From contig NZ_KI912613.1 of the NCBI RefSeq assembly GCF_000519325.1, positions 3,336,649-3,400,648 on the forward strand: a DNA stretch of 64,000 bases. The letters run 5' to 3'. The stretch comes from Patulibacter minatonensis DSM 18081. GTDB taxonomy: Bacteria > Actinomycetota > Thermoleophilia > Solirubrobacterales > Solirubrobacteraceae. The translations under genes and the position numbers were made by a program. The notes below the pieces were generated by a model. That model made no database searches, was not told where the DNA came from, and worked only from the letters and a program-made list of their open reading frames with translations. Of this stretch, positions 1 through 64,000 are shown piece by piece (within the stretch, counting starts at the first letter, position 1; every line of letters starts with the position of its first letter).

Positions 1-765
1 GACGACGGCGGCGCCGCGCCGCCGCCGGGCGCGATCGGCGGCGACCCCGTCGCCGCCGCGCTGGCCGGCACGATCGACGACGTGCCGGGGCTCTCGGTGC
101 TCGTCCTCGACGGCGAGCAGCGGATCACCGCCGTCGCCGGAGCCGTGCCGGTCGAGGGCACGGTCCTCGTCGGCCGCCCCGTCGGCGACGCGTTCGCCCC
201 CGACGCCCGGGCGGCCGTCCTCCCCGCGGTCGCGGAGGCGCTGGCCGGGACGGCCACGACCGTGCTGCTGCCGGACGACGACCAAGGCGGCCTCGAGGTG
301 CGGTGCCGACCGGTCGGCGGCGGACATCCGGGTGCGGTCTGCCTCGTGCAGGACCTCGCCGCCCAGGCGGACACCTCGCTGCTCCTGGAGGCCACCCGGG
401 CGTTCGAGATCACCTTCCGGCACTCCCCGATCGGGCAGGGCCTGCTGTCCCGGAGCGGCCGCTGGCTGCGGGTCAACGGGGCGCTCAGCGAGCTCGTCGG
501 ACGCTCCGCCGACGACCTCGTCGGCGCCGAGATGGGCGAGACGCTCCACCCCGAGGATCGCGACGCCGAGCGCGAGCGGCTGCGGCGGCTGGTCGACGGG
601 CCCGACGACCACCACGTCGTCCGCGCCCGGTTCCTGCGCGCGGACGGCCGTGCGGTCCACACGCACACGCGGATGACCCGGATCACCGACGACGGCGGCA
701 CGGTCCGGGGGTTCGTCGCCCAGGTCGTCGACGCCGCGGCCTGGAAGCGGTTCAGCGGCCGCTGA
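1..765 (+). CDS. PAS-domain protein, C-terminal part (5' end outside window)
   Basis: The reading frame is open from the first base, so this is the C-terminal ~254 residues of a longer protein; an internal GTG at 82 is not needed as a start. The last ~130 residues form a PAS sensor domain: after a helix (LLEATRAFEITF) comes FRHSPIGQGLL, a central WLRVNGALSELVG, then HPEDRD and a C-terminal strand ending GFVAQVVD. The preceding ~100 residues look like a second, weaker PAS-like fold (SVLVLDGEQRITAVAG). PAS domains of this kind usually sit in GGDEF/EAL proteins or histidine kinases, but here the protein stops straight after PAS, so any output domain would have to be N-terminal and off the window. 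Ligand and partner cannot be told from the sequence. Confidence 0.75.
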   Translation, partial: DDGGAAPPPGAIGGDPVAAALAGTIDDVPGLSVLVLDGEQRITAVAGAVPVEGTVLVGRPVGDAFAPDARAAVLPAVAEALAGTATTVLLPDDDQGGLEVRCRPVGGGHPGAVCLVQDLAAQADTSLLLEATRAFEITFRHSPIGQGLLSRSGRWLRVNGALSELVGRSADDLVGAEMGETLHPEDRDAERERLRRLVDGPDDHHVVRARFLRADGRAVHTHTRMTRITDDGGTVRGFVAQVVDAAAWKRFSGR

Positions 766-800
766 GCGCTCCGGGCCGCCCGGGCACGGCCGTCCGTCGG

Positions 801-1490
801 TCAGCTCTTCTCGACGTCCGCCTCGCACGGGGCGGGGTCGGAGGCCTCGAGGTCGGTGTCCAGGCGCTCCAGCGCCCCCGCGGCGGCCTCGAAGCGCTTC
901 GCGGCGGCCTCGACCCGGTCCCCGGTGGCGTCGCCCCCTGCGGTCGCCTTCTTCTGCGCCGTGAGGAGCTCCCGGCCCGCGTCCCGGACGGCGGCGAGCG
1001 CGTCGCGGTCCTCCTCCGGCCCGCGCAGCGCGGCGCGGCACCGCTCGCTCGCCTCGATCCCGTCGATCGCCTTCGCGCTCTCGTCGTAGGCGCGCACGAC
1101 CCGGTCGCTCCCGGTGACCAGCCCCTCGACCGCCTCGTCGAGGCACGCGACGTCCTCCTCGCCGCAGGCCTCCGCGTCCTCGCCGAACGTCGCGAACGCG
1201 TCCAGGGCGTCGGCGGCGGAGCGGCAGGCCGGGGCCGTGGTCCGGAGCACCGGACCGGCGGCCTCGAGCTCCTTGCACTGCTTCCGCGCGGTGCTCACGT
1301 ACCGCTGGACGTCGGCTGCGGTCTCCGGGTCGTCCTTCGTGAGCTCGACGGCCTCGCGGTGCTGGCGCACCAGCACGTCGAACTCGCCCCGCGACAGGCG
1401 GGTCCGGTCGTCGTCGCCACCACCGCACCCCGCGAGGGCGGCGGAGCAGCAGAGCACGAGGGACAGGGACAGGGAGCGGGACCCACGCAT
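801..1490 (-). CDS. Putative lipoprotein, unknown function
   Basis: A 229-residue protein that begins with a type II signal peptide: Arg-rich start, hydrophobic core, and lipobox LAGC with the lipidated Cys at residue 22, followed by a Gly/Asp-rich tether. The mature part is acidic and helical, with about seven cysteines, and contains no motif I recognise. The ATG at 1488-1490 is chosen because it gives the complete signal peptide. A TATCCT hexamer ends 7 nt before it on the minus strand, consistent with a leaderless start. The frame stays open further upstream, but that extension lacks a signal-peptide character. It is probably an exported, membrane-anchored protein. Confidence 0.7.
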   Translation of the reverse strand: MRGSRSLSLSLVLCCSAALAGCGGGDDDRTRLSRGEFDVLVRQHREAVELTKDDPETAADVQRYVSTARKQCKELEAAGPVLRTTAPACRSAADALDAFATFGEDAEACGEEDVACLDEAVEGLVTGSDRVVRAYDESAKAIDGIEASERCRAALRGPEEDRDALAAVRDAGRELLTAQKKATAGGDATGDRVEAAAKRFEAAAGALERLDTDLEASDPAPCEADVEKS

Positions 1491-1629
1491 GGGCGCCAGG
1501 ATAGCGGCGACGCGCCATGGTCTCGGCGTCCGCCCCGGGATCGTCCGGGTCGTGCCGCCGCCGCGCGTGGCCTCCGTTCCCGTCGCACACCGGCCCGGCG
1601 ACGCGCCGCCTACCATGGAGGGTCGACCC

Positions 1630-3750
1630 ATGGCCGTACTCATCGCCTCCGACCTGAAGAAGGACATCAACGGCAACCCGCTGTGGAAGGGGCTGTCGTT
1701 CAAGCTCGAGCGCAAGACGCGCATGACGCTCTCCGGGCGCAACGGCGCCGGGAAGACGACGCTCCTGCGCATCCTCGCGGGCCAGTCGAAGGCCGACGGC
1801 GGCGACCTCTCGTTCGAGAAGGGCGCCCGCGTGATCCTGCACGACCAGCGGCCGCCCCGCGAGCAGGGGATCACGCTCGAGGAGTACGTCACGTCGGGCC
1901 GCCAGGACCTCATCGACCTCGAGGCGACGCTCCGCGAGCTCGAGCAGAAGATGGCCGACGGCGACATGGAGGTCTTCGACAGGTACGCCCGCGCGCAGAC
2001 CGAGCTGGAGTCGCTCGGCGGCTACCGCTGGCGCGACGAGGCCGCCGACACCGTCCGCGGCCTGGGCTTCACCGACGAGGACCTCGGGCGCAACCTCGAG
2101 ACGTTCTCCGGCGGGCAGCTCACGCGCGCCTCGCTCGCCCGCGCGCTGTCGGCGAAGCCGGACCTGCTGCTGCTCGACGAGCCCACGAACCACCTCGACC
2201 TCGAGTCGCTCGAGTGGCTCGAGAAGACGCTCGTCCAGTACGAGTCGGCGATCGTCCTCGTCGCCCACGACCGCTGGTTCCTCGAGGCGGTCGGCACGTC
2301 CGTGCTCGAGATCGAGGCCGGCCGGGCGAAGTTCTTCCCCGGCACCTGGCACGCGTGGCGTCGCGAGCAGGCCGCCCGCGAGATCGCGCTGGGCAAGTCG
2401 ATCGCCAAGCAGGAGGCCCAGATCGCGCGGATGGAGGACTTCGTCCGCCGCTTCTCCGCCAAGGCGACGAAGGCCAAGCAGGCGCAGAGCCGGGTCAAGG
2501 CGCTCGACAAGATCGAGAAGATCACCCGCGATCCGACCGACAACCGGACGATGGGCTTCAACTTCAAGAAGGCCGAGCGCGCCGGCGCGATCATCTACGA
2601 GCTCGAGCACGGCCGGATCGAGGTGCCGCCGCCGACGATCGTCAAGGACGTGAACACGAACCACACGACGACGGTCAGCGACCCCGACGCGCGGATCCTC
2701 CTGGACGACGCGGAGCTCTGGCTCGAGCGTGGGGAGCACGTCTGCCTCGTCGGCCCCAACGGCGTCGGCAAGACGACCCTGATCGAGACCCTCGCGGGAC
2801 GGCGACCGCTCGCCGACGGCGTGATCCGCACCGGCCACAACGTCAAGGTCGGGTACCTCAGCCAGCACGGCGAGGAGATGCACCACGGGGGCGCCCGGAC
2901 CATCCTCGAGGCCTGCATCAAGGCGACGACCCTGAAGCCCGGCGAGGCCCGGGCGCTGCTCGGCAAGTTCCTGTTCACGGGCGAGGACGTCGAGAAGGCC
3001 CTCGACGACCTCTCCGGCGGTGAGCACAAGCGCCTCGGCCTGGCGATCCTCGTCGCCTCCGGCGCCAACGTCCTGATCCTCGACGAGCCGACCAACCACC
3101 TCGACATCGAGTCGCGCGAGGCCCTCGAGGACGCCCTCTCGGGCTACGACGGCTCGATGATCATGATCAGCCACGACCGCGCGCTGCTCGAGGTCGTCGG
3201 CACCCGGACGGTCGCGGTCGAGGACGGCGAGCTCCACAGCTACCTCGGCGGCTGGCAGGAGTACGTCGAGGTCCGCGAGGAGCGGCAGGCCGCCGCGCGC
3301 GCGGCCAAGGAGGCCGGGAAGAAGGCCGACGCGGCGGAGCGGAACGGGACGGCGGCGGGCGGTGCGTCGAAGAACGGCACCGCGAAGAACGGGTCGGGGA
3401 AGACCGGCGCGGCGAAGGCCGGCGGGTCGAAGAACGGTGCCGGGAGCACGACGGGCTCCGGCGGCGGGTCGTCGGCCGCGGGCCCGGCCACGCGGTCGGC
3501 GGGCGGCGGGGGCACGGCCACGAAGCTGCCGACCGGCCCGCCGATGTCGAAGAACCGCCGGCGCGAGATCGAGAAGGCCGAGTCCCGCATCGAGGACGCC
3601 GAGGTCGCGCTCTCCGCGCTCGAGGAGGAGCTCGCCGCGCCCGGCGCGTGGTCGACCCCGGAGGCGACCGAGAGGAACACGGCCCGGCACGAGGCCGCCA
3701 AGGCGAAGGTCGCCGACCTGTACGAGACGCTGGAGCGCCTCTCGGCCTGA
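1630..3750 (+). CDS. ABC-F family ATPase
   Basis: A soluble protein of 706 residues with two ABC ATPase domains and no membrane segments, the ABC-F layout (ribosome-associated translation factors such as EttA, Uup and antibiotic-resistance ABC-F proteins). Domain 1 has Walker A GRNGAGKTT (36-44), signature FSGGQ (~159) and Walker B LLLLDEPTNHLD (~180). Domain 2 has GPNGVGKTT (~375), LSGGE (~461) and LILDEPTNHLD (~482). A charged interdomain linker, the P-site tRNA interaction motif region, lies between them. The C-terminus is unusual: an Ala/Gly/Lys/Asn low-complexity stretch (~557-636) and then a predicted coiled coil, as in Uup-type proteins. The ATG at 1630 is preferred to the ATG at 1615 because GGAGG at 1618-1622 is correctly spaced for it. 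Whether it serves resistance, ribosome rescue or elongation cannot be told. Confidence 0.9.
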   Translation: MAVLIASDLKKDINGNPLWKGLSFKLERKTRMTLSGRNGAGKTTLLRILAGQSKADGGDLSFEKGARVILHDQRPPREQGITLEEYVTSGRQDLIDLEATLRELEQKMADGDMEVFDRYARAQTELESLGGYRWRDEAADTVRGLGFTDEDLGRNLETFSGGQLTRASLARALSAKPDLLLLDEPTNHLDLESLEWLEKTLVQYESAIVLVAHDRWFLEAVGTSVLEIEAGRAKFFPGTWHAWRREQAAREIALGKSIAKQEAQIARMEDFVRRFSAKATKAKQAQSRVKALDKIEKITRDPTDNRTMGFNFKKAERAGAIIYELEHGRIEVPPPTIVKDVNTNHTTTVSDPDARILLDDAELWLERGEHVCLVGPNGVGKTTLIETLAGRRPLADGVIRTGHNVKVGYLSQHGEEMHHGGARTILEACIKATTLKPGEARALLGKFLFTGEDVEKALDDLSGGEHKRLGLAILVASGANVLILDEPTNHLDIESREALEDALSGYDGSMIMISHDRALLEVVGTRTVAVEDGELHSYLGGWQEYVEVREERQAAARAAKEAGKKADAAERNGTAAGGASKNGTAKNGSGKTGAAKAGGSKNGAGSTTGSGGGSSAAGPATRSAGGGGTATKLPTGPPMSKNRRREIEKAESRIEDAEVALSALEEELAAPGAWSTPEATERNTARHEAAKAKVADLYETLERLSA

Positions 3751-3775
3751 CGGCCGGCGGGACGGGGTCAGCCAC

Positions 3776-4867
3776 GTGCACGGACTCCGGCATCCCGCCG
3801 CCGTCGCCCTCGGCGGCACCGCGCCGGTCGTCGGGACGGCCGATGGCACGGCCCGGCGGGCCGGGACGGCCCCGCGCGCGGTCGTCGGCGGGTTCGAGGC
3901 CACCGGTCTGCTCGACGTCACGGACGACCCCGCGGCGCTCGAGTCCGCCGGGCGCTGGGCGGTGGTCCGGACGTTCGAGGGCCGCCTGACCGCTGCGAGG
4001 TTCGCCGACTGGCGGCCGCTCGGGCCCACGCCGGGTGGCGTCCCGGACTGGGCGCCGGTCCCGCCCGGTGCGTGGTCGTCGAGTCTCGACGGCCAGGCGT
4101 TCCGGGCCGGGGTCGCGGACGTGCGCGAGCGGATCGCGGCGGGCGACGTCTACCAGGTGAACCTCTGCCGGGTCCTGGCCGCGCGGCTCCGGCCCGGGAC
4201 GACGCTGCACGGCCTCCACGCGCGGCTGGCCGCCCGCCATCCGGCGCCGTACGCCGCGCACGTCCACCTGCCCGGACGCGGGCTCGACGTCGTCTCGGCG
4301 TCGCCCGAGCTGTTCCTCTCGCGCGACCGCGACCACGTCGTGTCGCGCCCGATCAAGGGCACCGCGCCGACGGCGGCGGAGCTGCTCCCGAAGGACCGCG
4401 CCGAGAACGTGATGATCGTCGACCTCGTGCGCAACGACCTGGGGCGCGTGTGCCGCCCCGGGACCGTCCGGGCACCGGAGATCTGCGCGGTCGAGGAGCA
4501 CCCGGGGCTCGTCCACCTCGTCTCGACCGTCGAGGGCCGGCTCCGCGAGGACGCCGGCTGGCCGGAGCTCCTCGACGCGACCTACCCCGCCGGGTCGATC
4601 GTCGGTGCCCCGAAGCTCGCGGCGCTCGACGTCATCGACGAGCTCGAGCCGACGCCGCGCGGCCCGTACTGCGGGGCGATCGGCTGGGTCGACGCGGACC
4701 GCGGCACCGCCGAGCTCGCGGTCGGCATCCGCACCTTCTGGCGCGAGGGGACGACGCTCCGCTTCGGCACCGGCGGCGGGATCACCTGGGACAGCGACCC
4801 GGACGGCGAATGGCGCGAGACGGAGCTGAAGGCCGCCCGGCTGCTGGCGGTCGCCGCGGGGGCCTGA
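3776..4867 (+). CDS. pabB: Aminodeoxychorismate synthase component I (PabB)
   Basis: A chorismate-utilising enzyme of 363 residues. It aminates chorismate to 4-amino-4-deoxychorismate on the folate route, with ammonia from a PabA glutaminase that is not in this window. The C-terminal chorismate-binding fold is clear: SPELFLSR, PIKGT, DLVRNDLGRV, PAGSIVGAPK, YCGAIGW and GGGITWDSDP. The Lys in PIKGT (residue 194) is diagnostic for PabB; anthranilate synthase has Ala at that position. The N-terminal domain is shorter than in E. coli PabB. A GTG start at 3776 has a GGGG stretch 8 nt before it. It lies 25 nt after the ABC-F gene on the same strand and converges with the hydrolase gene, with a gap of only 3 nt. 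Confidence 0.88.
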   Translation: MHGLRHPAAVALGGTAPVVGTADGTARRAGTAPRAVVGGFEATGLLDVTDDPAALESAGRWAVVRTFEGRLTAARFADWRPLGPTPGGVPDWAPVPPGAWSSSLDGQAFRAGVADVRERIAAGDVYQVNLCRVLAARLRPGTTLHGLHARLAARHPAPYAAHVHLPGRGLDVVSASPELFLSRDRDHVVSRPIKGTAPTAAELLPKDRAENVMIVDLVRNDLGRVCRPGTVRAPEICAVEEHPGLVHLVSTVEGRLREDAGWPELLDATYPAGSIVGAPKLAALDVIDELEPTPRGPYCGAIGWVDADRGTAELAVGIRTFWREGTTLRFGTGGGITWDSDPDGEWRETELKAARLLAVAAGA

Positions 4868-4870
4868 CCC

Positions 4871-5752
4871 TCAGCGGCTCCCGGCGCCGCGCGGCGCGGT
4901 CTCCGCCAGGAACGCCCCGACGTGCTCGATCACCGCGTCGGGCCGGTCCTCCGGCATCAGCGTGTAGGAGTCGTCGACCTCGACCAGCCGACCGTCCGGG
5001 AAGAGCTCCGCCAGCCGGGGCCCGTGCTCGCGGGGCATCATCTTGTTCTCCGGCGCCCAGAGGACGAGGACCGGTCCGGTGAACGCCCGCTGGCGCTCGG
5101 CGAGGTCCAGCAGCTCGTCGCGGTCGAAGCGGGGCGCGCCGTAGCGCTTGAGGTCGCGGCGGATCCGGCGATCCGTCGTCACGCCGTGGAGCCAGCCGTC
5201 CATGACGTCGTGGGGGACGGGGCGCTTCGACATCCAGCCGAACGTCATCGGCAGCCGGCGCAGCGGCCGGAACCGCAGCGGCTGCATCGCCGCGTTGATG
5301 CCCCCGGGCATCCGGGCCGCCATCCCCGCCGTGCGACCGGGGAGCCCCGGCGGGAAGTTGTCGAACGCCTCCGACGGCAGGATCACGTAGCGGCCGACGC
5401 GCTCGTCGAGGCCGTACGACGTGAGCAGGGGACCGCCACCCCAGTCGCAGCCGACGATCGTGACGTCCCGGAGATCCAGCTTCTCGAGGAACTCGGCGAT
5501 CCGTCCGACGTGCCCCCGCAGCGACATGTCGGCGTCCTCGTCCATGGGGATCCGGTGGCCGCCCAGGGGGAGCAGCGGGACGACGCAGCGGGCCCGCTCG
5601 CGCAGCCCCGCGACGACGTGCCGCCAGAGCGTCCCGTCCATCAGGACGCCGTGGACGAAGACGAGCACCGGGGCGTCCGCCGCGACCGCGGGATCGCTCG
5701 GCCCGACGTCCTCGTAGGTGATGGTCCCGCCCGACAGGCCGATCTCCGGCAT
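4871..5752 (-). CDS. Alpha/beta-fold hydrolase with Asp nucleophile elbow
   Basis: A 293-residue alpha/beta hydrolase. The oxyanion region is FVHGVLMDG and the nucleophile elbow is VGCDWGG, which places Asp (residue 103) where lipases have Ser. This resembles haloalkane and fluoroacetate dehalogenases and epoxide hydrolases. The acid region LWAPENKMMP is present. At the expected catalytic His (the usual G-H-F before PEDRP) the protein reads DSYTLMPEDRP, so the His appears to be replaced, around residue 263. That may make it a non-canonical or regulatory family member. The start codon is ATG, with GGGAGCGAG before it. It diverges from the TetR gene across a 75-nt region holding a palindrome, so it is probably the TetR target. 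The substrate is unknown. Confidence 0.8.
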   Translation of the reverse strand: MPEIGLSGGTITYEDVGPSDPAVAADAPVLVFVHGVLMDGTLWRHVVAGLRERARCVVPLLPLGGHRIPMDEDADMSLRGHVGRIAEFLEKLDLRDVTIVGCDWGGGPLLTSYGLDERVGRYVILPSEAFDNFPPGLPGRTAGMAARMPGGINAAMQPLRFRPLRRLPMTFGWMSKRPVPHDVMDGWLHGVTTDRRIRRDLKRYGAPRFDRDELLDLAERQRAFTGPVLVLWAPENKMMPREHGPRLAELFPDGRLVEVDDSYTLMPEDRPDAVIEHVGAFLAETAPRGAGSR

Positions 5753-5765
5753 CCGCTCGCTCCCG

Positions 5766-5785
5766 ACTAGATAGATCGCTCTAGT
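5766..5785. promoter_or_regulatory. Palindromic operator between hydrolase and TetR genes
   Basis: A 20-bp inverted repeat with 6-bp arms (ACTAGA, 8-bp spacer, TCTAGT) in the divergent intergenic region. A TATGCT hexamer at 5797-5802 could be the -10 for the TetR gene, so the palindrome would overlap its -35 position. Position and symmetry fit an autoregulatory TetR operator that also controls the hydrolase; this is inferred from layout only. Confidence 0.55.
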
Positions 5786-5827
5786 GAGACCCTAGCTATG
5801 CTCGGCGAGGACGACAAGGGAGCGGGA

Positions 5828-6418
5828 GTGACGACGAGCAGGGAGCGGATCCTCGAGGCGAGCACGACGCTGCTGCGCCGCCAGGGCCTGAGCGGGACGG
5901 GCATCAAGCAGATCCTCACCGCGGCGGAGGCGCCGTTCGGCTCGCTGTACCACCACTTCCCGGGTGGCAAGGACGAGCTCGCCGACGAGACCATCCGCAC
6001 CGCCGGCGCCGCGTACGGTCTGCTGTTCCCGGCGATCTACGGCGACGCGCCCGACCTCGTGACCGGCACGACGACGGCCTTCGCGCTCGCGGCGATCGAC
6101 CTCGAGGCGGCCGACTACGCCGACGCGTGCCCGATCGCCACCGTCGCGCTCGAGGTCGCCAGCACGAACGACCGCCTGCGCCGGGCGACCGCCGACGTCT
6201 TCAACGGCTGGATCGACGAGGGCACCGCGTTGTTCGCCGCGCGTGGCCTGGACGAGTCGACCGCGCGGCGCGTGATCATCGCGCTGATCGCGGCGCTCGA
6301 GGGCGCGTTCGTGCTCAGCCGCGCGCTGCGCAGCACCGAGCCGCTCGCGGCCGCGGGGCGGGCGATGGAGGCCGTGGTGCGGGACGCGCTCGACGGGGCG
6401 GAGGACACCTCGGTCTGA
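5828..6418 (+). CDS. TetR-family regulator, LmrA/YxaF type
   Basis: A TetR repressor of about 196 residues. The N-terminal HTH is typical: RILEASTTLL, then GTGIKQIL and APFGSLYHHFPGGKDELADE. The APFGSLYHHFPGGK recognition helix and the ACPIATVALEVA core of the ligand domain are signatures of the LmrA/YxaF branch. The GTG at 5828 is preferred: AAGGGAG lies 5 nt before it, and the upstream ATG at 5798 falls inside a likely -10 hexamer (TATGCT). It is divergent from the hydrolase gene with a palindrome between them, implying autorepression and control of the hydrolase. The inducer is unknown. Confidence 0.85.
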   Translation: MTTSRERILEASTTLLRRQGLSGTGIKQILTAAEAPFGSLYHHFPGGKDELADETIRTAGAAYGLLFPAIYGDAPDLVTGTTTAFALAAIDLEAADYADACPIATVALEVASTNDRLRRATADVFNGWIDEGTALFAARGLDESTARRVIIALIAALEGAFVLSRALRSTEPLAAAGRAMEAVVRDALDGAEDTSV

Positions 6419-6479
6419 CGCGGGGCCGGGGCGGGACGCCGCCCGACGGGATCGGCCTTCCCGCGTCGCCCCTGTCGCG

Positions 6480-7448
6480 CTACGCCGCAGGCGTCGGTCG
6501 CCCGCGGAACGTGCCGCGGTACCCGGTCGGCGTGGTGTGGACGATGCGCGCCAGGTGGCGGCGGAGCACCGGGGCCGTCCCCAGGCCCGTCCGACTGGCG
6601 ACCTCGTCGACCGACGCGTCGGTCGACTCCAGGAGCTCCCGCGCGAGCGCGACCCGCTGCGCGGTGACCCACGCCTTCGGGGTCGTGCCGACCTCGGTCG
6701 CGAAGCGGCGGGCCAGCGTCCGGGGGCTCATGTGGGCGTGCGCAGCGAGCACGGCCGCGTCGAGGTGCTGGTCCAGGCGTCCCCGGGCCCACGCGAGCGT
6801 GGGGGCGAGGTCGTCGCCGGCGTGGACGATCGGGGTCGGCACGAACTGCGCCTGCCCGCCGTCGCGGTGCAGCGAGACGACGTTCCAGCGGGCGAGGGCG
6901 GCCGCGGCGGCCGCGCCCTCCTGCTCGCGGACGATGTGCAGGCAGAGGTCCATCCCCGCGGCGAGGCCGGCGGAGGAGAGCACGTCGTCCTCGTCGACGT
7001 AGAGGGCGTCGGGGACGAGCTCGACGGCGGGGAAGCGCTCGCGGAAGGCGTCCGCGAACGCCCAGTGGGTCGTGGCCCGCCGGCCGTCGAGCAGGCCCGT
7101 GGCGGCGAGGTCGAACGCCCCGACGCAGATCGACGCGACGCGGGCACCGCGGGCGTGGGCGGCCCGGATCGCCGCGATCGCCGCGGGGGAGGGACCGGGG
7201 TCGCTCGACACACGCCCCGGGAGGACGACGAGGTCCGCATCGTCGAGCGCCTCGAGTCCGGCGGGGAGGTCGATCGAGAACCCGTCGCCGGTCGGCAGCG
7301 GCCCGGGCTGCTCGCCGCAGGTGGTCAGCTGGAACCCGGCAGGCGCGCCCTCCGGTCCCGGGCCGCGCGCGAACGCCTGGACGGCGATCCCCAGGTCGAA
7401 GGACACGACGCCCTCGAGGACGAGCAGCGCCACGCGGGTGATGGGCAT
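6480..7448 (-). CDS. GlxA/FtrA-type regulator (DJ-1/PfpI domain + AraC HTH)
   Basis: A 322-residue transcription factor with an N-terminal DJ-1/PfpI-like domain (VALLVLEGVVSFDLG; nucleophile-elbow region ASICVGAF) and a C-terminal AraC-type double HTH (AAHAHMSPRTLARRF, then DEVASRTGLGTAPVLRRHLARIVHTTPTGYR). The first domain senses metabolites rather than acting as an enzyme in this family. The start is ATG at 7446-7448, with CATGCT six nt upstream as a possible leaderless -10. It is divergent from an aldehyde dehydrogenase gene 81 nt away, so that gene is a likely target. The effector is not deducible. Confidence 0.87.
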   Translation of the reverse strand: MPITRVALLVLEGVVSFDLGIAVQAFARGPGPEGAPAGFQLTTCGEQPGPLPTGDGFSIDLPAGLEALDDADLVVLPGRVSSDPGPSPAAIAAIRAAHARGARVASICVGAFDLAATGLLDGRRATTHWAFADAFRERFPAVELVPDALYVDEDDVLSSAGLAAGMDLCLHIVREQEGAAAAAALARWNVVSLHRDGGQAQFVPTPIVHAGDDLAPTLAWARGRLDQHLDAAVLAAHAHMSPRTLARRFATEVGTTPKAWVTAQRVALARELLESTDASVDEVASRTGLGTAPVLRRHLARIVHTTPTGYRGTFRGRPTPAA

Positions 7449-7529
7449 GCCGTGAGCATGGCAGAAAACGGCCGACAGGTGTCGTTGTTGCCACTCGTCG
7501 GACCCGAGGGCCCGGCGTACGGTCGCGCC

Positions 7530-9050
7530 ATGTCCACCGTGAGCGTCACCCACCACCCCCTCTTCGTCGACGGGCGACACGTCGACACCGCCGAGCGCTA
7601 CGACCTCCGCGACCCCGCGACGGGCGAGGTCGTGGGGACCCTGGCGAAGGGCACCGTCGCCGACGTCGACACGGCGGTCGAGGCCGCGCGGCGTAGCTTC
7701 GCGGCGGGCGTCTGGGCCGGCCGGACGCCGGCGGAGCGGTCCGCCGTGCTGTCCCGCATCGCCGGGCGGCTCGCCGCCGAGGTCGACGACCTCGCCCGCC
7801 TGGAGGGCAGCGTCAACGGCGCGACGATCCGGCAGGCGACCGCGTTCCACGCCGGCTTCGCCGCGCCGCACCTGCAGCACTTCGCGGACCTCGCGGCGAG
7901 CTACGCGTTCGAGCGGGTGATCGACACGCCGCCGGTCCCGACGCTCTCGACGAACCGGATCATCCGCGAGCCGATCGGCGTCTGCGCCGCGATCGTCCCG
8001 TGGAACTTCCCGCTCGTGCTCGGCATCTGGAAGATCGGCCCGGCGCTGGCCGCCGGCAACTCCGTCGTCGTGAAGGTCGACGAGCGCGCCCCGCTGACGC
8101 TGCTGCGCCTGGCCGAGATCGCGCACGAGGAGGGCGTGCCGGACGGCGTCCTCAGCGTCGTCGCGGGGCCGGGGCCCGAGGTCGGGGCCCGCCTGGCGTC
8201 GCACCCGGACGTCGGCAAGGTCGGCTTCACCGGGTCCACCGTGGTGGGCCGCGAGATCATGCGGCTCGGCTCCGGGACCGTGAAGCACGTGACGCTCGAG
8301 CTCGGCGGCAAGGGCCCGGCGATCGTGCTCGACGACGCCGACCTCGACATGGCCGTGGAGGGGATCCTCTTCGGCTGCATGCTGTTCTCCGGGCAGATGT
8401 GCGAGTCCGGGACCCGGCTGCTCGTCCCCGCGGCAGGGCGGGACGAGATCGTCGGCCGGCTCGTCGAGCGCGTCCGCGCGCTGCGGCTCGGCGACCCCCG
8501 GGACCCGGCCACGGACGTCGGCCCGGTGATCTCCGTCGCCCAGCGCGACCGGGCGCTCCACCTGATCGGCCGGGCCGTGGACGCGGGCGCGACGGTCGCC
8601 GTCGGCGGCGGGATCCCCGAGCTGCCCGGGTTCGAGGGCGGCAGCTGGATCGAGCCGACGATCGTCACCGGCGTGACGAACGACATGGAGCTCGCGCAGG
8701 TGGAGGTCTTCGGGCCGGTCCTCGCGGTCCTGACGTACGAGAGCGAGGACGAGGCGGTCGGGATCGCCAACGACTCCGACTTCGGCCTCGCCGCCGGCGT
8801 GTGGTCCCGCGACCTGCGGCGCGCCGGAGAGATCGGCCGTCGGCTCCGAGCCGGCACCGTCTGGGTGAACACCTGGCACGGCGTCGACAACAACGCCCCG
8901 TTCGGCGGCTACGGCCAGAGCGGCGTCGGCCGGGAGATCGGCCCCGACGCGCTCGACGCCTACACGGAGACCAAGCACCTCCACGTCGACCTCTCGCGCA
9001 GCGCGGGCGAGCAGATCTTCGCGCTGCTCCAGCCGGGGCCCGGCGCCTGA
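7530..9050 (+). CDS. NAD(P)-dependent aldehyde dehydrogenase
   Basis: A full-length ALDH-superfamily enzyme of 506 residues that oxidises an aldehyde to a carboxylate with NAD(P)+. The sequence shows PWNFPL, the coenzyme region GFTGSTVVGREI, the general base Glu257 in ELGGKGP, and catalytic Cys291 in SGQMCESG, 34 residues apart as usual. EVFGPVL and the C-terminal PFGGYGQSGVGRE are also present. The ATG at 7530 follows TACGGT by 6 nt, fitting a leaderless start. It is divergent from a GlxA-type regulator, which probably controls it. The substrate cannot be named; the betaine-aldehyde/aliphatic group is most similar by motif. Confidence 0.9.
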   Translation: MSTVSVTHHPLFVDGRHVDTAERYDLRDPATGEVVGTLAKGTVADVDTAVEAARRSFAAGVWAGRTPAERSAVLSRIAGRLAAEVDDLARLEGSVNGATIRQATAFHAGFAAPHLQHFADLAASYAFERVIDTPPVPTLSTNRIIREPIGVCAAIVPWNFPLVLGIWKIGPALAAGNSVVVKVDERAPLTLLRLAEIAHEEGVPDGVLSVVAGPGPEVGARLASHPDVGKVGFTGSTVVGREIMRLGSGTVKHVTLELGGKGPAIVLDDADLDMAVEGILFGCMLFSGQMCESGTRLLVPAAGRDEIVGRLVERVRALRLGDPRDPATDVGPVISVAQRDRALHLIGRAVDAGATVAVGGGIPELPGFEGGSWIEPTIVTGVTNDMELAQVEVFGPVLAVLTYESEDEAVGIANDSDFGLAAGVWSRDLRRAGEIGRRLRAGTVWVNTWHGVDNNAPFGGYGQSGVGREIGPDALDAYTETKHLHVDLSRSAGEQIFALLQPGPGA

Positions 9051-9065
9051 GCGCGGCCGCCCCGG

Positions 9066-11546
9066 CTACCGCTCGGCCGTCGTGACGTCGTAGCCGGCCG
9101 GGAGGTCCCACCGGCCGCGGACCCAGCGCACCGGGGTGCCGTCCGGCAGGTGGGCGAGCGCGCGTCCGTGCGTCGGGACGCCCCAGAGCGTCGCGACGTA
9201 CGGGACGTCGGCGTCCGCGGCGGTCCCGAGGCCTCGGGCGACGTGGTGGGCGGGGTGGCTGATCACGATCGCGCCGGCGCGGACCCACACGGGCGTGCGG
9301 TCCAGCGGGGCGTCGACGGCGATGGCCGCGCCGCCGGCGGACACGACCTCGCGTCCGCTCCACGTCTCGATCCACCGGCCTCGCGGCAGCGGCACCGTGC
9401 GCTCGCGGACGCCCTCGTCGACGACCGGCGCGACGACGAGCGACGGCCCGTACGCGAAGGCGTCGGGGACGCCCCAGAGCGCGTCGTCGGACGGGTCCAG
9501 GAGGCTCAGCGGCCGGACGATCGGCAGGCCGGTCCGCGCGGCGGTGCGGGCGGCGGCGCGGACGTACGGCACGAGCATCTCGTGCATCAGCACGGCGCCC
9601 CGGAACAGCGCGAGCGTCTCGTGGTCGTAGGTCCACGGCTCCTGCTCGAGGCGCGCGTGGGCCTGCATCAGCGGCGTGAAGCACCCGAGCTGCGCCCACC
9701 GGACCAAGAGCTCGCCGGTCGCGCGCTTGACCCCGGCATCGCCGAGGTAGCCGCCGACGTCGTGCGACCAGTTCGAGATCCCGGAGTGCGCGGCGGAGAC
9801 CGTCGCCGCCAGCAACACGCGGAGCGACCAGAAGTCCGACGCCTGGTCGCCGCCCCAGAGCATCCCGGTGGCCTGCTGGCCCGTCCACCCGGAGCGACCG
9901 AAGAGCACGCCGTCGCCGGGGTGCGCGTTCTGCAGCGCCCGGCGCATCGACCGTCGGTAGTCGTCGCCCCAGCGCCACGCGCGCGTCGCGCCGGTCGAGC
10001 CGTCGGCGAAGCGGACGTCCTCGGGCAGGTAGTAGCCCTCGCCGTCGTCGGCCTTGATCCCGCGGACGCCGAGCCGCAGCGCCTCCTCGGCCTGCGCGCG
10101 CCACCACGCATCGCCGGGACCGGTGAAGTCGATCGGCGACCCGCGACCCATCCACCACTGCGCGAGGTACGGGATGTCCGCATCGGGGACGCCCTGGAGC
10201 TCGTCGTCCCCGGCGCGCTTCATCGTCGACCGGATCTCGCGGGCGTGCTCCCGGACCTCCGCCGCGGGGGGCCGGAGGTAGGCGCGCGTCCGGGCGCCCT
10301 CCGCGTAGGTCTCGGCCGGTCGCCGGTGCATCCGGATCGACGCCGGGTCCGACGGCGACTGGCCGCCCGCGGAGTCGACGTTCACCCACGGCGTGACCCA
10401 GACGACGGTCCGGACGCCCTCCTCGAGGAGGCGCGTGACCATGCCCGCGAAGTCCGGGAACTGGTGGGGGTTCGGGCGCCAGGTGTTGTAGTTCGTCTCC
10501 CACGGCGAGTCGAGGACGACGGCGTCGACCGGGATGTCGTGCCAGCGGCACCCGTGGACGTCCTCCATCACCTCGTCCTGGTGCTGGTGGATGTCGCGGG
10601 ACTTCCAGAACCCGTAGCCCCACGCCGGCAGCAGGGCGGGACGCCCCGTGGCACGGGCGAACGCGAGCAGCCGCGCGACGGGCGTCGCCTGCAGGTGCAG
10701 CCGGAGCCGGAGCGGGCCGGCGACGGTGCGGACGCTGGGGGCGACGAGACCGTCCTCGAGGTCGAACCGGGTGCCGTTGCCGGCGGTGTCGAGCCACGCG
10801 GCCCAGCCGGCGTCGGACTGCAGGAACGGGACGGGCGCGTAGTCGCCCTGCGGGATCCCGCCGCGCTCGGCGAGCGCCGGGGCGCACCCGGGACCGAGGT
10901 ACCGGCGGTCGGCACCGAGCTGGATGGCCCGCCCCGCGTGGTCGACCGACGGGTGGTGCCGGGCGCCCAGCCCGGTCAGGCGGGCGTCGTCGGCCGGCCA
11001 CCGGACACCGGTGCGCAGGTGCGGGCCCGGGCCCGGATCGGGCTCCGTCCCCCGGCTCCGGCGCGCCGGGCGGGGCGCGGCCGTGGCACGCGGCGGCGCG
11101 TCGGACGTCAGGTCGATGTGGACGACGTCGTCGGACGGGAGCGCCACGCGCAGCGTGCCGGTGCGCCCGGAGCGGAAGCGCAGGGCGATCGTCGCGGCGT
11201 CGGCGGGCGGCACCGCGCGACGGGCCGGCGGCACGCGGGGGTCGTCCTCGTCGAGGGCGTACGCCACGTCGTTCGGTCCCCGGCCGGCCGGCGACGCCGG
11301 GACGGGGCGCGCGTCGACCACCGCGTCCTCGGGCTCGAGGTCCTCCCGCGGCACCACGCCCTCGGTCACGCGGACGAAGCGGTCGTCGACCGTCCCGTCG
11401 ACGGCCCACGGCTCGAGGCCCGTCACCACCGCCCGGCCGTCGCGCAGCACGTCGACGCGCAGCGGGTCGAGGCCGATCCGCACGCTCGTGCGTCCGCGCG
11501 CGAGGGCGACGGGCAGCGCGGAGGTCGGCGGCGCGGCGAGGCTCAC
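9066..11546 (-). CDS. Glycoside hydrolase family 31 protein
   Basis: A GH31-type retaining alpha-glycosidase of about 826 residues (alpha-glucosidase/alpha-xylosidase class). The TIM-barrel signatures are LPAWGYGFWKSR, VDAVVLDSPW, GIKADDGEGYY with the nucleophile Asp at about residue 500, RSGWTGQQATGMLWGGDQ with the acid/base Asp, and ISNWSHDVGGYLGD. N-terminal and C-terminal beta domains flank the barrel. No signal peptide is seen, so it is probably cytoplasmic. The frame also offers GTGs at 11564 and 11567, but the GTG at 11546 fits a CAGCAT -10 hexamer 6 nt upstream and the PHO-like repeats before that. The gene is divergent from the PHP-glycosyltransferase, suggesting a shared phosphate signal. 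The substrate is unknown. Confidence 0.85.
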   Translation of the reverse strand: MSLAAPPTSALPVALARGRTSVRIGLDPLRVDVLRDGRAVVTGLEPWAVDGTVDDRFVRVTEGVVPREDLEPEDAVVDARPVPASPAGRGPNDVAYALDEDDPRVPPARRAVPPADAATIALRFRSGRTGTLRVALPSDDVVHIDLTSDAPPRATAAPRPARRSRGTEPDPGPGPHLRTGVRWPADDARLTGLGARHHPSVDHAGRAIQLGADRRYLGPGCAPALAERGGIPQGDYAPVPFLQSDAGWAAWLDTAGNGTRFDLEDGLVAPSVRTVAGPLRLRLHLQATPVARLLAFARATGRPALLPAWGYGFWKSRDIHQHQDEVMEDVHGCRWHDIPVDAVVLDSPWETNYNTWRPNPHQFPDFAGMVTRLLEEGVRTVVWVTPWVNVDSAGGQSPSDPASIRMHRRPAETYAEGARTRAYLRPPAAEVREHAREIRSTMKRAGDDELQGVPDADIPYLAQWWMGRGSPIDFTGPGDAWWRAQAEEALRLGVRGIKADDGEGYYLPEDVRFADGSTGATRAWRWGDDYRRSMRRALQNAHPGDGVLFGRSGWTGQQATGMLWGGDQASDFWSLRVLLAATVSAAHSGISNWSHDVGGYLGDAGVKRATGELLVRWAQLGCFTPLMQAHARLEQEPWTYDHETLALFRGAVLMHEMLVPYVRAAARTAARTGLPIVRPLSLLDPSDDALWGVPDAFAYGPSLVVAPVVDEGVRERTVPLPRGRWIETWSGREVVSAGGAAIAVDAPLDRTPVWVRAGAIVISHPAHHVARGLGTAADADVPYVATLWGVPTHGRALAHLPDGTPVRWVRGRWDLPAGYDVTTAER

Positions 11547-11552
11547 GGGAGC

Positions 11553-11601
11553 ATGCTGGGCCACCACCGGAGGGTCCCGGTGAAGGTCCCGTGAAGGTCG
11601 G
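11553..11601 (-). promoter_or_regulatory. PHO-box-like promoter of the GH31 gene
   Basis: On the minus strand two CTTCAC cores start at 11596 and 11585, exactly 11 nt apart, with weaker units either side. A CAGCAT hexamer begins at 11558, 27 nt after the start of the second unit. That is the same distance as in the two stronger PHO boxes of this window (15213-15256 and 15768-15811). The GTG at 11546 follows by 6 nt. Two good units are fewer than usual, so the call is tentative. Confidence 0.5.
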
Positions 11602-11662
11602 GTCCGTCACAGAACCTCCTGCTATTCGACGACTTCCCGCTGGTCCTCGGAAATCCGTCGAT

Positions 11663-11728
11663 CTTCACGCCATCGTCACCGGTCGGACACGTCGCCGTCA
11701 CTCGACCCGGGCCGGGGGAGCGGACCCT
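11663..11728 (+). promoter_or_regulatory. PHO-box-like promoter of the PHP-glycosyltransferase gene
   Basis: Four units with an 11-nt period start at 11663 (CTTCAC), 11674 (CGTCAC), 11685 (GGACAC) and 11696 (CGTCAC). A weak -10 candidate, GACCCT, starts at 11723, again 27 nt after a unit start, and ends 7 nt before the ATG at 11736. The period matches PhoP/PhoB direct-repeat sites; the individual units deviate from GTTCAC, so affinity may be low. Confidence 0.55.
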
Positions 11729-11735
11729 CCCAGGT

Positions 11736-14174
11736 ATGAGCCCCAGCCCAGGCAGCTCCCCGAACGTCCCCCCGGCGCTCTCGCGCTGCGACCTGCACGT
11801 CCACTCGACGGCGTCGGAGTTCTCGAAGCTCGGCGTCCAGCGCTCGGTCGGGATGCCGGAGTGCGCCACGCCGCCGGAGGAGGTCTACGAGCTCGCCAAG
11901 CGGCGCGGCATGGACTTCGTGACGATCACGGACCACGACACGATCGCCGGCGCCCTCCAGATCGCCGACCGCCCGGACGTCTTCGTCGGCGAGGAGCTGA
12001 CCGTCTGGTTCCGCGGCGAGCCGCAGGCCGTGCACGTGCTCTGCCTGGGCATCAACCAGGACGACCACGACTGGCTCCAGGCGCACAACCACGACGTCGT
12101 GCGGTGCGCCGAGTACCTGCACCAGAACGAGATCACGACGGCGCTGGCGCACCCCTTCTACTCCGTCGAGGCGCCGCTGACCGCGCGCCACCGCCGGCAG
12201 CTGGCCGAGCTCTTCCCGATCTGGGAGGTCCGCAATGGCTCCCGGGCCCGCGAGCTCAACGCGCCCGCCGCGACGTTCATCGACGTCCGGGGCGGCATCG
12301 GCATCGGCGGCACCGACGACCACGCCGGTGTCGACATCGGTCGCACGTTCACCGAGACCCCGCTGGCCTACACGCCGGAGGAGTACCTGGCGCACATCCG
12401 CGCCGGCCGCGCCGTCGCCAAGGGCACGCAGGGCAGCGCCGCGAAGTGGACCCACGCCGCCATGGGCATCGCGATCCGGTCGCTCGGCGTCGACCCCCGC
12501 GGCGAGGACGACGGGGTGGGCGGGACCGCATCCCGCCCGCGCCCCGAGGCGATCGCCACGATGGTCTCCTCGCTCATGAGCGAGGGCGACGTCCGGCGCG
12601 GCGCCGAGGACCAGGACCTCTCGCCCGACGACGCCCGGGCGCTGCTGCGCGCCTGGATCGACTCGATCGGCCTGCAGGACCTCACGGCCCGCCAGCTCCT
12701 CTCGATGTTCCAGGAGGACGACTTCGACCACCGCGACCTGTTCCGCCGGGCGCGCGTCGCCCACGAGCAGAAGCTCGCTGCGACGGTCGACACGGTGCTC
12801 GCCGCCGCCGAGGGCGTGACCGCGGGGGAGGACCCGGACCTCACCGCGATCGGCGGTCAGCTGCTCGACGCCCTCCTGCCGGCGCTGCCCTACGCGCCCG
12901 CCGCGGCGTTCCTCGGCCGCGAGCGCCGCAAGCTGAAGACCCGCCTGGACGGCGAGCTGCCGCGCGTCGCGCTGGTCGCCGACGGCATCGGCGGCATGCA
13001 CGGCGTCACGCACACGATCGACACCATCCGTCGCATCGGGGTCCCGGGCTACGAGGTCGAGGTCATCGGCACCGACGTCCGCGTCGACCGCCGCCTGCCC
13101 GCCGTCGCCGACGTCGACATCCCGTTCTACGCGGGCCTGAAGGTCGGCATCCCGGGCGTCCCGGCACTCGTCGAGCAGATCGCCGAGGGCCGCTACGACG
13201 TCGTCCACCTCTGCTCGCCCGGCCCGGCCGGGATCGTCGCCGGCGCGCTGGCGAAGATGCTCGACATCCCGGTGCTCGCCAGCTACCACACGGAGCTCGG
13301 CACCTACACCGGCACCCGCTCGGCCGACCAGAAGCTCCAGACGTACGCCGACCTCGTGCTCGCGGTCTTCTACGGCCAGGCCGACGTCGTGGTCACGCCG
13401 AGCCCGCAGAGCGACGAGGCCGTCCGCGAGCTCGGCGTCGCCGCCGACGCGATCGGCCGTTGGGACCGTGGTGTCGACATCGACCGCTTCACCCCGAAGC
13501 GCCGCAACGACGAGACCGCGCGGCGGATCCTCGGCGCCGCGCCGAACGAGACGTCGCGCGTGAACGTCCTCTACGCCGGGCGCCAGAGCGTCGAGAAGGG
13601 CGTCGACCTCCTCTGCGACACGTTCCTCGCCGCCCGGGCCCGCGACCCCCGGCTGCACCTGCTGCTCGCCGGCGGGGGGCCCGAGGAGCACGTCCTGCGC
13701 GAGCGCCTCGGCGAGCACGCGACGTTCCTCGGCTGGCTCTCCGGCGACGACCTCGCCGACGCCTACGCCAACGCCGACGTCTTCCTCTTCTGCAGCCGGA
13801 CCGACACGTTCGGCCAGGTCATCCTCGAGGCGCAGGCCTCCGGGCTCCCGGTCGTCGCGGTCGGCGAGGGCGGTCCGCTCTCCCTGATCGAGGACGGCAT
13901 CTCCGGCCTGCTGCGCCCGGCCGACGCCGGCGCGCTCAGCGACGCGCTGGTCGCCGTCGCCGGCCGCCCCGGGCTCCGCCGCCGCCTCGCGCACGGCGGG
14001 CTGCTCCGGGTCGAGGACCGCACCTGGGACGCCGCGATGGGCCGTCTCGCCGACGGCTATGGTCGCGCGCTCTCCGCCGGCACCCTGCGCGCCGCGCGCC
14101 GCGAGGCCGAGGCCTCCGCGGCCCGCGAGCTCGTCCGCCCGAAGCGCGGCACGGGCCAGAAGCGCATCGCCTGA
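11736..14174 (+). CDS. PHP-domain phosphoesterase fused to GT4 glycosyltransferase
   Basis: An 812-residue two-part protein. Residues ~17-270 are a PHP metal-dependent phosphoesterase domain with DLHVHS (19-24), TDHDT (65-69), a later HPF and GGTDDHAG, the usual metal ligands. A helical linker follows. Residues ~408-790 are a GT-B family 4 glycosyltransferase: donor/acceptor region VALVADGIGGMHGVTH, LYAGRQSVEKGVDLL, and the nucleotide-sugar site DTFGQVILEAQASGLPVVAVGEGG. Relatives include MgtA/SqdX-like enzymes that put sugars on diacylglycerol or phosphatidylinositol. The PHO-like repeats and the pst genes nearby make a role in phosphate-saving glycolipid or cell-envelope glycan synthesis attractive, but donor and acceptor are not shown by the sequence. 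The frame ends at a run of tandem hairpin repeats. Confidence 0.85.
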   Translation: MSPSPGSSPNVPPALSRCDLHVHSTASEFSKLGVQRSVGMPECATPPEEVYELAKRRGMDFVTITDHDTIAGALQIADRPDVFVGEELTVWFRGEPQAVHVLCLGINQDDHDWLQAHNHDVVRCAEYLHQNEITTALAHPFYSVEAPLTARHRRQLAELFPIWEVRNGSRARELNAPAATFIDVRGGIGIGGTDDHAGVDIGRTFTETPLAYTPEEYLAHIRAGRAVAKGTQGSAAKWTHAAMGIAIRSLGVDPRGEDDGVGGTASRPRPEAIATMVSSLMSEGDVRRGAEDQDLSPDDARALLRAWIDSIGLQDLTARQLLSMFQEDDFDHRDLFRRARVAHEQKLAATVDTVLAAAEGVTAGEDPDLTAIGGQLLDALLPALPYAPAAAFLGRERRKLKTRLDGELPRVALVADGIGGMHGVTHTIDTIRRIGVPGYEVEVIGTDVRVDRRLPAVADVDIPFYAGLKVGIPGVPALVEQIAEGRYDVVHLCSPGPAGIVAGALAKMLDIPVLASYHTELGTYTGTRSADQKLQTYADLVLAVFYGQADVVVTPSPQSDEAVRELGVAADAIGRWDRGVDIDRFTPKRRNDETARRILGAAPNETSRVNVLYAGRQSVEKGVDLLCDTFLAARARDPRLHLLLAGGGPEEHVLRERLGEHATFLGWLSGDDLADAYANADVFLFCSRTDTFGQVILEAQASGLPVVAVGEGGPLSLIEDGISGLLRPADAGALSDALVAVAGRPGLRRRLAHGGLLRVEDRTWDAAMGRLADGYGRALSAGTLRAARREAEASAARELVRPKRGTGQKRIA

Positions 14175-14213
14175 GGGCACGGCGGCCGGGGCGGCGGGCC
14201 GGGACCGGGCTTC

Positions 14214-14423
14214 GTGTCGGATCGTGTACCTCCCGGGTACCGAATCCGACGCGGAGTGCGGGCCGATCGCCCGGGCCGGATGCGTGTCGGATCGTGCACC
14301 TCCCGGGTACCGAACCCGACACGGAGCGCGGCCCAGCCACCCGGGCCGGCTGCGGGTCAGATCGCGTACCGCCCGCGTACCGAACCCGACACGGAGCCCC
14401 AGCCGCCGGCGGGCCGGGGCCCG
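14214..14423. repeat. Three tandem 70-bp hairpin-forming repeats
   Basis: Units begin at 14214, 14284 and 14354, an exact 70-bp period; the third copy is the most diverged. Each unit has outer arms GTGTCGG and CCGACAC (variants GTGTCGG/CCGACGC and GGGTCAG/CCGACAC) around an inner pair built on GTACC and GGTAC, so each can fold as an interrupted hairpin of about 39 nt. The block fills much of the 351-nt gap between two convergent genes and holds no convincing coding frame. It may work as a bidirectional terminator or be a REP-like mobile repeat. The rest of the gap is GC-rich with short palindromes. Confidence 0.8.
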
Positions 14424-14525
14424 GCCGGCGCCGTCGTCCCTGCTCGGCGAGCGGGTGGCCCGAGCCTTCGGAGGTCCGACGCGCTCCGACCCGAGACGCT
14501 CGGGCCGGGGCCCGCAGAGTCTCTC

Positions 14526-15161
14526 TCACCGCGCTTTGAGCGCGATGCCCTCCAGGTGGTGCGCGACCGTCTCGCACGCGTCGATCGCGTTCTCGAACGC
14601 GCCGTAGATGTCCTTCCAGCGGATGACGAACAGCGGGTCGACGCCCTCGTCGAACAGGGACGCGATGGCGTCGCGGCTGATCCGGTCCCCGTCGTTCTCC
14701 AGGCGGTGGATCTCGACGAGGGCCGGGCCGAGGTCCGCGCCGCGGCAGAGCGCACCGAGGGCGATGGCGACCTGGTCCCCGGAGTGCACGAGGATGTCGG
14801 CGAGCTGCGTCGCCTGGTCCGTCGGCGCCTCGACGCGGTACACGGCGAGCATGTCCCCGGCGGCCTCGGCGTTGTCGACGACGTCGTCGAGCGCGGTGGC
14901 CAGGCGGAACCCGTCCTCGACGTCGAACGGCCCGGGCGACCGTCGACCGCTCGCGCCGTTGAGGAGGTGGATCAGGTCGTGGGCGATCCGGTCGCCCTCG
15001 TGCTCCTCCGCGACGAGGTCCTTCAGGAGCCCCGTGCCCTCCGGGTAGGTCTTCACGAGATCCCGCAGGAGCCGCGTCGAGCGCTCGATGGTCCTGGCGA
15101 ACTCCTCGAGGAGGGTGGCGATCGGGGCGTCGATCGAGGGGGCGCGTCGGCCGTCCAGCAT
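14526..15161 (-). CDS. DUF47 family (PhoU-like) protein
   Basis: A 211-residue all-helical protein of the DUF47 family, related to PhoU. Visible traits are LLEEFARTIERSTRLLRDLV, the metal-site-like EEHEGDRIAHDL, the mirrored IHRLENDGDRISRDAI, and RWKDIYGAFENAIDACETVAHHLE at the C-terminus. DUF47 proteins commonly accompany PitA low-affinity phosphate transporters and are thought to modulate them; no pit gene lies here, and the gene instead faces the pst cluster. The ATG at 15161 is used because TAGCGT ends 8 nt before it, and the N-terminal extension of the longer frame looks non-coding. It is divergent from the receiver-less regulator, so the PHO boxes in the gap may affect both. Confidence 0.82.
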   Translation of the reverse strand: MLDGRRAPSIDAPIATLLEEFARTIERSTRLLRDLVKTYPEGTGLLKDLVAEEHEGDRIAHDLIHLLNGASGRRSPGPFDVEDGFRLATALDDVVDNAEAAGDMLAVYRVEAPTDQATQLADILVHSGDQVAIALGALCRGADLGPALVEIHRLENDGDRISRDAIASLFDEGVDPLFVIRWKDIYGAFENAIDACETVAHHLEGIALKAR

Positions 15162-15212
15162 TCGACTGCACGCTAGCGGCGCGGGCACCCCGATTGGCCG
15201 AGCCGGACGAGT

Positions 15213-15256
15213 GTTCACACCGCGTTCACGGTCGGTTCACGGTCCGGTAACCGGAT
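15213..15256 (+). promoter_or_regulatory. PHO box and -10 upstream of the receiver-less regulator
   Basis: Three perfect GTTCAC cores start at 15213, 15224 and 15235, each 11 nt apart, and a fourth unit, GGTAAC, starts at 15246. CCGGAT at 15251-15256 is a likely -10. The repeat core and spacing match the direct-repeat sites of actinobacterial PhoP. The trailing GTAAC-n-GGAT arrangement recurs at pstS. The element lies 30 nt before the ATG at 15287. Confidence 0.85.
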
Positions 15257-15286
15257 CGGCGGGCGGGCGGCGGACACTCGACGTCG

Positions 15287-15646
15287 ATGAGCACGGAGAC
15301 GCGAGCTGCCGACGCGGCGAGCCCGGGCGGCGATGAGCCGATCCGGATCGCGCAGGTCGAGATCCGCCCGACCGAGGGCCTGGCGGTCGTCGCCGGCCGC
15401 GCCGTGGCGCTGTCGGTCCGGGAGTTCGAGCTGCTCTCGGCGCTCGCCCGCCGTTCAGGGCACGTCGTCGCGCGGGAGGAGCTCTTCTCCAGCGTCTGGG
15501 GCGGACCGCTCCGCTCCGGCGACCGCTCGATCGACGTCTACGTGCACAAGGTCCGCCAGAAGCTCGAGGCCGCATCGCCCGGCTGGAGCTTCATCCACAC
15601 CCACATCGGGTTCGGCTACCGGTTCTCCCCGGAGCCGATGGCGTGA
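15287..15646 (+). CDS. Stand-alone OmpR/PhoB-type winged-helix DNA-binding protein (no receiver)
   Basis: A 119-residue protein consisting of only the C-terminal DNA-binding domain of OmpR/PhoB regulators: an N-terminal beta strand region (IRIAQVEIRPTEGLAVV), REFELLSALARRSGHVVAREELFSSVWG, the recognition helix SGDRSIDVYVHKVRQKLE, and the wing IHTHIGFGYRFSPEP. There is no receiver domain and no phosphoacceptor Asp. It closely resembles the DNA-binding domain of the full response regulator at 21037-21921 (shared GDRS-DV-V-K-RQKL, ASPGW, IHTH and GYRF motifs), so the two may bind the same sites. It lies directly after a PHO box and before pstS, so it is probably a phosphate-induced activator or a competitor of the full regulator. 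Confidence 0.85.
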   Translation: MSTETRAADAASPGGDEPIRIAQVEIRPTEGLAVVAGRAVALSVREFELLSALARRSGHVVAREELFSSVWGGPLRSGDRSIDVYVHKVRQKLEAASPGWSFIHTHIGFGYRFSPEPMA

Positions 15647-15767
15647 CCCTCCGATCGCGCTGCGCCGCCCGGGCGGCGCACGAACGATCAGCAGATCTTC
15701 CCGCCGGCGGCCCTCCGGGCCGCTGTCCCCCCGCGAGGTCGTCGTCGAGAACCGACGGCAACGCGTT

Positions 15768-15811
15768 TTTCACATCCGTTTCACACCCCGACCACCGTCG
15801 AGTAACAGGAT
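15768..15811 (+). promoter_or_regulatory. PHO box and -10 upstream of pstS
   Basis: Units with an 11-nt period start at 15768 and 15779 (both TTTCAC), 15790 (GACCAC) and 15801 (AGTAAC); a weaker one may precede at 15757. CAGGAT at 15806-15811 is a good high-GC actinobacterial -10 and begins 27 nt after the second TTTCAC, the same spacing as upstream of the receiver-less regulator. This is the expected phosphate-starvation promoter of the pst operon. Confidence 0.85.
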
Positions 15812-15869
15812 GGGCAGCGAGCGCTGCCAGCCTCCTCGGCGTCACGTTCTGAGCAATCAAGGAGACCAC

Positions 15870-17009
15870 GTGCGCACTCGTACGTTCGCCGCGTTCGGCG
15901 CTTCCGCCGTCCTCGCCCTGGGAGTCGCAGCTTGCGGCTCCGACGACAATTCCGACAGCACCAGCACGTCCGGCGGCTCCAGCAGCTCCACGCCGGCCGA
16001 GACCTCCTCCGTCAAGTTCTCCGGCGCGATCAACGCCGGCGGCTCGACCTTCGCCAAGCCCGTGTACGACACGTGGGGCTCGAAGAACAAGGCCGGCGGC
16101 CTGAGCTTCAACTACGCCGGCACGGGCTCCGGCGCCGGCATCGCCGGCGTCACCGACGGCACGCTCGACTTCGGCGGCTCCGACTCCGCCACGGACGACG
16201 ACGAGCTGAAGGCCGCCGAGAAGAAGAACGGCACCGTCCTGAACATCCCGATGTTCTTCGGCGCCGTCACGGCCTCGTACAACGTCGAGGGCGTCAAGAC
16301 CGGCCTGAAGCTCGACGGCGAGACGCTGGCGAACATCTTCCTCGGCGACGTGAAGACCTGGAACGACAAGCAGATCGCCGACCAGAACCCCGGCGTCACG
16401 CTCCCGTCCTCGAAGATCACGGTCGTCCACCGCTCGGACGAGTCCGGCACGACGAAGGCGTTCCTGTCGTACCTCGGCGCGTACTCCAAGAAGTGGGAGG
16501 ACGGCCCGGGCGTCGACAAGTCCGTCAAGTGGCCGACCGGCACCGGCGCGAAGGGCAACGACGGCGTCGCCGGCGCGATCAAGTCCACGCCGAACTCCAT
16601 CGGCTACGTCGAGCAGGCGTACGCGCTGAACAACAACTTCACGTACGCGTCGCTGAAGAACAAGGCCGGCAACTACGTCGACCCGACGCTCGAGTCCGTC
16701 TCGGCCGCCGGTGACAGCGTCACCGTCCCCGAGGACCTGCGCTTCGCGATCGGCAACGCCGAGGGCGACCAGACCTACCCGGACGCGTCGGCCACGTTCG
16801 TCGTCGTCGCGAAGGACCTCTGCAAGGCCGGCAAGACCCCGGCCGTCGCCAAGGACGTCAAGAACTTCCTGACCTACGGCCTCGGTGCCGGTCAGGACGA
16901 GGCCAAGCAGCTCGCCTACGCGCCGCTGCCGGACAGCGTGAAGACGAAGGCCCAGGCCGCCGTCGACTCCCTGCAGTGCAACGGGGCGCCCATCGCCGCA
17001 TCCCGCTGA
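15870..17009 (+). CDS. pstS: Phosphate-binding lipoprotein PstS
   Basis: A 379-residue high-affinity phosphate-binding protein of the Pst ABC transporter. It has a lipoprotein signal peptide with Cys22 in GVAACGS and a Ser/Thr-rich tether. The mature protein has the PstS phosphate-loop motifs: INAGGSTFAKPVYDTW at the N-terminus, FNYAGTGSGAGIAGV, VHRSDESGTTKAFLSYL and the late GYVEQAYAL. The GTG start has AAGGAG 5 nt upstream, an unusually good ribosome site for this window, matching strong induced expression. A PHO box precedes the gene. Two large hairpins separate it from the permease gene, which would favour more PstS than permease. Confidence 0.95.
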   Translation: MRTRTFAAFGASAVLALGVAACGSDDNSDSTSTSGGSSSSTPAETSSVKFSGAINAGGSTFAKPVYDTWGSKNKAGGLSFNYAGTGSGAGIAGVTDGTLDFGGSDSATDDDELKAAEKKNGTVLNIPMFFGAVTASYNVEGVKTGLKLDGETLANIFLGDVKTWNDKQIADQNPGVTLPSSKITVVHRSDESGTTKAFLSYLGAYSKKWEDGPGVDKSVKWPTGTGAKGNDGVAGAIKSTPNSIGYVEQAYALNNNFTYASLKNKAGNYVDPTLESVSAAGDSVTVPEDLRFAIGNAEGDQTYPDASATFVVVAKDLCKAGKTPAVAKDVKNFLTYGLGAGQDEAKQLAYAPLPDSVKTKAQAAVDSLQCNGAPIAASR

Positions 17010-17014
17010 TGACC

Positions 17015-17077
17015 CCGCGGGCCCTCGGGCCCGCGGACCCCGGATCGTCCGGCCCGTCGCGCATCGCGGCGGGCCGG
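17015..17077 (+). terminator. Two intercistronic hairpins between pstS and the permease gene
   Basis: The first stem pairs 17015-17024 with 17027-17036 (perfect 10 bp, 2-nt loop). The second pairs 17049-17061 with 17065-17077 (13 bp with one mismatch). Neither has a run of T. They begin six nt after the pstS stop. Such structures in pst operons usually attenuate read-through or protect the pstS message, giving a surplus of binding protein. Confidence 0.6.
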
Positions 17078-17138
17078 ACGGCCCAGCAGTCGCAGTGACG
17101 CCCCGATCACGCCGCAGAGAAGACCACCAGCCGCCGCC

Positions 17139-19142
17139 ATGGAATCCAGCACCGTCAAAGCACCGACCGACGCAGGGGCGCGACTTCGCGACCACCTCGC
17201 CCGGACGAAGACCGGGAGCTGGCTCGACCCGTGGGTCAAGGGCGGCCTCACGGCGCTCGCCGGCCTGATCTTCGTCCTGCTCGCGTACTTCCTGATCAAG
17301 CTCTTCATCGAGTCCCGCCCGGTCTTCCAGGCCTACGGGGTCTGGGACTTCGTCTCCAAGGTCGACTGGCTCCCGTCGCAGGACACCTACGGCGCCGGCG
17401 CCCTGGTGGCCGGCACGTTCATCACCTCGATCGTCGCGCTCGTGATCGGCGTCCCGATCGCCGTCGCCACCGCGCTGTTCGTCACCGAGCTCGCACCCGC
17501 CCGCTTCCGCGGCCTGATCTCGGGCACGCTCGAGCTGCTCGCCGCGGTCCCGTCCGTCGTCTACGGCCTCTGGGGCTTCCTGTTCCTCGCGCCGAAGCTC
17601 AAGGGCGCGGAGCAGTGGTTCGCCGACACCTTCTCGTTCATCCCGTTCGTCGGGGGCGACGTCTCGCCGGCCAACTACTTCATCACCGGCCTGATCCTCG
17701 CGATCATGATCATCCCGATCGTCTCGGCGATCTCGCGCGAGGTCATGGCGACGGTCCCCGCCGACCAGAAGGAGGCGGCCCTCGCCCTCGGCGCCACGCG
17801 CTGGGAGATGATCCGCTCGACCGTCCTGCCCTACTCACGCGCCGGCATCGTCGGCGGCTCGATGCTCGGTCTCGGTCGCGCGCTCGGCGAGACCATCGCC
17901 GTCGCCATCCTCATCGGCGGCGCCACCGCCGGCGTCGGCGACTCGATCTTCTCGCAGGGCTCGACGCTCGCCTCGGTGATCGCGCTCGAGTTCCAGGAGG
18001 CCACGGCCAGCCCGGAGCACCGCGCCGCCCTGATCGGTGCCGGCCTGCTGCTGTTCGGCGTCACGCTGATCATCAACGCGATCGCCCGCGGGTACATCAC
18101 CCGCTCGGAGGGCCGCCTGGTCCGCGCCGAGAAGGAGGCCAAGGAGGCCGCCGCCCGCGCCGAGCGCGGCGACGCCCCCAAGGGCCCCGGCCTCCTCGCC
18201 TCGATCCCGCGCCCGAAGCTCCCGGAGCTCGTGTCGACGCTCGAGGGCCGTCAGCGCGTCGACAAGGTCGCCCGGAGCACCGTCGGCGGCCTGACCGCCC
18301 TGGCGATGCTGCCGCTGGCGCTGCTCCTCGGCTTCCTCGTCGTCAAGGGCGGCGGGGCGATCTCGTGGGACTTCTTCACGACCGACCCGACCGGCGCCGC
18401 CGGCGCGGTCAGCAACGCCAACCGCTTCCTCGGCGGGGACGCCGCGGCGTCCACCGCGACCCAGGACCTCGGCGGCATCCGCTCCGCGATCGTCGGGTCG
18501 CTCGAGGTGGTCGGCATCGCCGCCCTCGTCGTGGTCCCGGTCGGCATCGCCGTCGCGGTCTACCTCGTCGAGTACGGCCAGGGCACGAAGTTCGGCAGCT
18601 TCGTCCGCTACCTCGTGGACGTCATGACCGGCGTGCCGTCGGTCGTCTTCGGCCTCTTCGTCTACATCACGCTCGTCGTCTCGCAGGTCGGCGGCGTGCC
18701 GTTCGCCGGCTGGAAGGCGTCCGTCGCCCTCGGCCTGCTGATGCTGCCGATCGTCATCAACTCGTCGCTCCCGGTGCTCCGGCTCGTCCCGGCGTCGCTG
18801 CGGGAGGCCGCGCTCGCCCTCGGCGTGCCGCGCTGGAAGGTCATCCTCCGGATCGTCCTCCCGACCGCGCTGCCGGGCCTCGTCACGGGCTCGCTGCTCG
18901 CGATCGCCCGCGCCGCCGGCGAGACCGCGCCGATCATCTTCACCGCCGGCGTCGCCACGGCGCTGGTGGGCGACCCCAACGGGCCGCTCAACACCCTTCC
19001 CGCCCAGATCTACGCCGACGTGACCGCGTCGTCCTCGGCGCAGCACGACAGGGCCTGGGGAGCAGCACTGACCCTCGTGGTCCTCATCCTCCTTCTCAGC
19101 CTCGTCGCACGACTCGCCCAGCGCAGGAGCCGCATCTCATGA
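17139..19142 (+). CDS. pstCA: Fused phosphate ABC transporter permease PstC-PstA
   Basis: A single open frame of 667 residues that carries both Pst permease subunits. The PstC half (~1-330) has the first membrane segment near residues 36-56, then VLATELAP-like [21 protein letters not shown] and the EAA loop [21 protein letters not shown] charged helical linker (~330-370; [14 protein letters not shown]) leads to the PstA half (~375-667) with [19 protein letters not shown], the second EAA loop [25 protein letters not shown] and [15 protein letters not shown]. In most bacteria pstC and pstA are separate genes. Here no stop or start interrupts the frame and no second permease is present. The stop overlaps the pstB start (ATGA), so pstB translation is coupled. 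Confidence 0.92.
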
Positions 19143-20029
19143 GCAGCACCGACCCCCAGACCTCCACGCGGACCGACGACGGGATCGCCGACGGCGTGGA
19201 GACCCCCCTGCAGACCCCGGCCGCGATCGTCGAGGACCCGAACCAGGGCCCCGCGAAGCCGAAGGCCAAGGCCACCGGCCACGAGGTCGTCCTGAAGGAC
19301 GTCAAGTCCTTCTACGGCGACAACATGGCCGTCAAGGGCGTCGACCTCGAGTACCGCGCCAACCAGGTGACGGCCATGATCGGCCCGTCGGGCTGCGGCA
19401 AGTCGACGCTCCTGCGCTCGATCAACCGCATGCACGAGGAGATCCCGGGCGCGCGCGTCGAGGGCGAGATCCTCCTGGACGGCGTCGACATCAACGCGGA
19501 CGGCACCGACGTCGTGGCCATCCGCCGGATGGTCGGCATGGTCTTCCAGCGGCCGAACCCGTTCCCGACGATGTCGATCCGCGAGAACGTCGCGGCGGGC
19601 CTGAAGTTCAACAAGATCAAGGACGTCAACCACGACGAGCGCGTCGAGTGGGCGCTCCGCGGTGCCGGCCTGTGGGACGAGGTCAAGGACCGCCTGAACG
19701 CCCCGGGCGTCGGGCTCTCCGGCGGCCAGCAGCAGCGCCTCTGCATCGCCCGCACGATCGCGATCAAGCCCGACGTCATCCTGATGGACGAGCCGTGCTC
19801 CGCCCTGGACCCGATCGCGACGCTGAAGGTCGAGGAGCTCATCCAGGAGCTGAAGACCGAGTTCACGATCGTGCTCGTCACGCACAACATGCAGCAGGCC
19901 GCCCGCGTCGGCGACCGCACCGCGTTCATGTACCTCGGCGACCTCGTCGAGGTCGACGAGACGTCGAAGATCTTCACGAACCCCTCGGACACGCGCACCG
20001 AGGAGTACGTGTCCGGGAAGTTCTCGTAA
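19139..20029 (+). CDS. pstB: Phosphate ABC transporter ATPase PstB
   Basis: A 296-residue ATPase that powers phosphate import through the PstC-PstA permease. Walker A is GPSGCGKST, the Q-loop/PstB-specific region is [15 protein letters not shown], the signature is [17 protein letters not shown], and Walker B is [13 protein letters not shown]; the H-loop is VTHNMQQA. About 45 residues precede the usual PstB start: an acidic, Pro-rich tail without recognisable function. The ATG overlaps the permease stop by 4 nt. Confidence 0.96.
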
Positions 20030-20067
20030 AGGGGTATCACCGTTCCCCTACGGGTACGGTCAGCTCT

Positions 20068-20871
20068 GTGACGACGCGTACGCAATACCGCGAGGAGCTC
20101 CAGAACCTCGAGCAGGCCACGCTCGGGGCGCTGGACCTCATCGTGCGGCAGGTCGAGCGGGTGACCGAGGCCCTGGAACAACAGGACGTCGAGCTCGGCA
20201 CGTTCGTGATCGCGGACGACGACCGCGTCGACGGGCGCTACCTCGACGTCAACCAGGGCGTCCTGTCGCTGTTCGCGCTGCAGGCGCCCGTCGCGGGCGA
20301 CCTGCGGCTCGTCGCGTCGCTGCTGCACGTGGCGAAGCACTTCGAGCGCATGGGCGACCAGTGCGTGAACATCGCCAAGCTCATCCCGCTGACGGGCAAC
20401 GACCCGCCCCGGCGGTCGGAGGTCCTCAAGCCGATCATCCGCATGGGGGCCCTGGCCCGCGACGAGGTCGTGCAGTGCCGGCAGGCGCTCGAGCTGCGCG
20501 ACGTCGACCTGGCGCTGGACATCGTCCGGCGCGACCAGGAGCTCAACGAGCTCAACCGCGAGGTCTTCCGCCTCGCGATCGAGCTCGGCGACGACATCGA
20601 CACCCGCGAGTGGCTGATGACGATGACGATGGTCGCCCGCGCCTTCGAGCGCATCGGCGACAACGCGGTCGACATCGGTGAGCAGGTCGCCTTCGTGGTG
20701 GAGGGCATGTACCCGGAGTTCGGCGACCGCGCGGCGCGGCTGCTGCGGGCGAAGGAGAACGGCACGCCGCCGCCGGCGCCGGGCCGCTCCCCGACGGACG
20801 GCTTCTCCGAGGACGGCCGGTCGCCCGACGACGGGTCGTCGGACGCCGGGGACGACCCGCCCGGTTCCTGA
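20068..20871 (+). CDS. phoU: Phosphate signalling protein PhoU
   Basis: A 267-residue PhoU with two three-helix repeats. The metal-binding motifs are DLRLVASLLHVAKHFERMGDQCVNIAK and TMVARAFERIGDNAVDIGEQV, with the Glu/Asp clusters intact. The C-terminal ~45 residues are disordered and rich in Pro, Ser, Asp and Gly. PhoU couples the Pst transporter to the phosphate two-component system, normally via the kinase, which is not in this window. A TACGGT hexamer ends 7 nt before the GTG start, so it may also be transcribed from its own leaderless promoter. No ribosome site is visible. Confidence 0.93.
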   Translation: MTTRTQYREELQNLEQATLGALDLIVRQVERVTEALEQQDVELGTFVIADDDRVDGRYLDVNQGVLSLFALQAPVAGDLRLVASLLHVAKHFERMGDQCVNIAKLIPLTGNDPPRRSEVLKPIIRMGALARDEVVQCRQALELRDVDLALDIVRRDQELNELNREVFRLAIELGDDIDTREWLMTMTMVARAFERIGDNAVDIGEQVAFVVEGMYPEFGDRAARLLRAKENGTPPPAPGRSPTDGFSEDGRSPDDGSSDAGDDPPGS

Positions 20872-20903
20872 GCGCTCCCGCGACGGACCGGGCGTTCCGT
20901 CCA

Positions 20904-21028
20904 GGGTGACGCCGTCACCCTCGTGGCAGAGGACACGAAGGGTGTCCAGTGTCCACACGGAAACAGTTGTGAAGAGGTTGTGTCCGTGGTGGGAAACACG
21001 GATCACACGCCCAAGGGGGGTCTACACT
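20904..21028 (+). promoter_or_regulatory. Regulatory region of the response-regulator gene
   Basis: The gap after phoU contains a perfect palindrome (GGGTGAC, 3-nt loop, GTCACCC; 20904-20920), a second inverted repeat (GGACAC at 20931-20936, GTGTCC at 20942-20947), and two GTTGTG hexamers 11 nt apart at 20966 and 20977. TACACT at 21023-21028 is a plausible -10, 8 nt before the ATG. The 11-nt step recalls the PHO boxes but the core differs, so autoregulation is only a possibility. Confidence 0.45.
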
Positions 21029-21036
21029 CCCCCGGG

Positions 21037-21921
21037 ATGCAGGAGCACTCGACCGCCCCCGCGCCACCCGCGCCGGGCGCCGCCTCCGGGACGACGACCT
21101 CGCGCACCCTCCGGGTCGCGTTGATCGACACCGACAGCGGCTTCCTCCACGTCCTCGGCAAGCGCTTCGAGCGCGCCGGCTGGCAGCAGCGCACGCTCGC
21201 CAGCCCCGTGCCGGTCGAGGATCTCGTCGCCATGCGCCTCGCGGCCCTCGTGGTCGACGTCCAGGTGCTCGGCCCGCAGGCCTGGGAGTACCTCGAGAAG
21301 GTCGCCACCCGCATGCCGGGTCTCGGCATCATCGTCTGCACCGGCCAGTCGAGCGTCGCCCAGCGCGTCCGCGGCCTGCGCCTCGGCGCGGACGACTGGG
21401 TCTCGAAGCCCTGCCACCCCGACGAGCTGATGGCCCGCATCGAGGCCGTCGCCCGCCGCCGCCGTCGCGTCGAGCCGCAGGAGGAGCAGCGCCCCCGCGT
21501 CACGGGCGAGCTCGAGATCCGCGGCGACCAGTTCCAGGCCTTCGCGCGCGGCGTGTCCGCGGAGCTCACGAAGCGCGAGTTCGAGCTCATCGACCTGCTC
21601 GCCGCCGCCGAGGGCCGCGTCCTCGAGCGCGAGGAGATCTACCAGCGCGTCTGGGGCTACGCCATGGCCCGCGGCGATCGGTCGGTCGACGTCTTCGTGC
21701 GGAAGCTGCGCCAGAAGCTCGACAAGGCCTCCCCGGGCTGGCGCTACATCCACACGCACTTCGGTGTCGGCTACCGGTTCGCCCCGGAGCCCGAGACGGA
21801 TCTCGTCGCCGAGCCCGATCGCCCCGCCGGCCGCGTGCGCACCCGCGAGGAGCTCCTCGCGGAGGAGGGCACGTCCGTCAGCGGCGACGACCTCGAAGCC
21901 GCGTTCGCCGAGCGCGTCTGA
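21037..21921 (+). CDS. OmpR/PhoB-family response regulator (PhoP/PhoB-like)
   Basis: A 294-residue regulator with a ~24-residue disordered N-terminal tail, a receiver domain (~25-133) and a winged-helix domain (~145-245). The phosphoacceptor is Asp74 in ALVVDVQVLG, Thr102 and Lys124 (WVSKP) are in place, but the acidic pair at the strand-1 end reads I-D-T-D rather than D-D, a mild departure. DNA-binding features are TKREFELIDLLAAAEGRVLEREEIYQRVWG, RSVDVFVRKLRQKL and HTHFGVGYRF. Position after pst-phoU makes it the likely phosphate regulator that binds the PHO boxes; this is inference from context. No histidine kinase gene is adjacent. A C-terminal acidic tail of ~45 residues is unusual. Confidence 0.85.
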   Translation: MQEHSTAPAPPAPGAASGTTTSRTLRVALIDTDSGFLHVLGKRFERAGWQQRTLASPVPVEDLVAMRLAALVVDVQVLGPQAWEYLEKVATRMPGLGIIVCTGQSSVAQRVRGLRLGADDWVSKPCHPDELMARIEAVARRRRRVEPQEEQRPRVTGELEIRGDQFQAFARGVSAELTKREFELIDLLAAAEGRVLEREEIYQRVWGYAMARGDRSVDVFVRKLRQKLDKASPGWRYIHTHFGVGYRFAPEPETDLVAEPDRPAGRVRTREELLAEEGTSVSGDDLEAAFAERV

Positions 21922-21996
21922 GTCCCGTCGCACGCCCCGGTCGCCCGTTCCGCCCGACGGTGGTGCGGGCACGGGGCCGCGCGGTACAGTGACCGC

Positions 21997-22353
21997 GTGA
22001 CGACCAACGTCCGCACCGTCCTGATCATCGTCGCGATCTCCGCGGCGGTCTGGGCGATCCCCTCCGGCCAGGGCAGCGCCCAGGCGGTCGGCAACGCGCT
22101 GAGCGCGATCATCCTCGCGGCGATGGTGCTCTTCGGCGTCCGCGCGTACCGCGAGACCCGCGGCCGCGTCGAGACGCTGGGCGACGCCCATCGCGCGCTC
22201 CTCTACGCCGGTCTCGGCTGCTTCGTGGTGGCGATGGCCGCCCGGCCGTCGCTCACGAACACGGGCCCGGGCACGCTGCTCTTCATCGTCCTCATCGCGA
22301 TGCCGCTCGTGATGCTCTGGGCGGTCTGGCAGCGCTGGCGCGAAGTCGCCTGA
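21997..22353 (+). CDS. Small integral membrane protein, unknown
   Basis: A 118-residue protein with three or four hydrophobic helices (VLIIVAISAAVWAI near the start, ALSAIILAAMVLFGVRAY, ALLYAGLGCFVVAMAA, LLFIVLIAMPLVMLWAVW) and short charged loops. I do not recognise a family. The GTG start follows TACAGT by 6 nt, so it appears to be leaderless. It stands alone between the response regulator and the pseudopilin operon. Confidence 0.7.
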   Translation: MTTNVRTVLIIVAISAAVWAIPSGQGSAQAVGNALSAIILAAMVLFGVRAYRETRGRVETLGDAHRALLYAGLGCFVVAMAARPSLTNTGPGTLLFIVLIAMPLVMLWAVWQRWREVA

Positions 22354-22451
22354 GCCCGGTCCGCCGCGGGCGGATACGCCACTGAGTCGGTGCAGATCCG
22401 GCACGACCGGGGACTGGTCCGGGCACGGGGCCCGGAGCGAGGGTCCCGGGC

Positions 22452-22814
22452 ATGCCCCCGCCCGCACGGCCGATCCCGGCCCCGCACCCGCTCGCCGACG
22501 ACCGAGGCCAGGGGTCGGTGGAGCTCGTCGCGCTCCTCCCGTTGCTCGCGCTCCTGCTGCTGGCGCTCGTCCAGGCGACGCTCGCCGGGTACGCGGCGTG
22601 GTCGGCCGGGACGGCCGCGCGGGCCGGCGTCCGCGCCGCCGCCGTCGGGCGGGACCCCGTGGTGGCGGTCCGCCGTGCCGCGCCGATCGGCGGCCGTGAC
22701 GCGCGCATCCGCCAAGACGGGGACACCCTCCGGGTCCGGCTCCGCGTCCCGTCCGTCCTGCCGGTGTCGTTCGGCACGGTCGGCGGCAGCGCGCACCTGG
22801 AGTCGCAGCGATGA
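22452..22814 (+). CDS. TadE-like pseudopilin
   Basis: A 120-residue protein with the TadE layout: a charged Pro-rich leader, GQGSVELVALLPLLALLLLALVQ (a prepilin-like cleavage site with Glu in the fifth mature position, then one hydrophobic helix) and a small beta-rich domain ending LESQR. TadE proteins are minor pseudopilins of Flp/Tad pili and related secretion systems, cleaved by a TadV/CpaA peptidase. None of the other tad genes (tadA, B, C) is in the window. It is the first gene of a three-gene operon, overlapping the next by 4 nt. Confidence 0.8.
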   Translation: MPPPARPIPAPHPLADDRGQGSVELVALLPLLALLLLALVQATLAGYAAWSAGTAARAGVRAAAVGRDPVVAVRRAAPIGGRDARIRQDGDTLRVRLRVPSVLPVSFGTVGGSAHLESQR

Positions 22815-23200
22815 GCTCCGCGACGTCCACCGGACGGGCGACGGTCGGCCGCGTGCCGGCGCTCCGGGGCGGTGAGGCCGGCCAGGCGTCCGTCGAGGTG
22901 GTCGCGATCGCCCCGGTCGTGGGCCTGTTCGTCGTCGGGCTGGCGCTCGCGCTCCAGGCGCACGCGGCGGGCGAGGCCGCCGGCCTCGCGGCCCACGCGG
23001 CCGGGATCGCGGTGATGCAGGGGCGGGATCCGAAGGCGGCGGCCCGCGAGGCGGTGCCGGACGTCGACCGCGACCGCCTGCGCGTGACCGTCGACGGCGG
23101 CACCGTCCGGGTGTGGGTCCGGGCGTCCGGTCCACGGGCGCTGGTCGCACCGTTCGACGCCGATCGGCGCGTCGTCGCCCGCCCCGTGGGAGGCCGCTGA
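22811..23200 (+). CDS. Second TadE-like pseudopilin
   Basis: A 129-residue protein with a prepilin-like segment GQASVEVVAIAPVVGLFVVGLALALQAHAAGEAA, again with Glu at +5 of the expected cleavage, followed by a short strand-rich domain. It resembles the preceding TadE-like protein and overlaps it (ATGA), and its TGA shares one base with the ATG of the next gene. Tight overlaps suggest a co-translated assembly module. Confidence 0.78.
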   Translation: MSSATSTGRATVGRVPALRGGEAGQASVEVVAIAPVVGLFVVGLALALQAHAAGEAAGLAAHAAGIAVMQGRDPKAAAREAVPDVDRDRLRVTVDGGTVRVWVRASGPRALVAPFDADRRVVARPVGGR

Positions 23201-25164
23201 TGCGCGTGTTCGACGGCCTGCGCCGGACCCGGCTCGCGGCGGGTGACGGCCGCCAGGGTGGCACCCACCCCGGCCACGAGGACGAGGACGCGGTGGCCGG
23301 CGGCGTGGTCCGCGACGCGCTCGAGGACGACGCCTTCCCGGTCGTCGAGCACGCGGCCGAGGGCCTCGCGGTCGTCCTCGCGCCGGCGGACCGGGCGCTG
23401 CTCGCGGGAGCCGCCGTCGCGGCGGAGCGGGTGCAGCGCGGCGGTGCTCCCACCCTCGCGCTGTGGGACCCCCGGCGCACGTGGGACGCCGGGGAGTCGG
23501 CGACGAGCACCGGGCGCTCACGCCGCGCGGCGCTCGCGGCCGAGGCCTGTGGCGTCCGGGCGGTGGCCGTCGGGCGCACGGTCCGCGTCGTCCTGCCCGA
23601 CGACGACGTCGAGGCCGTCGCCGCCGCCGAGCGCCTCGAGCTCGTGGACGGCGTGGGGCCCGTGGTGCTCGTGATCGCAGGCCCGTGGGGCGCACCGTTC
23701 CTCGGGCCGATCGAGCGCGCCGGGCGCGTCCACGCCGACGGCGGCCCGGCGGCGCTCCGGGCGTGCTCCGCCACGCTGGCCCGGCACGGGGTGGACGTCG
23801 TCCCGGTGCCCACCGCCACGGGCCCGGTCGCACGGTCGCTGCTGCGGGCGGGGTGGGTCGGGCGCTCCCAGCTCTCCGGGAGGGGCGGGAACGACTCCGG
23901 GCAGTCGCTGCCCTTCGTCCTCGGCGCCCTGCTCGTGGCGATCGTCCTCGCCGGGGTCCTGGGGGCGGTGGCCTCCGCGATGAGCGGCCGCGAGGAGCGC
24001 CAGCGGGCCGTCGACGTCGCGGCGCTGGCGGCCGCGGACCGCATGCGCGCGGACTGGCCGGCGCGCGCGAGCCTCCCCGCCACGATGGGCATCGACCGCT
24101 ACCGCGACCGGGCCGCCGACGCCGCGAGGCGTGCCGCTCGGGCCAACGGGATCGACGACGTCGACGTCGACTTCCCCGACCCGGAGGCCGACGACGCCGG
24201 CCCGCTGACGGTCCGCGTCCGCTCGGCGGGGCGCGCGCACGTCGCCGGCGTCCCACTCGGCACCGGGGCCGAGGCGACGGCCGAGCTCTCGCCGCCGGCG
24301 CTCCCCGAGGCCGCGACGACGGGCGACGAGTACCGCGGGCCCCTGGCGAAGCGGGACGGCAAGCCGATGCGGCCCGACGTCGCGCTCGCCTACGACCGCA
24401 TGGACGCCGCCGCCACGCGCGCCGGGCATCCCCTGTCGGTGACCAGCGGCTACCGGTCCAACGCCGAGCAGGCGAAGCTGTTCGCCGCCCATCCCGACCC
24501 GAAGTGGGTGGCGCGCCCCGGGGCGAGCCTGCACCGGATGGGCACCGAGCTCGACCTCGGCCCGCCCGGGGCCTACGGCTGGCTGGCGGCCAACGCGACG
24601 CGGTTCGGCTTCAAGAAGCGGTACTCGTGGGAACCCTGGCACTTCGGGTTCGTCCGGGAGACCGGGTCCGCCCACGTCGCCGAGCAGGGACGCAACCCCG
24701 CGGCGCCCGCGCAGAAGGGGACGTTGCCGCCCTGGGTGCCGCAGCAGTACCGGGCGACGATCCTGGCGGCCAGCATCCGGTTCAAGGTGTCGGCGGCGCT
24801 CCTGGCCGCGCAGCTCAAGCAGGAGTCCGGGTTCGATCCGCGGGCGCGGTCCGGCGCGGGCGCTCAGGGCATCGCGCAGTTCATGCCGGGGACGGCCGCG
24901 GCGGTCGGGTTGCGCGACCCGTTCGACCCGGCGCAGGCGATCCCCGCGCAGGCGAGGCTCATGTCCACGCTGCTGCGGCGGTTCGGGTCGGTGCAGCTCG
25001 CCCTGGCGGCCTACAACGCGGGGGAGGGCAACGTCGCCCCGTGCCAGTGCGTCCCGCCGTTCCCCGAGACCCGGCACTACGTCGCGACGATCATCGCGCT
25101 GATGCGGGGCTACGACCCGACGGGCGGGCTGGCGGACGTCTTCACCATCCGCCTGGTGCGATGA
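23200..25164 (+). CDS. TadG-like anchor fused to VanY peptidase and SLT lytic transglycosylase
   Basis: A 654-residue multidomain protein. Residues 1-226 form an Ala/Val/Arg-rich domain I cannot assign. At ~233-262 a single hydrophobic helix follows GQS and is succeeded by GREERQRAVDVAALAAAD, the pattern of TadG-like pseudopilins. Residues ~380-485 match D-Ala-D-Ala carboxypeptidase VanY/LAS enzymes: SGYRS (416-420), SLHRMGTELD with zinc ligands His445 and Asp452, and EPWHFGF with His481. Residues ~515-625 are an SLT domain: QESGF with catalytic Glu542, GIAQFMPGT (557-565) and AYNAGEG (604-610). The protein would therefore cut both peptide and glycan parts of peptidoglycan from a pilus-like membrane anchor, perhaps to open the wall for a Tad-type apparatus. 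The pairing with two TadE-like genes supports this. The N-terminal domain is unexplained. Confidence 0.85.
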   Translation: MRVFDGLRRTRLAAGDGRQGGTHPGHEDEDAVAGGVVRDALEDDAFPVVEHAAEGLAVVLAPADRALLAGAAVAAERVQRGGAPTLALWDPRRTWDAGESATSTGRSRRAALAAEACGVRAVAVGRTVRVVLPDDDVEAVAAAERLELVDGVGPVVLVIAGPWGAPFLGPIERAGRVHADGGPAALRACSATLARHGVDVVPVPTATGPVARSLLRAGWVGRSQLSGRGGNDSGQSLPFVLGALLVAIVLAGVLGAVASAMSGREERQRAVDVAALAAADRMRADWPARASLPATMGIDRYRDRAADAARRAARANGIDDVDVDFPDPEADDAGPLTVRVRSAGRAHVAGVPLGTGAEATAELSPPALPEAATTGDEYRGPLAKRDGKPMRPDVALAYDRMDAAATRAGHPLSVTSGYRSNAEQAKLFAAHPDPKWVARPGASLHRMGTELDLGPPGAYGWLAANATRFGFKKRYSWEPWHFGFVRETGSAHVAEQGRNPAAPAQKGTLPPWVPQQYRATILAASIRFKVSAALLAAQLKQESGFDPRARSGAGAQGIAQFMPGTAAAVGLRDPFDPAQAIPAQARLMSTLLRRFGSVQLALAAYNAGEGNVAPCQCVPPFPETRHYVATIIALMRGYDPTGGLADVFTIRLVR

Positions 25165-25274
25165 GGACGGCCGGACCCCCGCCCGCAGGGGCGCCCCGGA
25201 GCGCACGACGACCCACCGTCCGGAACGCCCCTGCGGACCGGGGTCGTCCGCATGCCCGGCGTATCCTGGGACGG

Positions 25275-27374
25275 ATGGCATCTCGCTCCACGGACGCGGA
25301 CCGCACGGCGCGGCTCACGACCCAGCGCCGGGCCCTCCCGGACGGCCCGGGCGTGTACCTGTTCCGGGACCGCGGCGGCACCGTGATCTACGTCGGCAAG
25401 GCGATCTCGATCCGCAAGCGGGTCGCCAACCACTTCAACAACTCCGTCACCCGTGGCGCGGTCGAGATGGTCGACGTCATCGACGACATCGAGTTCGTCC
25501 TCGTCTCGAGCGAGACCGAGGCGCTCCTCGTCGAGAACGGGTTCATCAAGCAGTACCAGCCGCAGTTCAACATCCGGCTGCGCGACGACAAGTCGTACCC
25601 CTACATCTGCGTCACGCTCAGCGAGGAGTATCCGCGGGTCTACTCGACGCGCGAGAAGCACCGCCCCGGCTACCGCTACTTCGGGCCGTACTCCAACGCC
25701 AAGCGCGTCCGGAACACGCTGGAGATCCTCGGCCGGCTGTTCCAGTACCGCACCTGCCGCGGGCTCGAGCCCGGCCGCCGGTCCGGTTCGCCGTGCCTCG
25801 ATTACCACATCGAGCGCTGCACGGCCCCCTGCGTGGACTACGTCAGCAAGGCCGAGTACCGCGACCAGATCGACGGCGTGATGACGTTCCTCGCGGGCCG
25901 GTACCGCGAGATCGAAGGCGCGATCGAGACCAGGATGAAGGAGGCCGCGGCCGAGCAGGACTACGAGCGCGCGGCCCGCGAGCGCGACCGCCTGCAGTCC
26001 GTGCGGTCGCTGCTCGAGCGCCAGCGGGTCACGAGCGACAGCATCGGCTCGCTGGACGCGATCGCCGTCACCGTCGAGGGCGACGACGCCAACGCCCAGG
26101 TCTTCCAGGTCCGCGACGGATCGCTCGTCGACCGGCAGTCGTTCTACCTGACCGGGGTGGCCGGGGAGGCCCTCGCCGCACGGGCCGAGGCCCTGGAGGC
26201 CGCGACGGCGGACGACGGCACGGCCCCGGACTCCGGCGCCGCGAACGGCACGGCCCCGAACGCCGCGGCCGCGGAGGGGACCGCGGGGCCCGAGGCCGAC
26301 GACGACCCCGACGAGGAGGCCGTCCCGTTCGACCCGGTCGAGCGCGGCGGGTTCACGGCGCAGCTTGCTGCCGACGACGCGGTCGTCGCCGAGGTCCTCG
26401 AGCAGTTCCTCCTGCGGTACTACGCCGGCGCCGTCGTGCCGCCGGCGGTGCTCGTGCCCGACGCCGTCAAGGACCACGCACCGCTGACCGCGGCGCTCGC
26501 CGAGATCCGGGGCAAGAAGGTCGACGTCATGACCCCGCAGCGCGGCGACCGGCGTCGCATCCTCGACATGGCGATGCGCAACGCCGAGCTCGCCCTCGGC
26601 CAGGAGCGACTGCGGGCCGAGCGCAGCCGCGAGCAGCGGTCCGGGGCGCTCAGCGACCTGCAGGAGGCCCTCGGACTGGAGCGCCTGCCGATGCGGGTCG
26701 AGTGCTACGACATCTCGCACACCATGGGCACCGAGACCGTCGCGTCGATGGTCGTGCTCGAGGGCGGGATGCCGGCGAAGGAGCACTACCGCCGCTTCGT
26801 GATCCGCGATCTGGAGGACGGCACCCCCGACGACTTCCGGTCGATGAACGAGGTCCTCCGGCGCCGGATGGCGCAGTGGACGGGGCAGCAGGAGAAGGGG
26901 CTCGACGAGCCGAACCGCGACGCGTCGTTCGCCGCCCTGCCGGACATGATCGTCATCGACGGCGGCAAGGGGCAGCTGTCCGCGGGCATCGGGGCGCTCG
27001 AGACGTTCGTCGAGCGCGGCGTCGCTGTCGTGTCGCTCGCCAAGCGGATCGAGGAGGTCTTCCTGCCCGGCAGGAGCGTCCCGGTGGTCCTCGGGCACGA
27101 CACGCCGGGGCTCCAGATGCTCCAGCGCGCCCGCGACGAGGCGCACCGCTTCGCGATCACCCACCACCGCGGACGCCGCGACAAGAAGCTCACGGCGTCG
27201 GTGCTCGACGACCTCCCCGGTGTCGGGCCCGCCCGGCGCAGGGCGCTGATCCAGCACTTCGGCTCCCCGGACGCCGTCGTCAACGCGAGCCGCGACGAGC
27301 TCGAGGCGACGCCCGGCCTGCCCGGGAAGCTCGCCCGCGAGATCTACGTGCAGCTCCACCGCGGCGGCTCCTGA
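25275..27374 (+). CDS. uvrC: Excinuclease ABC subunit UvrC
   Basis: A 699-residue nucleotide-excision-repair endonuclease that makes both cuts around UvrB-bound DNA damage. The GIY-YIG domain is at the N-terminus (GVYLFRDRGGTVIYVGKA), a Cys-rich cluster follows (TCRGLEP, SPCLDYHIERCTAPC), then the UVR motif, the RNase H-like nuclease half (CYDISHTMGTE, MIVIDGGKGQL, FAITHHRGRRDK) and the C-terminal helix-hairpin-helix. An Ala/Asp/Glu/Gly-rich insert of ~40 residues (~312-353) is unusual. The ATG at 25275 follows TATCCT by 7 nt. Confidence 0.96.
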   Translation: MASRSTDADRTARLTTQRRALPDGPGVYLFRDRGGTVIYVGKAISIRKRVANHFNNSVTRGAVEMVDVIDDIEFVLVSSETEALLVENGFIKQYQPQFNIRLRDDKSYPYICVTLSEEYPRVYSTREKHRPGYRYFGPYSNAKRVRNTLEILGRLFQYRTCRGLEPGRRSGSPCLDYHIERCTAPCVDYVSKAEYRDQIDGVMTFLAGRYREIEGAIETRMKEAAAEQDYERAARERDRLQSVRSLLERQRVTSDSIGSLDAIAVTVEGDDANAQVFQVRDGSLVDRQSFYLTGVAGEALAARAEALEAATADDGTAPDSGAANGTAPNAAAAEGTAGPEADDDPDEEAVPFDPVERGGFTAQLAADDAVVAEVLEQFLLRYYAGAVVPPAVLVPDAVKDHAPLTAALAEIRGKKVDVMTPQRGDRRRILDMAMRNAELALGQERLRAERSREQRSGALSDLQEALGLERLPMRVECYDISHTMGTETVASMVVLEGGMPAKEHYRRFVIRDLEDGTPDDFRSMNEVLRRRMAQWTGQQEKGLDEPNRDASFAALPDMIVIDGGKGQLSAGIGALETFVERGVAVVSLAKRIEEVFLPGRSVPVVLGHDTPGLQMLQRARDEAHRFAITHHRGRRDKKLTASVLDDLPGVGPARRRALIQHFGSPDAVVNASRDELEATPGLPGKLAREIYVQLHRGGS

Positions 27375-27569
27375 GCCGCCGGCTCCGGCGTGCCCGCTCC
27401 ACCGCGTCGCGGCCGGGCGTCCGCTCGGGGCGCCCGGTCCCGGCGGGCGCGTGGTGAACACCGGAAACCGGTCCGCCCCGACCCCGGCGCGCCCGCCCCG
27501 GCCCGGCCGTCCCCGACGACCGTCCGGGACGTCGGTGCGTGGCGTCGCGAAAGGGCCTTCCTCCTATAG

Positions 27570-28667
<1,098 letters not shown>

Positions 28668-28688
28668 CCGACCGAGTACCGAAAGCCC

Positions 28689-28713
28689 GGCGCCCGCGAC
28701 CACCGCGGGCGCC
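28689..28713 (+). terminator. Hairpin between gap and pgk
   Basis: A perfect 10-bp GC stem (28689-28698 with 28704-28713, 5-nt loop) 21 nt after the gap stop. It lacks a T tract, so it may be an attenuator or a message-stabilising structure that gives gap more expression than pgk. Confidence 0.6.
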
Positions 28714-28757
28714 GCGCGTTCCGCCCCGAACACCCGACGAACGAGCCCTTCCGCCGC

Positions 28758-30005
28758 ATGACGCCCGACGCCGCCACCACGCCCATCCGCACCCTGGAGG
28801 GTCTCGACGTCCGGGGGAAGCGCGTCTTCGTGCGGGTCGACTTCAACGTCCCGCTCAGCGGGCCGGCTCCTGCCGACTCGAACGCGCCGGACGAGGTCAT
28901 CACGGACGACACCCGCATCCGCGCGGCCGTCCCGACGATCGAGAAGCTGCTCGCCGACGGCGCGGCGCTCGTCCTCGCCGCCCACCTGGGCCGGCCGAAG
29001 GGCGTCGACCCGGCGCTGTCGCTCGCGCGGGCCGCGGCCCGCCTGCAGCAGCTGCTCGGCGAGTCCGTCACCCTCGCCCCGGCCGTCGTCGGCGACGAGG
29101 TCACCGCCGCGGCCGCGGCGCTCGAGCCCGGCGTCCAGGGCAAGCGCGTCCTGATGCTCGAGAACGTCCGCTATGAGGCGGGGGAGACGAAGAACGACCC
29201 CGAGCTCGCGAAGGCCTTCGCGGCACTCTCCGACGGCGTCTTCGTCAACGACGCGTTCGGCGCCGCGCACCGCGCGCACGCCTCCACCGAGGGCGTCGCC
29301 CACTACGTCGAGCAGTCGGCCGCCGGCCTGCTGCTGCAGGGCGAGGTCGAGACCCTCGAGGGCATCCTCGAGAACCCCGGCCGGCCGCTCGTCGCCATCG
29401 TCGGCGGCGCGAAGGTGACCGACAAGATCGGCGTCATCGACGCGTTCCTCGACCGCGCCGACACGGTGCTGATCGGTGGCGCCATGGCGTTCCCGTTCTT
29501 CAAGGCCCAGGGCCACGACATCGGCTCGTCGCTGTGCGAGGAGGAGGGTGTCGAGCCCGCCGCCCGCGCGCTGCGCGACGCCGAGGCCAAGGGCTGCCGC
29601 CTGCTGCTGCCGAGCGACCTCTCGCTGGGCAAGGAGTTCTCCGCCGACACCGAGCAGCAGGACCTCGACGGCGTCGACACGCCCGACGGCTGGATGGGCC
29701 TCGACGTCGGCCCGAAGACCGCGCAGGCGTACCGCGAGGAGATCCTCTCCGCGGGCTCCGTCTTCTGGAACGGCCCGATGGGCGCGTTCGAGCTGGCGCC
29801 GTTCGAGCCCGGTACCCGCACGGTCGCCGAGGCCGTCGCCGAGACGAAGGCCACCACCGTGGTCGGCGGCGGCGACAGCGCCGCGGCGCTCCAGCAGTTC
29901 GGCCTGGGCGACCAGGTCACCCACCTCTCCACGGGCGGCGGCGCGTCGCTCGAGCTGATCGAGGGCAAGACGCTCCCGGGCGTCGAGGTCCTCCGCGGCT
30001 CCTAG
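28758..30005 (+). CDS. pgk: Phosphoglycerate kinase
   Basis: A 415-residue phosphoglycerate kinase: RVDFNVPLS at the N-terminus, HLGRPKG, LLENVRY, NDAFGAAHRAHAS, KVTDKIGVID, and the C-terminal nucleotide site with GGGDSAAALQQFG and HLSTGGGASLELIEGK. It lies 90 nt after gap and 77 nt before tpiA, in the usual gap-pgk-tpi order. Confidence 0.97.
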   Translation: MTPDAATTPIRTLEGLDVRGKRVFVRVDFNVPLSGPAPADSNAPDEVITDDTRIRAAVPTIEKLLADGAALVLAAHLGRPKGVDPALSLARAAARLQQLLGESVTLAPAVVGDEVTAAAAALEPGVQGKRVLMLENVRYEAGETKNDPELAKAFAALSDGVFVNDAFGAAHRAHASTEGVAHYVEQSAAGLLLQGEVETLEGILENPGRPLVAIVGGAKVTDKIGVIDAFLDRADTVLIGGAMAFPFFKAQGHDIGSSLCEEEGVEPAARALRDAEAKGCRLLLPSDLSLGKEFSADTEQQDLDGVDTPDGWMGLDVGPKTAQAYREEILSAGSVFWNGPMGAFELAPFEPGTRTVAEAVAETKATTVVGGGDSAAALQQFGLGDQVTHLSTGGGASLELIEGKTLPGVEVLRGS

Positions 30006-30082
30006 CCGCACCCGCACCGTCCTCTGGACGGCGCGCCCGAAGCACCACCGCCACCGCACCCACGAAACCACCGAGGTCCTCG

Positions 30083-30841
30083 ATGTCCCGCACCCCGTTC
30101 GTCGCCGGCAACTGGAAGATGCACAAGACGGTCGCCGAGGCCGAGGAGTTCATCACCGCGCTGCTGCCCCTGGCCGGCGCGGTCGACGACGTCCAGATCG
30201 GCGTCTGCGTCCCGTTCACCGCGATCCAGGCCGTCGTCGACTCGACGCGCGGCTCCTCGATCGAGGTCTACGCGCAGAACGTGCACGAGGCGGAGAAGGG
30301 CGCCTACACCGGCGAGATCTCCCTCGCGATGCTCGACGAGCTCGAGGTCCACGGCGTCGTCGTCGGCCACTCCGAGCGCCGCCAGTACTTCAACGAGACC
30401 GACGCCGCACTGCGCGCCAAGGTCCCGGCGATCCTCGCCGCCGGCCTGACGCCGATCCTCTGCTGCGGCGAGAGCGACGCCCAGCGCGAGGGGAACGAGA
30501 CCGAGGCCGTGCTGCGCACGCAGGTCGTCGAGGGCCTCGCAGACGTCGCGGACGAGGACCTCGCGAAGGTCACGATCGCCTACGAGCCGATCTGGGCGAT
30601 CGGCACCGGCAAGGTCGCCACCCCGGAGCAGGCGCAGGAGACGTGCAAGTACGTCCGCTCCCTCGTCGCCGAGCGCTCGCAGGAGGCCGCCGAGGCCATC
30701 CGCATCCAGTACGGCGGCTCCGTGAAGCCCGGCAACGCCGCCGAGCTCCTGTCCCTCCCCGACGTCGACGGTGCCCTCGTCGGCGGCGCGGCGCTCGAGG
30801 CCGACTCGTTCGCCGGGATCATCGAGGGCGCCCGCGCATGA
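30083..30841 (+). CDS. tpiA: Triosephosphate isomerase
   Basis: A 252-residue TIM-barrel enzyme interconverting DHAP and GAP. The key segments are FVAGNWKMHK with catalytic Lys, VGHSERRQYF with His, YEPIWAIGTGK with the catalytic Glu and loop 6, and YGGSVKPGN. The ATG at 30083 follows GAGGTCCTCG. The stop overlaps the next start by 4 nt (ATGA), coupling gpmI translation. Confidence 0.97.
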   Translation: MSRTPFVAGNWKMHKTVAEAEEFITALLPLAGAVDDVQIGVCVPFTAIQAVVDSTRGSSIEVYAQNVHEAEKGAYTGEISLAMLDELEVHGVVVGHSERRQYFNETDAALRAKVPAILAAGLTPILCCGESDAQREGNETEAVLRTQVVEGLADVADEDLAKVTIAYEPIWAIGTGKVATPEQAQETCKYVRSLVAERSQEAAEAIRIQYGGSVKPGNAAELLSLPDVDGALVGGAALEADSFAGIIEGARA

Positions 30842-32479
30842 GCGACGCGCCGTCGGTCGCGCTCGTCATCCTCGACGGCTTCGGGCTCGCGCCCGACGGG
30901 CCGGGGAACGCGGTCTCGATCGCGAAGACGCCGACGTTCGACGGCCTGTGGGAGCGGTTCCCGCACGCGCAGCTGATCGCGTGCGGGCCCGCGGTCGGCC
31001 TGCCGGAGGGCCAGATGGGCAACTCCGAGGTCGGCCACCTGAACCTCGGCGCCGGCTCGGTCGTCAAGCAGGACCTGATGCGGATCGACGAGGCCGCGCG
31101 CGACGGCTCGATCGGGCAGATCGAGGCGATCCGCCGCGCGCTGACCGGCGACGCCCCCTCGGGGGACGACGACGGCGCCGCCGGGTCCCAGGGCACGGCC
31201 CCGGACCCCGCCTCCGCGACCGACCCGGGCGCCGGCCGCCGCGTCCACCTGATCGGCCTCGTCTCCGACGGCGGCGTGCACTCGTCGATGGAGCACCTCC
31301 ACGCGCTGATCCGCGCGGGGGTCGACCAGGGGGTCTCCGACCTCGTCGTCCACGCCTTCACCGACGGGCGCGACACGCTCCCGACCGGCGGCGCGGGCTA
31401 CCTGCAGACGGTGCAGGACTGGGCCGCCGAGGCGTCGACCGACGCGACGACCGTGCGCATCGGCACCGTCGTCGGGCGCTACTTCGCGATGGACCGCGAC
31501 CAGCGGTGGGACCGGGTCCAGCAGGCGTACGACCTGCTCGTCCACGGCACCGCGTTCCACCACGCCGACACCGCCGTGCAGGCCGTGAAGGACGCCTACG
31601 ACCGCGACGAGACCGACGAGTTCGTCGCCGCGACCAGCGTCGGCGACGAGGCCACGATCCGGCCCGGCGACGCCGTGATCGTCACGAACTTCCGGCCCGA
31701 CCGCGTCCGGGAGATCACCCGCGCGCTCGCCGAGCCCGGCTTCACCGAGGTCGACCGCGGCGAGGTCGAGGGCCACGCCGCCGGCGATCCCGTCGTCGCG
31801 ACCTCCGACTACGTCTGCATGACGACGTACAAGGCGGACTGGCCGTACCCGGTCGCGTTCCCGCCGCGCCTGCCCCGAGATCACGCTCGCCGACGTGATC
31901 GAGGCCTCCGGAGCGGCCCAGGTGCACGTCGCCGAGACCGAGAAGTACCCGCACGTCACGTACTTCTTCAACGGCGGCATCGAGGACGAGCACCGGCAGG
32001 AGTACCGGGACGTCGTCCCGAGCCCGCGCGACGTCGCCACCTACGACGAGAAGCCGCAGATGTCGGCCCGCGAGGCCGCCGACGCCTTCATCCGCCTGTG
32101 GGGCGAGCGCGACCCGCGCTTCGGGATCATCAACTTCGCCAACCCGGACATGGTCGGCCACACCGGCTCGATCCCGGCTGCGGTCACCGCGATCGAGTTC
32201 GTCGACTCGTGCCTCGCGGACGTCGTGCAGACGGTGATGGACGCCGGTGGCGTGCTGCTCGTCACGGCGGACCACGGCAACGCGGACCACATGCTGGAGC
32301 CCGACGGGTCGCCGAATACCGCGCACTCGCTGAACCCGGTGCCGTTCGTCGTCACCCGTGAGGGCCTGACGCTCCGGGACGAGGGCATCCTCGCCGACGT
32401 CGCGCCGACGGTGCTCGACCTGCTGGGGATCGACCAGCCGGCCGCCATGACCGGCGAATCCATGATCCGGAAAGCGTGA
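30838..32479 (+). pseudogene. gpmI: 2,3-bisphosphoglycerate-independent phosphoglycerate mutase, frameshifted
   Basis: The alkaline-phosphatase-type mutase is encoded in two frames. The first part runs from the ATG at 30838 with ILDGFGL (Asp13), GQMGNSEVGHLN (catalytic Ser63), HAFTDGRDT and RYFAMDRDQRWDR, up to WPYPVAFPPR near 31870. The rest continues in the +1-shifted frame from about 31872 with ITLADVIEAS, HVAETEKYPHVTYFFNGG, NPDMVGHTG and VTADHGNADHM, to the stop at 32477-32479. Removing one base, or four, near CGCCTGCCCC restores the family sequence. All metal ligands survive when the halves are joined, so a sequencing error or a very recent lesion is likelier than old decay. An Asp/Gly/Ala-rich insert sits at ~104-133. 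Confidence 0.88.
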
Positions 32480-32600
32480 GGCAGGCGGGGACGCGTCGCA
32501 TCTCGCCACGCGCGGCGCTCGGCCGTGCGGATGCACAGCGCTCGCTCTGCGCGCGGCGACCTGCTCGGTCCCTGTGCACCTCCATCCCTGCGGTTGCGGA

Positions 32601-33221
32601 CTAGGGCTTCTCGCGCAGCGGCTGGATGAGCCGGGTGACCTGCGCCAAGCGGGCGCCCTGCGCCTTCGCGGCCTCGACGTACTCGTCGGGCAGCGGCGTG
32701 TCCGTCGCACCGCCGCTGGCGTAGCCCGTGCCGTAGGGGTTGCCGCCGGCCGTGTACGGGTTCGCGCTCGTGTAGCCGGACGGCACGATGATCGCGCCCC
32801 AGTGGGAGTAGACGTTGTTCAGCGCGATCAGGGTCGACTCGTTGCCGCCGTGGGCGTTGCTCGCGGAGACGAACGACGTCGCGGCCTTGTTCGCGAGGTC
32901 GCCGTTCTGCCACTGCGGCCCGAGACCGTCGATGACCTGCTTGAGCTGCGCGGCCGGCAGGCCGTACCGGGTGGGGGTGCCCAGCGCGTAGCCCTCCGAC
33001 CACACGAAGTCGTCGGGCGTGACGTCCGGGACGTCGGAGACGGCCTCGAGGTGGGCCTTCCACGCCGGGTTGGCGGCGACCGCCTCGTCCGGCGCGAGCT
33101 CGGGCGCGCGGCGCAGGCGGACCTCGGCACCCGTCGACTCCGCGCCGGCGGCCACCGCCGCGGCGAGCTGGTGGACGTTGCCGGTCGACGAGTAGTACGC
33201 GACGAGGATCTTCGTGCTCAT
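32601..33221 (-). CDS. wrbA: NAD(P)H:quinone oxidoreductase, WrbA type
   Basis: A 206-residue flavodoxin-fold protein of the WrbA family, which binds FMN and reduces quinones by two electrons. The FMN phosphate loop is YYSSTGNVHQLA, with GTPTRYGLPAAQLKQVIDGLG and the late SHWGAIIVPSGY and GGNPYGTGYASG typical of WrbA. It is divergent from a MarR regulator across 58 nt and is probably its target, a common arrangement for quinone or oxidant response. Confidence 0.92.
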   Translation of the reverse strand: MSTKILVAYYSSTGNVHQLAAAVAAGAESTGAEVRLRRAPELAPDEAVAANPAWKAHLEAVSDVPDVTPDDFVWSEGYALGTPTRYGLPAAQLKQVIDGLGPQWQNGDLANKAATSFVSASNAHGGNESTLIALNNVYSHWGAIIVPSGYTSANPYTAGGNPYGTGYASGGATDTPLPDEYVEAAKAQGARLAQVTRLIQPLREKP

Positions 33222-33279
33222 GCGGAGCCGCTACCCGGGCCCGGTGGTGCGATGCACTTGTCCCTGCAACAATGCTGGT

Positions 33280-33765
33280 ATGGCAGCACCGGAGACCGAC
33301 ACCGAGACCCGCCTGCTGGACGCCCGCGAGCTCGCGTCGTGGCGCGGCATGCTGCGCTCCTACGTCCTGCTCCAGCGCGACCTCGAGCAGGGCCTGGATG
33401 AGCGCCACGGGCTCCAGCACTCGACGTACGAGGTGCTGATGCACCTCTCGGACGCCCCCGACGGCCGCATGCGGCTGTCGGACCTCGCGAAGCTCGCGGT
33501 GCTCAGCCGCAGCGGTCTCACGCGGCTGATCGACCGCCTCGAGAACGACGGCCAGGTCGTCCGCGAGCGCTGCGCGACCGACGCCCGCGGCTACTTCGCC
33601 GTCCTCACGGAGGAGGGGCGCGAGCGCGTCGACGCGGCGCGTGGCGAGTACCTCGACGAGGTCCGCAAGCGCTTCCACGACCTGCTGTCCCCGGAGGAGC
33701 AGGCCGTCCTCGGCGACGTGTGGACGAAGGTCCTCGACAACCTGGAGCCCGGGCTGAAGCCCTGA
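33280..33765 (+). CDS. MarR-family regulator
   Basis: A 161-residue winged-helix regulator: YEVLMHLSDAPDGRMRLSDLAKLAVLSRSGLTRLIDRLENDGQVVRERCATDARGYFAVLTEEG is the DNA-binding core with wing, and the helices either side form the dimer domain. The ATG at 33280 is used; the frame could extend to 33214 but that region overlaps the wrbA start. A TTGT-7-nt-ACAA element at 33258-33272 between the two genes could be its operator. It probably represses wrbA in response to quinones or phenolics. Confidence 0.85.
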   Translation: MAAPETDTETRLLDARELASWRGMLRSYVLLQRDLEQGLDERHGLQHSTYEVLMHLSDAPDGRMRLSDLAKLAVLSRSGLTRLIDRLENDGQVVRERCATDARGYFAVLTEEGRERVDAARGEYLDEVRKRFHDLLSPEEQAVLGDVWTKVLDNLEPGLKP

Positions 33766-33829
33766 CCACCGTGGGGCGGCCGGTCGTCGCCCCCCGCCGG
33801 TCTGGCCCGCCCGCCTACGATGGCCGGGC

Positions 33830-35101
33830 ATGCCGGAACCCCGTACCGCCCCGCCCGCGCTCGACGCCCCGCCCCGCCCGGCGGCCGAGCGGCCGCGCCG
33901 GGCCTTCGAGATCGTCGCCCGCGCCGAGGACGGCGACCTCCGCGCCCGGGCGGGCGTCCTCCACACCGCGCACGGCGACGTCCGCACCCCCGGCTTCGTG
34001 CCGCTGGCGACGAAGGCCAGCGTCCGCGGGATGCTGCCCAGCGAGATCCGCGCCCTGGGCTTCGACATCGTCCTGGGCAACACGTTCCACCTGATGCTGG
34101 CGCCCGGCGACGACCTGATCCGCCGCGCCGGCGGGCTGCACCGCTTCATGGGCTGGGACGGGCCGATCATCACGGACTCCGGGGGCTTCCAGGTCTTCTC
34201 GATGGGGCACGGCACCGTCGCCGACGAGATCAAGGGGCGCACGAGCGGCAAGGGCGTCCGCGGGCACGGGCGGATCGACGCGATCGAGGAGGAGGGCGTG
34301 CGGTTCCGCTCGCACCTGGACGGCTCGAAGCAGTTCCTCTCGCCGGAGCGGTCGATGGAGGTCCAGGCGAACCTCGGCACCGACCTGGCGGTCGTCTTCG
34401 ACGAGTGCACGCCGTTCAACGTCGACCGCGAGTACACCGCCCGGTCGACCGAGCGGACCCACCGCTGGCTCGAGCGCTGCCTCACGTTCCACGAGCAGCA
34501 GGCGCCGGACTGGCAGCTCGTCTACGGGATCGTCCAGGGCGGCGTCCACCGGGACCTCCGGGTCGAGGCCACCGAGCTCGTCGCCTCCTCCCGCGTCGAC
34601 TGCGTCGCGATCGGCGGGTCCCTGGGGGAGCACAAGGACCAGATGAACGAGGTCGTCGGCTGGGCCACCGCCGCGCTGGGCGGCGCGCACGAGCACAAGG
34701 CCCGTCACCTGCTCGGGATCGGCGAGATCGACGACCTGATCCGCGGCGTCGAGCAGGGGATCGACACGTTCGACTGCGCGATGCCGACGCGCATCGGCCG
34801 GCACGGCATGGCGCTGGTGCCCGACCCGGAGAAGCGCTGGCGGGTCGACCTCACCCAGGCGCGTTGGAAGGACAGCGACGAGCCGATCTGCGAGGGCTGC
34901 CCGTGCCCCGCCTGCGCGCACGGGTTCAGCCGCGGCTACATCCGCTTCCTCATGCACACCCGCGAGCTCCTCGGGATGCGCCTGGTGACCGAGCACAACC
35001 TCGCGTTCGTCTCGCGCGTCATGCAACGCCTGCGGCAGGCGATCATCGACGGGCGCCTGCCCGACGAGGCCGCGGCGCTCCGGGGCGGTCTGCTGCCCTG
35101 A
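33830..35101 (+). CDS. tgt: Queuine/preQ1 tRNA-guanine transglycosylase
   Basis: A 423-residue TIM-barrel enzyme that swaps guanine 34 of GUN-anticodon tRNAs for the queuosine precursor. Visible: ATKASVRGML, TDSGGFQVFS with the active-site Asp, AVVFDECTPF with the nucleophile Asp, GIVQGG, GGSLGE and the zinc site CEGCPCPAC plus a later His. The ATG at 33830 follows TACGAT by 8 nt. About 25 Pro/Ala-rich residues precede the conserved start. No other queuosine genes are nearby. It ends immediately next to the convergent kinase gene. Confidence 0.95.
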   Translation: MPEPRTAPPALDAPPRPAAERPRRAFEIVARAEDGDLRARAGVLHTAHGDVRTPGFVPLATKASVRGMLPSEIRALGFDIVLGNTFHLMLAPGDDLIRRAGGLHRFMGWDGPIITDSGGFQVFSMGHGTVADEIKGRTSGKGVRGHGRIDAIEEEGVRFRSHLDGSKQFLSPERSMEVQANLGTDLAVVFDECTPFNVDREYTARSTERTHRWLERCLTFHEQQAPDWQLVYGIVQGGVHRDLRVEATELVASSRVDCVAIGGSLGEHKDQMNEVVGWATAALGGAHEHKARHLLGIGEIDDLIRGVEQGIDTFDCAMPTRIGRHGMALVPDPEKRWRVDLTQARWKDSDEPICEGCPCPACAHGFSRGYIRFLMHTRELLGMRLVTEHNLAFVSRVMQRLRQAIIDGRLPDEAAALRGGLLP

Positions 35102-36424
35102 CTACTTCGTGTTGTCGTCGATGAGCTTGCCCAGCCCGTCGACGACCTTGCCCGGGGTGTCGCCGTTGATCTCGCGCAGGCGCGGGGCGACCTCCTGCTG
35201 CAGCACGTAGTAGATGCCGCCGCCGACGATCGCGGCGAGGATCAGCAGGATCACGAGCGTGCGTGCCAGGCGGCCGAGGCAGCCGCCCCCGGACTTCCGG
35301 ACCTTCTGCGCCGGCTGGTCCTGCACCCAGCCGCCGGGCTGCGCGACGCGACCGGTCGGCTGCGCACGGCGGGGCTCGCGCACCGTCCGCGCCGGCACCG
35401 CCGGGCGGTCCTGCGTGACCTGCGCGCGACGCCCGGCGACCGGCTGCATCATCGTGCGGTCGGCCTCCTCGTCGTCGCCCGGGTCGAAGTCCCGCTCGAT
35501 GTCGTCGATGTCGCCGCGCGGGACGATCGCTGTCGCGCCGGTGAACGGGCCGGTGGCCGCGGAGACGCGGGTGCGGTCCTCGTCCGTCGACGGGCCGACG
35601 CCGGCAACGCCGTCGTCGAGGGCGCCGGCGTAGCTCTCGGCGCTCGAGTACCGCATCTCGGGCTCGAGGCTCAGCGCGCGGTCGACGACGAGGCCGATCT
35701 CCGGTGGGACCTCGGCGTTCAGCTGGTCGAGCAGCGGCGGGGCCTCGCGCTGCTGCTTCAGCGCGAGCGCGGCCAGCGAGTCGGCCTCGTACGGTAGGCG
35801 CGCGGCGAGCATCTGGTACGTGACGACCCCCAGCGCGTAGATGTCGGCGGCCGGGCCGACGTCGCCGCCGGTGGCCTGCTCGGGGGCCAGGTAGCTGGCG
35901 GTGCCGACGACGGAGCCGATCTGGGTGATCGAGGACTCCTCCGCCATCGCCTTCGCGATGCCGAAGTCGGCGATCTTCACCGTGCCGTCCTCGGCCAGCA
36001 GGATGTTGCCCGGCTTGACGTCGCGGTGGATGACGCCGTTGCGGTGCGCGTAGTCCAGTCCGCGGGCGGCCTGGCCGACGATCGAGATCGTCTCCGGCAC
36101 CGAGAGGTACCCGCGCTCGTGCAGGAGCTCCGCGCCGGACTGGCCGCGCACGGCCTCCATGACGATGAAGTACCGGCCCGAGTCGTCGTCGAAGCCGAAG
36201 TCGAAGACCTGGACGATGTTGTTGTGGACCAGCCGGGCGGCCGACAGGGCCTCGCGACGGAACCGCGAGACGAACTGCCGGTCGTCGGCGAGGTGCTCGG
36301 CCAGCAGCTTGACGGCGACGTGGCGCTCCAGCCGGCGATCGAACGCGAGGCGGACGGTGGACATGCCACCGCTGCCGAGTCGGTCGCCGAGCTCGTAGCG
36401 GCCCGAGAGCAGGTCGATGCTCAC
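35102..36424 (-). CDS. Membrane-anchored Hanks-type Ser/Thr protein kinase
   Basis: A 440-residue kinase of PknA/PknB type: Gly loop GSGGMS (17-22), Lys39 in VAVKLL, HRDVKPGN (133-140, catalytic Asp135), DFG (153-155), and APEQATGG with SADIYALG-like AADIYALGVVTYQML. A Pro/Arg-rich juxtamembrane linker (~270-380), one membrane helix (~387-408) and a short ~32-residue extracytoplasmic tail follow; there are no PASTA repeats. The GTG at 36422-36424 overlaps the stop of the upstream lipoprotein gene (GTGA), so the two are translationally coupled and may act together. The target is unknown. Confidence 0.9.
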   Translation of the reverse strand: MSIDLLSGRYELGDRLGSGGMSTVRLAFDRRLERHVAVKLLAEHLADDRQFVSRFRREALSAARLVHNNIVQVFDFGFDDDSGRYFIVMEAVRGQSGAELLHERGYLSVPETISIVGQAARGLDYAHRNGVIHRDVKPGNILLAEDGTVKIADFGIAKAMAEESSITQIGSVVGTASYLAPEQATGGDVGPAADIYALGVVTYQMLAARLPYEADSLAALALKQQREAPPLLDQLNAEVPPEIGLVVDRALSLEPEMRYSSAESYAGALDDGVAGVGPSTDEDRTRVSAATGPFTGATAIVPRGDIDDIERDFDPGDDEEADRTMMQPVAGRRAQVTQDRPAVPARTVREPRRAQPTGRVAQPGGWVQDQPAQKVRKSGGGCLGRLARTLVILLILAAIVGGGIYYVLQQEVAPRLREINGDTPGKVVDGLGKLIDDNTK

Positions 36425-37074
36425 CCGCCACCCTGCCCGCGGAAGTACTTCTCGGCCCGCTTGCGGGCGTCCTTCAGGCGCTTCTCGAGCTTGTCGAGGC
36501 CGTTCCCCTTGCCCTGGGGGGCCGAGCGCTGGGTCGCCCCCGCACCCGGACCGTCGACGCCCGGGGTGACCCCGCCCGAGCCGTCGTCTCCGTCGTCCGG
36601 CAGCGTCGGGTCCGTCCCGCCGGTCGTTGTCGGGTCCAGCGGCTGCGTGTCGCTGTCCGGCGGGTCCAGCGGAGTCGGGTCCGTCGACGGGTCCGGCTCC
36701 GTGGGCGTCGTGTCCTGGGTCGACGTCGTCGTGTCGGACGGCGGCGTCGTGGTCGTCGTCGGGGTCTCCCGCGTGGACGTCGTCGTCTCGCAGTCGGTGG
36801 TGACGCGGGACGAGAGGTCCGCGAAGCCGCGACTCAGGTTGTCCTTGAGCTCGGCGTCGACGCTCGACGGCAGCTCGGCGACCTTGGCGGCGCCGGCCTT
36901 CGCGGCGGTCCGGGCCTTCGCGCACTGGCCGTCGTCGATCGCGGTGCGGACCCGGCTCAGGCTGCTCTGGAGCTCGGACGCGCTGTCGCCGTCGAGCAGG
37001 CTGGAGCCGCCGCAGCCCGCCAGGGCGACGGCGGCACACGACAGCACGAGGGTGGCGGAACGACGGGGACGCAT
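36421..37074 (-). CDS. Lipoprotein with Thr/Pro/Asp-rich linker, kinase operon partner
   Basis: A 217-residue exported lipoprotein (lipobox ALAGC, Cys21). A helical domain (~25-105; SASELQSSLSRVRTAIDDGQC with a Cys pair at QC and DC) is followed by ~85 residues dominated by Thr, Pro, Asp and Gly, and then a basic amphipathic C-terminal helix (LDKLEKRLKDARKRAEKYF). The low-complexity part looks like a wall-spanning spacer. It overlaps the kinase gene by 4 nt and so may be a sensor or partner of that kinase; this is inference. No known family is recognised. Confidence 0.75.
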   Translation of the reverse strand: MRPRRSATLVLSCAAVALAGCGGSSLLDGDSASELQSSLSRVRTAIDDGQCAKARTAAKAGAAKVAELPSSVDAELKDNLSRGFADLSSRVTTDCETTTSTRETPTTTTTPPSDTTTSTQDTTPTEPDPSTDPTPLDPPDSDTQPLDPTTTGGTDPTLPDDGDDGSGGVTPGVDGPGAGATQRSAPQGKGNGLDKLEKRLKDARKRAEKYFRGQGGG

Positions 37075-37096
37075 CGGCGTGGGGATCGAGGGAAGG

Positions 37097-37828
37097 CTAC
37101 CGGCCGACGCTCAGGCGGTCGGCCAGTGACGTGGGCAGGCCGGCGTCGCGGATCGCCTGCGCGGCGCCGTCGACGTCGTAGCGCACCCGGTGCCAGACGA
37201 CCCGGCCGTCGTAGGGGTGCAGCTCCATCCAGGCGGCGCGGGGGTCCTCGTCACGCGGCTGGCCGACGCTGCCGGGGTTCAGGAGCCACCGCTGCGCGCC
37301 GATCTGGGCCTCCTCGCCGTCGGCGCGGCGCTGGGGGACGACGGCGCGGCGACCGTCGCGGGCGAACGACAGCGCGATGTGGCTGTGGCCGATCAGCGCG
37401 ACCTGCTCCTCGAACGCGTCGAGCGAGCTCTCTGCCTGCTCGGCGGTCAGCACGTACTCCCACACGGGGTGCAGCGGGCTGCCGTGCGCCAGGACGAACG
37501 ACTGGGCGAGGCCGTCGGGGCGCAGCGACCCCAGCCACGCGCGGTGCTCGGGCGTCAGGGCCTCGCCGGTCCAGCGCGTCGAGACGGCGGCGTCGGGGCT
37601 GAACGACTCGATCGACATCGACCCGATCGCGGCGAGGTCGTGGTTGCCGGCGAGGCAGACCGACGCGAAGCCGCGGACGGTGGAGCAGCACCCGTTGGGG
37701 TCGGCGCCGTAGCCCACGACGTCGCCGAGGCACCAGACCTCGTCGCAGCCGCGGTCGTCCGCGTCCGCGAGGACGGCGTCGAGCGCGTGGCGATTGCCGT
37801 GGATGTCGGAGATGACGGCGACGTGCAT
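37097..37828 (-). CDS. Metallophosphoesterase (calcineurin-like, YfcE/DUF2437-like fold)
   Basis: A 243-residue metal-dependent phosphoesterase. All binding motifs are visible: SDIHGNRHAL, LGDVVGYGADPNGC, GNHDLAAIG, LAHGS and IGHSHIALSF, followed by LLNPGSVGQPRD. The ATG at 37826-37828 is directly before the SDIHGN strand. Related proteins act on cyclic nucleotides, phosphodiesters or phosphoprotein; nothing here decides the substrate. It is in the same direction as the lipoprotein-kinase pair, 22 nt upstream of it. Confidence 0.88.
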   Translation of the reverse strand: MHVAVISDIHGNRHALDAVLADADDRGCDEVWCLGDVVGYGADPNGCCSTVRGFASVCLAGNHDLAAIGSMSIESFSPDAAVSTRWTGEALTPEHRAWLGSLRPDGLAQSFVLAHGSPLHPVWEYVLTAEQAESSLDAFEEQVALIGHSHIALSFARDGRRAVVPQRRADGEEAQIGAQRWLLNPGSVGQPRDEDPRAAWMELHPYDGRVVWHRVRYDVDGAAQAIRDAGLPTSLADRLSVGR

Positions 37829-38022
37829 ACTCGGGCGATGGCGTCGGTGCGGAACCAGGGACGGTGCGGCGGCGGGAGGCCGGCGACCGCTCCTGACCGC
37901 TGGACGGGACGCGACGGGGCGCGTCCGGGTCGTGGAGCGTCGAACGGACGGTGTCCGTTCGTCGACGGCGAAGGGTACTTCACCCCCGGGTGCCCCCGTC
38001 TTCCGCGGGTGAGGACGGCCCC

Positions 38023-38439
38023 GTGCGGGTGACCGTCGTGGCCGTCGGCCGCACGCGTGCACCGTACGCCGACGACCTGGCCCACTACGAGAAGCTGCTG
38101 CGGCCGTACGTGAAGCTCGACCAGGTCGAGCTCCGGGACGATGCCGACGCCGAGCAGGTCGCCCGGCGCGTCCCGGAGCGCGCCCACTGCGTCCTCCTGG
38201 CCATCGACGCCCCCGCGCGGGACAGCGTCGCCCAGGCCACGTGGCTCGAGGAGCGGCGCCAGAGCGGTCGGGACCTCTGCTTCGTCCTCGGCGGCGCCGA
38301 CGGGCTGGACCTCGAGCGCGCCGACGAGCGTGTGTCGTTCGGTCCGATCACGCTGCCGCACCAGCTGGCGCGCGTGATCGTCCTCGAGCAGCTCTACCGC
38401 GCCCACCGGATCCTCCGGGGCGAGCCCTACCACCACTAG
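38023..38439 (+). CDS. rlmH: 23S rRNA pseudouridine1915 N3-methyltransferase RlmH
   Basis: A 138-residue SPOUT methyltransferase that acts on helix 69 of 23S rRNA. VTVVAVGRTR begins the fold, LGGADGL is the SAM-knot motif, and the C-terminal LPHQLARVIVLEQLYRAHRILRGEPYHH is the family signature. The GTG at 38023 is preferred over longer options because it gives the usual length and GAGGA lies 7 nt upstream. argS follows 35 nt downstream. Confidence 0.94.
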   Translation: MRVTVVAVGRTRAPYADDLAHYEKLLRPYVKLDQVELRDDADAEQVARRVPERAHCVLLAIDAPARDSVAQATWLEERRQSGRDLCFVLGGADGLDLERADERVSFGPITLPHQLARVIVLEQLYRAHRILRGEPYHH

Positions 38440-38474
38440 GCCCGGAGCGGGCGCGGGTCCGTAACCTGGGGTGG

Positions 38475-40220
38475 GTGACGTCGCCTTCCCCGCTGCAGCG
38501 CCTACGCACCGTCCTCGACGACGCCGTGCTGAACGTCACGGGGGGTGAGCGCCCGAAGTCCGCGCCGACCCTCGAGCGCCCGAAGCAGGCCGCCCACGGC
38601 GACTACGCCACGAACGCCGCGATGCTCCTGCCGAAGCTCGTGGGCGCCGCGCCGCCGATGATCGCCGAGCGCCTGTCGGTCGCCCTCACCGAGTACCTGG
38701 GCGACGACCTGCAGGCGATCGACGTCGCCGGGCCGGGCTTCCTGAACCTCCGCCTGTCGGACGCCTGGCTGGCGCGCGCGCTCGCCCAGGTCCTCGAGGC
38801 CGGCGACGCCTACGGCACCGCCGGGGCCGGCGACGCAGCCGAGGCGATCCACCTGGAGTTCGTGTCGAACAACCCGACCGGCCCGGTCCACATCGGTGGC
38901 GCCCGCGGCGCGGCGTTCGGCTCCGCGCTCGCGAACCTCCTGACGTTCCACGGGCACCGCGTCCACCGCGAGTACTACGTCAACGACCACGGCAACCAGG
39001 TCGAGCTGTTCGGCGCGTCGCTGCAGGCGCGCGCACGCGGCGAGGAGCCGCCCGAGGGCGGCTACCAGGGCGACTACGTGACCGAGGTCGCCTCGCGCAT
39101 CCCCGAGGCCGCCACGCGCCCGGTCGGCGAGGTCGCCACCGAGGGCATCGCGCTGATGGTCGCCGCGCAGAAGGCGTCGCTCGAGGCGTTCCGCACCACG
39201 TTCGACCAGTGGTTCTCCGAGCGCTCGCTGCACGCGCCGCGCGGCGACGGCAACCCGACCCACCCGTCGGGCCCCGGGGCACCGGACGCGACGGCCGGCG
39301 CCGACGGTCCGGCCGACGCCACCGGCCCGAGCGAGGTCGACGAGGCGTTCGCGGTCCTCGCGGAGCAGGGCCGCACGTACGAGCGGGACGGCGCGCTGTT
39401 CCTGAGCACGACGGAGCTCGGCGACGACAAGGACCGCGTGCTGGTCCGCGCCGACGGCCGCCCGACGTACTTCGCGTCCGACGTCGCCTACCACCACGAC
39501 AAGCGCGTCCGCGGCTACGACCGCGTGATCGACGTCCTCGGCGCCGACCACCACGGCTACGTCGCGCGCATCGAGGCGGCGTTCGAGGCCCTCGGCGGCG
39601 ACCGCGACCGCATCGAGCTCCTGATCACGCAGTTCGTGAACCTCTTCGAGGCGGGGGAGCGCGCGAAAATGAGCAAGCGCGCCGGCGAGTTCGTCGCGCT
39701 GGACGACCTCGTGGCGGACATCGGGGTCGACGCCGCCCGCTGGTACCTGCTGGCCCGCTCGCACGACACGACGATCGACCTCGACCTCGTCGACGCCCGC
39801 GAGCAGGCGCCCGAGAACCCCGTCTACTACGTGCAGTACGCGCACGCCCGCATCCGCTCGATCCTCGTGCGCGCCGACGCGGGGGAGACGACCGCCCGCG
39901 AACCCGACGACGGCTCCGTCAACGCCAGCGAGCGGGAGCTCGTCCTCGCGGTCCTCGCCTGGCCCGACGAGGTCGCCGAGGCCGCGGCCCGCCGCGCCCC
40001 GCACCGCATCGCCACCTACGCGCTGTCCCTGGCCCGCGGCTTCGCGGCCTTCTACCGCGACTGCGAGGTCCTCGCCGAGGGCCTGCCGGCCGACGTCCGC
40101 GCCCGCCGCCTCGACGTCTGCAGCGCGACGGTCGCGGTCCTCGCGTCGGCGCTGGGGATCCTCGGCGTCGACGCCCCGGAGCGGATGGACCGCGAGCACG
40201 CCGAGGTCGACGCGGCCTGA
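38475..40220 (+). CDS. argS: Arginyl-tRNA synthetase
   Basis: A 581-residue class Ia synthetase. The N-terminal Add1 domain is followed by FVSNNPTGPVHIGGARGA (HIGH-type motif at ~139), the KMSKS loop as KMSKRAG (~398), and the C-terminal anticodon-binding helices. A Pro/Gly/Asp/Ala-rich insert (~255-290) interrupts the catalytic domain in a place where most ArgRS have a short loop. The GTG start follows TAACCT by 7 nt. A strong hairpin terminator follows. Confidence 0.96.
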   Translation: MTSPSPLQRLRTVLDDAVLNVTGGERPKSAPTLERPKQAAHGDYATNAAMLLPKLVGAAPPMIAERLSVALTEYLGDDLQAIDVAGPGFLNLRLSDAWLARALAQVLEAGDAYGTAGAGDAAEAIHLEFVSNNPTGPVHIGGARGAAFGSALANLLTFHGHRVHREYYVNDHGNQVELFGASLQARARGEEPPEGGYQGDYVTEVASRIPEAATRPVGEVATEGIALMVAAQKASLEAFRTTFDQWFSERSLHAPRGDGNPTHPSGPGAPDATAGADGPADATGPSEVDEAFAVLAEQGRTYERDGALFLSTTELGDDKDRVLVRADGRPTYFASDVAYHHDKRVRGYDRVIDVLGADHHGYVARIEAAFEALGGDRDRIELLITQFVNLFEAGERAKMSKRAGEFVALDDLVADIGVDAARWYLLARSHDTTIDLDLVDAREQAPENPVYYVQYAHARIRSILVRADAGETTAREPDDGSVNASERELVLAVLAWPDEVAEAAARRAPHRIATYALSLARGFAAFYRDCEVLAEGLPADVRARRLDVCSATVAVLASALGILGVDAPERMDREHAEVDAA

Positions 40221-40229
40221 GCCCCGGTT

Positions 40230-40262
40230 CTGCGTTCGCGTCGCAGGGCGACGAGAACGCAG
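40230..40262. terminator. Bidirectional hairpin between argS and ccdA
   Basis: Arms 40230-40244 and 40248-40262 pair over 14 of 15 positions with a 3-nt loop. It lies ten nt after argS and 28 nt before the convergent ccdA stop, so it can terminate both. No T tract is seen on either side. Confidence 0.8.
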
Positions 40263-40290
40263 CATCGCCCGTGGCGGGGTGGTCGGGCCC

Positions 40291-41049
40291 TCAGCGCTCG
40301 AGCGCGCGGACGATGCCGTCCAGCCCGACGGCGTTCAGCGCGTCACGGGCCGGGTTGACCAGGCGCGTCATCTCGTGGTTGGCGACGAGCCAGCCGATGA
40401 TGATCAGGAGGACGCCGCCGACGGCCGTGATGACCGTGTAGTGGTTGCGGACGATGCGGGCGGCGTTCGTCACGCGCTCGAGCGCCAGGGCGGCGCCCAT
40501 GAACGGGACCGCGAGCCCGAGGCCGTAGGCGAGCAGCAGGAACGCCCCGCCGCCCACGCCGCTCTGGGTCGCTGCGGCGGCGAGGATCGCGCCCAGGATC
40601 GGCCCCGCGCACGGCGTCCACGCGACGGCGAAGGCCATGCCGGCGATCATCGGACCACCCGCGCCGGCCTTGCGCATCAGCGACTCGGGCCGGAAGGACC
40701 GGTTCAGCAGCGGGATGAACGGGCTGGCGAGGAAGATCACGCCCATCGAGATGAGCAGCACGCCGGCGACGACGTCCAGCGTGTTGCGGCTACCGCGCAG
40801 CGGCGCGCCGAGGCCCTGGGCGAACAGCCCCAGGACGACGAACACGAGAATGAAGCTCATGCAGAAGATCGCCGCGGGGCCCAGGATGGCGCCGGTGCGG
40901 CGGTCCTCCTTGACGCGGACGCTCTCCCCGCCGGTGAGCACCGACAGGTAGCCGGGGACCAGCGGCAGCACGCACGGTGACGCGAACGACAGCAGGCCGG
41001 CGGCGAACGCCGCGAAGACCGTCGGGTTGGCCTCGGCGAGGACGACCAT
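40291..41049 (-). CDS. ccdA: Cytochrome c biogenesis membrane thiol reductase CcdA
   Basis: A 252-residue, six-helix membrane protein that carries electrons from thioredoxin across the membrane. The two redox cysteines are in FASPCVLPLVPGYLS (helix 1) and AWTPCAGPILGAIL (helix 4), each followed by Pro as in CcdA. It is the last gene of a three-gene operon, two nt after ccmH, and probably feeds electrons to the thioredoxin encoded first. Confidence 0.95.
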   Translation of the reverse strand: MVVLAEANPTVFAAFAAGLLSFASPCVLPLVPGYLSVLTGGESVRVKEDRRTGAILGPAAIFCMSFILVFVVLGLFAQGLGAPLRGSRNTLDVVAGVLLISMGVIFLASPFIPLLNRSFRPESLMRKAGAGGPMIAGMAFAVAWTPCAGPILGAILAAAATQSGVGGGAFLLLAYGLGLAVPFMGAALALERVTNAARIVRNHYTVITAVGGVLLIIIGWLVANHEMTRLVNPARDALNAVGLDGIVRALER

Positions 41050-41051
41050 GC

Positions 41052-41666
41052 TCAGGCGTAGCGCTCCAGCTCGGCGTCGAGGCGCCGACGGTCCTCGTCG
41101 GTGATGTCGGGGGAGGACGACTCGAGGTCGGGCGTGCCGGAGGCCGGGACGTCGCCGTCGCCGCGGTCGGGCGAGCGACGCCATCGGCGGACCAGGACGA
41201 TCAGGAGCCCGGCGCCGAACAGCGCGGCGCCGGCGGGCAGCGCGATGCGGGCGATCTTCAGGCCGCTCTCGGGCGGGTCGATGAGGACCTCGTCGCCGTA
41301 CGCGGCGACCATGCCGTCGATCGCCTGCTGCTTCGTGGCGCCGCCGGCGATCAGGCGCTCGATCATCGCGCGCTCGCGGTCGGCCTGACGGGCGTCGCTC
41401 TGGTTCAGCGGCGTCTTGCACGTGACGCACATGAGCTCCGCCTCGACCTCTTCCAGCGTCGTGCGCGGCGTGGCCGCGTCGACGGGGGAGACCATCGAGA
41501 GGAGCATCAGGAGCAGCGCGAGGATCGTGACGATCCCGGCCCACCACGACGGGCGGGCCGGGCCCGGGGCGGCGCCGGGGGTCGCGTGCTCGCTGGTCGC
41601 CGACGTCGACGACGCGGTCTCGGCCGGTGCCTGCGTCGACGCGGTGCCCCGCTCGTGGTCGCTCAT
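41052..41666 (-). CDS. ccmH: CcmH-type apocytochrome c thiol oxidoreductase
   Basis: A 204-residue protein. After a Ser/Thr/Ala-rich cytoplasmic tail of ~40 residues and one membrane helix (~43-60) comes the periplasmic CcmH three-helix domain with its redox pair ELMCVTCKTPL (Cys80 and Cys83), DARQADRERAMIERLIAGG, MVAAYGDEVLIDPP, then a second membrane helix and an acidic tail. The canonical motif is LRCPVCQ; here it is MCVTCK, a known drift in actinobacteria-like sequences. CcmH keeps the CxxCH cysteines of apocytochrome reduced for heme ligation. Confidence 0.9.
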   Translation of the reverse strand: MSDHERGTASTQAPAETASSTSATSEHATPGAAPGPARPSWWAGIVTILALLLMLLSMVSPVDAATPRTTLEEVEAELMCVTCKTPLNQSDARQADRERAMIERLIAGGATKQQAIDGMVAAYGDEVLIDPPESGLKIARIALPAGAALFGAGLLIVLVRRWRRSPDRGDGDVPASGTPDLESSSPDITDEDRRRLDAELERYA

Positions 41667-42244
41667 CGGGACAGCACCTTCGCCGGGACGCCGGCCCGCT
41701 CGAGGGCGGCGTCCATGAACTTCTGGTCGACCTCGGTCCGCGCGATCGCGTGGATGCGGCCCTGGGTGTCGATCACGAACGTCTCCGGCATCAGCGACGC
41801 CCCGTAGGTCTGCGACATCTTCTGGTCCGGGTCCTGGAGGCTCGGGTAGGTCAGGCCGTGGCGCTTCTCGAACGCCCGGCTGTCGTCGGGTGCGTCGACG
41901 TGCGTGACGCCGAGGACCGTCCCGACCCCCGCCGCCTCGAGCTTCTTGTGGTACCGCTCGAGCAGTGGGGCCTCGTCCTTGCACGGCGTGCACCACGAGC
42001 CCCAGAAGTTCAGGACGACGACCTTGCCGCGGAACTGCCCGAGCGTCTTCTTGGCGCCCCCGGCGAGCGGCTGAAGCGCGAGGTCCGCGCCCGGTGCCCG
42101 GACCGGGATCCCACTCTCGACCTGCGCGTCGAGCCGTTGCTTGTTCTTCTGGTCGTCGGGCGACCGCGTGAGCGCGAACGCGAGGACCGCCACCAGGGCG
42201 ACGGCGAGGATCCCGAGCAGCGCGGGCACGGCAGAACGACGCAT
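41663..42244 (-). CDS. TlpA/CcmG-type membrane-anchored thioredoxin
   Basis: A 193-residue thioredoxin-fold protein with an uncleaved N-terminal membrane anchor (~7-25). The active site is NFWGSWCTPCKDE (Cys85, Cys88) and the cis-Pro region is SLMPETFVID. It is the first gene of the operon, overlapping ccmH by 4 nt, and fits the CcmG/ResA role of passing electrons from CcdA to CcmH or apocytochrome. A TACCGT -10 candidate lies 9 nt before the ATG. Confidence 0.93.
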   Translation of the reverse strand: MRRSAVPALLGILAVALVAVLAFALTRSPDDQKNKQRLDAQVESGIPVRAPGADLALQPLAGGAKKTLGQFRGKVVVLNFWGSWCTPCKDEAPLLERYHKKLEAAGVGTVLGVTHVDAPDDSRAFEKRHGLTYPSLQDPDQKMSQTYGASLMPETFVIDTQGRIHAIARTEVDQKFMDAALERAGVPAKVLSR

Positions 42245-42390
42245 CGACCCCGAACGGTACGCCCTCGCGCGCGACGGGGTCGTGCACGCCACGGCCCGTC
42301 CGCCGACCCGCACGGCCCGGAGGACGCGTCCCGCCGGTCCACGAGCGGCGCCCCGTGACCGACCCGGGAGCGGTATCGTCCCCGGAGCGC

Positions 42391-42463
42391 GCGGCAGTAG
42401 CTCAGTTGGTAGAGCATCAGCTTCCCAAGCTGAGGGTCGCGAGTTCGAATCTCGTCTGCCGCT
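42391..42463 (+). tRNA. tRNA-Gly (anticodon CCC)
   Basis: A complete 73-nt cloverleaf: acceptor GCGGCAG/CTGCCGC, D arm GCTC/GAGC, anticodon arm TCAGC/GCTGA around the loop TTCCCAA with anticodon CCC, a 5-nt variable loop and T arm with TTCGAAT. The discriminator is T as expected for glycine; CCA is not encoded. Its 3' half (42422 on) is the left copy of the island attachment repeat, so the intact gene is rebuilt at the left junction. Confidence 0.97.
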
Positions 42464-42471
42464 CCTCAGAG
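42422..42471 (+). repeat. attL direct repeat (50 bp)
   Basis: Identical over 50 bp to 49404-49453, and different in the bases immediately outside. It covers the anticodon loop to the 3' end of tRNA-Gly plus 8 nt. This is the standard crossover position for tyrosine integrases in tRNA genes. Confidence 0.95.
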
Positions 42472-42492
42472 ACCCCCGTCCAGGACGGGGGT
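42472..42492 (+). terminator. Intrinsic terminator after tRNA-Gly on the island side
   Basis: A 9-bp perfect stem (ACCCCCGTC, loop CAG, GACGGGGGT) followed by TTTCGTCGTTT. It lies one base outside the attachment repeat, so it belongs to the island and replaces the native terminator at 49451-49478. Confidence 0.85.
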
Positions 42493-42534
42493 TTCGTCGT
42501 TTCGGGTGTTTTCGCGGGTGGGCTAGAGGGGCGC

Positions 42535-42556
42535 GGGTACCACTTGCGGGTACCAC
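42535..42556 (+). promoter_or_regulatory. Left arm-type integrase sites (two GGGTACCAC)
   Basis: GGGTACCAC occurs at 42535-42543 and 42548-42556, 13 bp apart. The same motif occurs three times near the other end (49279-49320) in the same orientation. Clustered copies at both ends of an integrative element are the hallmark of arm sites bound by the N-terminal domain of the integrase. Confidence 0.7.
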
Positions 42557-43153
42557 TTCGGGAGTCTGACGGGCAGTTCGCGCGCGGATTCTCGTCCGGA
42601 CTCGACTCCGGGTACGAAGACTTCGGTCGTTGGACGACAGGTCCCAGGGTCATCGGCCGGCCGGCGAGTCTCGGCGCCAGGTTGCGGTCGGCGGAGCCGG
42701 AGAGGCAGAGGACGGAGGGGAAGTCGACCGGCGACCCGTTACACGGGTTCAGGCATGGTCGTCGGCCACGTCGATCTCCTAGACGGAGATCACCGAGGCT
42801 TCCTCCGCGCGAAATCGACTTCGTCGATCCGCGCACACAGTATCCACCCCGCCGAGCTTTAAGGACAGGCGCCCCAGCGAACTACGAACGGTGTCTGGGC
42901 TTCCTAGAAGCGACCTTTGCTCTCGACGGCTCTCGCACGCCGACGCATCGCGCCTTACGAGTCTCGCGGCCATGCGGGACGTGCGGAAGCGACACCCACG
43001 CGGGCCGAGTCTGGTGAACAGCGGGAACCGTCTGGCCACTCCGCGAGCTAGCAGCTGCAATGTTCTGTCGCCTGTTAGGCGGAAGCAGAGTGAGTTCAGC
43101 GGGCAACGTATGGCCAGAACGAGGGGAAGCTGGACGAAGGAGGGAGGTAATTC
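42557..43153 (+). other. Non-coding stretch upstream of hamA with hairpins
   Basis: About 600 nt with no coding frame I trust; the frames that cross the tRNA or its complement are artefacts. Hairpins lie at 42734-42748 (ACCCG/CGGGT), 42773-42791 (GATCTCC/GGAGATC) and 42806-42834 (a nested GCGC and ATCGAC/GTCGAT structure). An AAGGAGGGAGG ribosome site ends at 43147, for hamA. It may contain the hamA promoter, a small RNA or a decayed gene. Confidence 0.5.
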
Positions 43154-44092
43154 GTGGCACGCAACGAACGAGGACGTGTGGTGAGGGTTCCCGGTCCCGA
43201 CATAGCTGCAATAGCGGTACGGGTCAGCCTTGCCCACCCCGACACTCCGATTTACGGGTTCTGCGTGGGCCACGAGAGCGGGCTGTGGCGCAAGAACGTC
43301 CTACTCCGGTTCGCTGGGGGATTTCTCCTGAAGTTCGCGCTGCGATACGACGAGCTGCGGCTTAGTTCCGATGCAGATTGGCAAGGCTCCATCTACAGGG
43401 CCGCTGAACTCGTCTTCTCATCTCCGAACTACAAACGTAGGGGAGAGTTCGGTGAGCTTCTCTTGCACGCGTTGCTGGAGTCCTTCTTTGCCACTGAGCC
43501 AGCGATCGCGAAGATCTACTGGAAAACAGGACTGGGGGACACCGTAAAGGGGGCCGACGCCGTCCATGTGACGCTCGAGCCGTCGCCAGACGGGGGAGAC
43601 GAATTGTTCCTCTGGCTCGGCGAGGCGAAGTTCTACGGCGACTCGAAGTCGGGTTGGAAGGCCGCCGCGAAGAGCGTCGCGGCCTCGCTCGTTTCGACGA
43701 AGCTTAGGAGCGAGTTCGATGCGATTGTCAGGCTGCACGATCCGAGTTGGCCGCACAGTCAGCGACTAGCTGGCCTGCTGCACCGGGATGTGAGTCTGAG
43801 CGCTATCGCGGACCGCATCGTTGTGCCCGTGCTGGTCACCTATGACAGCGCAGCTTTGAAGGCACCTGGGCCTCAAGACGCGACGTACCCCGATGTCCTT
43901 TCGCTGGAAGTCGATGCCTGCGCCAACACGTTCCGAGTAGAGCTCCAAGAGCTCGCCGGTGAAGATGACGAGCTTGCCGGGATCCTAGGACGCGTCTCGG
44001 TGGTCCTCCTGACGGTCCCGCTCCTCGATAAACAGGACGTCGCACGCCTGTTCCATTCGCGCCTCCAAGGCCTGATGCTCGGGACATCCTGA
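43154..44092 (+). CDS. hamA: Hachiman defence protein HamA (DUF1837 nuclease)
   Basis: A 312-residue DUF1837 protein. The PD-(D/E)xK-like catalytic pattern is visible: RRGEFGELLLHALLESFF (Glu98, Glu101), TVKGADAVHV (Asp135) and LWLGEAKFYGD (Glu157, Lys159). In Hachiman systems HamA is the DNA-degrading effector held in check by the HamB helicase and released by phage-damaged or replicating DNA. The start is GTG at 43154 with AAGGAGGGAGG 6 nt upstream, the strongest ribosome site of the island. hamB begins 2 nt after its stop, so the two are co-translated. Codon use is more AT-tolerant than the flanks. Confidence 0.88.
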   Translation: MARNERGRVVRVPGPDIAAIAVRVSLAHPDTPIYGFCVGHESGLWRKNVLLRFAGGFLLKFALRYDELRLSSDADWQGSIYRAAELVFSSPNYKRRGEFGELLLHALLESFFATEPAIAKIYWKTGLGDTVKGADAVHVTLEPSPDGGDELFLWLGEAKFYGDSKSGWKAAAKSVAASLVSTKLRSEFDAIVRLHDPSWPHSQRLAGLLHRDVSLSAIADRIVVPVLVTYDSAALKAPGPQDATYPDVLSLEVDACANTFRVELQELAGEDDELAGILGRVSVVLLTVPLLDKQDVARLFHSRLQGLMLGTS

Positions 44093-44094
44093 TC

Positions 44095-46326
44095 ATGGAT
44101 CTCGTCGAGGTAGCCAATGCGTTGCGAGAGAGTCCCGCTGATTCCGGCGCGCTCTTGGAATCCGCGTTGTCGGCTCTGGCGAGGGCCACGCCTCTAGAGT
44201 CTGCACCCCCGGTCGGCTTCACCGAGGTTGTCGCTCGATTGCTCGAAGACGGTGGGGATGTACGTGACCGCCCCATATTCGCCGCGCTCCTGCGGGAGGC
44301 TGGCCTTTTTCCTTACCTGAGCCAGGCAGATCCGTCCGACGTCTTCGACCAGATCGCGATCGAAGCGCACACCGCGGCGTCGCACATCGGTGGTCGAAAG
44401 CTGGTGATGCACCGAGACCAAGCGACTGCATTCTTGTACGCCGACGCTGGTCACGACCTCGCGCTCAGCGCGCCAACGAGCTTCGGGAAGACAGCGATTG
44501 CGCACCAGCTGATCCGAACAAATAAGCACGCGAATATCTTGGTCGCCGTCCCAACCCTGGCGTTGCTAGATGAAACCAGACGATCGCTTGCAAATTGCGG
44601 GGAACACTACAAAATAGTAACTCATCCGGATCAGGTGCCTGCGGACAGAAATCTGATGATTCTGACACCGGAACGTGCTCTGGAGATGTTGCCTAATTGC
44701 GTCTTTGACCTAGTTGTAATCGATGAATTTTATACTCTCGACGATGCTCGCCGGAGGCGACTTGAAAATGCTCACGATGAGCGCAGCACGACGCTGAACG
44801 CGTTGTACTCGCGGGTCGCTGCGACGGACGCTCAGGTCGTAATGCTGGGCCCGTCAATCTCGGGCTTGGCGCCTGATGTCTCTCCTCGTCTGAGACGCTC
44901 GTTCGTCCGGTCGGAGTCTCCGACGGTTCATCTCGAGCTCAACCGGCTAGATGATCCAGGGGAGCGTAAGCGACCTGCGCGCGCTGCCGAACTAGTCGAA
45001 TCTCTGAGTGATCCGACTCTCGTGTACGCCAGTGGCCCAGCTAGGAGCGAGACCGTTGCCCGTGCCGTGGTGGCCTCTCGTTCTCGGCCTGAACGTCTGG
45101 ACCAGTCTGTTGACGATGCGGTCGCTTGGATCAGGGAGAACTACGGTGGCGGATGGGTCGTTGCTGACGCGTTGGCGGCGGGGGTCGGCCTTCACCACGG
45201 CGCACTGTCGCGAGGGATAGCCCGCTTTATGGTGAGAGCGTTCAACGACGGAAGACTCAGCTGCCTTGTGTGTACCTCGACTCTCCTCCAGGGGGTAAAC
45301 ACTGCCGCAAAAAATGTCGTAGTAGTCGACCAAAAACTGGGGACCGGGGAGTTCGACTCGTTCGCGTTCGCGAACATCGCCGGCAGGGCAGGACGGATGG
45401 GTCGCTACTTCGTCGGACGCGTGTACCACTTCGGAGTGCCGCCAGCGGATAGTGGGAGGATCATTGACGTTCCGGTCGTGTCGCAGGGGCCTGATACGCC
45501 GGATGAGTTGGTCGTCGAGGTTCTCCGCGAGGATCCGGTGTCCGATGACGAACGGCAGGCACTGATTCGCGAGGAGCTGGACGCGGCGCAGCTCAGCATC
45601 GAGACGGTGCGAACCAACATTGGCGTGCCGCTACCGCAACAGCTGGCGTTGGCCCGGCGCGTTCGCGAGTTGAACGACGGTCAGCTCCGCGAGTTCGCGT
45701 GGACTACCGCCACACCCAACACGTCTCAATTGACGGCCATCACGAACCTGCTCTGGGACAGCTTTTCTTCCGCGCCCACAGAGGACTTCTTCGCGATCAA
45801 GCCGTTCATATCCAGTGTCGGCCAGCTGCGGCTCCGTCTGAAGCAGCTGCAGCAGTTCGGTCCCGGGCGAGGGTTCTATGCCGCGGTGTTCGCGGACCAA
45901 CGCGCTTATGCGGCCACAAAGAAGCGTAAGGAACCGGATTTCGGGGCGACGATTCGAGACGTGAACCGGTTCATGCGTGACATCTGTGGATACCGGATTC
46001 CTTCGCGTCTCCGAGCGGTGGAGAGCGTGCTTCGACCGGTGCTTCAGGAGCACGGTATACCTGCGGCGGATTACCGCGGCTACGCCTCCACCATCGAAAA
46101 CCTCTATATGGGAGTGGCAGTTGCGGCCCTAGACGAGCTCGGAATTCCTCCGCAACTTATTGCGAAGATCAGTCCGCAGCTGCGCGGGGCACAGACCGCA
46201 GATGCCTCGTACGGCGTCCTTCGGGGGCTCGAGACCGGCGCGTTGTCCCTGACCCCGTTCGAGCGCGAAATCCTGGACGAGGCAATTGGTGGTCTCGGCG
46301 GCGGTCAGACAACCATGAACATCTAG
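44095..46326 (+). CDS. hamB: Hachiman defence helicase HamB
   Basis: A 743-residue superfamily 2 helicase with Ski2-like traits. Walker A is APTSFGKT (126-133), motif Ia-Ib region ILVAVPTLALLDETRR and ILTPERALEML, Walker B VVIDEFYTL (Asp210, Glu211, DEFY rather than DEAH), motif III GPSIS, motif V TSTLLQGVNTAAKNVVV and motif VI FANIAGRAGRMGR (~427-436). A C-terminal helical region follows. It pairs with hamA directly upstream. AT-rich patches (for example near 44600-44730 and 45300-45340) are unlike the rest of the window and point to transfer. Known Hachiman HamB proteins are of comparable size. Confidence 0.9.
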   Translation: MDLVEVANALRESPADSGALLESALSALARATPLESAPPVGFTEVVARLLEDGGDVRDRPIFAALLREAGLFPYLSQADPSDVFDQIAIEAHTAASHIGGRKLVMHRDQATAFLYADAGHDLALSAPTSFGKTAIAHQLIRTNKHANILVAVPTLALLDETRRSLANCGEHYKIVTHPDQVPADRNLMILTPERALEMLPNCVFDLVVIDEFYTLDDARRRRLENAHDERSTTLNALYSRVAATDAQVVMLGPSISGLAPDVSPRLRRSFVRSESPTVHLELNRLDDPGERKRPARAAELVESLSDPTLVYASGPARSETVARAVVASRSRPERLDQSVDDAVAWIRENYGGGWVVADALAAGVGLHHGALSRGIARFMVRAFNDGRLSCLVCTSTLLQGVNTAAKNVVVVDQKLGTGEFDSFAFANIAGRAGRMGRYFVGRVYHFGVPPADSGRIIDVPVVSQGPDTPDELVVEVLREDPVSDDERQALIREELDAAQLSIETVRTNIGVPLPQQLALARRVRELNDGQLREFAWTTATPNTSQLTAITNLLWDSFSSAPTEDFFAIKPFISSVGQLRLRLKQLQQFGPGRGFYAAVFADQRAYAATKKRKEPDFGATIRDVNRFMRDICGYRIPSRLRAVESVLRPVLQEHGIPAADYRGYASTIENLYMGVAVAALDELGIPPQLIAKISPQLRGAQTADASYGVLRGLETGALSLTPFEREILDEAIGGLGGGQTTMNI

Positions 46327-46426
46327 AGAGTAGGCGTCGACGATAGAAGTAGAGACCACCGTGGCGTCGAGGTCCACGCAATATGCCCAGATGCTTTCGG
46401 CTCCAAGTTGAGCCTCGCTGGGCAGA

Positions 46427-46735
46427 CTACGGAGACGCAAAGACGTCGTGATCGCCAATGCGGCGCCACCGAATTCCTTGAGTGTCGCCGATGGTTACCC
46501 ACTCCCAGGTCGCACGCCCGTCTGGGTCGTCCATGCTCCAAGTGACTTCCCAGACGCCCTCTGCGCCTTTCACCGGTTTGACCCGCATGCCGTTCGGCCA
46601 TGGAGCCGTTTCGCCGGCGGCAGCGCGCTCGGCCGCAGCGTTGAAGCGGGGGACGAGCTTGCGGAACTTCGCCTGGTGCTGCTTTGAGAGCCGCTTGTAG
46701 TCGCGGTCGAACGCCGGGGTGGTCTGGAACTTCAC
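46427..46735 (-). CDS. RelE/ParE-superfamily toxin
   Basis: A 102-residue basic protein with the RelE/ParE fold pattern: KFQTTPAFDRDYKRLSKQHQAKFRKLVPRF at the N-terminus, a central VWEVTWSM, and C-terminal IRWRRIGDHDVF. RelE-type relatives cut ribosome-bound mRNA, ParE-type ones poison gyrase; which applies is not clear. The GTG start (46733-46735) overlaps the antitoxin stop (GTGA), so the toxin is made only after the antitoxin. It points towards the 3' end of hamB. Confidence 0.8.
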   Translation of the reverse strand: MKFQTTPAFDRDYKRLSKQHQAKFRKLVPRFNAAAERAAAGETAPWPNGMRVKPVKGAEGVWEVTWSMDDPDGRATWEWVTIGDTQGIRWRRIGDHDVFASP

Positions 46736-47025
46736 TCGTCCGCGAGGGTGTCGAGGTGCGCAGCGAAGTCGTCCGCAGAGTCGTGCGTCGTGACCTCGCC
46801 GGCAGCGACGTGGGCGTCGACCTCCCGCTCGCGGGTCTGCCAGCGCTCGGTCCAGAACCACTGCTGATCCGCGGCGACCGGGAGGTGGGGGCGGAGCTCG
46901 ATCACGCCGTCCCGTTCGATGACCTCGACCTGGGCCCCCGGCTCGTCGAGGTGATACCGGCGGCGGACGTCGGCCGGCAGCGCGAGAGTTCCGCGGCTCT
47001 GCACGGTGACGAAGGTGGAAGCCAT
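46732..47025 (-). CDS. AbrB/SpoVT-type antitoxin
   Basis: A 97-residue protein. The N-terminal swapped-hairpin AbrB domain is clear (VTVQSRGTLALPADVRRRYHLDEPGAQVEVIERDGVIELRPHL); the acidic C-terminal half (EREVDAHVAAGEVTTHDSADDF) would wrap the toxin. It is the upstream partner of the RelE/ParE-like toxin and probably represses the pair. It may act to stabilise the island in the host. Confidence 0.85.
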   Translation of the reverse strand: MASTFVTVQSRGTLALPADVRRRYHLDEPGAQVEVIERDGVIELRPHLPVAADQQWFWTERWQTREREVDAHVAAGEVTTHDSADDFAAHLDTLADE

Positions 47026-47150
47026 TCATCGAGGATAGGCGGGTACGGCAACGCTGTAAAGCAGCAATGCGGCTTAATGGCTCCAGGAATGCGAGTCTAG
47101 GCCGGTGCCGCGGGGAAGCAGCGATTTCCCTCTTCGACCGTGTGCGTTGC

Positions 47151-47170
47151 TGTATATACATGGATATATT
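47151..47170 (+). promoter_or_regulatory. AT-rich promoter/operator of the second AbrB-like gene
   Basis: TGTATATACA at 47151-47160 is a perfect palindrome, and TATATT at 47165-47170 is a strong -10 located 6 nt before the GTG at 47177, fitting a leaderless transcript. AbrB-type proteins bind such AT-rich palindromes, so autoregulation is plausible. The stretch stands out in this GC-rich region. Confidence 0.6.
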
Positions 47171-47176
47171 GGCCCC

Positions 47177-47416
47177 GTGAACCTCGTCAAGGTCCGCCGC
47201 GTCGGCAACAGCAACGTCATCTCGCTCCCGCGGGCTCTCGAGGCAGGTGGCTTCGAGCCGGGGGTGTCGGTCCTCATCGAGGACCTCGGGAACGGTGAGC
47301 TGCGCGTCCTTCTCAGTGACCAGGTTCGGGAACGCATCGGGGACGTCGGTCGGCGCATCGTCGAGGAGCGCGGTCACGCGCTTCGCGAACTCGCGGGTCA
47401 CGATCGCGACGAGTAG
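47177..47416 (+). CDS. AbrB/MazE-like DNA-binding protein without a partner
   Basis: A 79-residue protein with a swapped-hairpin domain (VKVRRVGNSNVISLPRALEAGGFEPGVSVLIEDLGNGELRVLL) and an alpha-helical tail. It resembles a MazE/AbrB antitoxin, but no toxin gene follows; the next 172 nt hold repeats. It could be a lone regulator of island functions, or the remnant of a second toxin-antitoxin pair. Confidence 0.75.
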   Translation: MNLVKVRRVGNSNVISLPRALEAGGFEPGVSVLIEDLGNGELRVLLSDQVRERIGDVGRRIVEERGHALRELAGHDRDE

Positions 47417-47448
47417 GCGCTGGGCCCCTCCGTGACTCGAGGAGTCGG

Positions 47449-47553
47449 GTAGTCACTTGTGACCACCTCTCGAGCGCGCCACGCTCGTGGTGAGCACAAG
47501 CGACCACTCCGTCGCCGCCGCCCTGTCATGCCGTGGTGGGCGCAAGTGCCCAC
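47449..47553. repeat. Three imperfect inverted repeats upstream of the excisionase gene
   Basis: A 21-bp element of form GTGGT-n-CACAAG-n-CCAC occurs at 47487-47507 and 47533-47553, and a shorter copy in opposite orientation at 47449-47466. Centres are about 40 and 46 bp apart, near multiples of a helical turn. They are the only notable content of the gap between the AbrB-like and excisionase-like genes and may be binding sites for the excisionase-like protein or for a regulator of recombination. Confidence 0.6.
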
Positions 47554-47588
47554 TTCCGCCACGCACCTGACGACGGTAGGACTGCTCC

Positions 47589-47813
47589 ATGCGAACGAAC
47601 CGCGGGGGAGAGGGGGCGCCGGTCCTGCGGCGGAGGTCGCTCACCCGCGAGGACGTGCTGACCGCCGCCGAGGTCGGCGAGCTGCTCAGGCTGCCGAAGT
47701 CGACCGTCTACGAGCTGGCGCGGCGCGGGGTGTTGCCGTCGGCGCGGCTTGGGCGGACGCTGCGGTTCGTCCGGGCTGACATCGAGCGGTGCGTGCGCGG
47801 GTCCCGCGGTTAG
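47589..47813 (+). CDS. Excisionase-like helix-turn-helix protein
   Basis: A 74-residue protein with a MerR/HTH_17-type DNA-binding domain: LTAAEVGELLRLPKSTVYELARRGVLPSARLGRTLRFVRADIE. Such proteins beside tyrosine integrases are usually recombination directionality factors (Xis) or small regulators. Its stop overlaps the 3' end of the convergent integrase gene by 4 nt. Confidence 0.8.
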   Translation: MRTNRGGEGAPVLRRRSLTREDVLTAAEVGELLRLPKSTVYELARRGVLPSARLGRTLRFVRADIERCVRGSRG

Positions 47814-49186
47814 TCGTCGCCGGCCGGCGGCCTGACGTGGTCGGGCGCCGGGAGCTCGCCGAAGGCCGCGTTGACCGCCGCGACCGCGGCGGCGTCGATC
47901 TTCGAGTGCAGGTAGCGGTTCGTCGTCTCGATCTTCGCGTGGCCGAGGATGTCGCGGACCGAGACCAGCGGCATCGAGCGGGCCATGACCGAGCCGGCCG
48001 CGTGGCGCAGGCCGTGGAGCTTCACATCGCGGAGGCCTGCGGCGTCGCGGGCGCGCTTGTAGCGGGAGCGCATGGCCGAGCCGTCGAGGCGGCGGCCCAG
48101 GCGGTTGACGAAGACGTAGTCGTCCGGGCCCATGAAGTCCTCGCGGGCGCCGACCCGGGCCAGGGCCCTCGTGGCGGGGCGGGGGACCGGGACCTCGCGG
48201 GCGCGTCGTGATTTTGTGCTCGTCTCCTCGCCGGCCGACACGTTGCGGCTGACCGTGAGGATCGCGCCCGACATGTCGGCGAGGAACACGACGTCGTCCC
48301 AGCGCAGCGCGAGGCCCTCGGAGAGCCGCAGGCCCGAGAAGAAGAGGAGGCGGAAGAAGTCCGCGTCGCGCTGATCTTCGGCCCGGCGGGCCTCGAGCTC
48401 TGCCTCCTGGTGCTCGACCGGGACGCCGCGGAAGGTCCGGATCCCGCGGTGCAGCCCCTGCTCGCAGGCGCGCGCGAGGGCCTCGACCTCCTCGTACTCG
48501 TAGAAGTCCAGACGGGCCGCCGGCGGCTCGCGGCGGCGCGACGTGGCGGCCACCGGGTTCTTCTCGAGCTCGTAGGTGTCGGCCCGCATCGCGTAGGCGA
48601 AGATCGCGTGCAGCGTCTGGCGGTGGCGGTTGACGTTGCGCCCGGAGAGCCCCGCCGCGTCGAGCGCCGACAGCCATCGGGCGACTTCGCGCGGCGTCAC
48701 GTCCTGCACCGGTCGGTCGCCGAAGGCGCGCATCAGGCGGCCCTCGCAGGTCCCCTGGCCGCGCCGGTGCTTCGTCCCGGGCTCGGCAAGCATCGAGCGT
48801 TGGTTCGCGAGCGTCGAGGGCTTTGCGCCCTCAACTGTCCTCAGGTGGGTGAGCCACTCGCCGGCCAGGCGCCGGACCGTCAGCGTCGCGTCGATCGCCT
48901 CGCGCGCCCTGCGGGCGGCCGCCTGGTCCTCGACCTCCGTGACCTGCGCGAGGGCCGCGAGGTAGGCCGTGCGCTCGTCGAGCCAGCCGTCCGGCGTGCG
49001 TCCGCGGCGCTTGTGCCAGCTGCCGTCCCTATCGCGTTCGATCCAGGCCGGACCGAGTCGGCGTTTCACCTGCCGGCCCTCGCTCCGCCACTTCGCCTCG
49101 AAGAACGGCGTGCCGTCCTTTGCGACCCGGACGACGACGGCCGGCGCGGGGGCGGTCGGCGCGGTCGTGGTGCTCGAACTGGGCAT
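47810..49186 (-). CDS. int: Tyrosine-type site-specific integrase
   Basis: A 458-residue recombinase. An N-terminal arm-binding domain (KDGTPFFEAKWRSEGRQVKRRLG) precedes the SAM-like core-binding domain (TVRRLAGEWLTHL) and the catalytic domain. The catalytic residues are all visible: Arg287 in FSGLRLSEGLALRW, His391-x-x-Arg394 in HGLRHAAGS, His416 in LGHAKIETTNRYLH and nucleophile Tyr425. The start lies 217 nt from the right attachment repeat. It should integrate the island at tRNA-Gly(CCC) and excise it with the excisionase. It looks intact. Confidence 0.95.
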   Translation of the reverse strand: MPSSSTTTAPTAPAPAVVVRVAKDGTPFFEAKWRSEGRQVKRRLGPAWIERDRDGSWHKRRGRTPDGWLDERTAYLAALAQVTEVEDQAAARRAREAIDATLTVRRLAGEWLTHLRTVEGAKPSTLANQRSMLAEPGTKHRRGQGTCEGRLMRAFGDRPVQDVTPREVARWLSALDAAGLSGRNVNRHRQTLHAIFAYAMRADTYELEKNPVAATSRRREPPAARLDFYEYEEVEALARACEQGLHRGIRTFRGVPVEHQEAELEARRAEDQRDADFFRLLFFSGLRLSEGLALRWDDVVFLADMSGAILTVSRNVSAGEETSTKSRRAREVPVPRPATRALARVGAREDFMGPDDYVFVNRLGRRLDGSAMRSRYKRARDAAGLRDVKLHGLRHAAGSVMARSMPLVSVRDILGHAKIETTNRYLHSKIDAAAVAAVNAAFGELPAPDHVRPPAGDD

Positions 49187-49278
49187 CTCGGCGGGGCGGG
49201 GAAGTAATGGGACGGCGGGCTGCGCGGGGGCTCGGATCTGGACCTTCGGAGTGCGGCCCGACGGCCCGTCAAATTCCT

Positions 49279-49320
49279 GGGTACCAGCGAAACGGCTGCG
49301 GGTACCACTCCGGGTACCAG
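49279..49320 (+). promoter_or_regulatory. Right arm-type integrase sites (three GGGTACCA)
   Basis: GGGTACCAG at 49279-49287, GGGTACCAC at 49300-49308 and GGGTACCAG at 49312-49320, in the same orientation as the two left-arm copies at 42535-42556. They lie between the integrase start and the right attachment repeat and may also let the integrase repress its own promoter. Confidence 0.7.
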
Positions 49321-49403
49321 ACGCCGCGAAGACGTCTAGAAAACTGGCATCTTCGCTGTAAAGAACCCCAGTCTCCTAGTCGTTTCGGACTCCGATAGTC
49401 CGG

Positions 49404-49453
49404 TTCCCAAGCTGAGGGTCGCGAGTTCGAATCTCGTCTGCCGCTCCTCAGAG
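49404..49453 (+). repeat. attR direct repeat (50 bp, 3' tRNA-Gly fragment)
   Basis: A copy of tRNA-Gly from the anticodon loop to the 3' end, identical to 42422-42471 over 50 bp. The upstream half of the tRNA is missing, so it is not functional. It marks the right end of the island. Confidence 0.95.
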
Positions 49454-49478
49454 GCGCCCCGCGTGAGCGGGGCGCCTC
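49451..49478 (+). terminator. Native terminator of the tRNA-Gly gene
   Basis: A perfect 12-bp stem (GAGGCGCCCCGC, loop GTGA, GCGGGGCGCCTC) with a TCTTGTTCTC tail directly after the right repeat. Before integration it would have followed the intact tRNA, so it is probably the chromosomal terminator displaced by the island. Confidence 0.85.
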
Positions 49479-49865
49479 TCTTGTTCTCGGGCCCATCGTG
49501 CAAGCCTCTCCGGCGGCGTCCCACGGTGGCCGGGTCCGGCGAACCGCTCGCCGGGACACCGCAAGCTGTCCGCGGCGACGTCAGCGCGAACGCTCTGGCG
49601 GGGTGGTTCTCGACTCGTCGGGATCCAGCGGACGGGTCCATGCCTCGTGGCGCAGGGCCGACGCGGTGCTTCAGGCCGCGTCGAGCACGCGGTCGGACGG
49701 CACCCCGTCGATCCCGGTATCGGTCGACCGACGGGTGTGCGGACCCGATGTTCCGTCATTTGGCGGATCGAATCCCGGGCTCGGTCGATGTACGGTCCGC
49801 CGGTGCTCCGACCAGTCGGCCGACGTCCATCACCCGAGGCCGCTGCGCCATGGGCCGGACGTGAC
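49479..49865 (+). other. Intergenic region between the island and the CHAP gene
   Basis: About 390 nt without a gene I can support; frames here show no start signals or family motifs. TACGGT at 49791-49796 lies 6 nt before an in-frame GTG at 49803 and may be the promoter of the CHAP gene. Confidence 0.5.
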
Positions 49866-51689
49866 GTGGCACGCCGCCTCAGCATCCTGCTGGCGTTCGC
49901 CGTCGCGCTCTTCGCGGTCCTGGCTGCGCCCGGATCGAGCGAGGCGAAGGCCAGGAAGGCACCGTTCGTCACGCAGCCGGCTCCGCAGCTTCGAGCCGCC
50001 GCGAAGGGCGCCAGGACGATCCTGGTGTCCGCCCGGGCCACGCGCGGGGCGACCTGCGTCGCGAACGTCAGCGTCAAGAAGGTGAGCCAGACCCTCGCGA
50101 AGGTGAAGGCGACCAAGAAGGGGCGTGCCTCCTGGCGCTGGCAGATCCTGCCGACCTCGCCTTCCGGTACGTGGCGCTTCAAGGTGACGTGCACGAAGGG
50201 CAGGAAGAAGGGCTCCGCCACGCGGCAGGTGCTCATCGTCACCGGCAACAAGACCGGCAGGGGTCCTATCGGCGACCCCACGTCGCTCGTGAACCCGGAC
50301 GGCGAGATCGCCGGCCTGGGCGGTGACGATTGCGGCCCGTTCAATTCCCCGCCGCTCAAGCAGTGCACGTGCCTGGCCTGGCAGAAGCGCCGCGACGTGT
50401 ACGACACGTCGGTCGCCCGCGGCGTTCCCAGGGTGGGAGGACGGGGCGGCGGCTATTTCGTGTGGGACGGGGGCCAGTGGCTCGTCAACGCCAAGCGCGG
50501 CGGTTTCCCGACGGGGAGCCAGCCCGTCGCCGGAGCCCTCGTGGTCTGGGGCGTGGCCAACAGCGCGTCGTACGGGCACGTCGCGTACGTCGAGAAGGCC
50601 GAGTCGCCGACTCGCGTGCTGGTGACCGAGTGCAACTACGACTGGAAGGGGAGTTGCCGCACCATCTGGATGAACCCGATCGCGAAGGGCGACCTCCAGG
50701 GCTACATCTACGGAGGACCGGCGGGGAGTGCCCCGGGCGCGAGCCCGGGAGACACCGTGGGAGGAGCATCCCCGGCGAGCACACTGCCGTCGTTCGGTGG
50801 TGCCGGGTGGCAGACGGCCTTTCGCGCGAGCGACGGGGGGCTGTGGACCATCGGCGGCGACAACCGCGGAGCGCTGGGGCTGGGCGTGGCGGCGAACACG
50901 AGTCCCGCGATCACGCGGGTGCAGGGCGGCGGGTGGCAGACCGCGTTCAGCGGCAGCGATGGCGCGCTCTGGGTCGTCGGGAAGGACAACAAGGGCTCGC
51001 TGGGTCTTGGGATGAAGCCCGGGACGAGTCCGAGCATCGCCGGGCTCGCGTCCGGGGGCTGGGTCTCCGCCTTCCAGGCGTCCTCGAACAGCCTGTGGGT
51101 GGTCGGCGCCGACAACAAGGGCGATCTGGCGCTCGGGATGGATCCCGCCTCGAGCCCGAGCATCGCCGCTCTCGCGGGTGGCGGATGGCAGGCCGCGTTC
51201 CAGGCGAGCAGCCATTCGCTCTGGGTGATCGGGAAGGACAGCAAGGGCGACATGGGGCTCGGGATGCGACCCGGGACCAGCCCGAGCGTCACGGGGGTCG
51301 AAGGTGGCGGGTGGCAGGCGGCGTTCCAGGCCAACGATCGCTCGCTCTGGGTCGTCGGAGCGGACAACAAGGGCAATCTCGGTCTCGGAATGGCAGATGG
51401 CACGTCGCCGAGCATCACGGGCATGGCCGGTGGTGGCTGGGAGGCCGCGTTCCAGGCGAGCGACAACACGTTGTGGATCGTCGGGAAGGACAACAAGGGC
51501 GCGATGAACCTCGGGATGAAGCCGGGCACCAGCCCGAGCATCACGGGGCTGTCCAACGGTGGTTGGGAGGCGTCGTTCCAGGCTCCCGACGGGCGTCTGT
51601 GGGTCATCGGATCGGACAACAAGGGCGCGTTGGATCTCGGATTGGCGGACGGCTCGAGTCCCGCGATCTCGAGCTATTCACCGAGTTGA
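49866..51689 (+). CDS. Secreted CHAP-domain protein with seven 42-residue repeats
   Basis: An exported protein of about 607 residues. The signal peptide is MARRLSILLAFAVALFAVLAA followed by SSEA. A beta domain (~35-125) precedes a CHAP amidase/peptidase domain with Cys167 in QCTCLAWQ and His238 in YGHVAYVEK, plus ECNYDW. From ~312 to the end there are seven tandem 42-residue repeats of consensus GGGWQAAFQASDxxLWVVGKDNKG, then xLGLGMxPGTSPSI, resembling beta-propeller lectin blades (tectonin- or fucolectin-like). It probably cuts peptidoglycan and binds a glycan through the repeats. The frame extends upstream, and a GTG at 49803 with TACGGT is an alternative start; 49866 gives the cleanest signal peptide. 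Confidence 0.85.
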   Translation: MARRLSILLAFAVALFAVLAAPGSSEAKARKAPFVTQPAPQLRAAAKGARTILVSARATRGATCVANVSVKKVSQTLAKVKATKKGRASWRWQILPTSPSGTWRFKVTCTKGRKKGSATRQVLIVTGNKTGRGPIGDPTSLVNPDGEIAGLGGDDCGPFNSPPLKQCTCLAWQKRRDVYDTSVARGVPRVGGRGGGYFVWDGGQWLVNAKRGGFPTGSQPVAGALVVWGVANSASYGHVAYVEKAESPTRVLVTECNYDWKGSCRTIWMNPIAKGDLQGYIYGGPAGSAPGASPGDTVGGASPASTLPSFGGAGWQTAFRASDGGLWTIGGDNRGALGLGVAANTSPAITRVQGGGWQTAFSGSDGALWVVGKDNKGSLGLGMKPGTSPSIAGLASGGWVSAFQASSNSLWVVGADNKGDLALGMDPASSPSIAALAGGGWQAAFQASSHSLWVIGKDSKGDMGLGMRPGTSPSVTGVEGGGWQAAFQANDRSLWVVGADNKGNLGLGMADGTSPSITGMAGGGWEAAFQASDNTLWIVGKDNKGAMNLGMKPGTSPSITGLSNGGWEASFQAPDGRLWVIGSDNKGALDLGLADGSSPAISSYSPS

Positions 51690-51789
51690 CGGAGGTCATC
51701 GCCGGCCGCTGCGACCTCGACCACGTCCGCGGAGTCGCACGGCCCGATGCACGGCGCGGGAGCGCGTCCGGGTCCGGCGAGCTCGGCCA

Positions 51790-52140
51790 TCAGCCGAGCT
51801 TGAAGCGCACCACCCGCGGCCCCGGACCCTTGCAGACGATCCGGAAGCGGCCCGACGCAGTCGAATCCCGGCAGACGTAGCTGCGGATCCTCACCGCCCC
51901 GGGACCCTGGACGACCGTCTCGCGGCCCCACCTCCGGGCGATCGTGCGGGCGTTGGCGCACGAGGTGCCGGTCGCCCGGATGCTCACCGCGTCCGCGGGG
52001 TCGCTGCCCGTGGGCCCCATGTCCTTCACGGACTTGCAGGACTTCGCGGTCGCGGCCGCCGACGAGGTGCCGGGTGCGACACCGGCAGCGAGGGTCAGGG
52101 CGCAGAGGGCGGGAACGGCCAAGGCATGCGTGCGGGGCAT
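51790..52140 (-). CDS. Small secreted cysteine-containing protein
   Basis: A 116-residue exported protein. A signal peptide (MPRTHALAVPALCALTLAAG) is followed by a domain with paired cysteines: SCKSV, TSCANARTIARRW, YVCRDS and RIVCKGPGPRVVRF. The pattern C-x-x-AR-x-x-A, then C, then C-x-GG-like-xVRF is typical of a family of small secreted actinobacterial proteins of unknown function. It converges with the CHAP gene and diverges from the next. Confidence 0.72.
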   Translation of the reverse strand: MPRTHALAVPALCALTLAAGVAPGTSSAAATAKSCKSVKDMGPTGSDPADAVSIRATGTSCANARTIARRWGRETVVQGPGAVRIRSYVCRDSTASGRFRIVCKGPGPRVVRFKLG

Positions 52141-52221
52141 GCGGGGCCCGGTACCCCGGACGGCGGACGCGAACAGGTCCGGGTCGCGGCCGTCGGGGAT
52201 GCCGTGTGCGACGGTGTCGGG

Positions 52222-53718
52222 ATGTCCCGCCCCCGCACACGTCGACCACGCCGCCGCACCGTCGCCGCGGCCGTCGTGCTCGTCGCGACGATCGTCGTCG
52301 TCGCCTGGCTCGTGCTCGGCGGCGGGAGCGATGACGACGAGCTCGCGGAGCTCCGGGCGCTCCCCGACGTCGCGACGGCCACGACCGACGACGGGGACGT
52401 GCTGGTGGGCCTCCGCGCCGGAGCGGCACCCCGACAGATCGCCACCGTGCTGGACCGGGCGCCGGACGACGCCGGCCGTACGACGCTGCGGCTCGGCCGG
52501 GCGTCGCTCGAGGTCGAACGAGGCGACCCTGCGGACGACGAGCTCCTCCGCGCCTTCGTCGCGCTCTCGGCGGTCCGGTCGCCCGGCGGCATCGCGACCA
52601 TCGAGCGGCTCTCCGCCGACCAGCGCGTCGAGGTCGAGGTCCGGCGACCGGAGCAGGCGGCGCCCCTCGCGCGCGAGATGCTCGCGAGGCTCACCACGCA
52701 GGGACGACCGGTCCGCGGGATCGATCGCATCGAGGTCGCGCTGCAGGACGCCTTCCAGTCGGACCCGAAGCCGGTGACCCTGGGCCGGCTCGGCGCCACG
52801 GACGGGCGCGTCGAGCGGGCGATGCTCGACGCCGCGATCGCGCTGCGCGAGCGCCGGCCGCGGGTGGCGGTGGTCGGCTCGAGCATCGAGCTGCGTCCGC
52901 GGGCCGACGGCGCCGGTGACGCGGGGGCCGCGTGGCGGGCGGCCGCCGCGGCGATCGACCTCCCGGCGGCGGACCGCCGCGACGCGCAGATCTACGTCGA
53001 CGAGGCGTCCACCGAGGACGGCCGGGAGCGGACGCACACGCTCCTGTCCGGACCCGCCGGTGCCGACGCCGACCGGGCGCTGGCGTTCCTGCGATCGGTG
53101 TCCGGCGTGGTGTCCGCGCCGTTCGCGAGGACCGACCTGTCCTTCGCACAGGGCGACGCGCGGACCCTGCGGGCGGCACGCTCCCTCGCGGCGTCGGCCG
53201 AGGACGCCGGCGCCCGACGGCTCCGGCTCTCCGTGGAGGCCGACGGCGCGAGGGAGACCTCCGGCGACGAGGACCGCTCCGGTCGCGGGGCCGCCGACGA
53301 CACGGCCCGGACGCAGATCGAGGACACCCCCGCCCGGGTCCGTGCGCTCCTCCCCGGCGTCGCACGCACCCGTCGGCTCGGCATCCGGGCCCTGGTCTGG
53401 ACGAGGCCCGCGGGCGCGCTCGCGCGGCTGACGATCGCGACGCCCGGGTGGCTCGACGAGGCGGACCCGGCCGACGACCCGTCGAAGGTCCTGCGACGTC
53501 TGTCCCGTGCCGTCCGGGCGCTCGGCTGGCAGGACACGGCGCGCTTCGGGCTCCCGCTGCCGCGCGGCACCTGCGAGGACCACCCCTCCGCGCACGGCGT
53601 GACGCAGATCGAGTCCACGAGCGACGGCCGGACCCGCACCATGGGGACCGTGAACGACTGCACCGGCGCCGACGACCTCGCGGCGGGCCGCGCGGCCTGG
53701 AACGCGACGGCGGACTGA
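52222..53718 (+). CDS. Membrane-anchored protein of unknown function
   Basis: A 498-residue protein with one N-terminal membrane anchor (TVAAAVVLVATIVVVAWLVLGGG) after a basic start, so the rest is extracytoplasmic. The mature part is Arg/Asp/Ala-rich with repeated alpha-beta elements such as RIEVALQDAF, TPARVRALLPG and LTIATPGWL. Two cysteines near the C-terminus (GTCEDHPSAHG and VNDCTGADD) could form a disulphide. I recognise no family. GACGGT lies 6 nt before the ATG at 52222. Confidence 0.7.
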   Translation: MSRPRTRRPRRRTVAAAVVLVATIVVVAWLVLGGGSDDDELAELRALPDVATATTDDGDVLVGLRAGAAPRQIATVLDRAPDDAGRTTLRLGRASLEVERGDPADDELLRAFVALSAVRSPGGIATIERLSADQRVEVEVRRPEQAAPLAREMLARLTTQGRPVRGIDRIEVALQDAFQSDPKPVTLGRLGATDGRVERAMLDAAIALRERRPRVAVVGSSIELRPRADGAGDAGAAWRAAAAAIDLPAADRRDAQIYVDEASTEDGRERTHTLLSGPAGADADRALAFLRSVSGVVSAPFARTDLSFAQGDARTLRAARSLAASAEDAGARRLRLSVEADGARETSGDEDRSGRGAADDTARTQIEDTPARVRALLPGVARTRRLGIRALVWTRPAGALARLTIATPGWLDEADPADDPSKVLRRLSRAVRALGWQDTARFGLPLPRGTCEDHPSAHGVTQIESTSDGRTRTMGTVNDCTGADDLAAGRAAWNATAD

Positions 53719-53854
53719 GCGCGAGCCGGCGTCCGCGCGCCGAGTTCTCGACGTCGGGCCGGACACGCCGGCACGGAGCATCGTCCCAGCGCCGTCGAGA
53801 CCGTCCGCCGCGTTCACCCGGGCGCGCCGCGGTGCGTGTCGCGCGCCGGTCGGC

Positions 53855-54754
53855 TCAGCCCGTGCGGCGCAGCATCCGCCGGGCGAGCGCGACGAACGCC
53901 CGTACCCGCGGATCCTCGCTCGCGGGGTGCCAGCCGACGTCGATCGTCGTCGGGGCGACGTCCCGTACGGGGACGAAGGCCACCCCGGTCGCGCCGCTCA
54001 TGCGGGCGGGCGCGGATGCCGGTACGAGGCCGACGGCGCCGGCGTGGCGCACCGCGTCGAACAGCCCGTCGAACGACGAGATCGTCGCGGCGTACCGCGC
54101 GGGCGCGCCGCGCTCGGCCTCGGCCGTCCAGAAGGCGCGCCACACCGGATCGGTGTCCGAGCCCGCCCACGGCTCGTCGACGAACTCCGTGATCGAGAGC
54201 ACCTCGCGCTCGGCGAGACGGTGATCGGCAGGCAGGATCGCCATCCGGTCCTCGACCACGAGCGTCTCGAGGGCGACCCCGGCCGCCGCGACCGGTGGGC
54301 GGAGGAAGGCGACGTCGACGCCGCCGTCGGCGAGTCCGCCGCTCGGGTCGGTCCACGGCGCCTCGCGGAGCTCCAGCGCGACGTCCGGGCGGGCCTCCCG
54401 GAACGCGGCGATGGCGGGGGAGACGAGCTCGAGCGGGATCGCGGCCGCGATCCCCACGGAGAGTGAGCCGCTCTGCCCTCGATCGGCCCGCCGCGTCTCG
54501 CGGACCGCGGCGAGCGTCGCCTGCTCGAGTCTCCGGGCGTGCTCCTGGAGCACGGCACCCGCCGCCGTCAGCGCGACGCTCCGGGACGTCCGTGCGAGGA
54601 GCTCGACACCGAGGACGTCCTCGAGGCGCCGCACGTGCCCGCTGACCGACCCCTGGGCGAGGTGCAGGCGATCCGCGGCGCGTCCGAAGTGCAGCGTCTC
54701 CGCCACGGCGAGGAACGTCCGCAGGAGCCGGGGATCGAGGTCGACGTCCTCCAT
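53855..54754 (-). CDS. LysR-family regulator
   Basis: A 299-residue LysR regulator. The HTH is LRTFLAVAETLHFGRAADRLHLAQGSVSGHVRRLEDVLGVELLART, and a substrate-binding domain follows (SLSVGIAAAIPLELVSPAIAAFR onward). AGGAG precedes the ATG at 54752-54754. It diverges from the LuxR-type gene across 93 nt that contain CGATCG-type repeats, so both genes may share regulation. The inducer is unknown. Confidence 0.9.
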   Translation of the reverse strand: MEDVDLDPRLLRTFLAVAETLHFGRAADRLHLAQGSVSGHVRRLEDVLGVELLARTSRSVALTAAGAVLQEHARRLEQATLAAVRETRRADRGQSGSLSVGIAAAIPLELVSPAIAAFREARPDVALELREAPWTDPSGGLADGGVDVAFLRPPVAAAGVALETLVVEDRMAILPADHRLAEREVLSITEFVDEPWAGSDTDPVWRAFWTAEAERGAPARYAATISSFDGLFDAVRHAGAVGLVPASAPARMSGATGVAFVPVRDVAPTTIDVGWHPASEDPRVRAFVALARRMLRRTG

Positions 54755-54847
54755 CGCTCCTGAGTCTCGCGCATCGATCGCCGTACGTGAACGATCGGGG
54801 GTTGGATCCGGATGGCCGCCGGCGGGCCCTCGGCGCACGATGCACCC

Positions 54848-57622
54848 ATGATGACCCGCCGACCCTGCGTGCTCCACGGCCGCGACACCGCACGACAACG
54901 GCTCGGGGCGCTCCTCGACGCCGCACGCGACGAGGTCGGCGAGACGCTGCTCGTGGTCGGCGACTCCGGACTCGGCAAGACCGCGCTGCTGGATGCCGCG
55001 GCGGACGACGCGCGAGGGTCCGGTTGCACCGTCCTCCGCTCGCGCTCGGTCCCGGGCGAGCACCACGTGCCCTTCGCGGCGCTCGGCCACCTGCTCCGCG
55101 ATGCCGGACCGGCGGACCTCGACGCCACGCCCGAGGCCGTCCGTGCGCCGCTCGCGACGGTACTCGGGCTCGAGAGCGGACCGCCGCCCTCGACCGTCGG
55201 CGTCGCCGCCGGGGTCGTCGCGGTCCTCGCGGCGCTGGCCGAGGACGCCCACGGCCTGCTCCTCGCGCTCGACGATGTCCACTGGATGGACGAGTCCTCG
55301 CTCACCACGCTGCTCTTCGCGCTCCGGCGCCTGCGTCGCGAGGGCGTCGCGGCGCTCGTCGCGGCGCGACCGGCCCCGGAGCGCGGCCTCTTCGACCACG
55401 GCATCGAGGTGCTCGAGCTGGCGCCGCTCGACGATGCGGCCGCCGCTCGGATCGTCCGGGACGCGCTCGACGAGGGGACGGCCGCCGTCCCCGGCGATCT
55501 CGAGGCCCTGGTGTCGCGGGTCGTCGGACTCGCGCGTGGCAACCCGCTCGCCCTGCGGGAGATCGCGTCCGCCGCCTGCGAGGGACGCCTCGGCCCCACC
55601 GGCGCGGCGTCGCCGAGCCTCCTCGTCGACCGGGCGTTCCGTCGCGAGCTCGACGCCCTGCACGCCGACACCTGGGGTGCGGTCGTCGTGCTCGCGGCGG
55701 ACGAGCACCCGCTCGCCGAGCGGGCGATCGCGGCCGCCGGACTCGACCCGGCGAGCCTGCAGGCGGCCGAGGCCGCCGGCGTGGTCGTCGACGACGGCGA
55801 GGGGCCGCGCTTCCGTCATCCGCTCCTGCGCGGCGTGGCCTACCACGCCGCGTCCAGCGACCTGCGGCGGCTCGCGCACCGGGCGTGGCGCGGGCTCGAG
55901 GACCTCGATCCGATCAGCCGCGCGTGGCACGCGGCGGCCGCGGCGAACGGCCCGGACGCGGAGACCGCCGAGATGCTCGACCGGGCAGCGGGGGCGGCCG
56001 CGGCGGCCGGAGGGGTCGGGGCCGCGTGCGACGCGATGGCGCGCGCCGTGGCGCTCACCCCCGACGACGCCGGGCGCGCACGCCGGCTCCTCGAGGCCGC
56101 TCGCCTGGCCGCCGCGGCGGCGCGGACCGACGATGCGGCGCGGTTCGCGGACGACGGCCTGCGCCTCGCGGGCGACGACGCGTCGCTCCGGGCCGCGCTC
56201 CACGAGGTCCGCAGCGTCATCTGGATCCGTCGCGGCGACCTCGACGCCGCCCACGCGACGATCGTCGAGCACGTTGCTCCGATCGCCGCGGTCGATCCGA
56301 CGCGGGCGGCGGCGGGGCTCCTGGCAGCGACCGTGCGCGACCGCGTCGTCGGCGACTACCCGGCGATGCGGGAGCTCGCCACCCGCGCCGTCGCCCTGGC
56401 ACCGTCCGGCGGGACCACCGCGGGGATCGCCCGGCTCACCGTCGCGACCGTGGACGTCCTCCAGGGCGCCGGGGACCGGGCCGTGCCGGTCTTCGACGAT
56501 CTCGCCCCGGCGGTCGCGGCCGCGAGTGCCGAGGGCTGGGCCGGCGAGGTCTTCCTGGCTCCGGTCCACGCCCAGGTGTGGCTCGGGCGGTTCGGCACGG
56601 TCGAGCCGGTCCTGGAGGCCCACGTCGCACGACTCCGCTCCCGGGGTCGCGTGGCCGAGCTCCTCTACCCGCTCGTCGTCCGTGCACAGCTGCACCTCCG
56701 CCGAGGCCGCCTGACCTCGGCCCTCGCGGACGCCACCGAGGCGCGGGAGATCGCGGAGGCCGGCGGCCTGCGCGGACAGGTGGCGGTGGCCGCCGGTGCC
56801 CTGGCGGCGGTCGAAGCGGTGCTCGGCCGGGAGGCCGACGTGCTGCGACGTACCGACGCGGCCCTCGCGATCACCGACGCCCGGCCCGCCATCGGGCTCT
56901 GGTCCCGCGCGGCGCTCGGCCACCTCCATCTCGCGCTCGGTCGGCCGGGCGAGGCGCTCGTCGCCCTCCGCGAGTGCGAGCGCTCCGCCGCCGGGATCGG
57001 GATGGGCGACCCGTCGGTCGTGGCGTTCGGGGCGGACCTCGTCGAGGCGCTCGTCCGCAACGGCGCCCACGCCGACGCCACGGTGGCGCTCGACGGATGG
57101 TGCTGCGCGGGTGCGGAGACGCCGTGGCGGCGCGGTGCCGCCGCGCGCTGCCACGGTCTCCTCGCGGAGGACCCCGCCAGCGCCGTCGCGGCGTTCGAGG
57201 CCTCGGTGGGGGCGTTCGACGCCACGGGTCAGCGCTTCGAGGCGGCTCGTTCCCGACTGAGCCTCGGGGAACGGCTGCGCCGCGACCGTCGCCGGCTCGA
57301 CGCCCGCGAGCCCCTGGAGGCGGCGCTCGACGCCTTCGAGCGGATGGGTGCCGGCCCGTGGGCGGACCGTGCCCGTGAGGAGCTCCGCGCGACCGGCCGG
57401 CCGACGGACCGTGCCCGCCGGCCCGAGGACGGCCTCGAGGAGCTCACGCCGCACGAGCTGCGCGTGGCGCTCCTCGTGGCCGACGGCCGGTCCAATCCCG
57501 ACGTGGCCGCGGAGCTGTACGTCACCCGCAAGACGATCGAGCACCACCTCTCGCGGGTCTTCCGCAAGCTCGGCGTGGCGTCGCGTGCCGAGCTCCAGCG
57601 GGTGCTGCGCGCCGGGGGATGA
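54848..57622 (+). CDS. LAL-type LuxR regulator (AAA+ ATPase with C-terminal HTH)
   Basis: A 924-residue large ATP-binding LuxR regulator. Walker A is GDSGLGKT (38-45), Walker B LLLALDDVHWMDESS, a winged-helix/STAND region follows, then ~500 residues of helical TPR-like repeats, and a GerE/LuxR HTH at the C-terminus (ELTPHELRVALLVADGRSNPDVAAELYVTRKTIEHHLSRVFRKLGV). The ATG at 54848 (or 54851) follows CACGAT by 6 nt. It is divergent from LysR. Such proteins often activate catabolic or secondary-metabolite genes; no target is evident. Confidence 0.9.
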   Translation: MMTRRPCVLHGRDTARQRLGALLDAARDEVGETLLVVGDSGLGKTALLDAAADDARGSGCTVLRSRSVPGEHHVPFAALGHLLRDAGPADLDATPEAVRAPLATVLGLESGPPPSTVGVAAGVVAVLAALAEDAHGLLLALDDVHWMDESSLTTLLFALRRLRREGVAALVAARPAPERGLFDHGIEVLELAPLDDAAAARIVRDALDEGTAAVPGDLEALVSRVVGLARGNPLALREIASAACEGRLGPTGAASPSLLVDRAFRRELDALHADTWGAVVVLAADEHPLAERAIAAAGLDPASLQAAEAAGVVVDDGEGPRFRHPLLRGVAYHAASSDLRRLAHRAWRGLEDLDPISRAWHAAAAANGPDAETAEMLDRAAGAAAAAGGVGAACDAMARAVALTPDDAGRARRLLEAARLAAAAARTDDAARFADDGLRLAGDDASLRAALHEVRSVIWIRRGDLDAAHATIVEHVAPIAAVDPTRAAAGLLAATVRDRVVGDYPAMRELATRAVALAPSGGTTAGIARLTVATVDVLQGAGDRAVPVFDDLAPAVAAASAEGWAGEVFLAPVHAQVWLGRFGTVEPVLEAHVARLRSRGRVAELLYPLVVRAQLHLRRGRLTSALADATEAREIAEAGGLRGQVAVAAGALAAVEAVLGREADVLRRTDAALAITDARPAIGLWSRAALGHLHLALGRPGEALVALRECERSAAGIGMGDPSVVAFGADLVEALVRNGAHADATVALDGWCCAGAETPWRRGAAARCHGLLAEDPASAVAAFEASVGAFDATGQRFEAARSRLSLGERLRRDRRRLDAREPLEAALDAFERMGAGPWADRAREELRATGRPTDRARRPEDGLEELTPHELRVALLVADGRSNPDVAAELYVTRKTIEHHLSRVFRKLGVASRAELQRVLRAGG

Positions 57623-57725
57623 CGCGACGGACCGGGCCCGGGTCCGGGCGCGGTTCCCGACCGGGCGCGGTGCCTCGCGCGCCGCGCGGCGGGCTGCGTC
57701 CGTGGCCGACGCGCCCCGGGCGGAC

Positions 57726-57938
57726 CTACGCCTTCAGGCGCTTGAACATCAGCTGCTGGATGGTCGTCGTCATGCTCGGGTCGGTGCCGCGGGCGTGGAA
57801 CGTGAAGCCGACCTGACCCACGGGGTTCCAGCCGTCGGCGCCGAGCTGCGCGATGCGCTCCTCGGCCGCGAGGACGTCCTCGACGGTCCTGTCCTCGCCC
57901 AGCCAGAGCTCGACGTAGGTGAACTCCCAGGCGGGCAT
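57726..57938 (-). CDS. DUF4177-like small protein
   Basis: A 70-residue protein with an N-terminal strand WEFTYVELWLG, a helix with AAEERIAQLGADGWNPVGQVGF and a short C-terminal region. The L-x-x-LGADGWxxVG core matches DUF4177-type proteins, of unknown role. TACGGT ends 6 nt before the ATG, so it is probably leaderless. Confidence 0.75.
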   Translation of the reverse strand: MPAWEFTYVELWLGEDRTVEDVLAAEERIAQLGADGWNPVGQVGFTFHARGTDPSMTTTIQQLMFKRLKA

Positions 57939-57977
57939 GCGCCCACCGTACCCGCCCGCCGCGGGGCGGGGCCCCGC

Positions 57978-58142
57978 TCAGCGCTCGAGGCGCTCGGCGC
58001 GCTCGGCCCGCTTGGCGACGATGAAGACCGCCCAGCCGATCGAGACCAGCAGGATCACCGCGACGTTGCCGGACGACACGACGAGCAGGCCGATCGAGAC
58101 GACCAGCATTGCGAGGACGATGAGCAGGTCTCGCGAGAGCAT
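57978..58142 (-). CDS. Small two-helix membrane protein
   Basis: A 54-residue protein with two hydrophobic helices (LLIVLAMLVVSIGLLVV and NVAVILLVSIGWAVFIV) and a charged tail (AKRAERAERLER). The ATG at 58140-58142 follows TACGCG by 6 nt. No family recognised. Confidence 0.65.
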   Translation of the reverse strand: MLSRDLLIVLAMLVVSIGLLVVSSGNVAVILLVSIGWAVFIVAKRAERAERLER

Positions 58143-58232
58143 GGTGGACGCGTACCCGCGGTGTGCGTCGTCCACACCCCGGATCGGTCGGACGGTGCGC
58201 GTGCGTCCGGCTCCGGCCCCACGGAGGCCGGC

Positions 58233-59534
58233 TCAGCGCGCCCGCACCCGGCGGCTCGTCGTCGCCGTCGCGCCGCGGTCGTCGGTCACCGTCAGCCGCA
58301 CGAGCACCGACCGCCGCGCCGCGATCCGCCGGACGACCCGCGCCTTGCGGCCGATCGTCCGGCCGGCGGCGGTCCAGCGCCAGCGGACGATCCGGCCGTC
58401 GGCGTCCTTCGACCGCCGGCCGTCGAGCACGTAGCGGGCGGTGCCGCTCGCCCGCCGGATCCGGGCCGTCGCCCGGGGGCGCCGGTTCGCGGCGGCCGCC
58501 TGCGGGACCGGGCAGTCGGCGAACGCGGAGCAGGGGAGGGCGGGCTCGCTGCGCAGCGACGGGCTGCTCAGCGCGACGCCCGAGACGATGTCGCGGAGCA
58601 GGGGGAGGGACTTGCCGAGCGCGTCGACGGGGTCGAGGCCGGGGATCGTCAGCTGCGAGCAGACGTCGCGGTCGATCCGGGCGGGATCGGCGGGGCCGGG
58701 GTGCTCGATCGCGTCGAGCGTCAGGGCGAACGCCACCGGGTCGACGGTCCCGTCGAGCAGGTGGTCCGACAGGCGGTTCGGGCAGATGTCCTGGATCGCC
58801 ACGCGCCGGTAGCCGCCGGTCCCTGCAGGGCCGCGGAGGTTCGTCGCGCTGGGCGCCACGACCTCGTCGCCGGTGCTGTAGATCGACGTGTAGCTCGTCG
58901 GGGAGAACATCTCGCGGCCCGAGTTCATCGCCTGCAGGAACCGGGAGTTCGGCGCGAGCTGCCAGACCGCCGGCGGGCAGCCCTTCAGGCCGCAGCTCGC
59001 GAAGACGGCGAACGGGAACAGCGTCGCGAGGTCCTCGGGCGGGGCGCCCTGGTGCGCGGCGGCGACCCCGACCTGGTCGGCGACCATCGCCCGCGTGTCG
59101 GGCCAGAACCGCAGCGCCCAGCGGGGCTGCATGCCGCCCTGGCTGTGCCCGACGACCGCGATCGGCCGCTTCGCCAGGCCGAACGTCTTGCGGATCGCGT
59201 AGGTGTCGTACTGCCCGGCGACCGAGATGTCGCCCAGGTTGTGGTTCGGGCCCGAGACCGCGCACCACGGGATCCCGCGCGCCGTCAGGGCCGGCATCAG
59301 GTTCCACGAGTAGAAGTCGTCGGCGTCGACGAAGGTGCCGGGCACGAGCAGCACGGCGGGCTTCGAGGCGTCCGAGAAGTCGCCGCGGCAGGAGATCGCC
59401 TTCTCGAGCTCCGCCCGCGGGACGCTCAGCGGCGGTCCGGTGCGGTCGATCGGGGCGAACGCGCGGTCGGCGGCGCCGGCCGGGGCCGCGAGGGCGAGCA
59501 CCGCGAGGACGGCGGTCGGGAGCAGGCGACGCAC
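58233..59534 (-). CDS. Secreted lipase-like alpha/beta hydrolase with PKD-like C-terminus
   Basis: A 433-residue exported protein. The signal peptide is MRRLLPTAVLAVLALAAPAGAA. The alpha/beta-hydrolase domain has PAVLLVPGTFVDADDFYSWNL at the oxyanion strand and the nucleophile motif GHSQGGMQPRWAL, and resembles CALB-like triacylglycerol lipases of actinobacteria. The last ~80 residues form an Ig/PKD-like domain (RYVLDGRRSKDADGRIVRWRW). Several cysteines suggest disulphides. GTG is used as start. It is probably a secreted esterase or lipase; the substrate is unknown. It is ten nt after a membrane-protein gene on the same strand. Confidence 0.82.
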   Translation of the reverse strand: MRRLLPTAVLAVLALAAPAGAADRAFAPIDRTGPPLSVPRAELEKAISCRGDFSDASKPAVLLVPGTFVDADDFYSWNLMPALTARGIPWCAVSGPNHNLGDISVAGQYDTYAIRKTFGLAKRPIAVVGHSQGGMQPRWALRFWPDTRAMVADQVGVAAAHQGAPPEDLATLFPFAVFASCGLKGCPPAVWQLAPNSRFLQAMNSGREMFSPTSYTSIYSTGDEVVAPSATNLRGPAGTGGYRRVAIQDICPNRLSDHLLDGTVDPVAFALTLDAIEHPGPADPARIDRDVCSQLTIPGLDPVDALGKSLPLLRDIVSGVALSSPSLRSEPALPCSAFADCPVPQAAAANRRPRATARIRRASGTARYVLDGRRSKDADGRIVRWRWTAAGRTIGRKARVVRRIAARRSVLVRLTVTDDRGATATTSRRVRAR

Positions 59535-59543
59535 GGGAGACCC

Positions 59544-59945
59544 TCAGACGTAGGTGGCGAAGAAGAAGAACCAGATCGCGGCGGCGACGAGGGCGATGCC
59601 CACGGCGAGGACCATCACGACGTCGAGGGCCGACGTCGTGCGGCCGGTCGTCCGTCCGTCCCGCATCGACTGGTTCCACGGCATGCGGACCGTGACCTCG
59701 TCGGAGCCGCCCATGACCTTCGCGTACAGGCCGTTCAGGAGCGACAGGACCTTCGCCATCACGAAGCCGGTGACGACGATCGCCACCAGGACGAAGACGG
59801 CCTGGCCCATCGACAGGTTCTGGGAGTCGGCCCGCGACGCCGTGACCCGGATCCACAGGTACGGGTTGCCGGCCCACATGAACAGGCCGCCGACCAGCAT
59901 CAGCAGCAGGATGGCGGCGCCGGCGAGCTTCCTCGGGGGGGACAT
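59544..59945 (-). CDS. Membrane protein, unknown
   Basis: A 133-residue protein with three hydrophobic helices: LAGAAILLLMLVGGLFMWAG, GQAVFVLVAIVVTGFVMAKVLSLL, and a C-terminal VVMVLAVGIALVAAAIWFFFF. A short hydrophilic loop has VTVRMPWNQSM. TACGAT lies 8 nt before the ATG. It diverges from ccmE; a role in cytochrome or respiratory assembly is possible but nothing in the sequence shows it. Confidence 0.68.
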   Translation of the reverse strand: MSPPRKLAGAAILLLMLVGGLFMWAGNPYLWIRVTASRADSQNLSMGQAVFVLVAIVVTGFVMAKVLSLLNGLYAKVMGGSDEVTVRMPWNQSMRDGRTTGRTTSALDVVMVLAVGIALVAAAIWFFFFATYV

Positions 59946-60048
59946 GTGGCGCGATCGTACTCCCGGTCCGCTCCGGCGCGCCACGGCCCGTGGTCGCCCC
60001 GGGGGTGGGTGGGGCGGTTTCGCGCGCAACCTGGCCATACTGCATTGA

Positions 60049-60489
60049 ATGACGCGGACGTTGCGCCTCACCTTCGCGATCGTCGCTGCGGTGACGCTCG
60101 CGGGAGCACTGCTGTACACGAGCTTCGCGGGATCCGCCGAGGCCCGGCAGCCAAGCCAGATGGCCAGCGCCGAGGCGGGGCGCGACTACCGGCTGACCGG
60201 CATCGTCGTGCCGAAGACGCTACGGCGCACCGAGGGCACGATCACCTTCCGGGTCAAGGACCGCAAGGGCGGCGCCTCGGTCCCGGTCGTGTACTCCGGC
60301 CAGGTGCCCGACGCCTTCCGCGAGGGCCGCGAGGTCATCGTGACGGTGCAGAAGCAGGGCGAGACCTTCCAGGGCAAGCCCGACAGCCTGATCACGAAGT
60401 GCCCGTCGAAGTTCGACGACGGCAAGCAGAAGACCGACGGATCCATGGAGTGGCGCGACGGGTCCGACAAGGTCGTCGAGGGCAAGTAG
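60049..60489 (+). CDS. ccmE: Cytochrome c maturation heme chaperone CcmE, CxxxF variant
   Basis: A 146-residue protein with an N-terminal membrane anchor (LTFAIVAAVTLAGALLYTSF) and an OB-fold domain (YRLTGIVVPKTL, GTITFRVKD, VPVVYSGQVPDAFREGREVIVTVQ). CcmE holds heme covalently before delivery to CcmF/H. The canonical heme-attachment motif is HxxxY, and a CxxxY variant is known from Desulfovibrio and archaea. Here the sequence is LITKCPSKFDD: Cys118 and Phe122, so the site follows the Cys type but with Phe for Tyr. CATACT lies 7 nt before the ATG. ccmF follows after 3 nt. Confidence 0.88.
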   Translation: MTRTLRLTFAIVAAVTLAGALLYTSFAGSAEARQPSQMASAEAGRDYRLTGIVVPKTLRRTEGTITFRVKDRKGGASVPVVYSGQVPDAFREGREVIVTVQKQGETFQGKPDSLITKCPSKFDDGKQKTDGSMEWRDGSDKVVEGK

Positions 60490-60492
60490 CCC

Positions 60493-62781
60493 GTGGACGT
60501 CCTGGGCCGCGGCCTCCTGGTCCTCGCCCTCGCGATCGCCCTCTACGGCGCGGTCGCGAGCCTGGTCGGCGCCCGTCGCCTGCAGGTCGCGGCGGCGGCA
60601 CCGGACGCCGCACCGACGCCGGAGCAGGCGGCCGGCGGCGTCCTCGCCGCCCACGGCTCCGCGTTCGTCCGCTCGGGCCGCCGGGCGATCTACCTCCTGG
60701 CGATCCTCACGACGGCGGTCTTCGTCCTCGTCGAGATCGCGTTCATCTCCACGGACCTGAAGTTCGACGTCGTCGCGAGCCACTCGTCGGCGACCACCCC
60801 GCTGGGCTACCGGATCGCCGCGCCGTGGAGCTCCCAGGAGGGTTCGCTGCTGCTCTGGGTCTGGCTGCTCTCGCTCTGGAGCTCGCTCGTCGTGTGGCGC
60901 GCCGGCCGGCGGATGGCCGACGTCGTGCCGTGGGCGCAGGCCGTGCTGCTCGGCCTGGCGGCGTTCTTCCTCTTCCTGCTCGTCTTCTACAGCTCGCCGT
61001 TCCGGCTGAGCTCGCCGGTGCCGTTCGAGGGCGAGGGCCTGAACCCGCTCCTGCAGTACCCGAGCATGATGATCCACCCGCCGATGCTCTACAGCGGCTA
61101 CACGCTGTTCGCGATCCCGTTCGCGTTCGGCGTCGGCGCGCTCGCGGCGGGGCACGTCGGGTCCGACTGGATCCGCCACACGCGGCGGTACGCGCTGGGC
61201 GCCTGGCTGCTCCTGGGCATCGGCATCGTCCTCGGCTCCCGCTGGTCCTACGCCGAGCTGGGCTGGGGCGGCTACTGGGGGTGGGACGCCGTCGAGAACG
61301 CGTCCCTGATGCCGTGGATCATCGGCACCGCGTTCATCCACTCCGTGATGATCCAGGAGAAGCGGGGGATGCTCCGCACCTGGAACGTCTCCCTGATCCT
61401 CCTGACCGGGATCCTCTGCATCCTCGGCACGTTCATCGTGCGCTCGGGGATCATCTCGTCGATCCACGCGTTCGGCAGCTCGACCGTGGGCTGGCAGTTC
61501 CTGACGCTCCTGGCGATCATGACCTTCGGCTCGATCGCGCTGGTCACCTGGCGCCGGCCGCTCCTGCGCTCCGAGCACCGGATCGACTCGCTGCTCTCGC
61601 GCGAGGCGATCTTCCTCGCCGGCAACGTCGTGCTCGTCCTCCTGGTCCTCGTGATCCTCTGGGGCACGTTCTTCCCGCTCCTGACCGACGTCCTGACCGG
61701 CGAGCAGCGTCCGTGGGCCTCGTCGACGTGGGGCTGGTGGGTCGGGCCGCTCGCGCTCACCCTCGTCGGCCTGATGGGGCTCGGGCCGCTCGCCGCCTGG
61801 CGGAAGACGACCGCGAAGCACGCGTGGCGCCAGGTGCGGGCGCCGCTGGCGGTCGGCCTCGTCGTGCTCGCCGCCGGCGCGGTGATCGGCGGGAGCGTCC
61901 GCATCGACGTGTGGCTCGCGCTGCTCTTCGGCGGCTTCGTCCTCGGCGCGGTCGGGCAGGAGCTCCTCCGCGGCACGCGGGCCCGGCGGATCTCGACCGG
62001 CGAGGCCCTCCCGATCGCCCTGCCGCGGCTCGTCGGCCGCAACCGCCGGCGCTACGGCGGCTACCTCGTGCACGCGGGCTTCGCGGTCCTCGTCCTCGCC
62101 GTCGCGGCGTCGTCCGCGTTCAAGGAGACCCACCGGGTCCACGGCAACGTCGGCACGCAGATGCAGGTCGGCGGCTACACGCTGAAGTACGAGGCGGCGA
62201 TCGGGAACTACGAGCTGCAGGACAACCGGATCAAGAAGCTGATCATCGGGGCGAAGGTCGGCGTCTTCCGGGACGGGAAGCGGATCGAGACGATCCGCCC
62301 GACGCGCGAGTTCTTCCCCTCGCTGAACCCGGCGGACGGTCCCGTCGGCCGGTACTTCAACGGTGAGGCCGCGACCGAGGTCGCCCTCGACGCCGGGCTG
62401 ACCCGCGACCTCTGGGTCGCGATGCAGCCCGACGGCGACGCCCTCGTCGACATCTACTCCGCGCTCGACAAGAAGCTCGCGGGCACCGAGGCCCCGTTCC
62501 AGCGCGGCGCGGTCGCCGCCGTCCGCCTCGCGCAGGTCTACGCGCTCCGCCCGGCGCCCGTGACGTTCCAGGTGATCGTCTCGCCGCTGGTGACCTGGAT
62601 CTGGATCGCCGCCGGGATCATGGGCCTCGGCGCGCTCCTGGCGATGTGGCCCGCACCCGACCTGCAGGCCCGGCGGGTCCGCGCGAGGCAGAAGGCGCGG
62701 GTCGCCCGCGACCTCGGGCCCCGGCCCGGCACCGCCGTCGTCAGCGAGGCCCGGTCCGCCGGTCCGCGGGGTCCGTCGTGA
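60493..62781 (+). CDS. ccmF: Heme lyase subunit CcmF
   Basis: A 762-residue polytopic membrane protein of the heme-handling family. The WWD signature is ELGWGGYWGWDAVENASLMPW (~residues 256-276), preceded by PWSSQEGSLLLWVWLLSLWSS and QYPSMMIHPPMLYSGY, with a conserved His in each. It attaches heme from CcmE to apocytochrome c. The start is GTG. The periplasmic C-terminal domain is present, and the stop overlaps the next start (GTGA). Confidence 0.95.
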   Translation: MDVLGRGLLVLALAIALYGAVASLVGARRLQVAAAAPDAAPTPEQAAGGVLAAHGSAFVRSGRRAIYLLAILTTAVFVLVEIAFISTDLKFDVVASHSSATTPLGYRIAAPWSSQEGSLLLWVWLLSLWSSLVVWRAGRRMADVVPWAQAVLLGLAAFFLFLLVFYSSPFRLSSPVPFEGEGLNPLLQYPSMMIHPPMLYSGYTLFAIPFAFGVGALAAGHVGSDWIRHTRRYALGAWLLLGIGIVLGSRWSYAELGWGGYWGWDAVENASLMPWIIGTAFIHSVMIQEKRGMLRTWNVSLILLTGILCILGTFIVRSGIISSIHAFGSSTVGWQFLTLLAIMTFGSIALVTWRRPLLRSEHRIDSLLSREAIFLAGNVVLVLLVLVILWGTFFPLLTDVLTGEQRPWASSTWGWWVGPLALTLVGLMGLGPLAAWRKTTAKHAWRQVRAPLAVGLVVLAAGAVIGGSVRIDVWLALLFGGFVLGAVGQELLRGTRARRISTGEALPIALPRLVGRNRRRYGGYLVHAGFAVLVLAVAASSAFKETHRVHGNVGTQMQVGGYTLKYEAAIGNYELQDNRIKKLIIGAKVGVFRDGKRIETIRPTREFFPSLNPADGPVGRYFNGEAATEVALDAGLTRDLWVAMQPDGDALVDIYSALDKKLAGTEAPFQRGAVAAVRLAQVYALRPAPVTFQVIVSPLVTWIWIAAGIMGLGALLAMWPAPDLQARRVRARQKARVARDLGPRPGTAVVSEARSAGPRGPS

Positions 62782-63197
62782 CGGTCGCCGGGCCCCTGAT
62801 CGTCCTCGTGGCGTTCGCGTTCGCGCTGTTCCTGCTGTCGCAGCCGTTCTGGCCGGGGCAGCTCGAGCGCGCCGACGAGGCCGACGCCCTGCGCCGCGCG
62901 GACCTCGAGGCCGCGAAGATCGCGAAGTACCGCGAGATCCGGGACGCCGCGCTGGACCACTCGACCGGCAAGCTCTCCGACGCGGACTGGAAGCCGATCG
63001 ACGCCCGCCTGCGGACCGAGGCCGTCCAGATCCTCGACGAGCTCGACGGCCTCGCCCACATCCACGGGACGGCGGCGGAGGACCACGAGGACCTGCCGGC
63101 GGCACCGGCGGCCACGGCGGAGGACGAGGAGCCCCCGCCGGCGACCGACGACGGCGCCTCGACCGCGGGCGCGGCGGATCCGCCGTCGGCCCGGTAG
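62778..63197 (+). CDS. CcmI-like N-terminal membrane protein
   Basis: A 139-residue protein with one N-terminal membrane helix (GPLIVLVAFAFALFLLSQPFW) followed by AKYREIRDAALDHSTGKLSDADWKPIDARLRTEAVQILDELD, the helical pair found at the start of CcmI/CycH cytochrome assembly factors. No TPR domain follows; the C-terminus is a low-complexity Ala/Pro/Glu/Asp tail. It overlaps ccmF by 4 nt, so it belongs to the cytochrome c maturation operon. Assignment is by motif and context. Confidence 0.7.
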   Translation: MTVAGPLIVLVAFAFALFLLSQPFWPGQLERADEADALRRADLEAAKIAKYREIRDAALDHSTGKLSDADWKPIDARLRTEAVQILDELDGLAHIHGTAAEDHEDLPAAPAATAEDEEPPPATDDGASTAGAADPPSAR

Positions 63198-63209
63198 GCT
63201 CCCTGCGCG

Positions 63210-63437
63210 ATGGAGGCCGTACTTTCGATCCTGCAGATCTTCGTGTCCGTGATCACGATCGTGTTGATCCTGATGCACTCGGGCAAGGACGCAGGACTCT
63301 CCGGCGCGTTCGGCGTCGGCTCGGGCACCGGCCCTCTGGGCGGCGGCTCGAACACCGAGCGCAACCTGAACCGCTGGACGATCTTCTTCGGGATCGTCTT
63401 CATCGTGAACACGATCGTCCTCGTCCGCATCGCCTGA
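63210..63437 (+). CDS. secG: Preprotein translocase subunit SecG
   Basis: A 75-residue SecG with two membrane helices. The first is ILQIFVSVITIVLILMHSGKDAGLSGAFG, carrying the conserved SGKDAGLSGAFG loop, and the second is WTIFFGIVFIVNTIVLV. It assists SecYE in protein export. The ATG lies 9 nt after TAGGCT, which overlaps the stop of the preceding gene. A strong terminator follows. Confidence 0.93.
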   Translation: MEAVLSILQIFVSVITIVLILMHSGKDAGLSGAFGVGSGTGPLGGGSNTERNLNRWTIFFGIVFIVNTIVLVRIA

Positions 63438-63462
63438 CCGGCGCCCCGCGCCCGCAGGTCCG

Positions 63463-63484
63463 ACGCCGCCCCACCGGGCGGCGT
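63463..63484 (+). terminator. Intrinsic terminator after secG
   Basis: A perfect 9-bp stem (ACGCCGCCC, loop CACC, GGGCGGCGT) followed by TCGTCGTTCC, 26 nt after the secG stop. The convergent gene ends 190 nt further on. Confidence 0.8.
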
Positions 63485-63674
63485 TCGTCGTTCCGGGGCG
63501 AGGTCCGGGCCCGGTCGGCGGGGGCCCCGGCGGCCGGGACGGGCGGTCGGAGCGCGCGTGGCACGTGCGGGTCGCCGGGCGACGAGGCCGTGCCACGCGG
63601 CGCGGGCCCGCCCCGCCTGTGCACCGCGGCGTCCGGCGTCGCAGCACGGCCGCTGTGCCGCCCGACCGCGGCCG

Positions 63675-64000
63675 TCAGTCCGTGACGACGATGCCGCCCG
63701 AGGTCCGGAGCGCGGGGGCGAGGACCGCGTGGCCGAGGCGGGCGCCGTCGAGCGTCGGGCCGCCGACCAGGGTCCGGGCGCGGCTCAGCGCCTCGACGCC
63801 CGCCAGGACGTCCAGTGGCGAGACGAGCAGCGGGATCGAGCCCGCCGCGCCGGTGACCCGTCCGTCCTGGATCCGCGAGGCGCCCTCGGGCGCGACGCCG
63901 TAGGCCAGGCCCAGCTCCGCGTTGATCGGACGCAGGTCCGCGAGCGACGTCACGAGCAGCCCGACCTCGACGCCCGCGACGAGCGCGTCGAGGTCGTCGG
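63675..64000 (-). CDS. TldD/PmbA-like protein, C-terminal part (start outside window)
   Basis: The minus-strand frame is open to the end of the window; a GTG at 63953 is internal to the domain and need not be the start. The ~108 visible residues include GVEVGLLVTSLADLRPINAELGLAYGVAPEG, SRIQDGRVTGAAGSIPLLVSPLDVLAGVEALSRARTLVG and APALRTSGGIVVTD, which resemble the C-terminal domain of TldD/PmbA-type metallopeptidase-related proteins. Its metal motif (HExxxH) would lie upstream, off the window. The family call is tentative. Confidence 0.5.
   Translation of the reverse strand, partial: DDLDALVAGVEVGLLVTSLADLRPINAELGLAYGVAPEGASRIQDGRVTGAAGSIPLLVSPLDVLAGVEALSRARTLVGGPTLDGARLGHAVLAPALRTSGGIVVTD

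What the first reader, a model, noticed from the sequence alone, without database searches (positions are those of the whole stretch)
23200..25164. TadG-like pseudopilin fused to two peptidoglycan hydrolases
Seen: one protein contains a single TadG-type helix with the R-QRAVDVAALAAAD trait, a VanY-type LAS peptidase (SLHRMGTELD, EPWH) and an SLT transglycosylase (QESGF, GIAQFMPGT, AYNAGEG), plus a 226-residue N-terminal domain I cannot assign. Known: Tad systems need passage through the wall, and lytic enzymes in secretion loci are usually separate proteins. Inference: a built-in wall-opening subunit of a Tad-type machine, combining peptide and glycan cleavage. No tadA/B/C is near, so this three-gene module may act as a satellite or as an independent system.
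Basis: partly seen in the sequence, partly recalled or inferred. Interest (0 to 1): 0.72.

Follow-up and report, generated by a model that had tools for sequence, protein, structure and literature searches.

The report
Tad pilus tip carrying wall-cutting enzymes
In soil and freshwater actinobacteria of the class Thermoleophilia, the presumed tip protein of a Tad pilus carries two cell-wall-cutting enzymes, which would explain how such a pilus gets through the wall, a step for which no enzyme has been reported in Tad systems.

Summary
Window 23200-25164 encodes one 654-aa protein: a TadG-type pilin helix and pilin-like domain, a VanY/M15 peptidase and an SLT transglycosylase. It follows two TadE-like prepilins. 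Catalytic residues are identical in 74 of 74 sequences, so it is not an assembly join or pseudogene. The fusion is restricted to Thermoleophilia (105 of 229 near-complete genomes of the class) and sits almost always before uvrC. It is not an independent satellite. Its partner motor (RcpC/CpaB-TadA-TadB-TadC) lies 350 kb away beside mraZ/mraW, and an Flp-like major prepilin lies at a third locus, often beside rdgB. Genomes that cleanly lack the module also lack that TadA type; the neighbouring TM gene stays. The unassigned N-terminal domain is a P-loop-less SIMIBI fold (NifH/ParA/SRP-like), a separate gene in most relatives and fused to TadE2 in others. Best reading: a scattered Tad pilus whose TadE-TadE-TadG tip carries a bifunctional wall-cutting head, most likely to let the pilus out through the cell's own thick wall; attack on other cells is not excluded. 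A 2025 Tad structural paper states that no peptidoglycan hydrolase is known for Tad pili. Activity, localisation and assembly are untested.

The parts
22452..22814 (+). TadE-type minor prepilin 1 (120 aa); prepilin site G19|QGSVE with Glu at +5
   Evidence: PF07811 26.2 bits, cut-off 22.9; motif
22811..23200 (+). TadE-like minor prepilin 2 (129 aa); prepilin site G24|QASVE with Glu at +5
   Evidence: sub-threshold TIGR03816 hit; same cluster as TadE in relatives; motif
23200..25164 (+). Fusion protein: SIMIBI-like domain + TadG pilin + VanY/M15 + SLT (654 aa)
23332..23874 (+). N-terminal P-loop-less SIMIBI-fold domain (res 45-225), expected to be cytoplasmic; separate gene in most relatives, fused to TadE2 in others
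   Evidence: HMM search of relatives; AF2 pLDDT 79 and Foldseek/VIA matches
23899..24291 (+). TadG-type pilin part (res 234-364): 55-residue helix 236-290 then a small beta domain; G234 conserved, no Glu at +5
   Evidence: PF13400; AF2 model; column counts
24346..24678 (+). VanY/M15B zinc peptidase domain (res 383-493), H445, D452, H481 and E478 intact
   Evidence: PF02557; PDB 5hnm/6a6a/4mph; conservation 74/74
24742..25113 (+). SLT lytic transglycosylase domain (res 515-638), catalytic E542
   Evidence: PF01464; PDB 5ohu and phage tape-measure 9b45; conservation 74/74
21997..22353 (+). 118-aa membrane protein; syntenic neighbour, NOT part of the module (kept where the module is absent)
21037..21921 (+). 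OmpR-type response regulator after phoU; context only
   Evidence: PF00072+PF00486; synteny

Best explanation
The three genes encode the minor-pilin tip complex (TadE-TadE-TadG) of a Tad (type IVc) pilus whose genes are scattered over at least three chromosomal loci. TadA, TadB, TadC and RcpC/CpaB are encoded next to mraZ/mraW 350 kb away, and an Flp-like major prepilin is encoded at a third place. The large TadG-type subunit ends in a bifunctional peptidoglycan-cutting head: a VanY/M15 peptidase for stem peptides and a lytic transglycosylase for glycan strands. Being at the leading end, this head would open a local channel through the thick monoderm wall as the filament extends. The N-terminal domain is a SIMIBI-fold module without a P-loop, expected to lie in the cytoplasm, and probably a degenerate stand-in for TadZ that couples the tip subunits to the motor. 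Shown: architecture, intact active-site residues, conservation, gene order, joint presence/absence with the TadA type, existence of the Flp-like gene. Inferred: tip position, assembly by this TadABC, enzymatic activity, direction of action, TadZ kinship.
For: Domains and intact active sites. Conserved order TadE-TadE-(mid)-TadG/VanY/SLT-uvrC across Thermoleophilia. Both TadEs carry prepilin sites with Glu+5, while TadG lacks Glu+5, as the tip pseudopilin GspK does (own knowledge). The type-1 tad locus has motor genes but no Flp, TadE or TadG, and in f1-f4 no TadZ, whereas the type-2 tad loci of the class carry their own. TadA tree: 40 type-1 rows against 21 type-2 rows split at 97/89; 38 of 40 type-1 genomes have the fusion, and one of the two exceptions has TadE-TadE running into a contig end. 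In 61 relatives, fusion versus type-1 TadA: 47 both, 4 and 3 discordant, 7 neither, Fisher p 7e-5 without phylogenetic correction. Clean absence between the TM gene and uvrC. Flp-like prepilin found in 30 module-bearing genomes and in none seen to lack it. Literature: TadE/F/G form the tip with the TadG C-terminal domain at the extremity (PMC12075869); two distant tad loci jointly needed for one pilus in Micrococcus luteus (PMC4322843); no hydrolase known for Tad (PMC12307814); a separate hydrolase, LytF, helps pilus extrusion in a monoderm (PMC13192262).
Against: No experiment shows activity, localisation, pili or a TadG-TadABC contact. 12 of 105 module-bearing genomes (>=90% complete, mostly drafts) show no TadA hit. 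Co-occurrence is not phylogenetically independent: on the UvrC tree only one change is forced by well-supported branches. The Flp profile is weak (background hits at E 0.001-0.01), so its distribution is incompletely known. The VanY domain may trim peptides rather than cut cross-links.
Confidence: 0.62

Rival explanations
1. Same Tad tip, but the head is a weapon: the extending pilus brings the hydrolases to a neighbouring cell and opens its wall, like the Kil pilus of Myxococcus.
For: Kil is a Tad-like system split over loci, with tip complexes ending in large KilN/TadG domains, and prey peptidoglycan is lost at the contact site (PMC8460266, PMC12075869). Both peptide and glycan bonds would be cut, as suits an attack.
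Against: No immunity gene is recognisable in the module, and no T3SS*-like partner was looked for or seen. The enzymes would meet the cell's own wall first. The enzymatic head is almost invariant across the class, whereas Kil tips vary with prey.
Confidence: 0.15
2. The Tad helix is only a membrane anchor; the protein is an ordinary wall-remodelling enzyme (growth, division, sporulation-like) with no pilus function.
For: The fusion would work as a membrane-anchored hydrolase without any filament. The tadABC locus sits beside the division and wall cluster mraZ/mraW.
Against: Near-constant neighbourhood with two TadE prepilins; clean absence as a unit and together with type-1 TadA; N-domain fusions to pilin helices. 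A housekeeping wall enzyme should not be missing in whole genera.
Confidence: 0.13
3. The Tad machine is a secretion or DNA-uptake device (competence pilus), and the head clears the wall for DNA or protein passage rather than for adhesion.
For: In Micrococcus luteus two distant tad loci are jointly required for natural transformation (PMC4322843). The module sits next to pst-phoU and a response regulator in many genomes.
Against: ComEA/ComEC co-occurrence was not tested; no transformation data for the class. Compatible with the best explanation; it differs only in purpose.
Confidence: 0.2
4. Assembly join, frameshift or pseudogene.
For: None found.
Against: Single open frame, same architecture in many genomes, catalytic residues 74/74.
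Confidence: 0.01

Closest known systems
Tad (type IVc) pilus tip, TadE/TadF/TadG (and KilL/M/N of Myxococcus)
   Same: Two small prepilins plus one large TadG-type subunit with a C-terminal modular domain; Tad motor genes present; scattered loci as in Kil and M. luteus
   Different: The C-terminal head is two peptidoglycan hydrolases; Kil tip domains are of unknown fold and no hydrolase had been reported for Tad (PMC12307814)
Actinobacterial Tad locus Rv3654c-Rv3660c (TIGR03819/TIGR03816/DUF4244 families)
   Same: TadA is nearest TIGR03819 (below its cut-off); TadE2 and the Flp-like pilin resemble TIGR03816 and DUF4244 weakly
   Different: There the genes are one cluster with TadZ and without a hydrolase-bearing TadG (own knowledge)
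FlgJ, VirB1/CwlT and phage tape-measure/injection transglycosylases (T7 gp16, 9b45)
   Same: A transport machine brings its own wall hydrolase, sometimes fused to a structural part
   Different: Those are flagellar, conjugation or phage parts; here the carrier is a pilin of a type IV filament
LytF-assisted competence pilus of Streptococcus sanguinis
   Same: A wall hydrolase promotes pilus extrusion in a monoderm (PMC13192262)
   Different: LytF is a separate enzyme, not a pilin

Membership tests
Tad/type IVc pilus | TadA ATPase with TadB and TadC platform proteins in the genome | tested here: met
   T2SSE and two T2SSF proteins at G000:C1:3688281-3691168, RcpC/CpaB just before
Tad/type IVc pilus | TadE/TadF-type minor prepilins with G|xxxxE site | tested here: met
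   PF07811 for gene 1; motif in both
Tad/type IVc pilus | Flp-type major prepilin | tested here: inconclusive
   95-aa GQGTVEYVALAM... gene, conserved in 29 further genomes, but below Pfam cut-offs (DUF4244 17.6 of 27 bits; no Flp_Fap hit)
Tad/type IVc pilus | Prepilin peptidase | tested here: met
   one PF01478 gene, G000:C1:3824606; whether it acts on these prepilins is unknown
Tad/type IVc pilus | Filament on the cell surface assembled by these genes | not testable with these tools
   needs microscopy and mutants
TadG (PF13400) | Tad domain above the curated cut-off | tested here: met
   24.6 against 22.3 bits; only hit in its genome
VanY/M15B zinc peptidase | Zinc ligands H, D, H and catalytic E (SxHxxGxxxD, ExWH) | tested here: met
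   H445, D452, E478, H481 in 74/74; aligned to 5hnm/6a6a
SLT family 1 lytic transglycosylase | Catalytic Glu in ES motif plus GLMQ/GIAQ and AYNAG motifs | tested here: met
   E542-S543, GIAQ, YN in >=73/74; aligned to 5ohu
TadZ/CpaE (for the N-terminal domain) | Walker A P-loop (deviant, KGGxGK) | tested here: not met
   no such motif in the aligned sequences
TadZ/CpaE (for the N-terminal domain) | SIMIBI fold and profile similarity | tested here: inconclusive
   fold matches NifH, ParA/ParF, MipZ, Ffh; hhalign to TadZ colinear over 141 columns but probability 5.6%
Kil predation system | Contact-dependent prey killing | not testable with these tools
   no phenotype data

The most novel reading that the evidence does not exclude
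A Tad pilus whose tip is a wall drill, loaded through prepilins whose 'leader peptide' is an entire folded P-loop-less SIMIBI (TadZ-derived) domain. The domain hands the tip subunits to TadABC and is cut off by the prepilin peptidase, and the drill is used on neighbouring cells as well as on the cell's own wall.
Probability: 0.12. Interest if true: 0.9.

Novelty: new variant of a known kind. Interest (0 to 1): 0.74.

Why it matters
How Tad pili cross peptidoglycan is open: the 2025 RcpC structure paper (PMC12307814) notes that no hydrolase or transglycosylase is known for them and supposes recruitment of enzymes from other processes. Here a large part of a bacterial class encodes the cutter as the C-terminal head of the TadG subunit, with both cleavage types in one chain and unbroken conservation. 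That makes the question directly testable, gives TadG an assigned activity, and identifies a scattered three-locus Tad system that cluster-based annotation would miss.

Tried and rejected
TM118 (21997-22353) as a module member: rejected, it persists in genomes lacking the module. E-value alone to separate TadA types: not clean, so a tree was built. PF04964 for a major pilin in the own genome: nothing significant; a class-specific Flp profile (A5) gave weak hits that turned out, on reading the loci, to include a conserved prepilin. Pfam and PDB sequence searches of the N-terminal domain: nothing usable. TadZ kinship by hhalign: inconclusive. UvrC species tree for an independent-pairs test: too little support (5 changes on the best tree, 1 on starred branches). 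Literature on TadG with transglycosylase, pilus tips with hydrolases, and Solirubrobacterales Tad: no earlier report found. T4aP as the motor instead of TadABC: disfavoured, since genomes without the module show other secretion-ATPase hits (E about 1e-11, taken to be PilB/PilT type), and several with it show TadA alone in the same search.

Full report
Observation. The window is G000:C1:3336649-3400648 of a 5.52-Mb single-contig genome. Genes 22452-22814, 22811-23200 and 23200-25164 overlap by 1-4 bases on the + strand. The third is one 654-aa frame with Tad (PF13400, res 234-280), VanY (PF02557, 390-485) and SLT (PF01464, 521-613). Named relatives are Solirubrobacterales such as Conexibacter arvalis, Solirubrobacter soli and S. 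deserti.

Integrity. In five congeners the full four-part protein is 65-78% identical. In 74 sequences the peptidase residues R419, S443, H445, D452, E478, W480, H481 and the transglycosylase residues E542, S543, G554, Q560 never vary. PDB alignments put them on VanY-B (5hnm, 6a6a) and Slt of Pseudomonas aeruginosa (5ohu). The AlphaFold model of the 654 aa (mean pLDDT 69.5) shows a 55-residue helix (236-290) followed by a small beta domain (322-364), i.e. a pilin-like body, then the two enzyme folds; Foldseek confirms Slt and VanY/LdcB.

N-terminal domain. It is a separate gene between TadE2 and TadG in most genera and fused to TadG in this genus. In one set of five loci (L047, L049, L051, L055, L057) it is fused in front of TadE2, immediately before a canonical GQASVE-type prepilin site. 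The model (pLDDT 79) matches SIMIBI NTPase folds: nitrogenase Fe protein and Wzc by Foldseek (probability mostly 0.8-0.97, E about 0.01-0.08), Ffh/FtsY, ParF and ParA by VIA-align (Z 9-10.6); no P-loop is present. Two other tad loci of the class (L219, L221) carry a true TadZ fused in front of a TadE helix. The family f5 tad loci (L200-L202) keep a TadZ, and the Miltoncostaeales-type tip loci read here (L083, L086) show no such domain between TadE and TadG. I therefore infer, but have not shown (hhalign 5.6%), that it is a degenerate TadZ.

Distribution. A phylum-wide draw of 396 genomes gave full-length relatives only in the class. Within the class 105 of 229 genomes of at least 90% completeness have it: families f1-f4 of the order, and f5 outside it. 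Order is pst-phoU-RR-TM118-TadE-TadE-(N-domain)-TadG/VanY/SLT-uvrC in many, and the uvrC neighbourhood is nearly constant.

Partner motor. The genome has RR-HK-RcpC/CpaB-TadA-TadB-TadC at 3.686-3.691 Mb beside mraZ/mraW, with no pilins or TadZ. Conventional type-2 tad loci in other members of the class have Flp, TadE, TadG and TadZ of their own. A TadA tree separates 40 type-1 from 21 type-2 rows (97/89); 38 type-1 genomes have the fusion, and the type-2-only genomes sampled do not. Of the two exceptions, G055 has TadE-TadE running into a contig end and G033 is a 79%-complete draft. Among 61 relatives the table is 47/4/3/7 (Fisher 7e-5, not corrected for phylogeny). Within genus g12, G544 and G546 have both while G018 and G545 have neither; in g21, G027 has both and G554 neither. 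In G024 the row phoU-RR-TM118-uvrC is intact with the module cleanly absent; G008, G032 and G021 show TM118 next to uvrC.

Major pilin. PF04964 found nothing significant. Reading the weak hits of a class-specific Flp profile revealed a conserved 67-104-aa prepilin, GQGTVEYVALILLVALVMAGVV..., at G000:C1:5165050-5165337 and in 29 further genomes, often next to rdgB. All have the module (G055 counted by its contig-end TadEs); the one weak hit in a module-free genome that was read (G032) is not of this family.

Mechanism. Established: in Tad pili TadE/F/G are modelled as the tip, with the TadG C-terminal domain at its extremity, and Kil tips are needed for pilus function (PMC12075869); actinobacterial Tad genes can be split over distant loci that work together (M. 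luteus, PMC4322843); Kil is another split case (PMC8460266). Inferred here: TadE1, TadE2 and TadG prime the filament, and TadG lacking Glu+5 caps it. The head cuts peptides and glycans ahead of the growing filament. In a thick-walled cell this solves exit, the step for which PMC12307814 states no enzyme is known. In S. sanguinis a separate hydrolase, LytF, does a comparable job (PMC13192262). Attack on neighbours and DNA uptake remain possible uses.

Limits. All functional steps are inferred. Draft genomes weaken presence/absence counts: 12 of 105 module-bearing genomes show no TadA. Gene calls in relatives come from a simple GC-frame caller of my own, so small genes and starts may be off. The type-1/type-2 division was drawn by me after seeing the loci, and the TadA rows for the tree were chosen by hand, so the tree illustrates the pairing rather than sampling it at random.

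Noticed in passing
L219:6126-7727 and L221:4016-5515: In two type-2-like tad loci a P-loop TadZ/CpaE is fused at its C-terminus to a TadE-type prepilin helix (EAGQASVEMAG.../EAGQVTAELVG...), suggesting direct coupling of TadZ and minor pilins.
   Followed up: partly
L229:1051-1338 (-) and homologues L233-L250, L255, L260, L267: An Flp-like prepilin family (GQGTVEYVALILLVALVMAGVV) outside any tad cluster, often beside rdgB; below Pfam and NCBIfam cut-offs.
   Followed up: partly
window 46427-49186: Integrase-like protein, small HTH/excisionase-like gene, two AbrB-like proteins and a RelE-like gene in a row (read by eye from the translations); looks like the edge of an integrated element.
   Followed up: no
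L192:43-19384: One genome (G541) carries a conventional type-2 tad locus and the type-1 tad locus within about 15 kb of each other, with Flp, TadE and TadG only in the type-2 part.
   Followed up: no
window 21997-22353: A 118-aa membrane protein of unknown function is conserved in 56 of 61 relatives, usually beside the tip module or uvrC; no Pfam family.
   Followed up: partly
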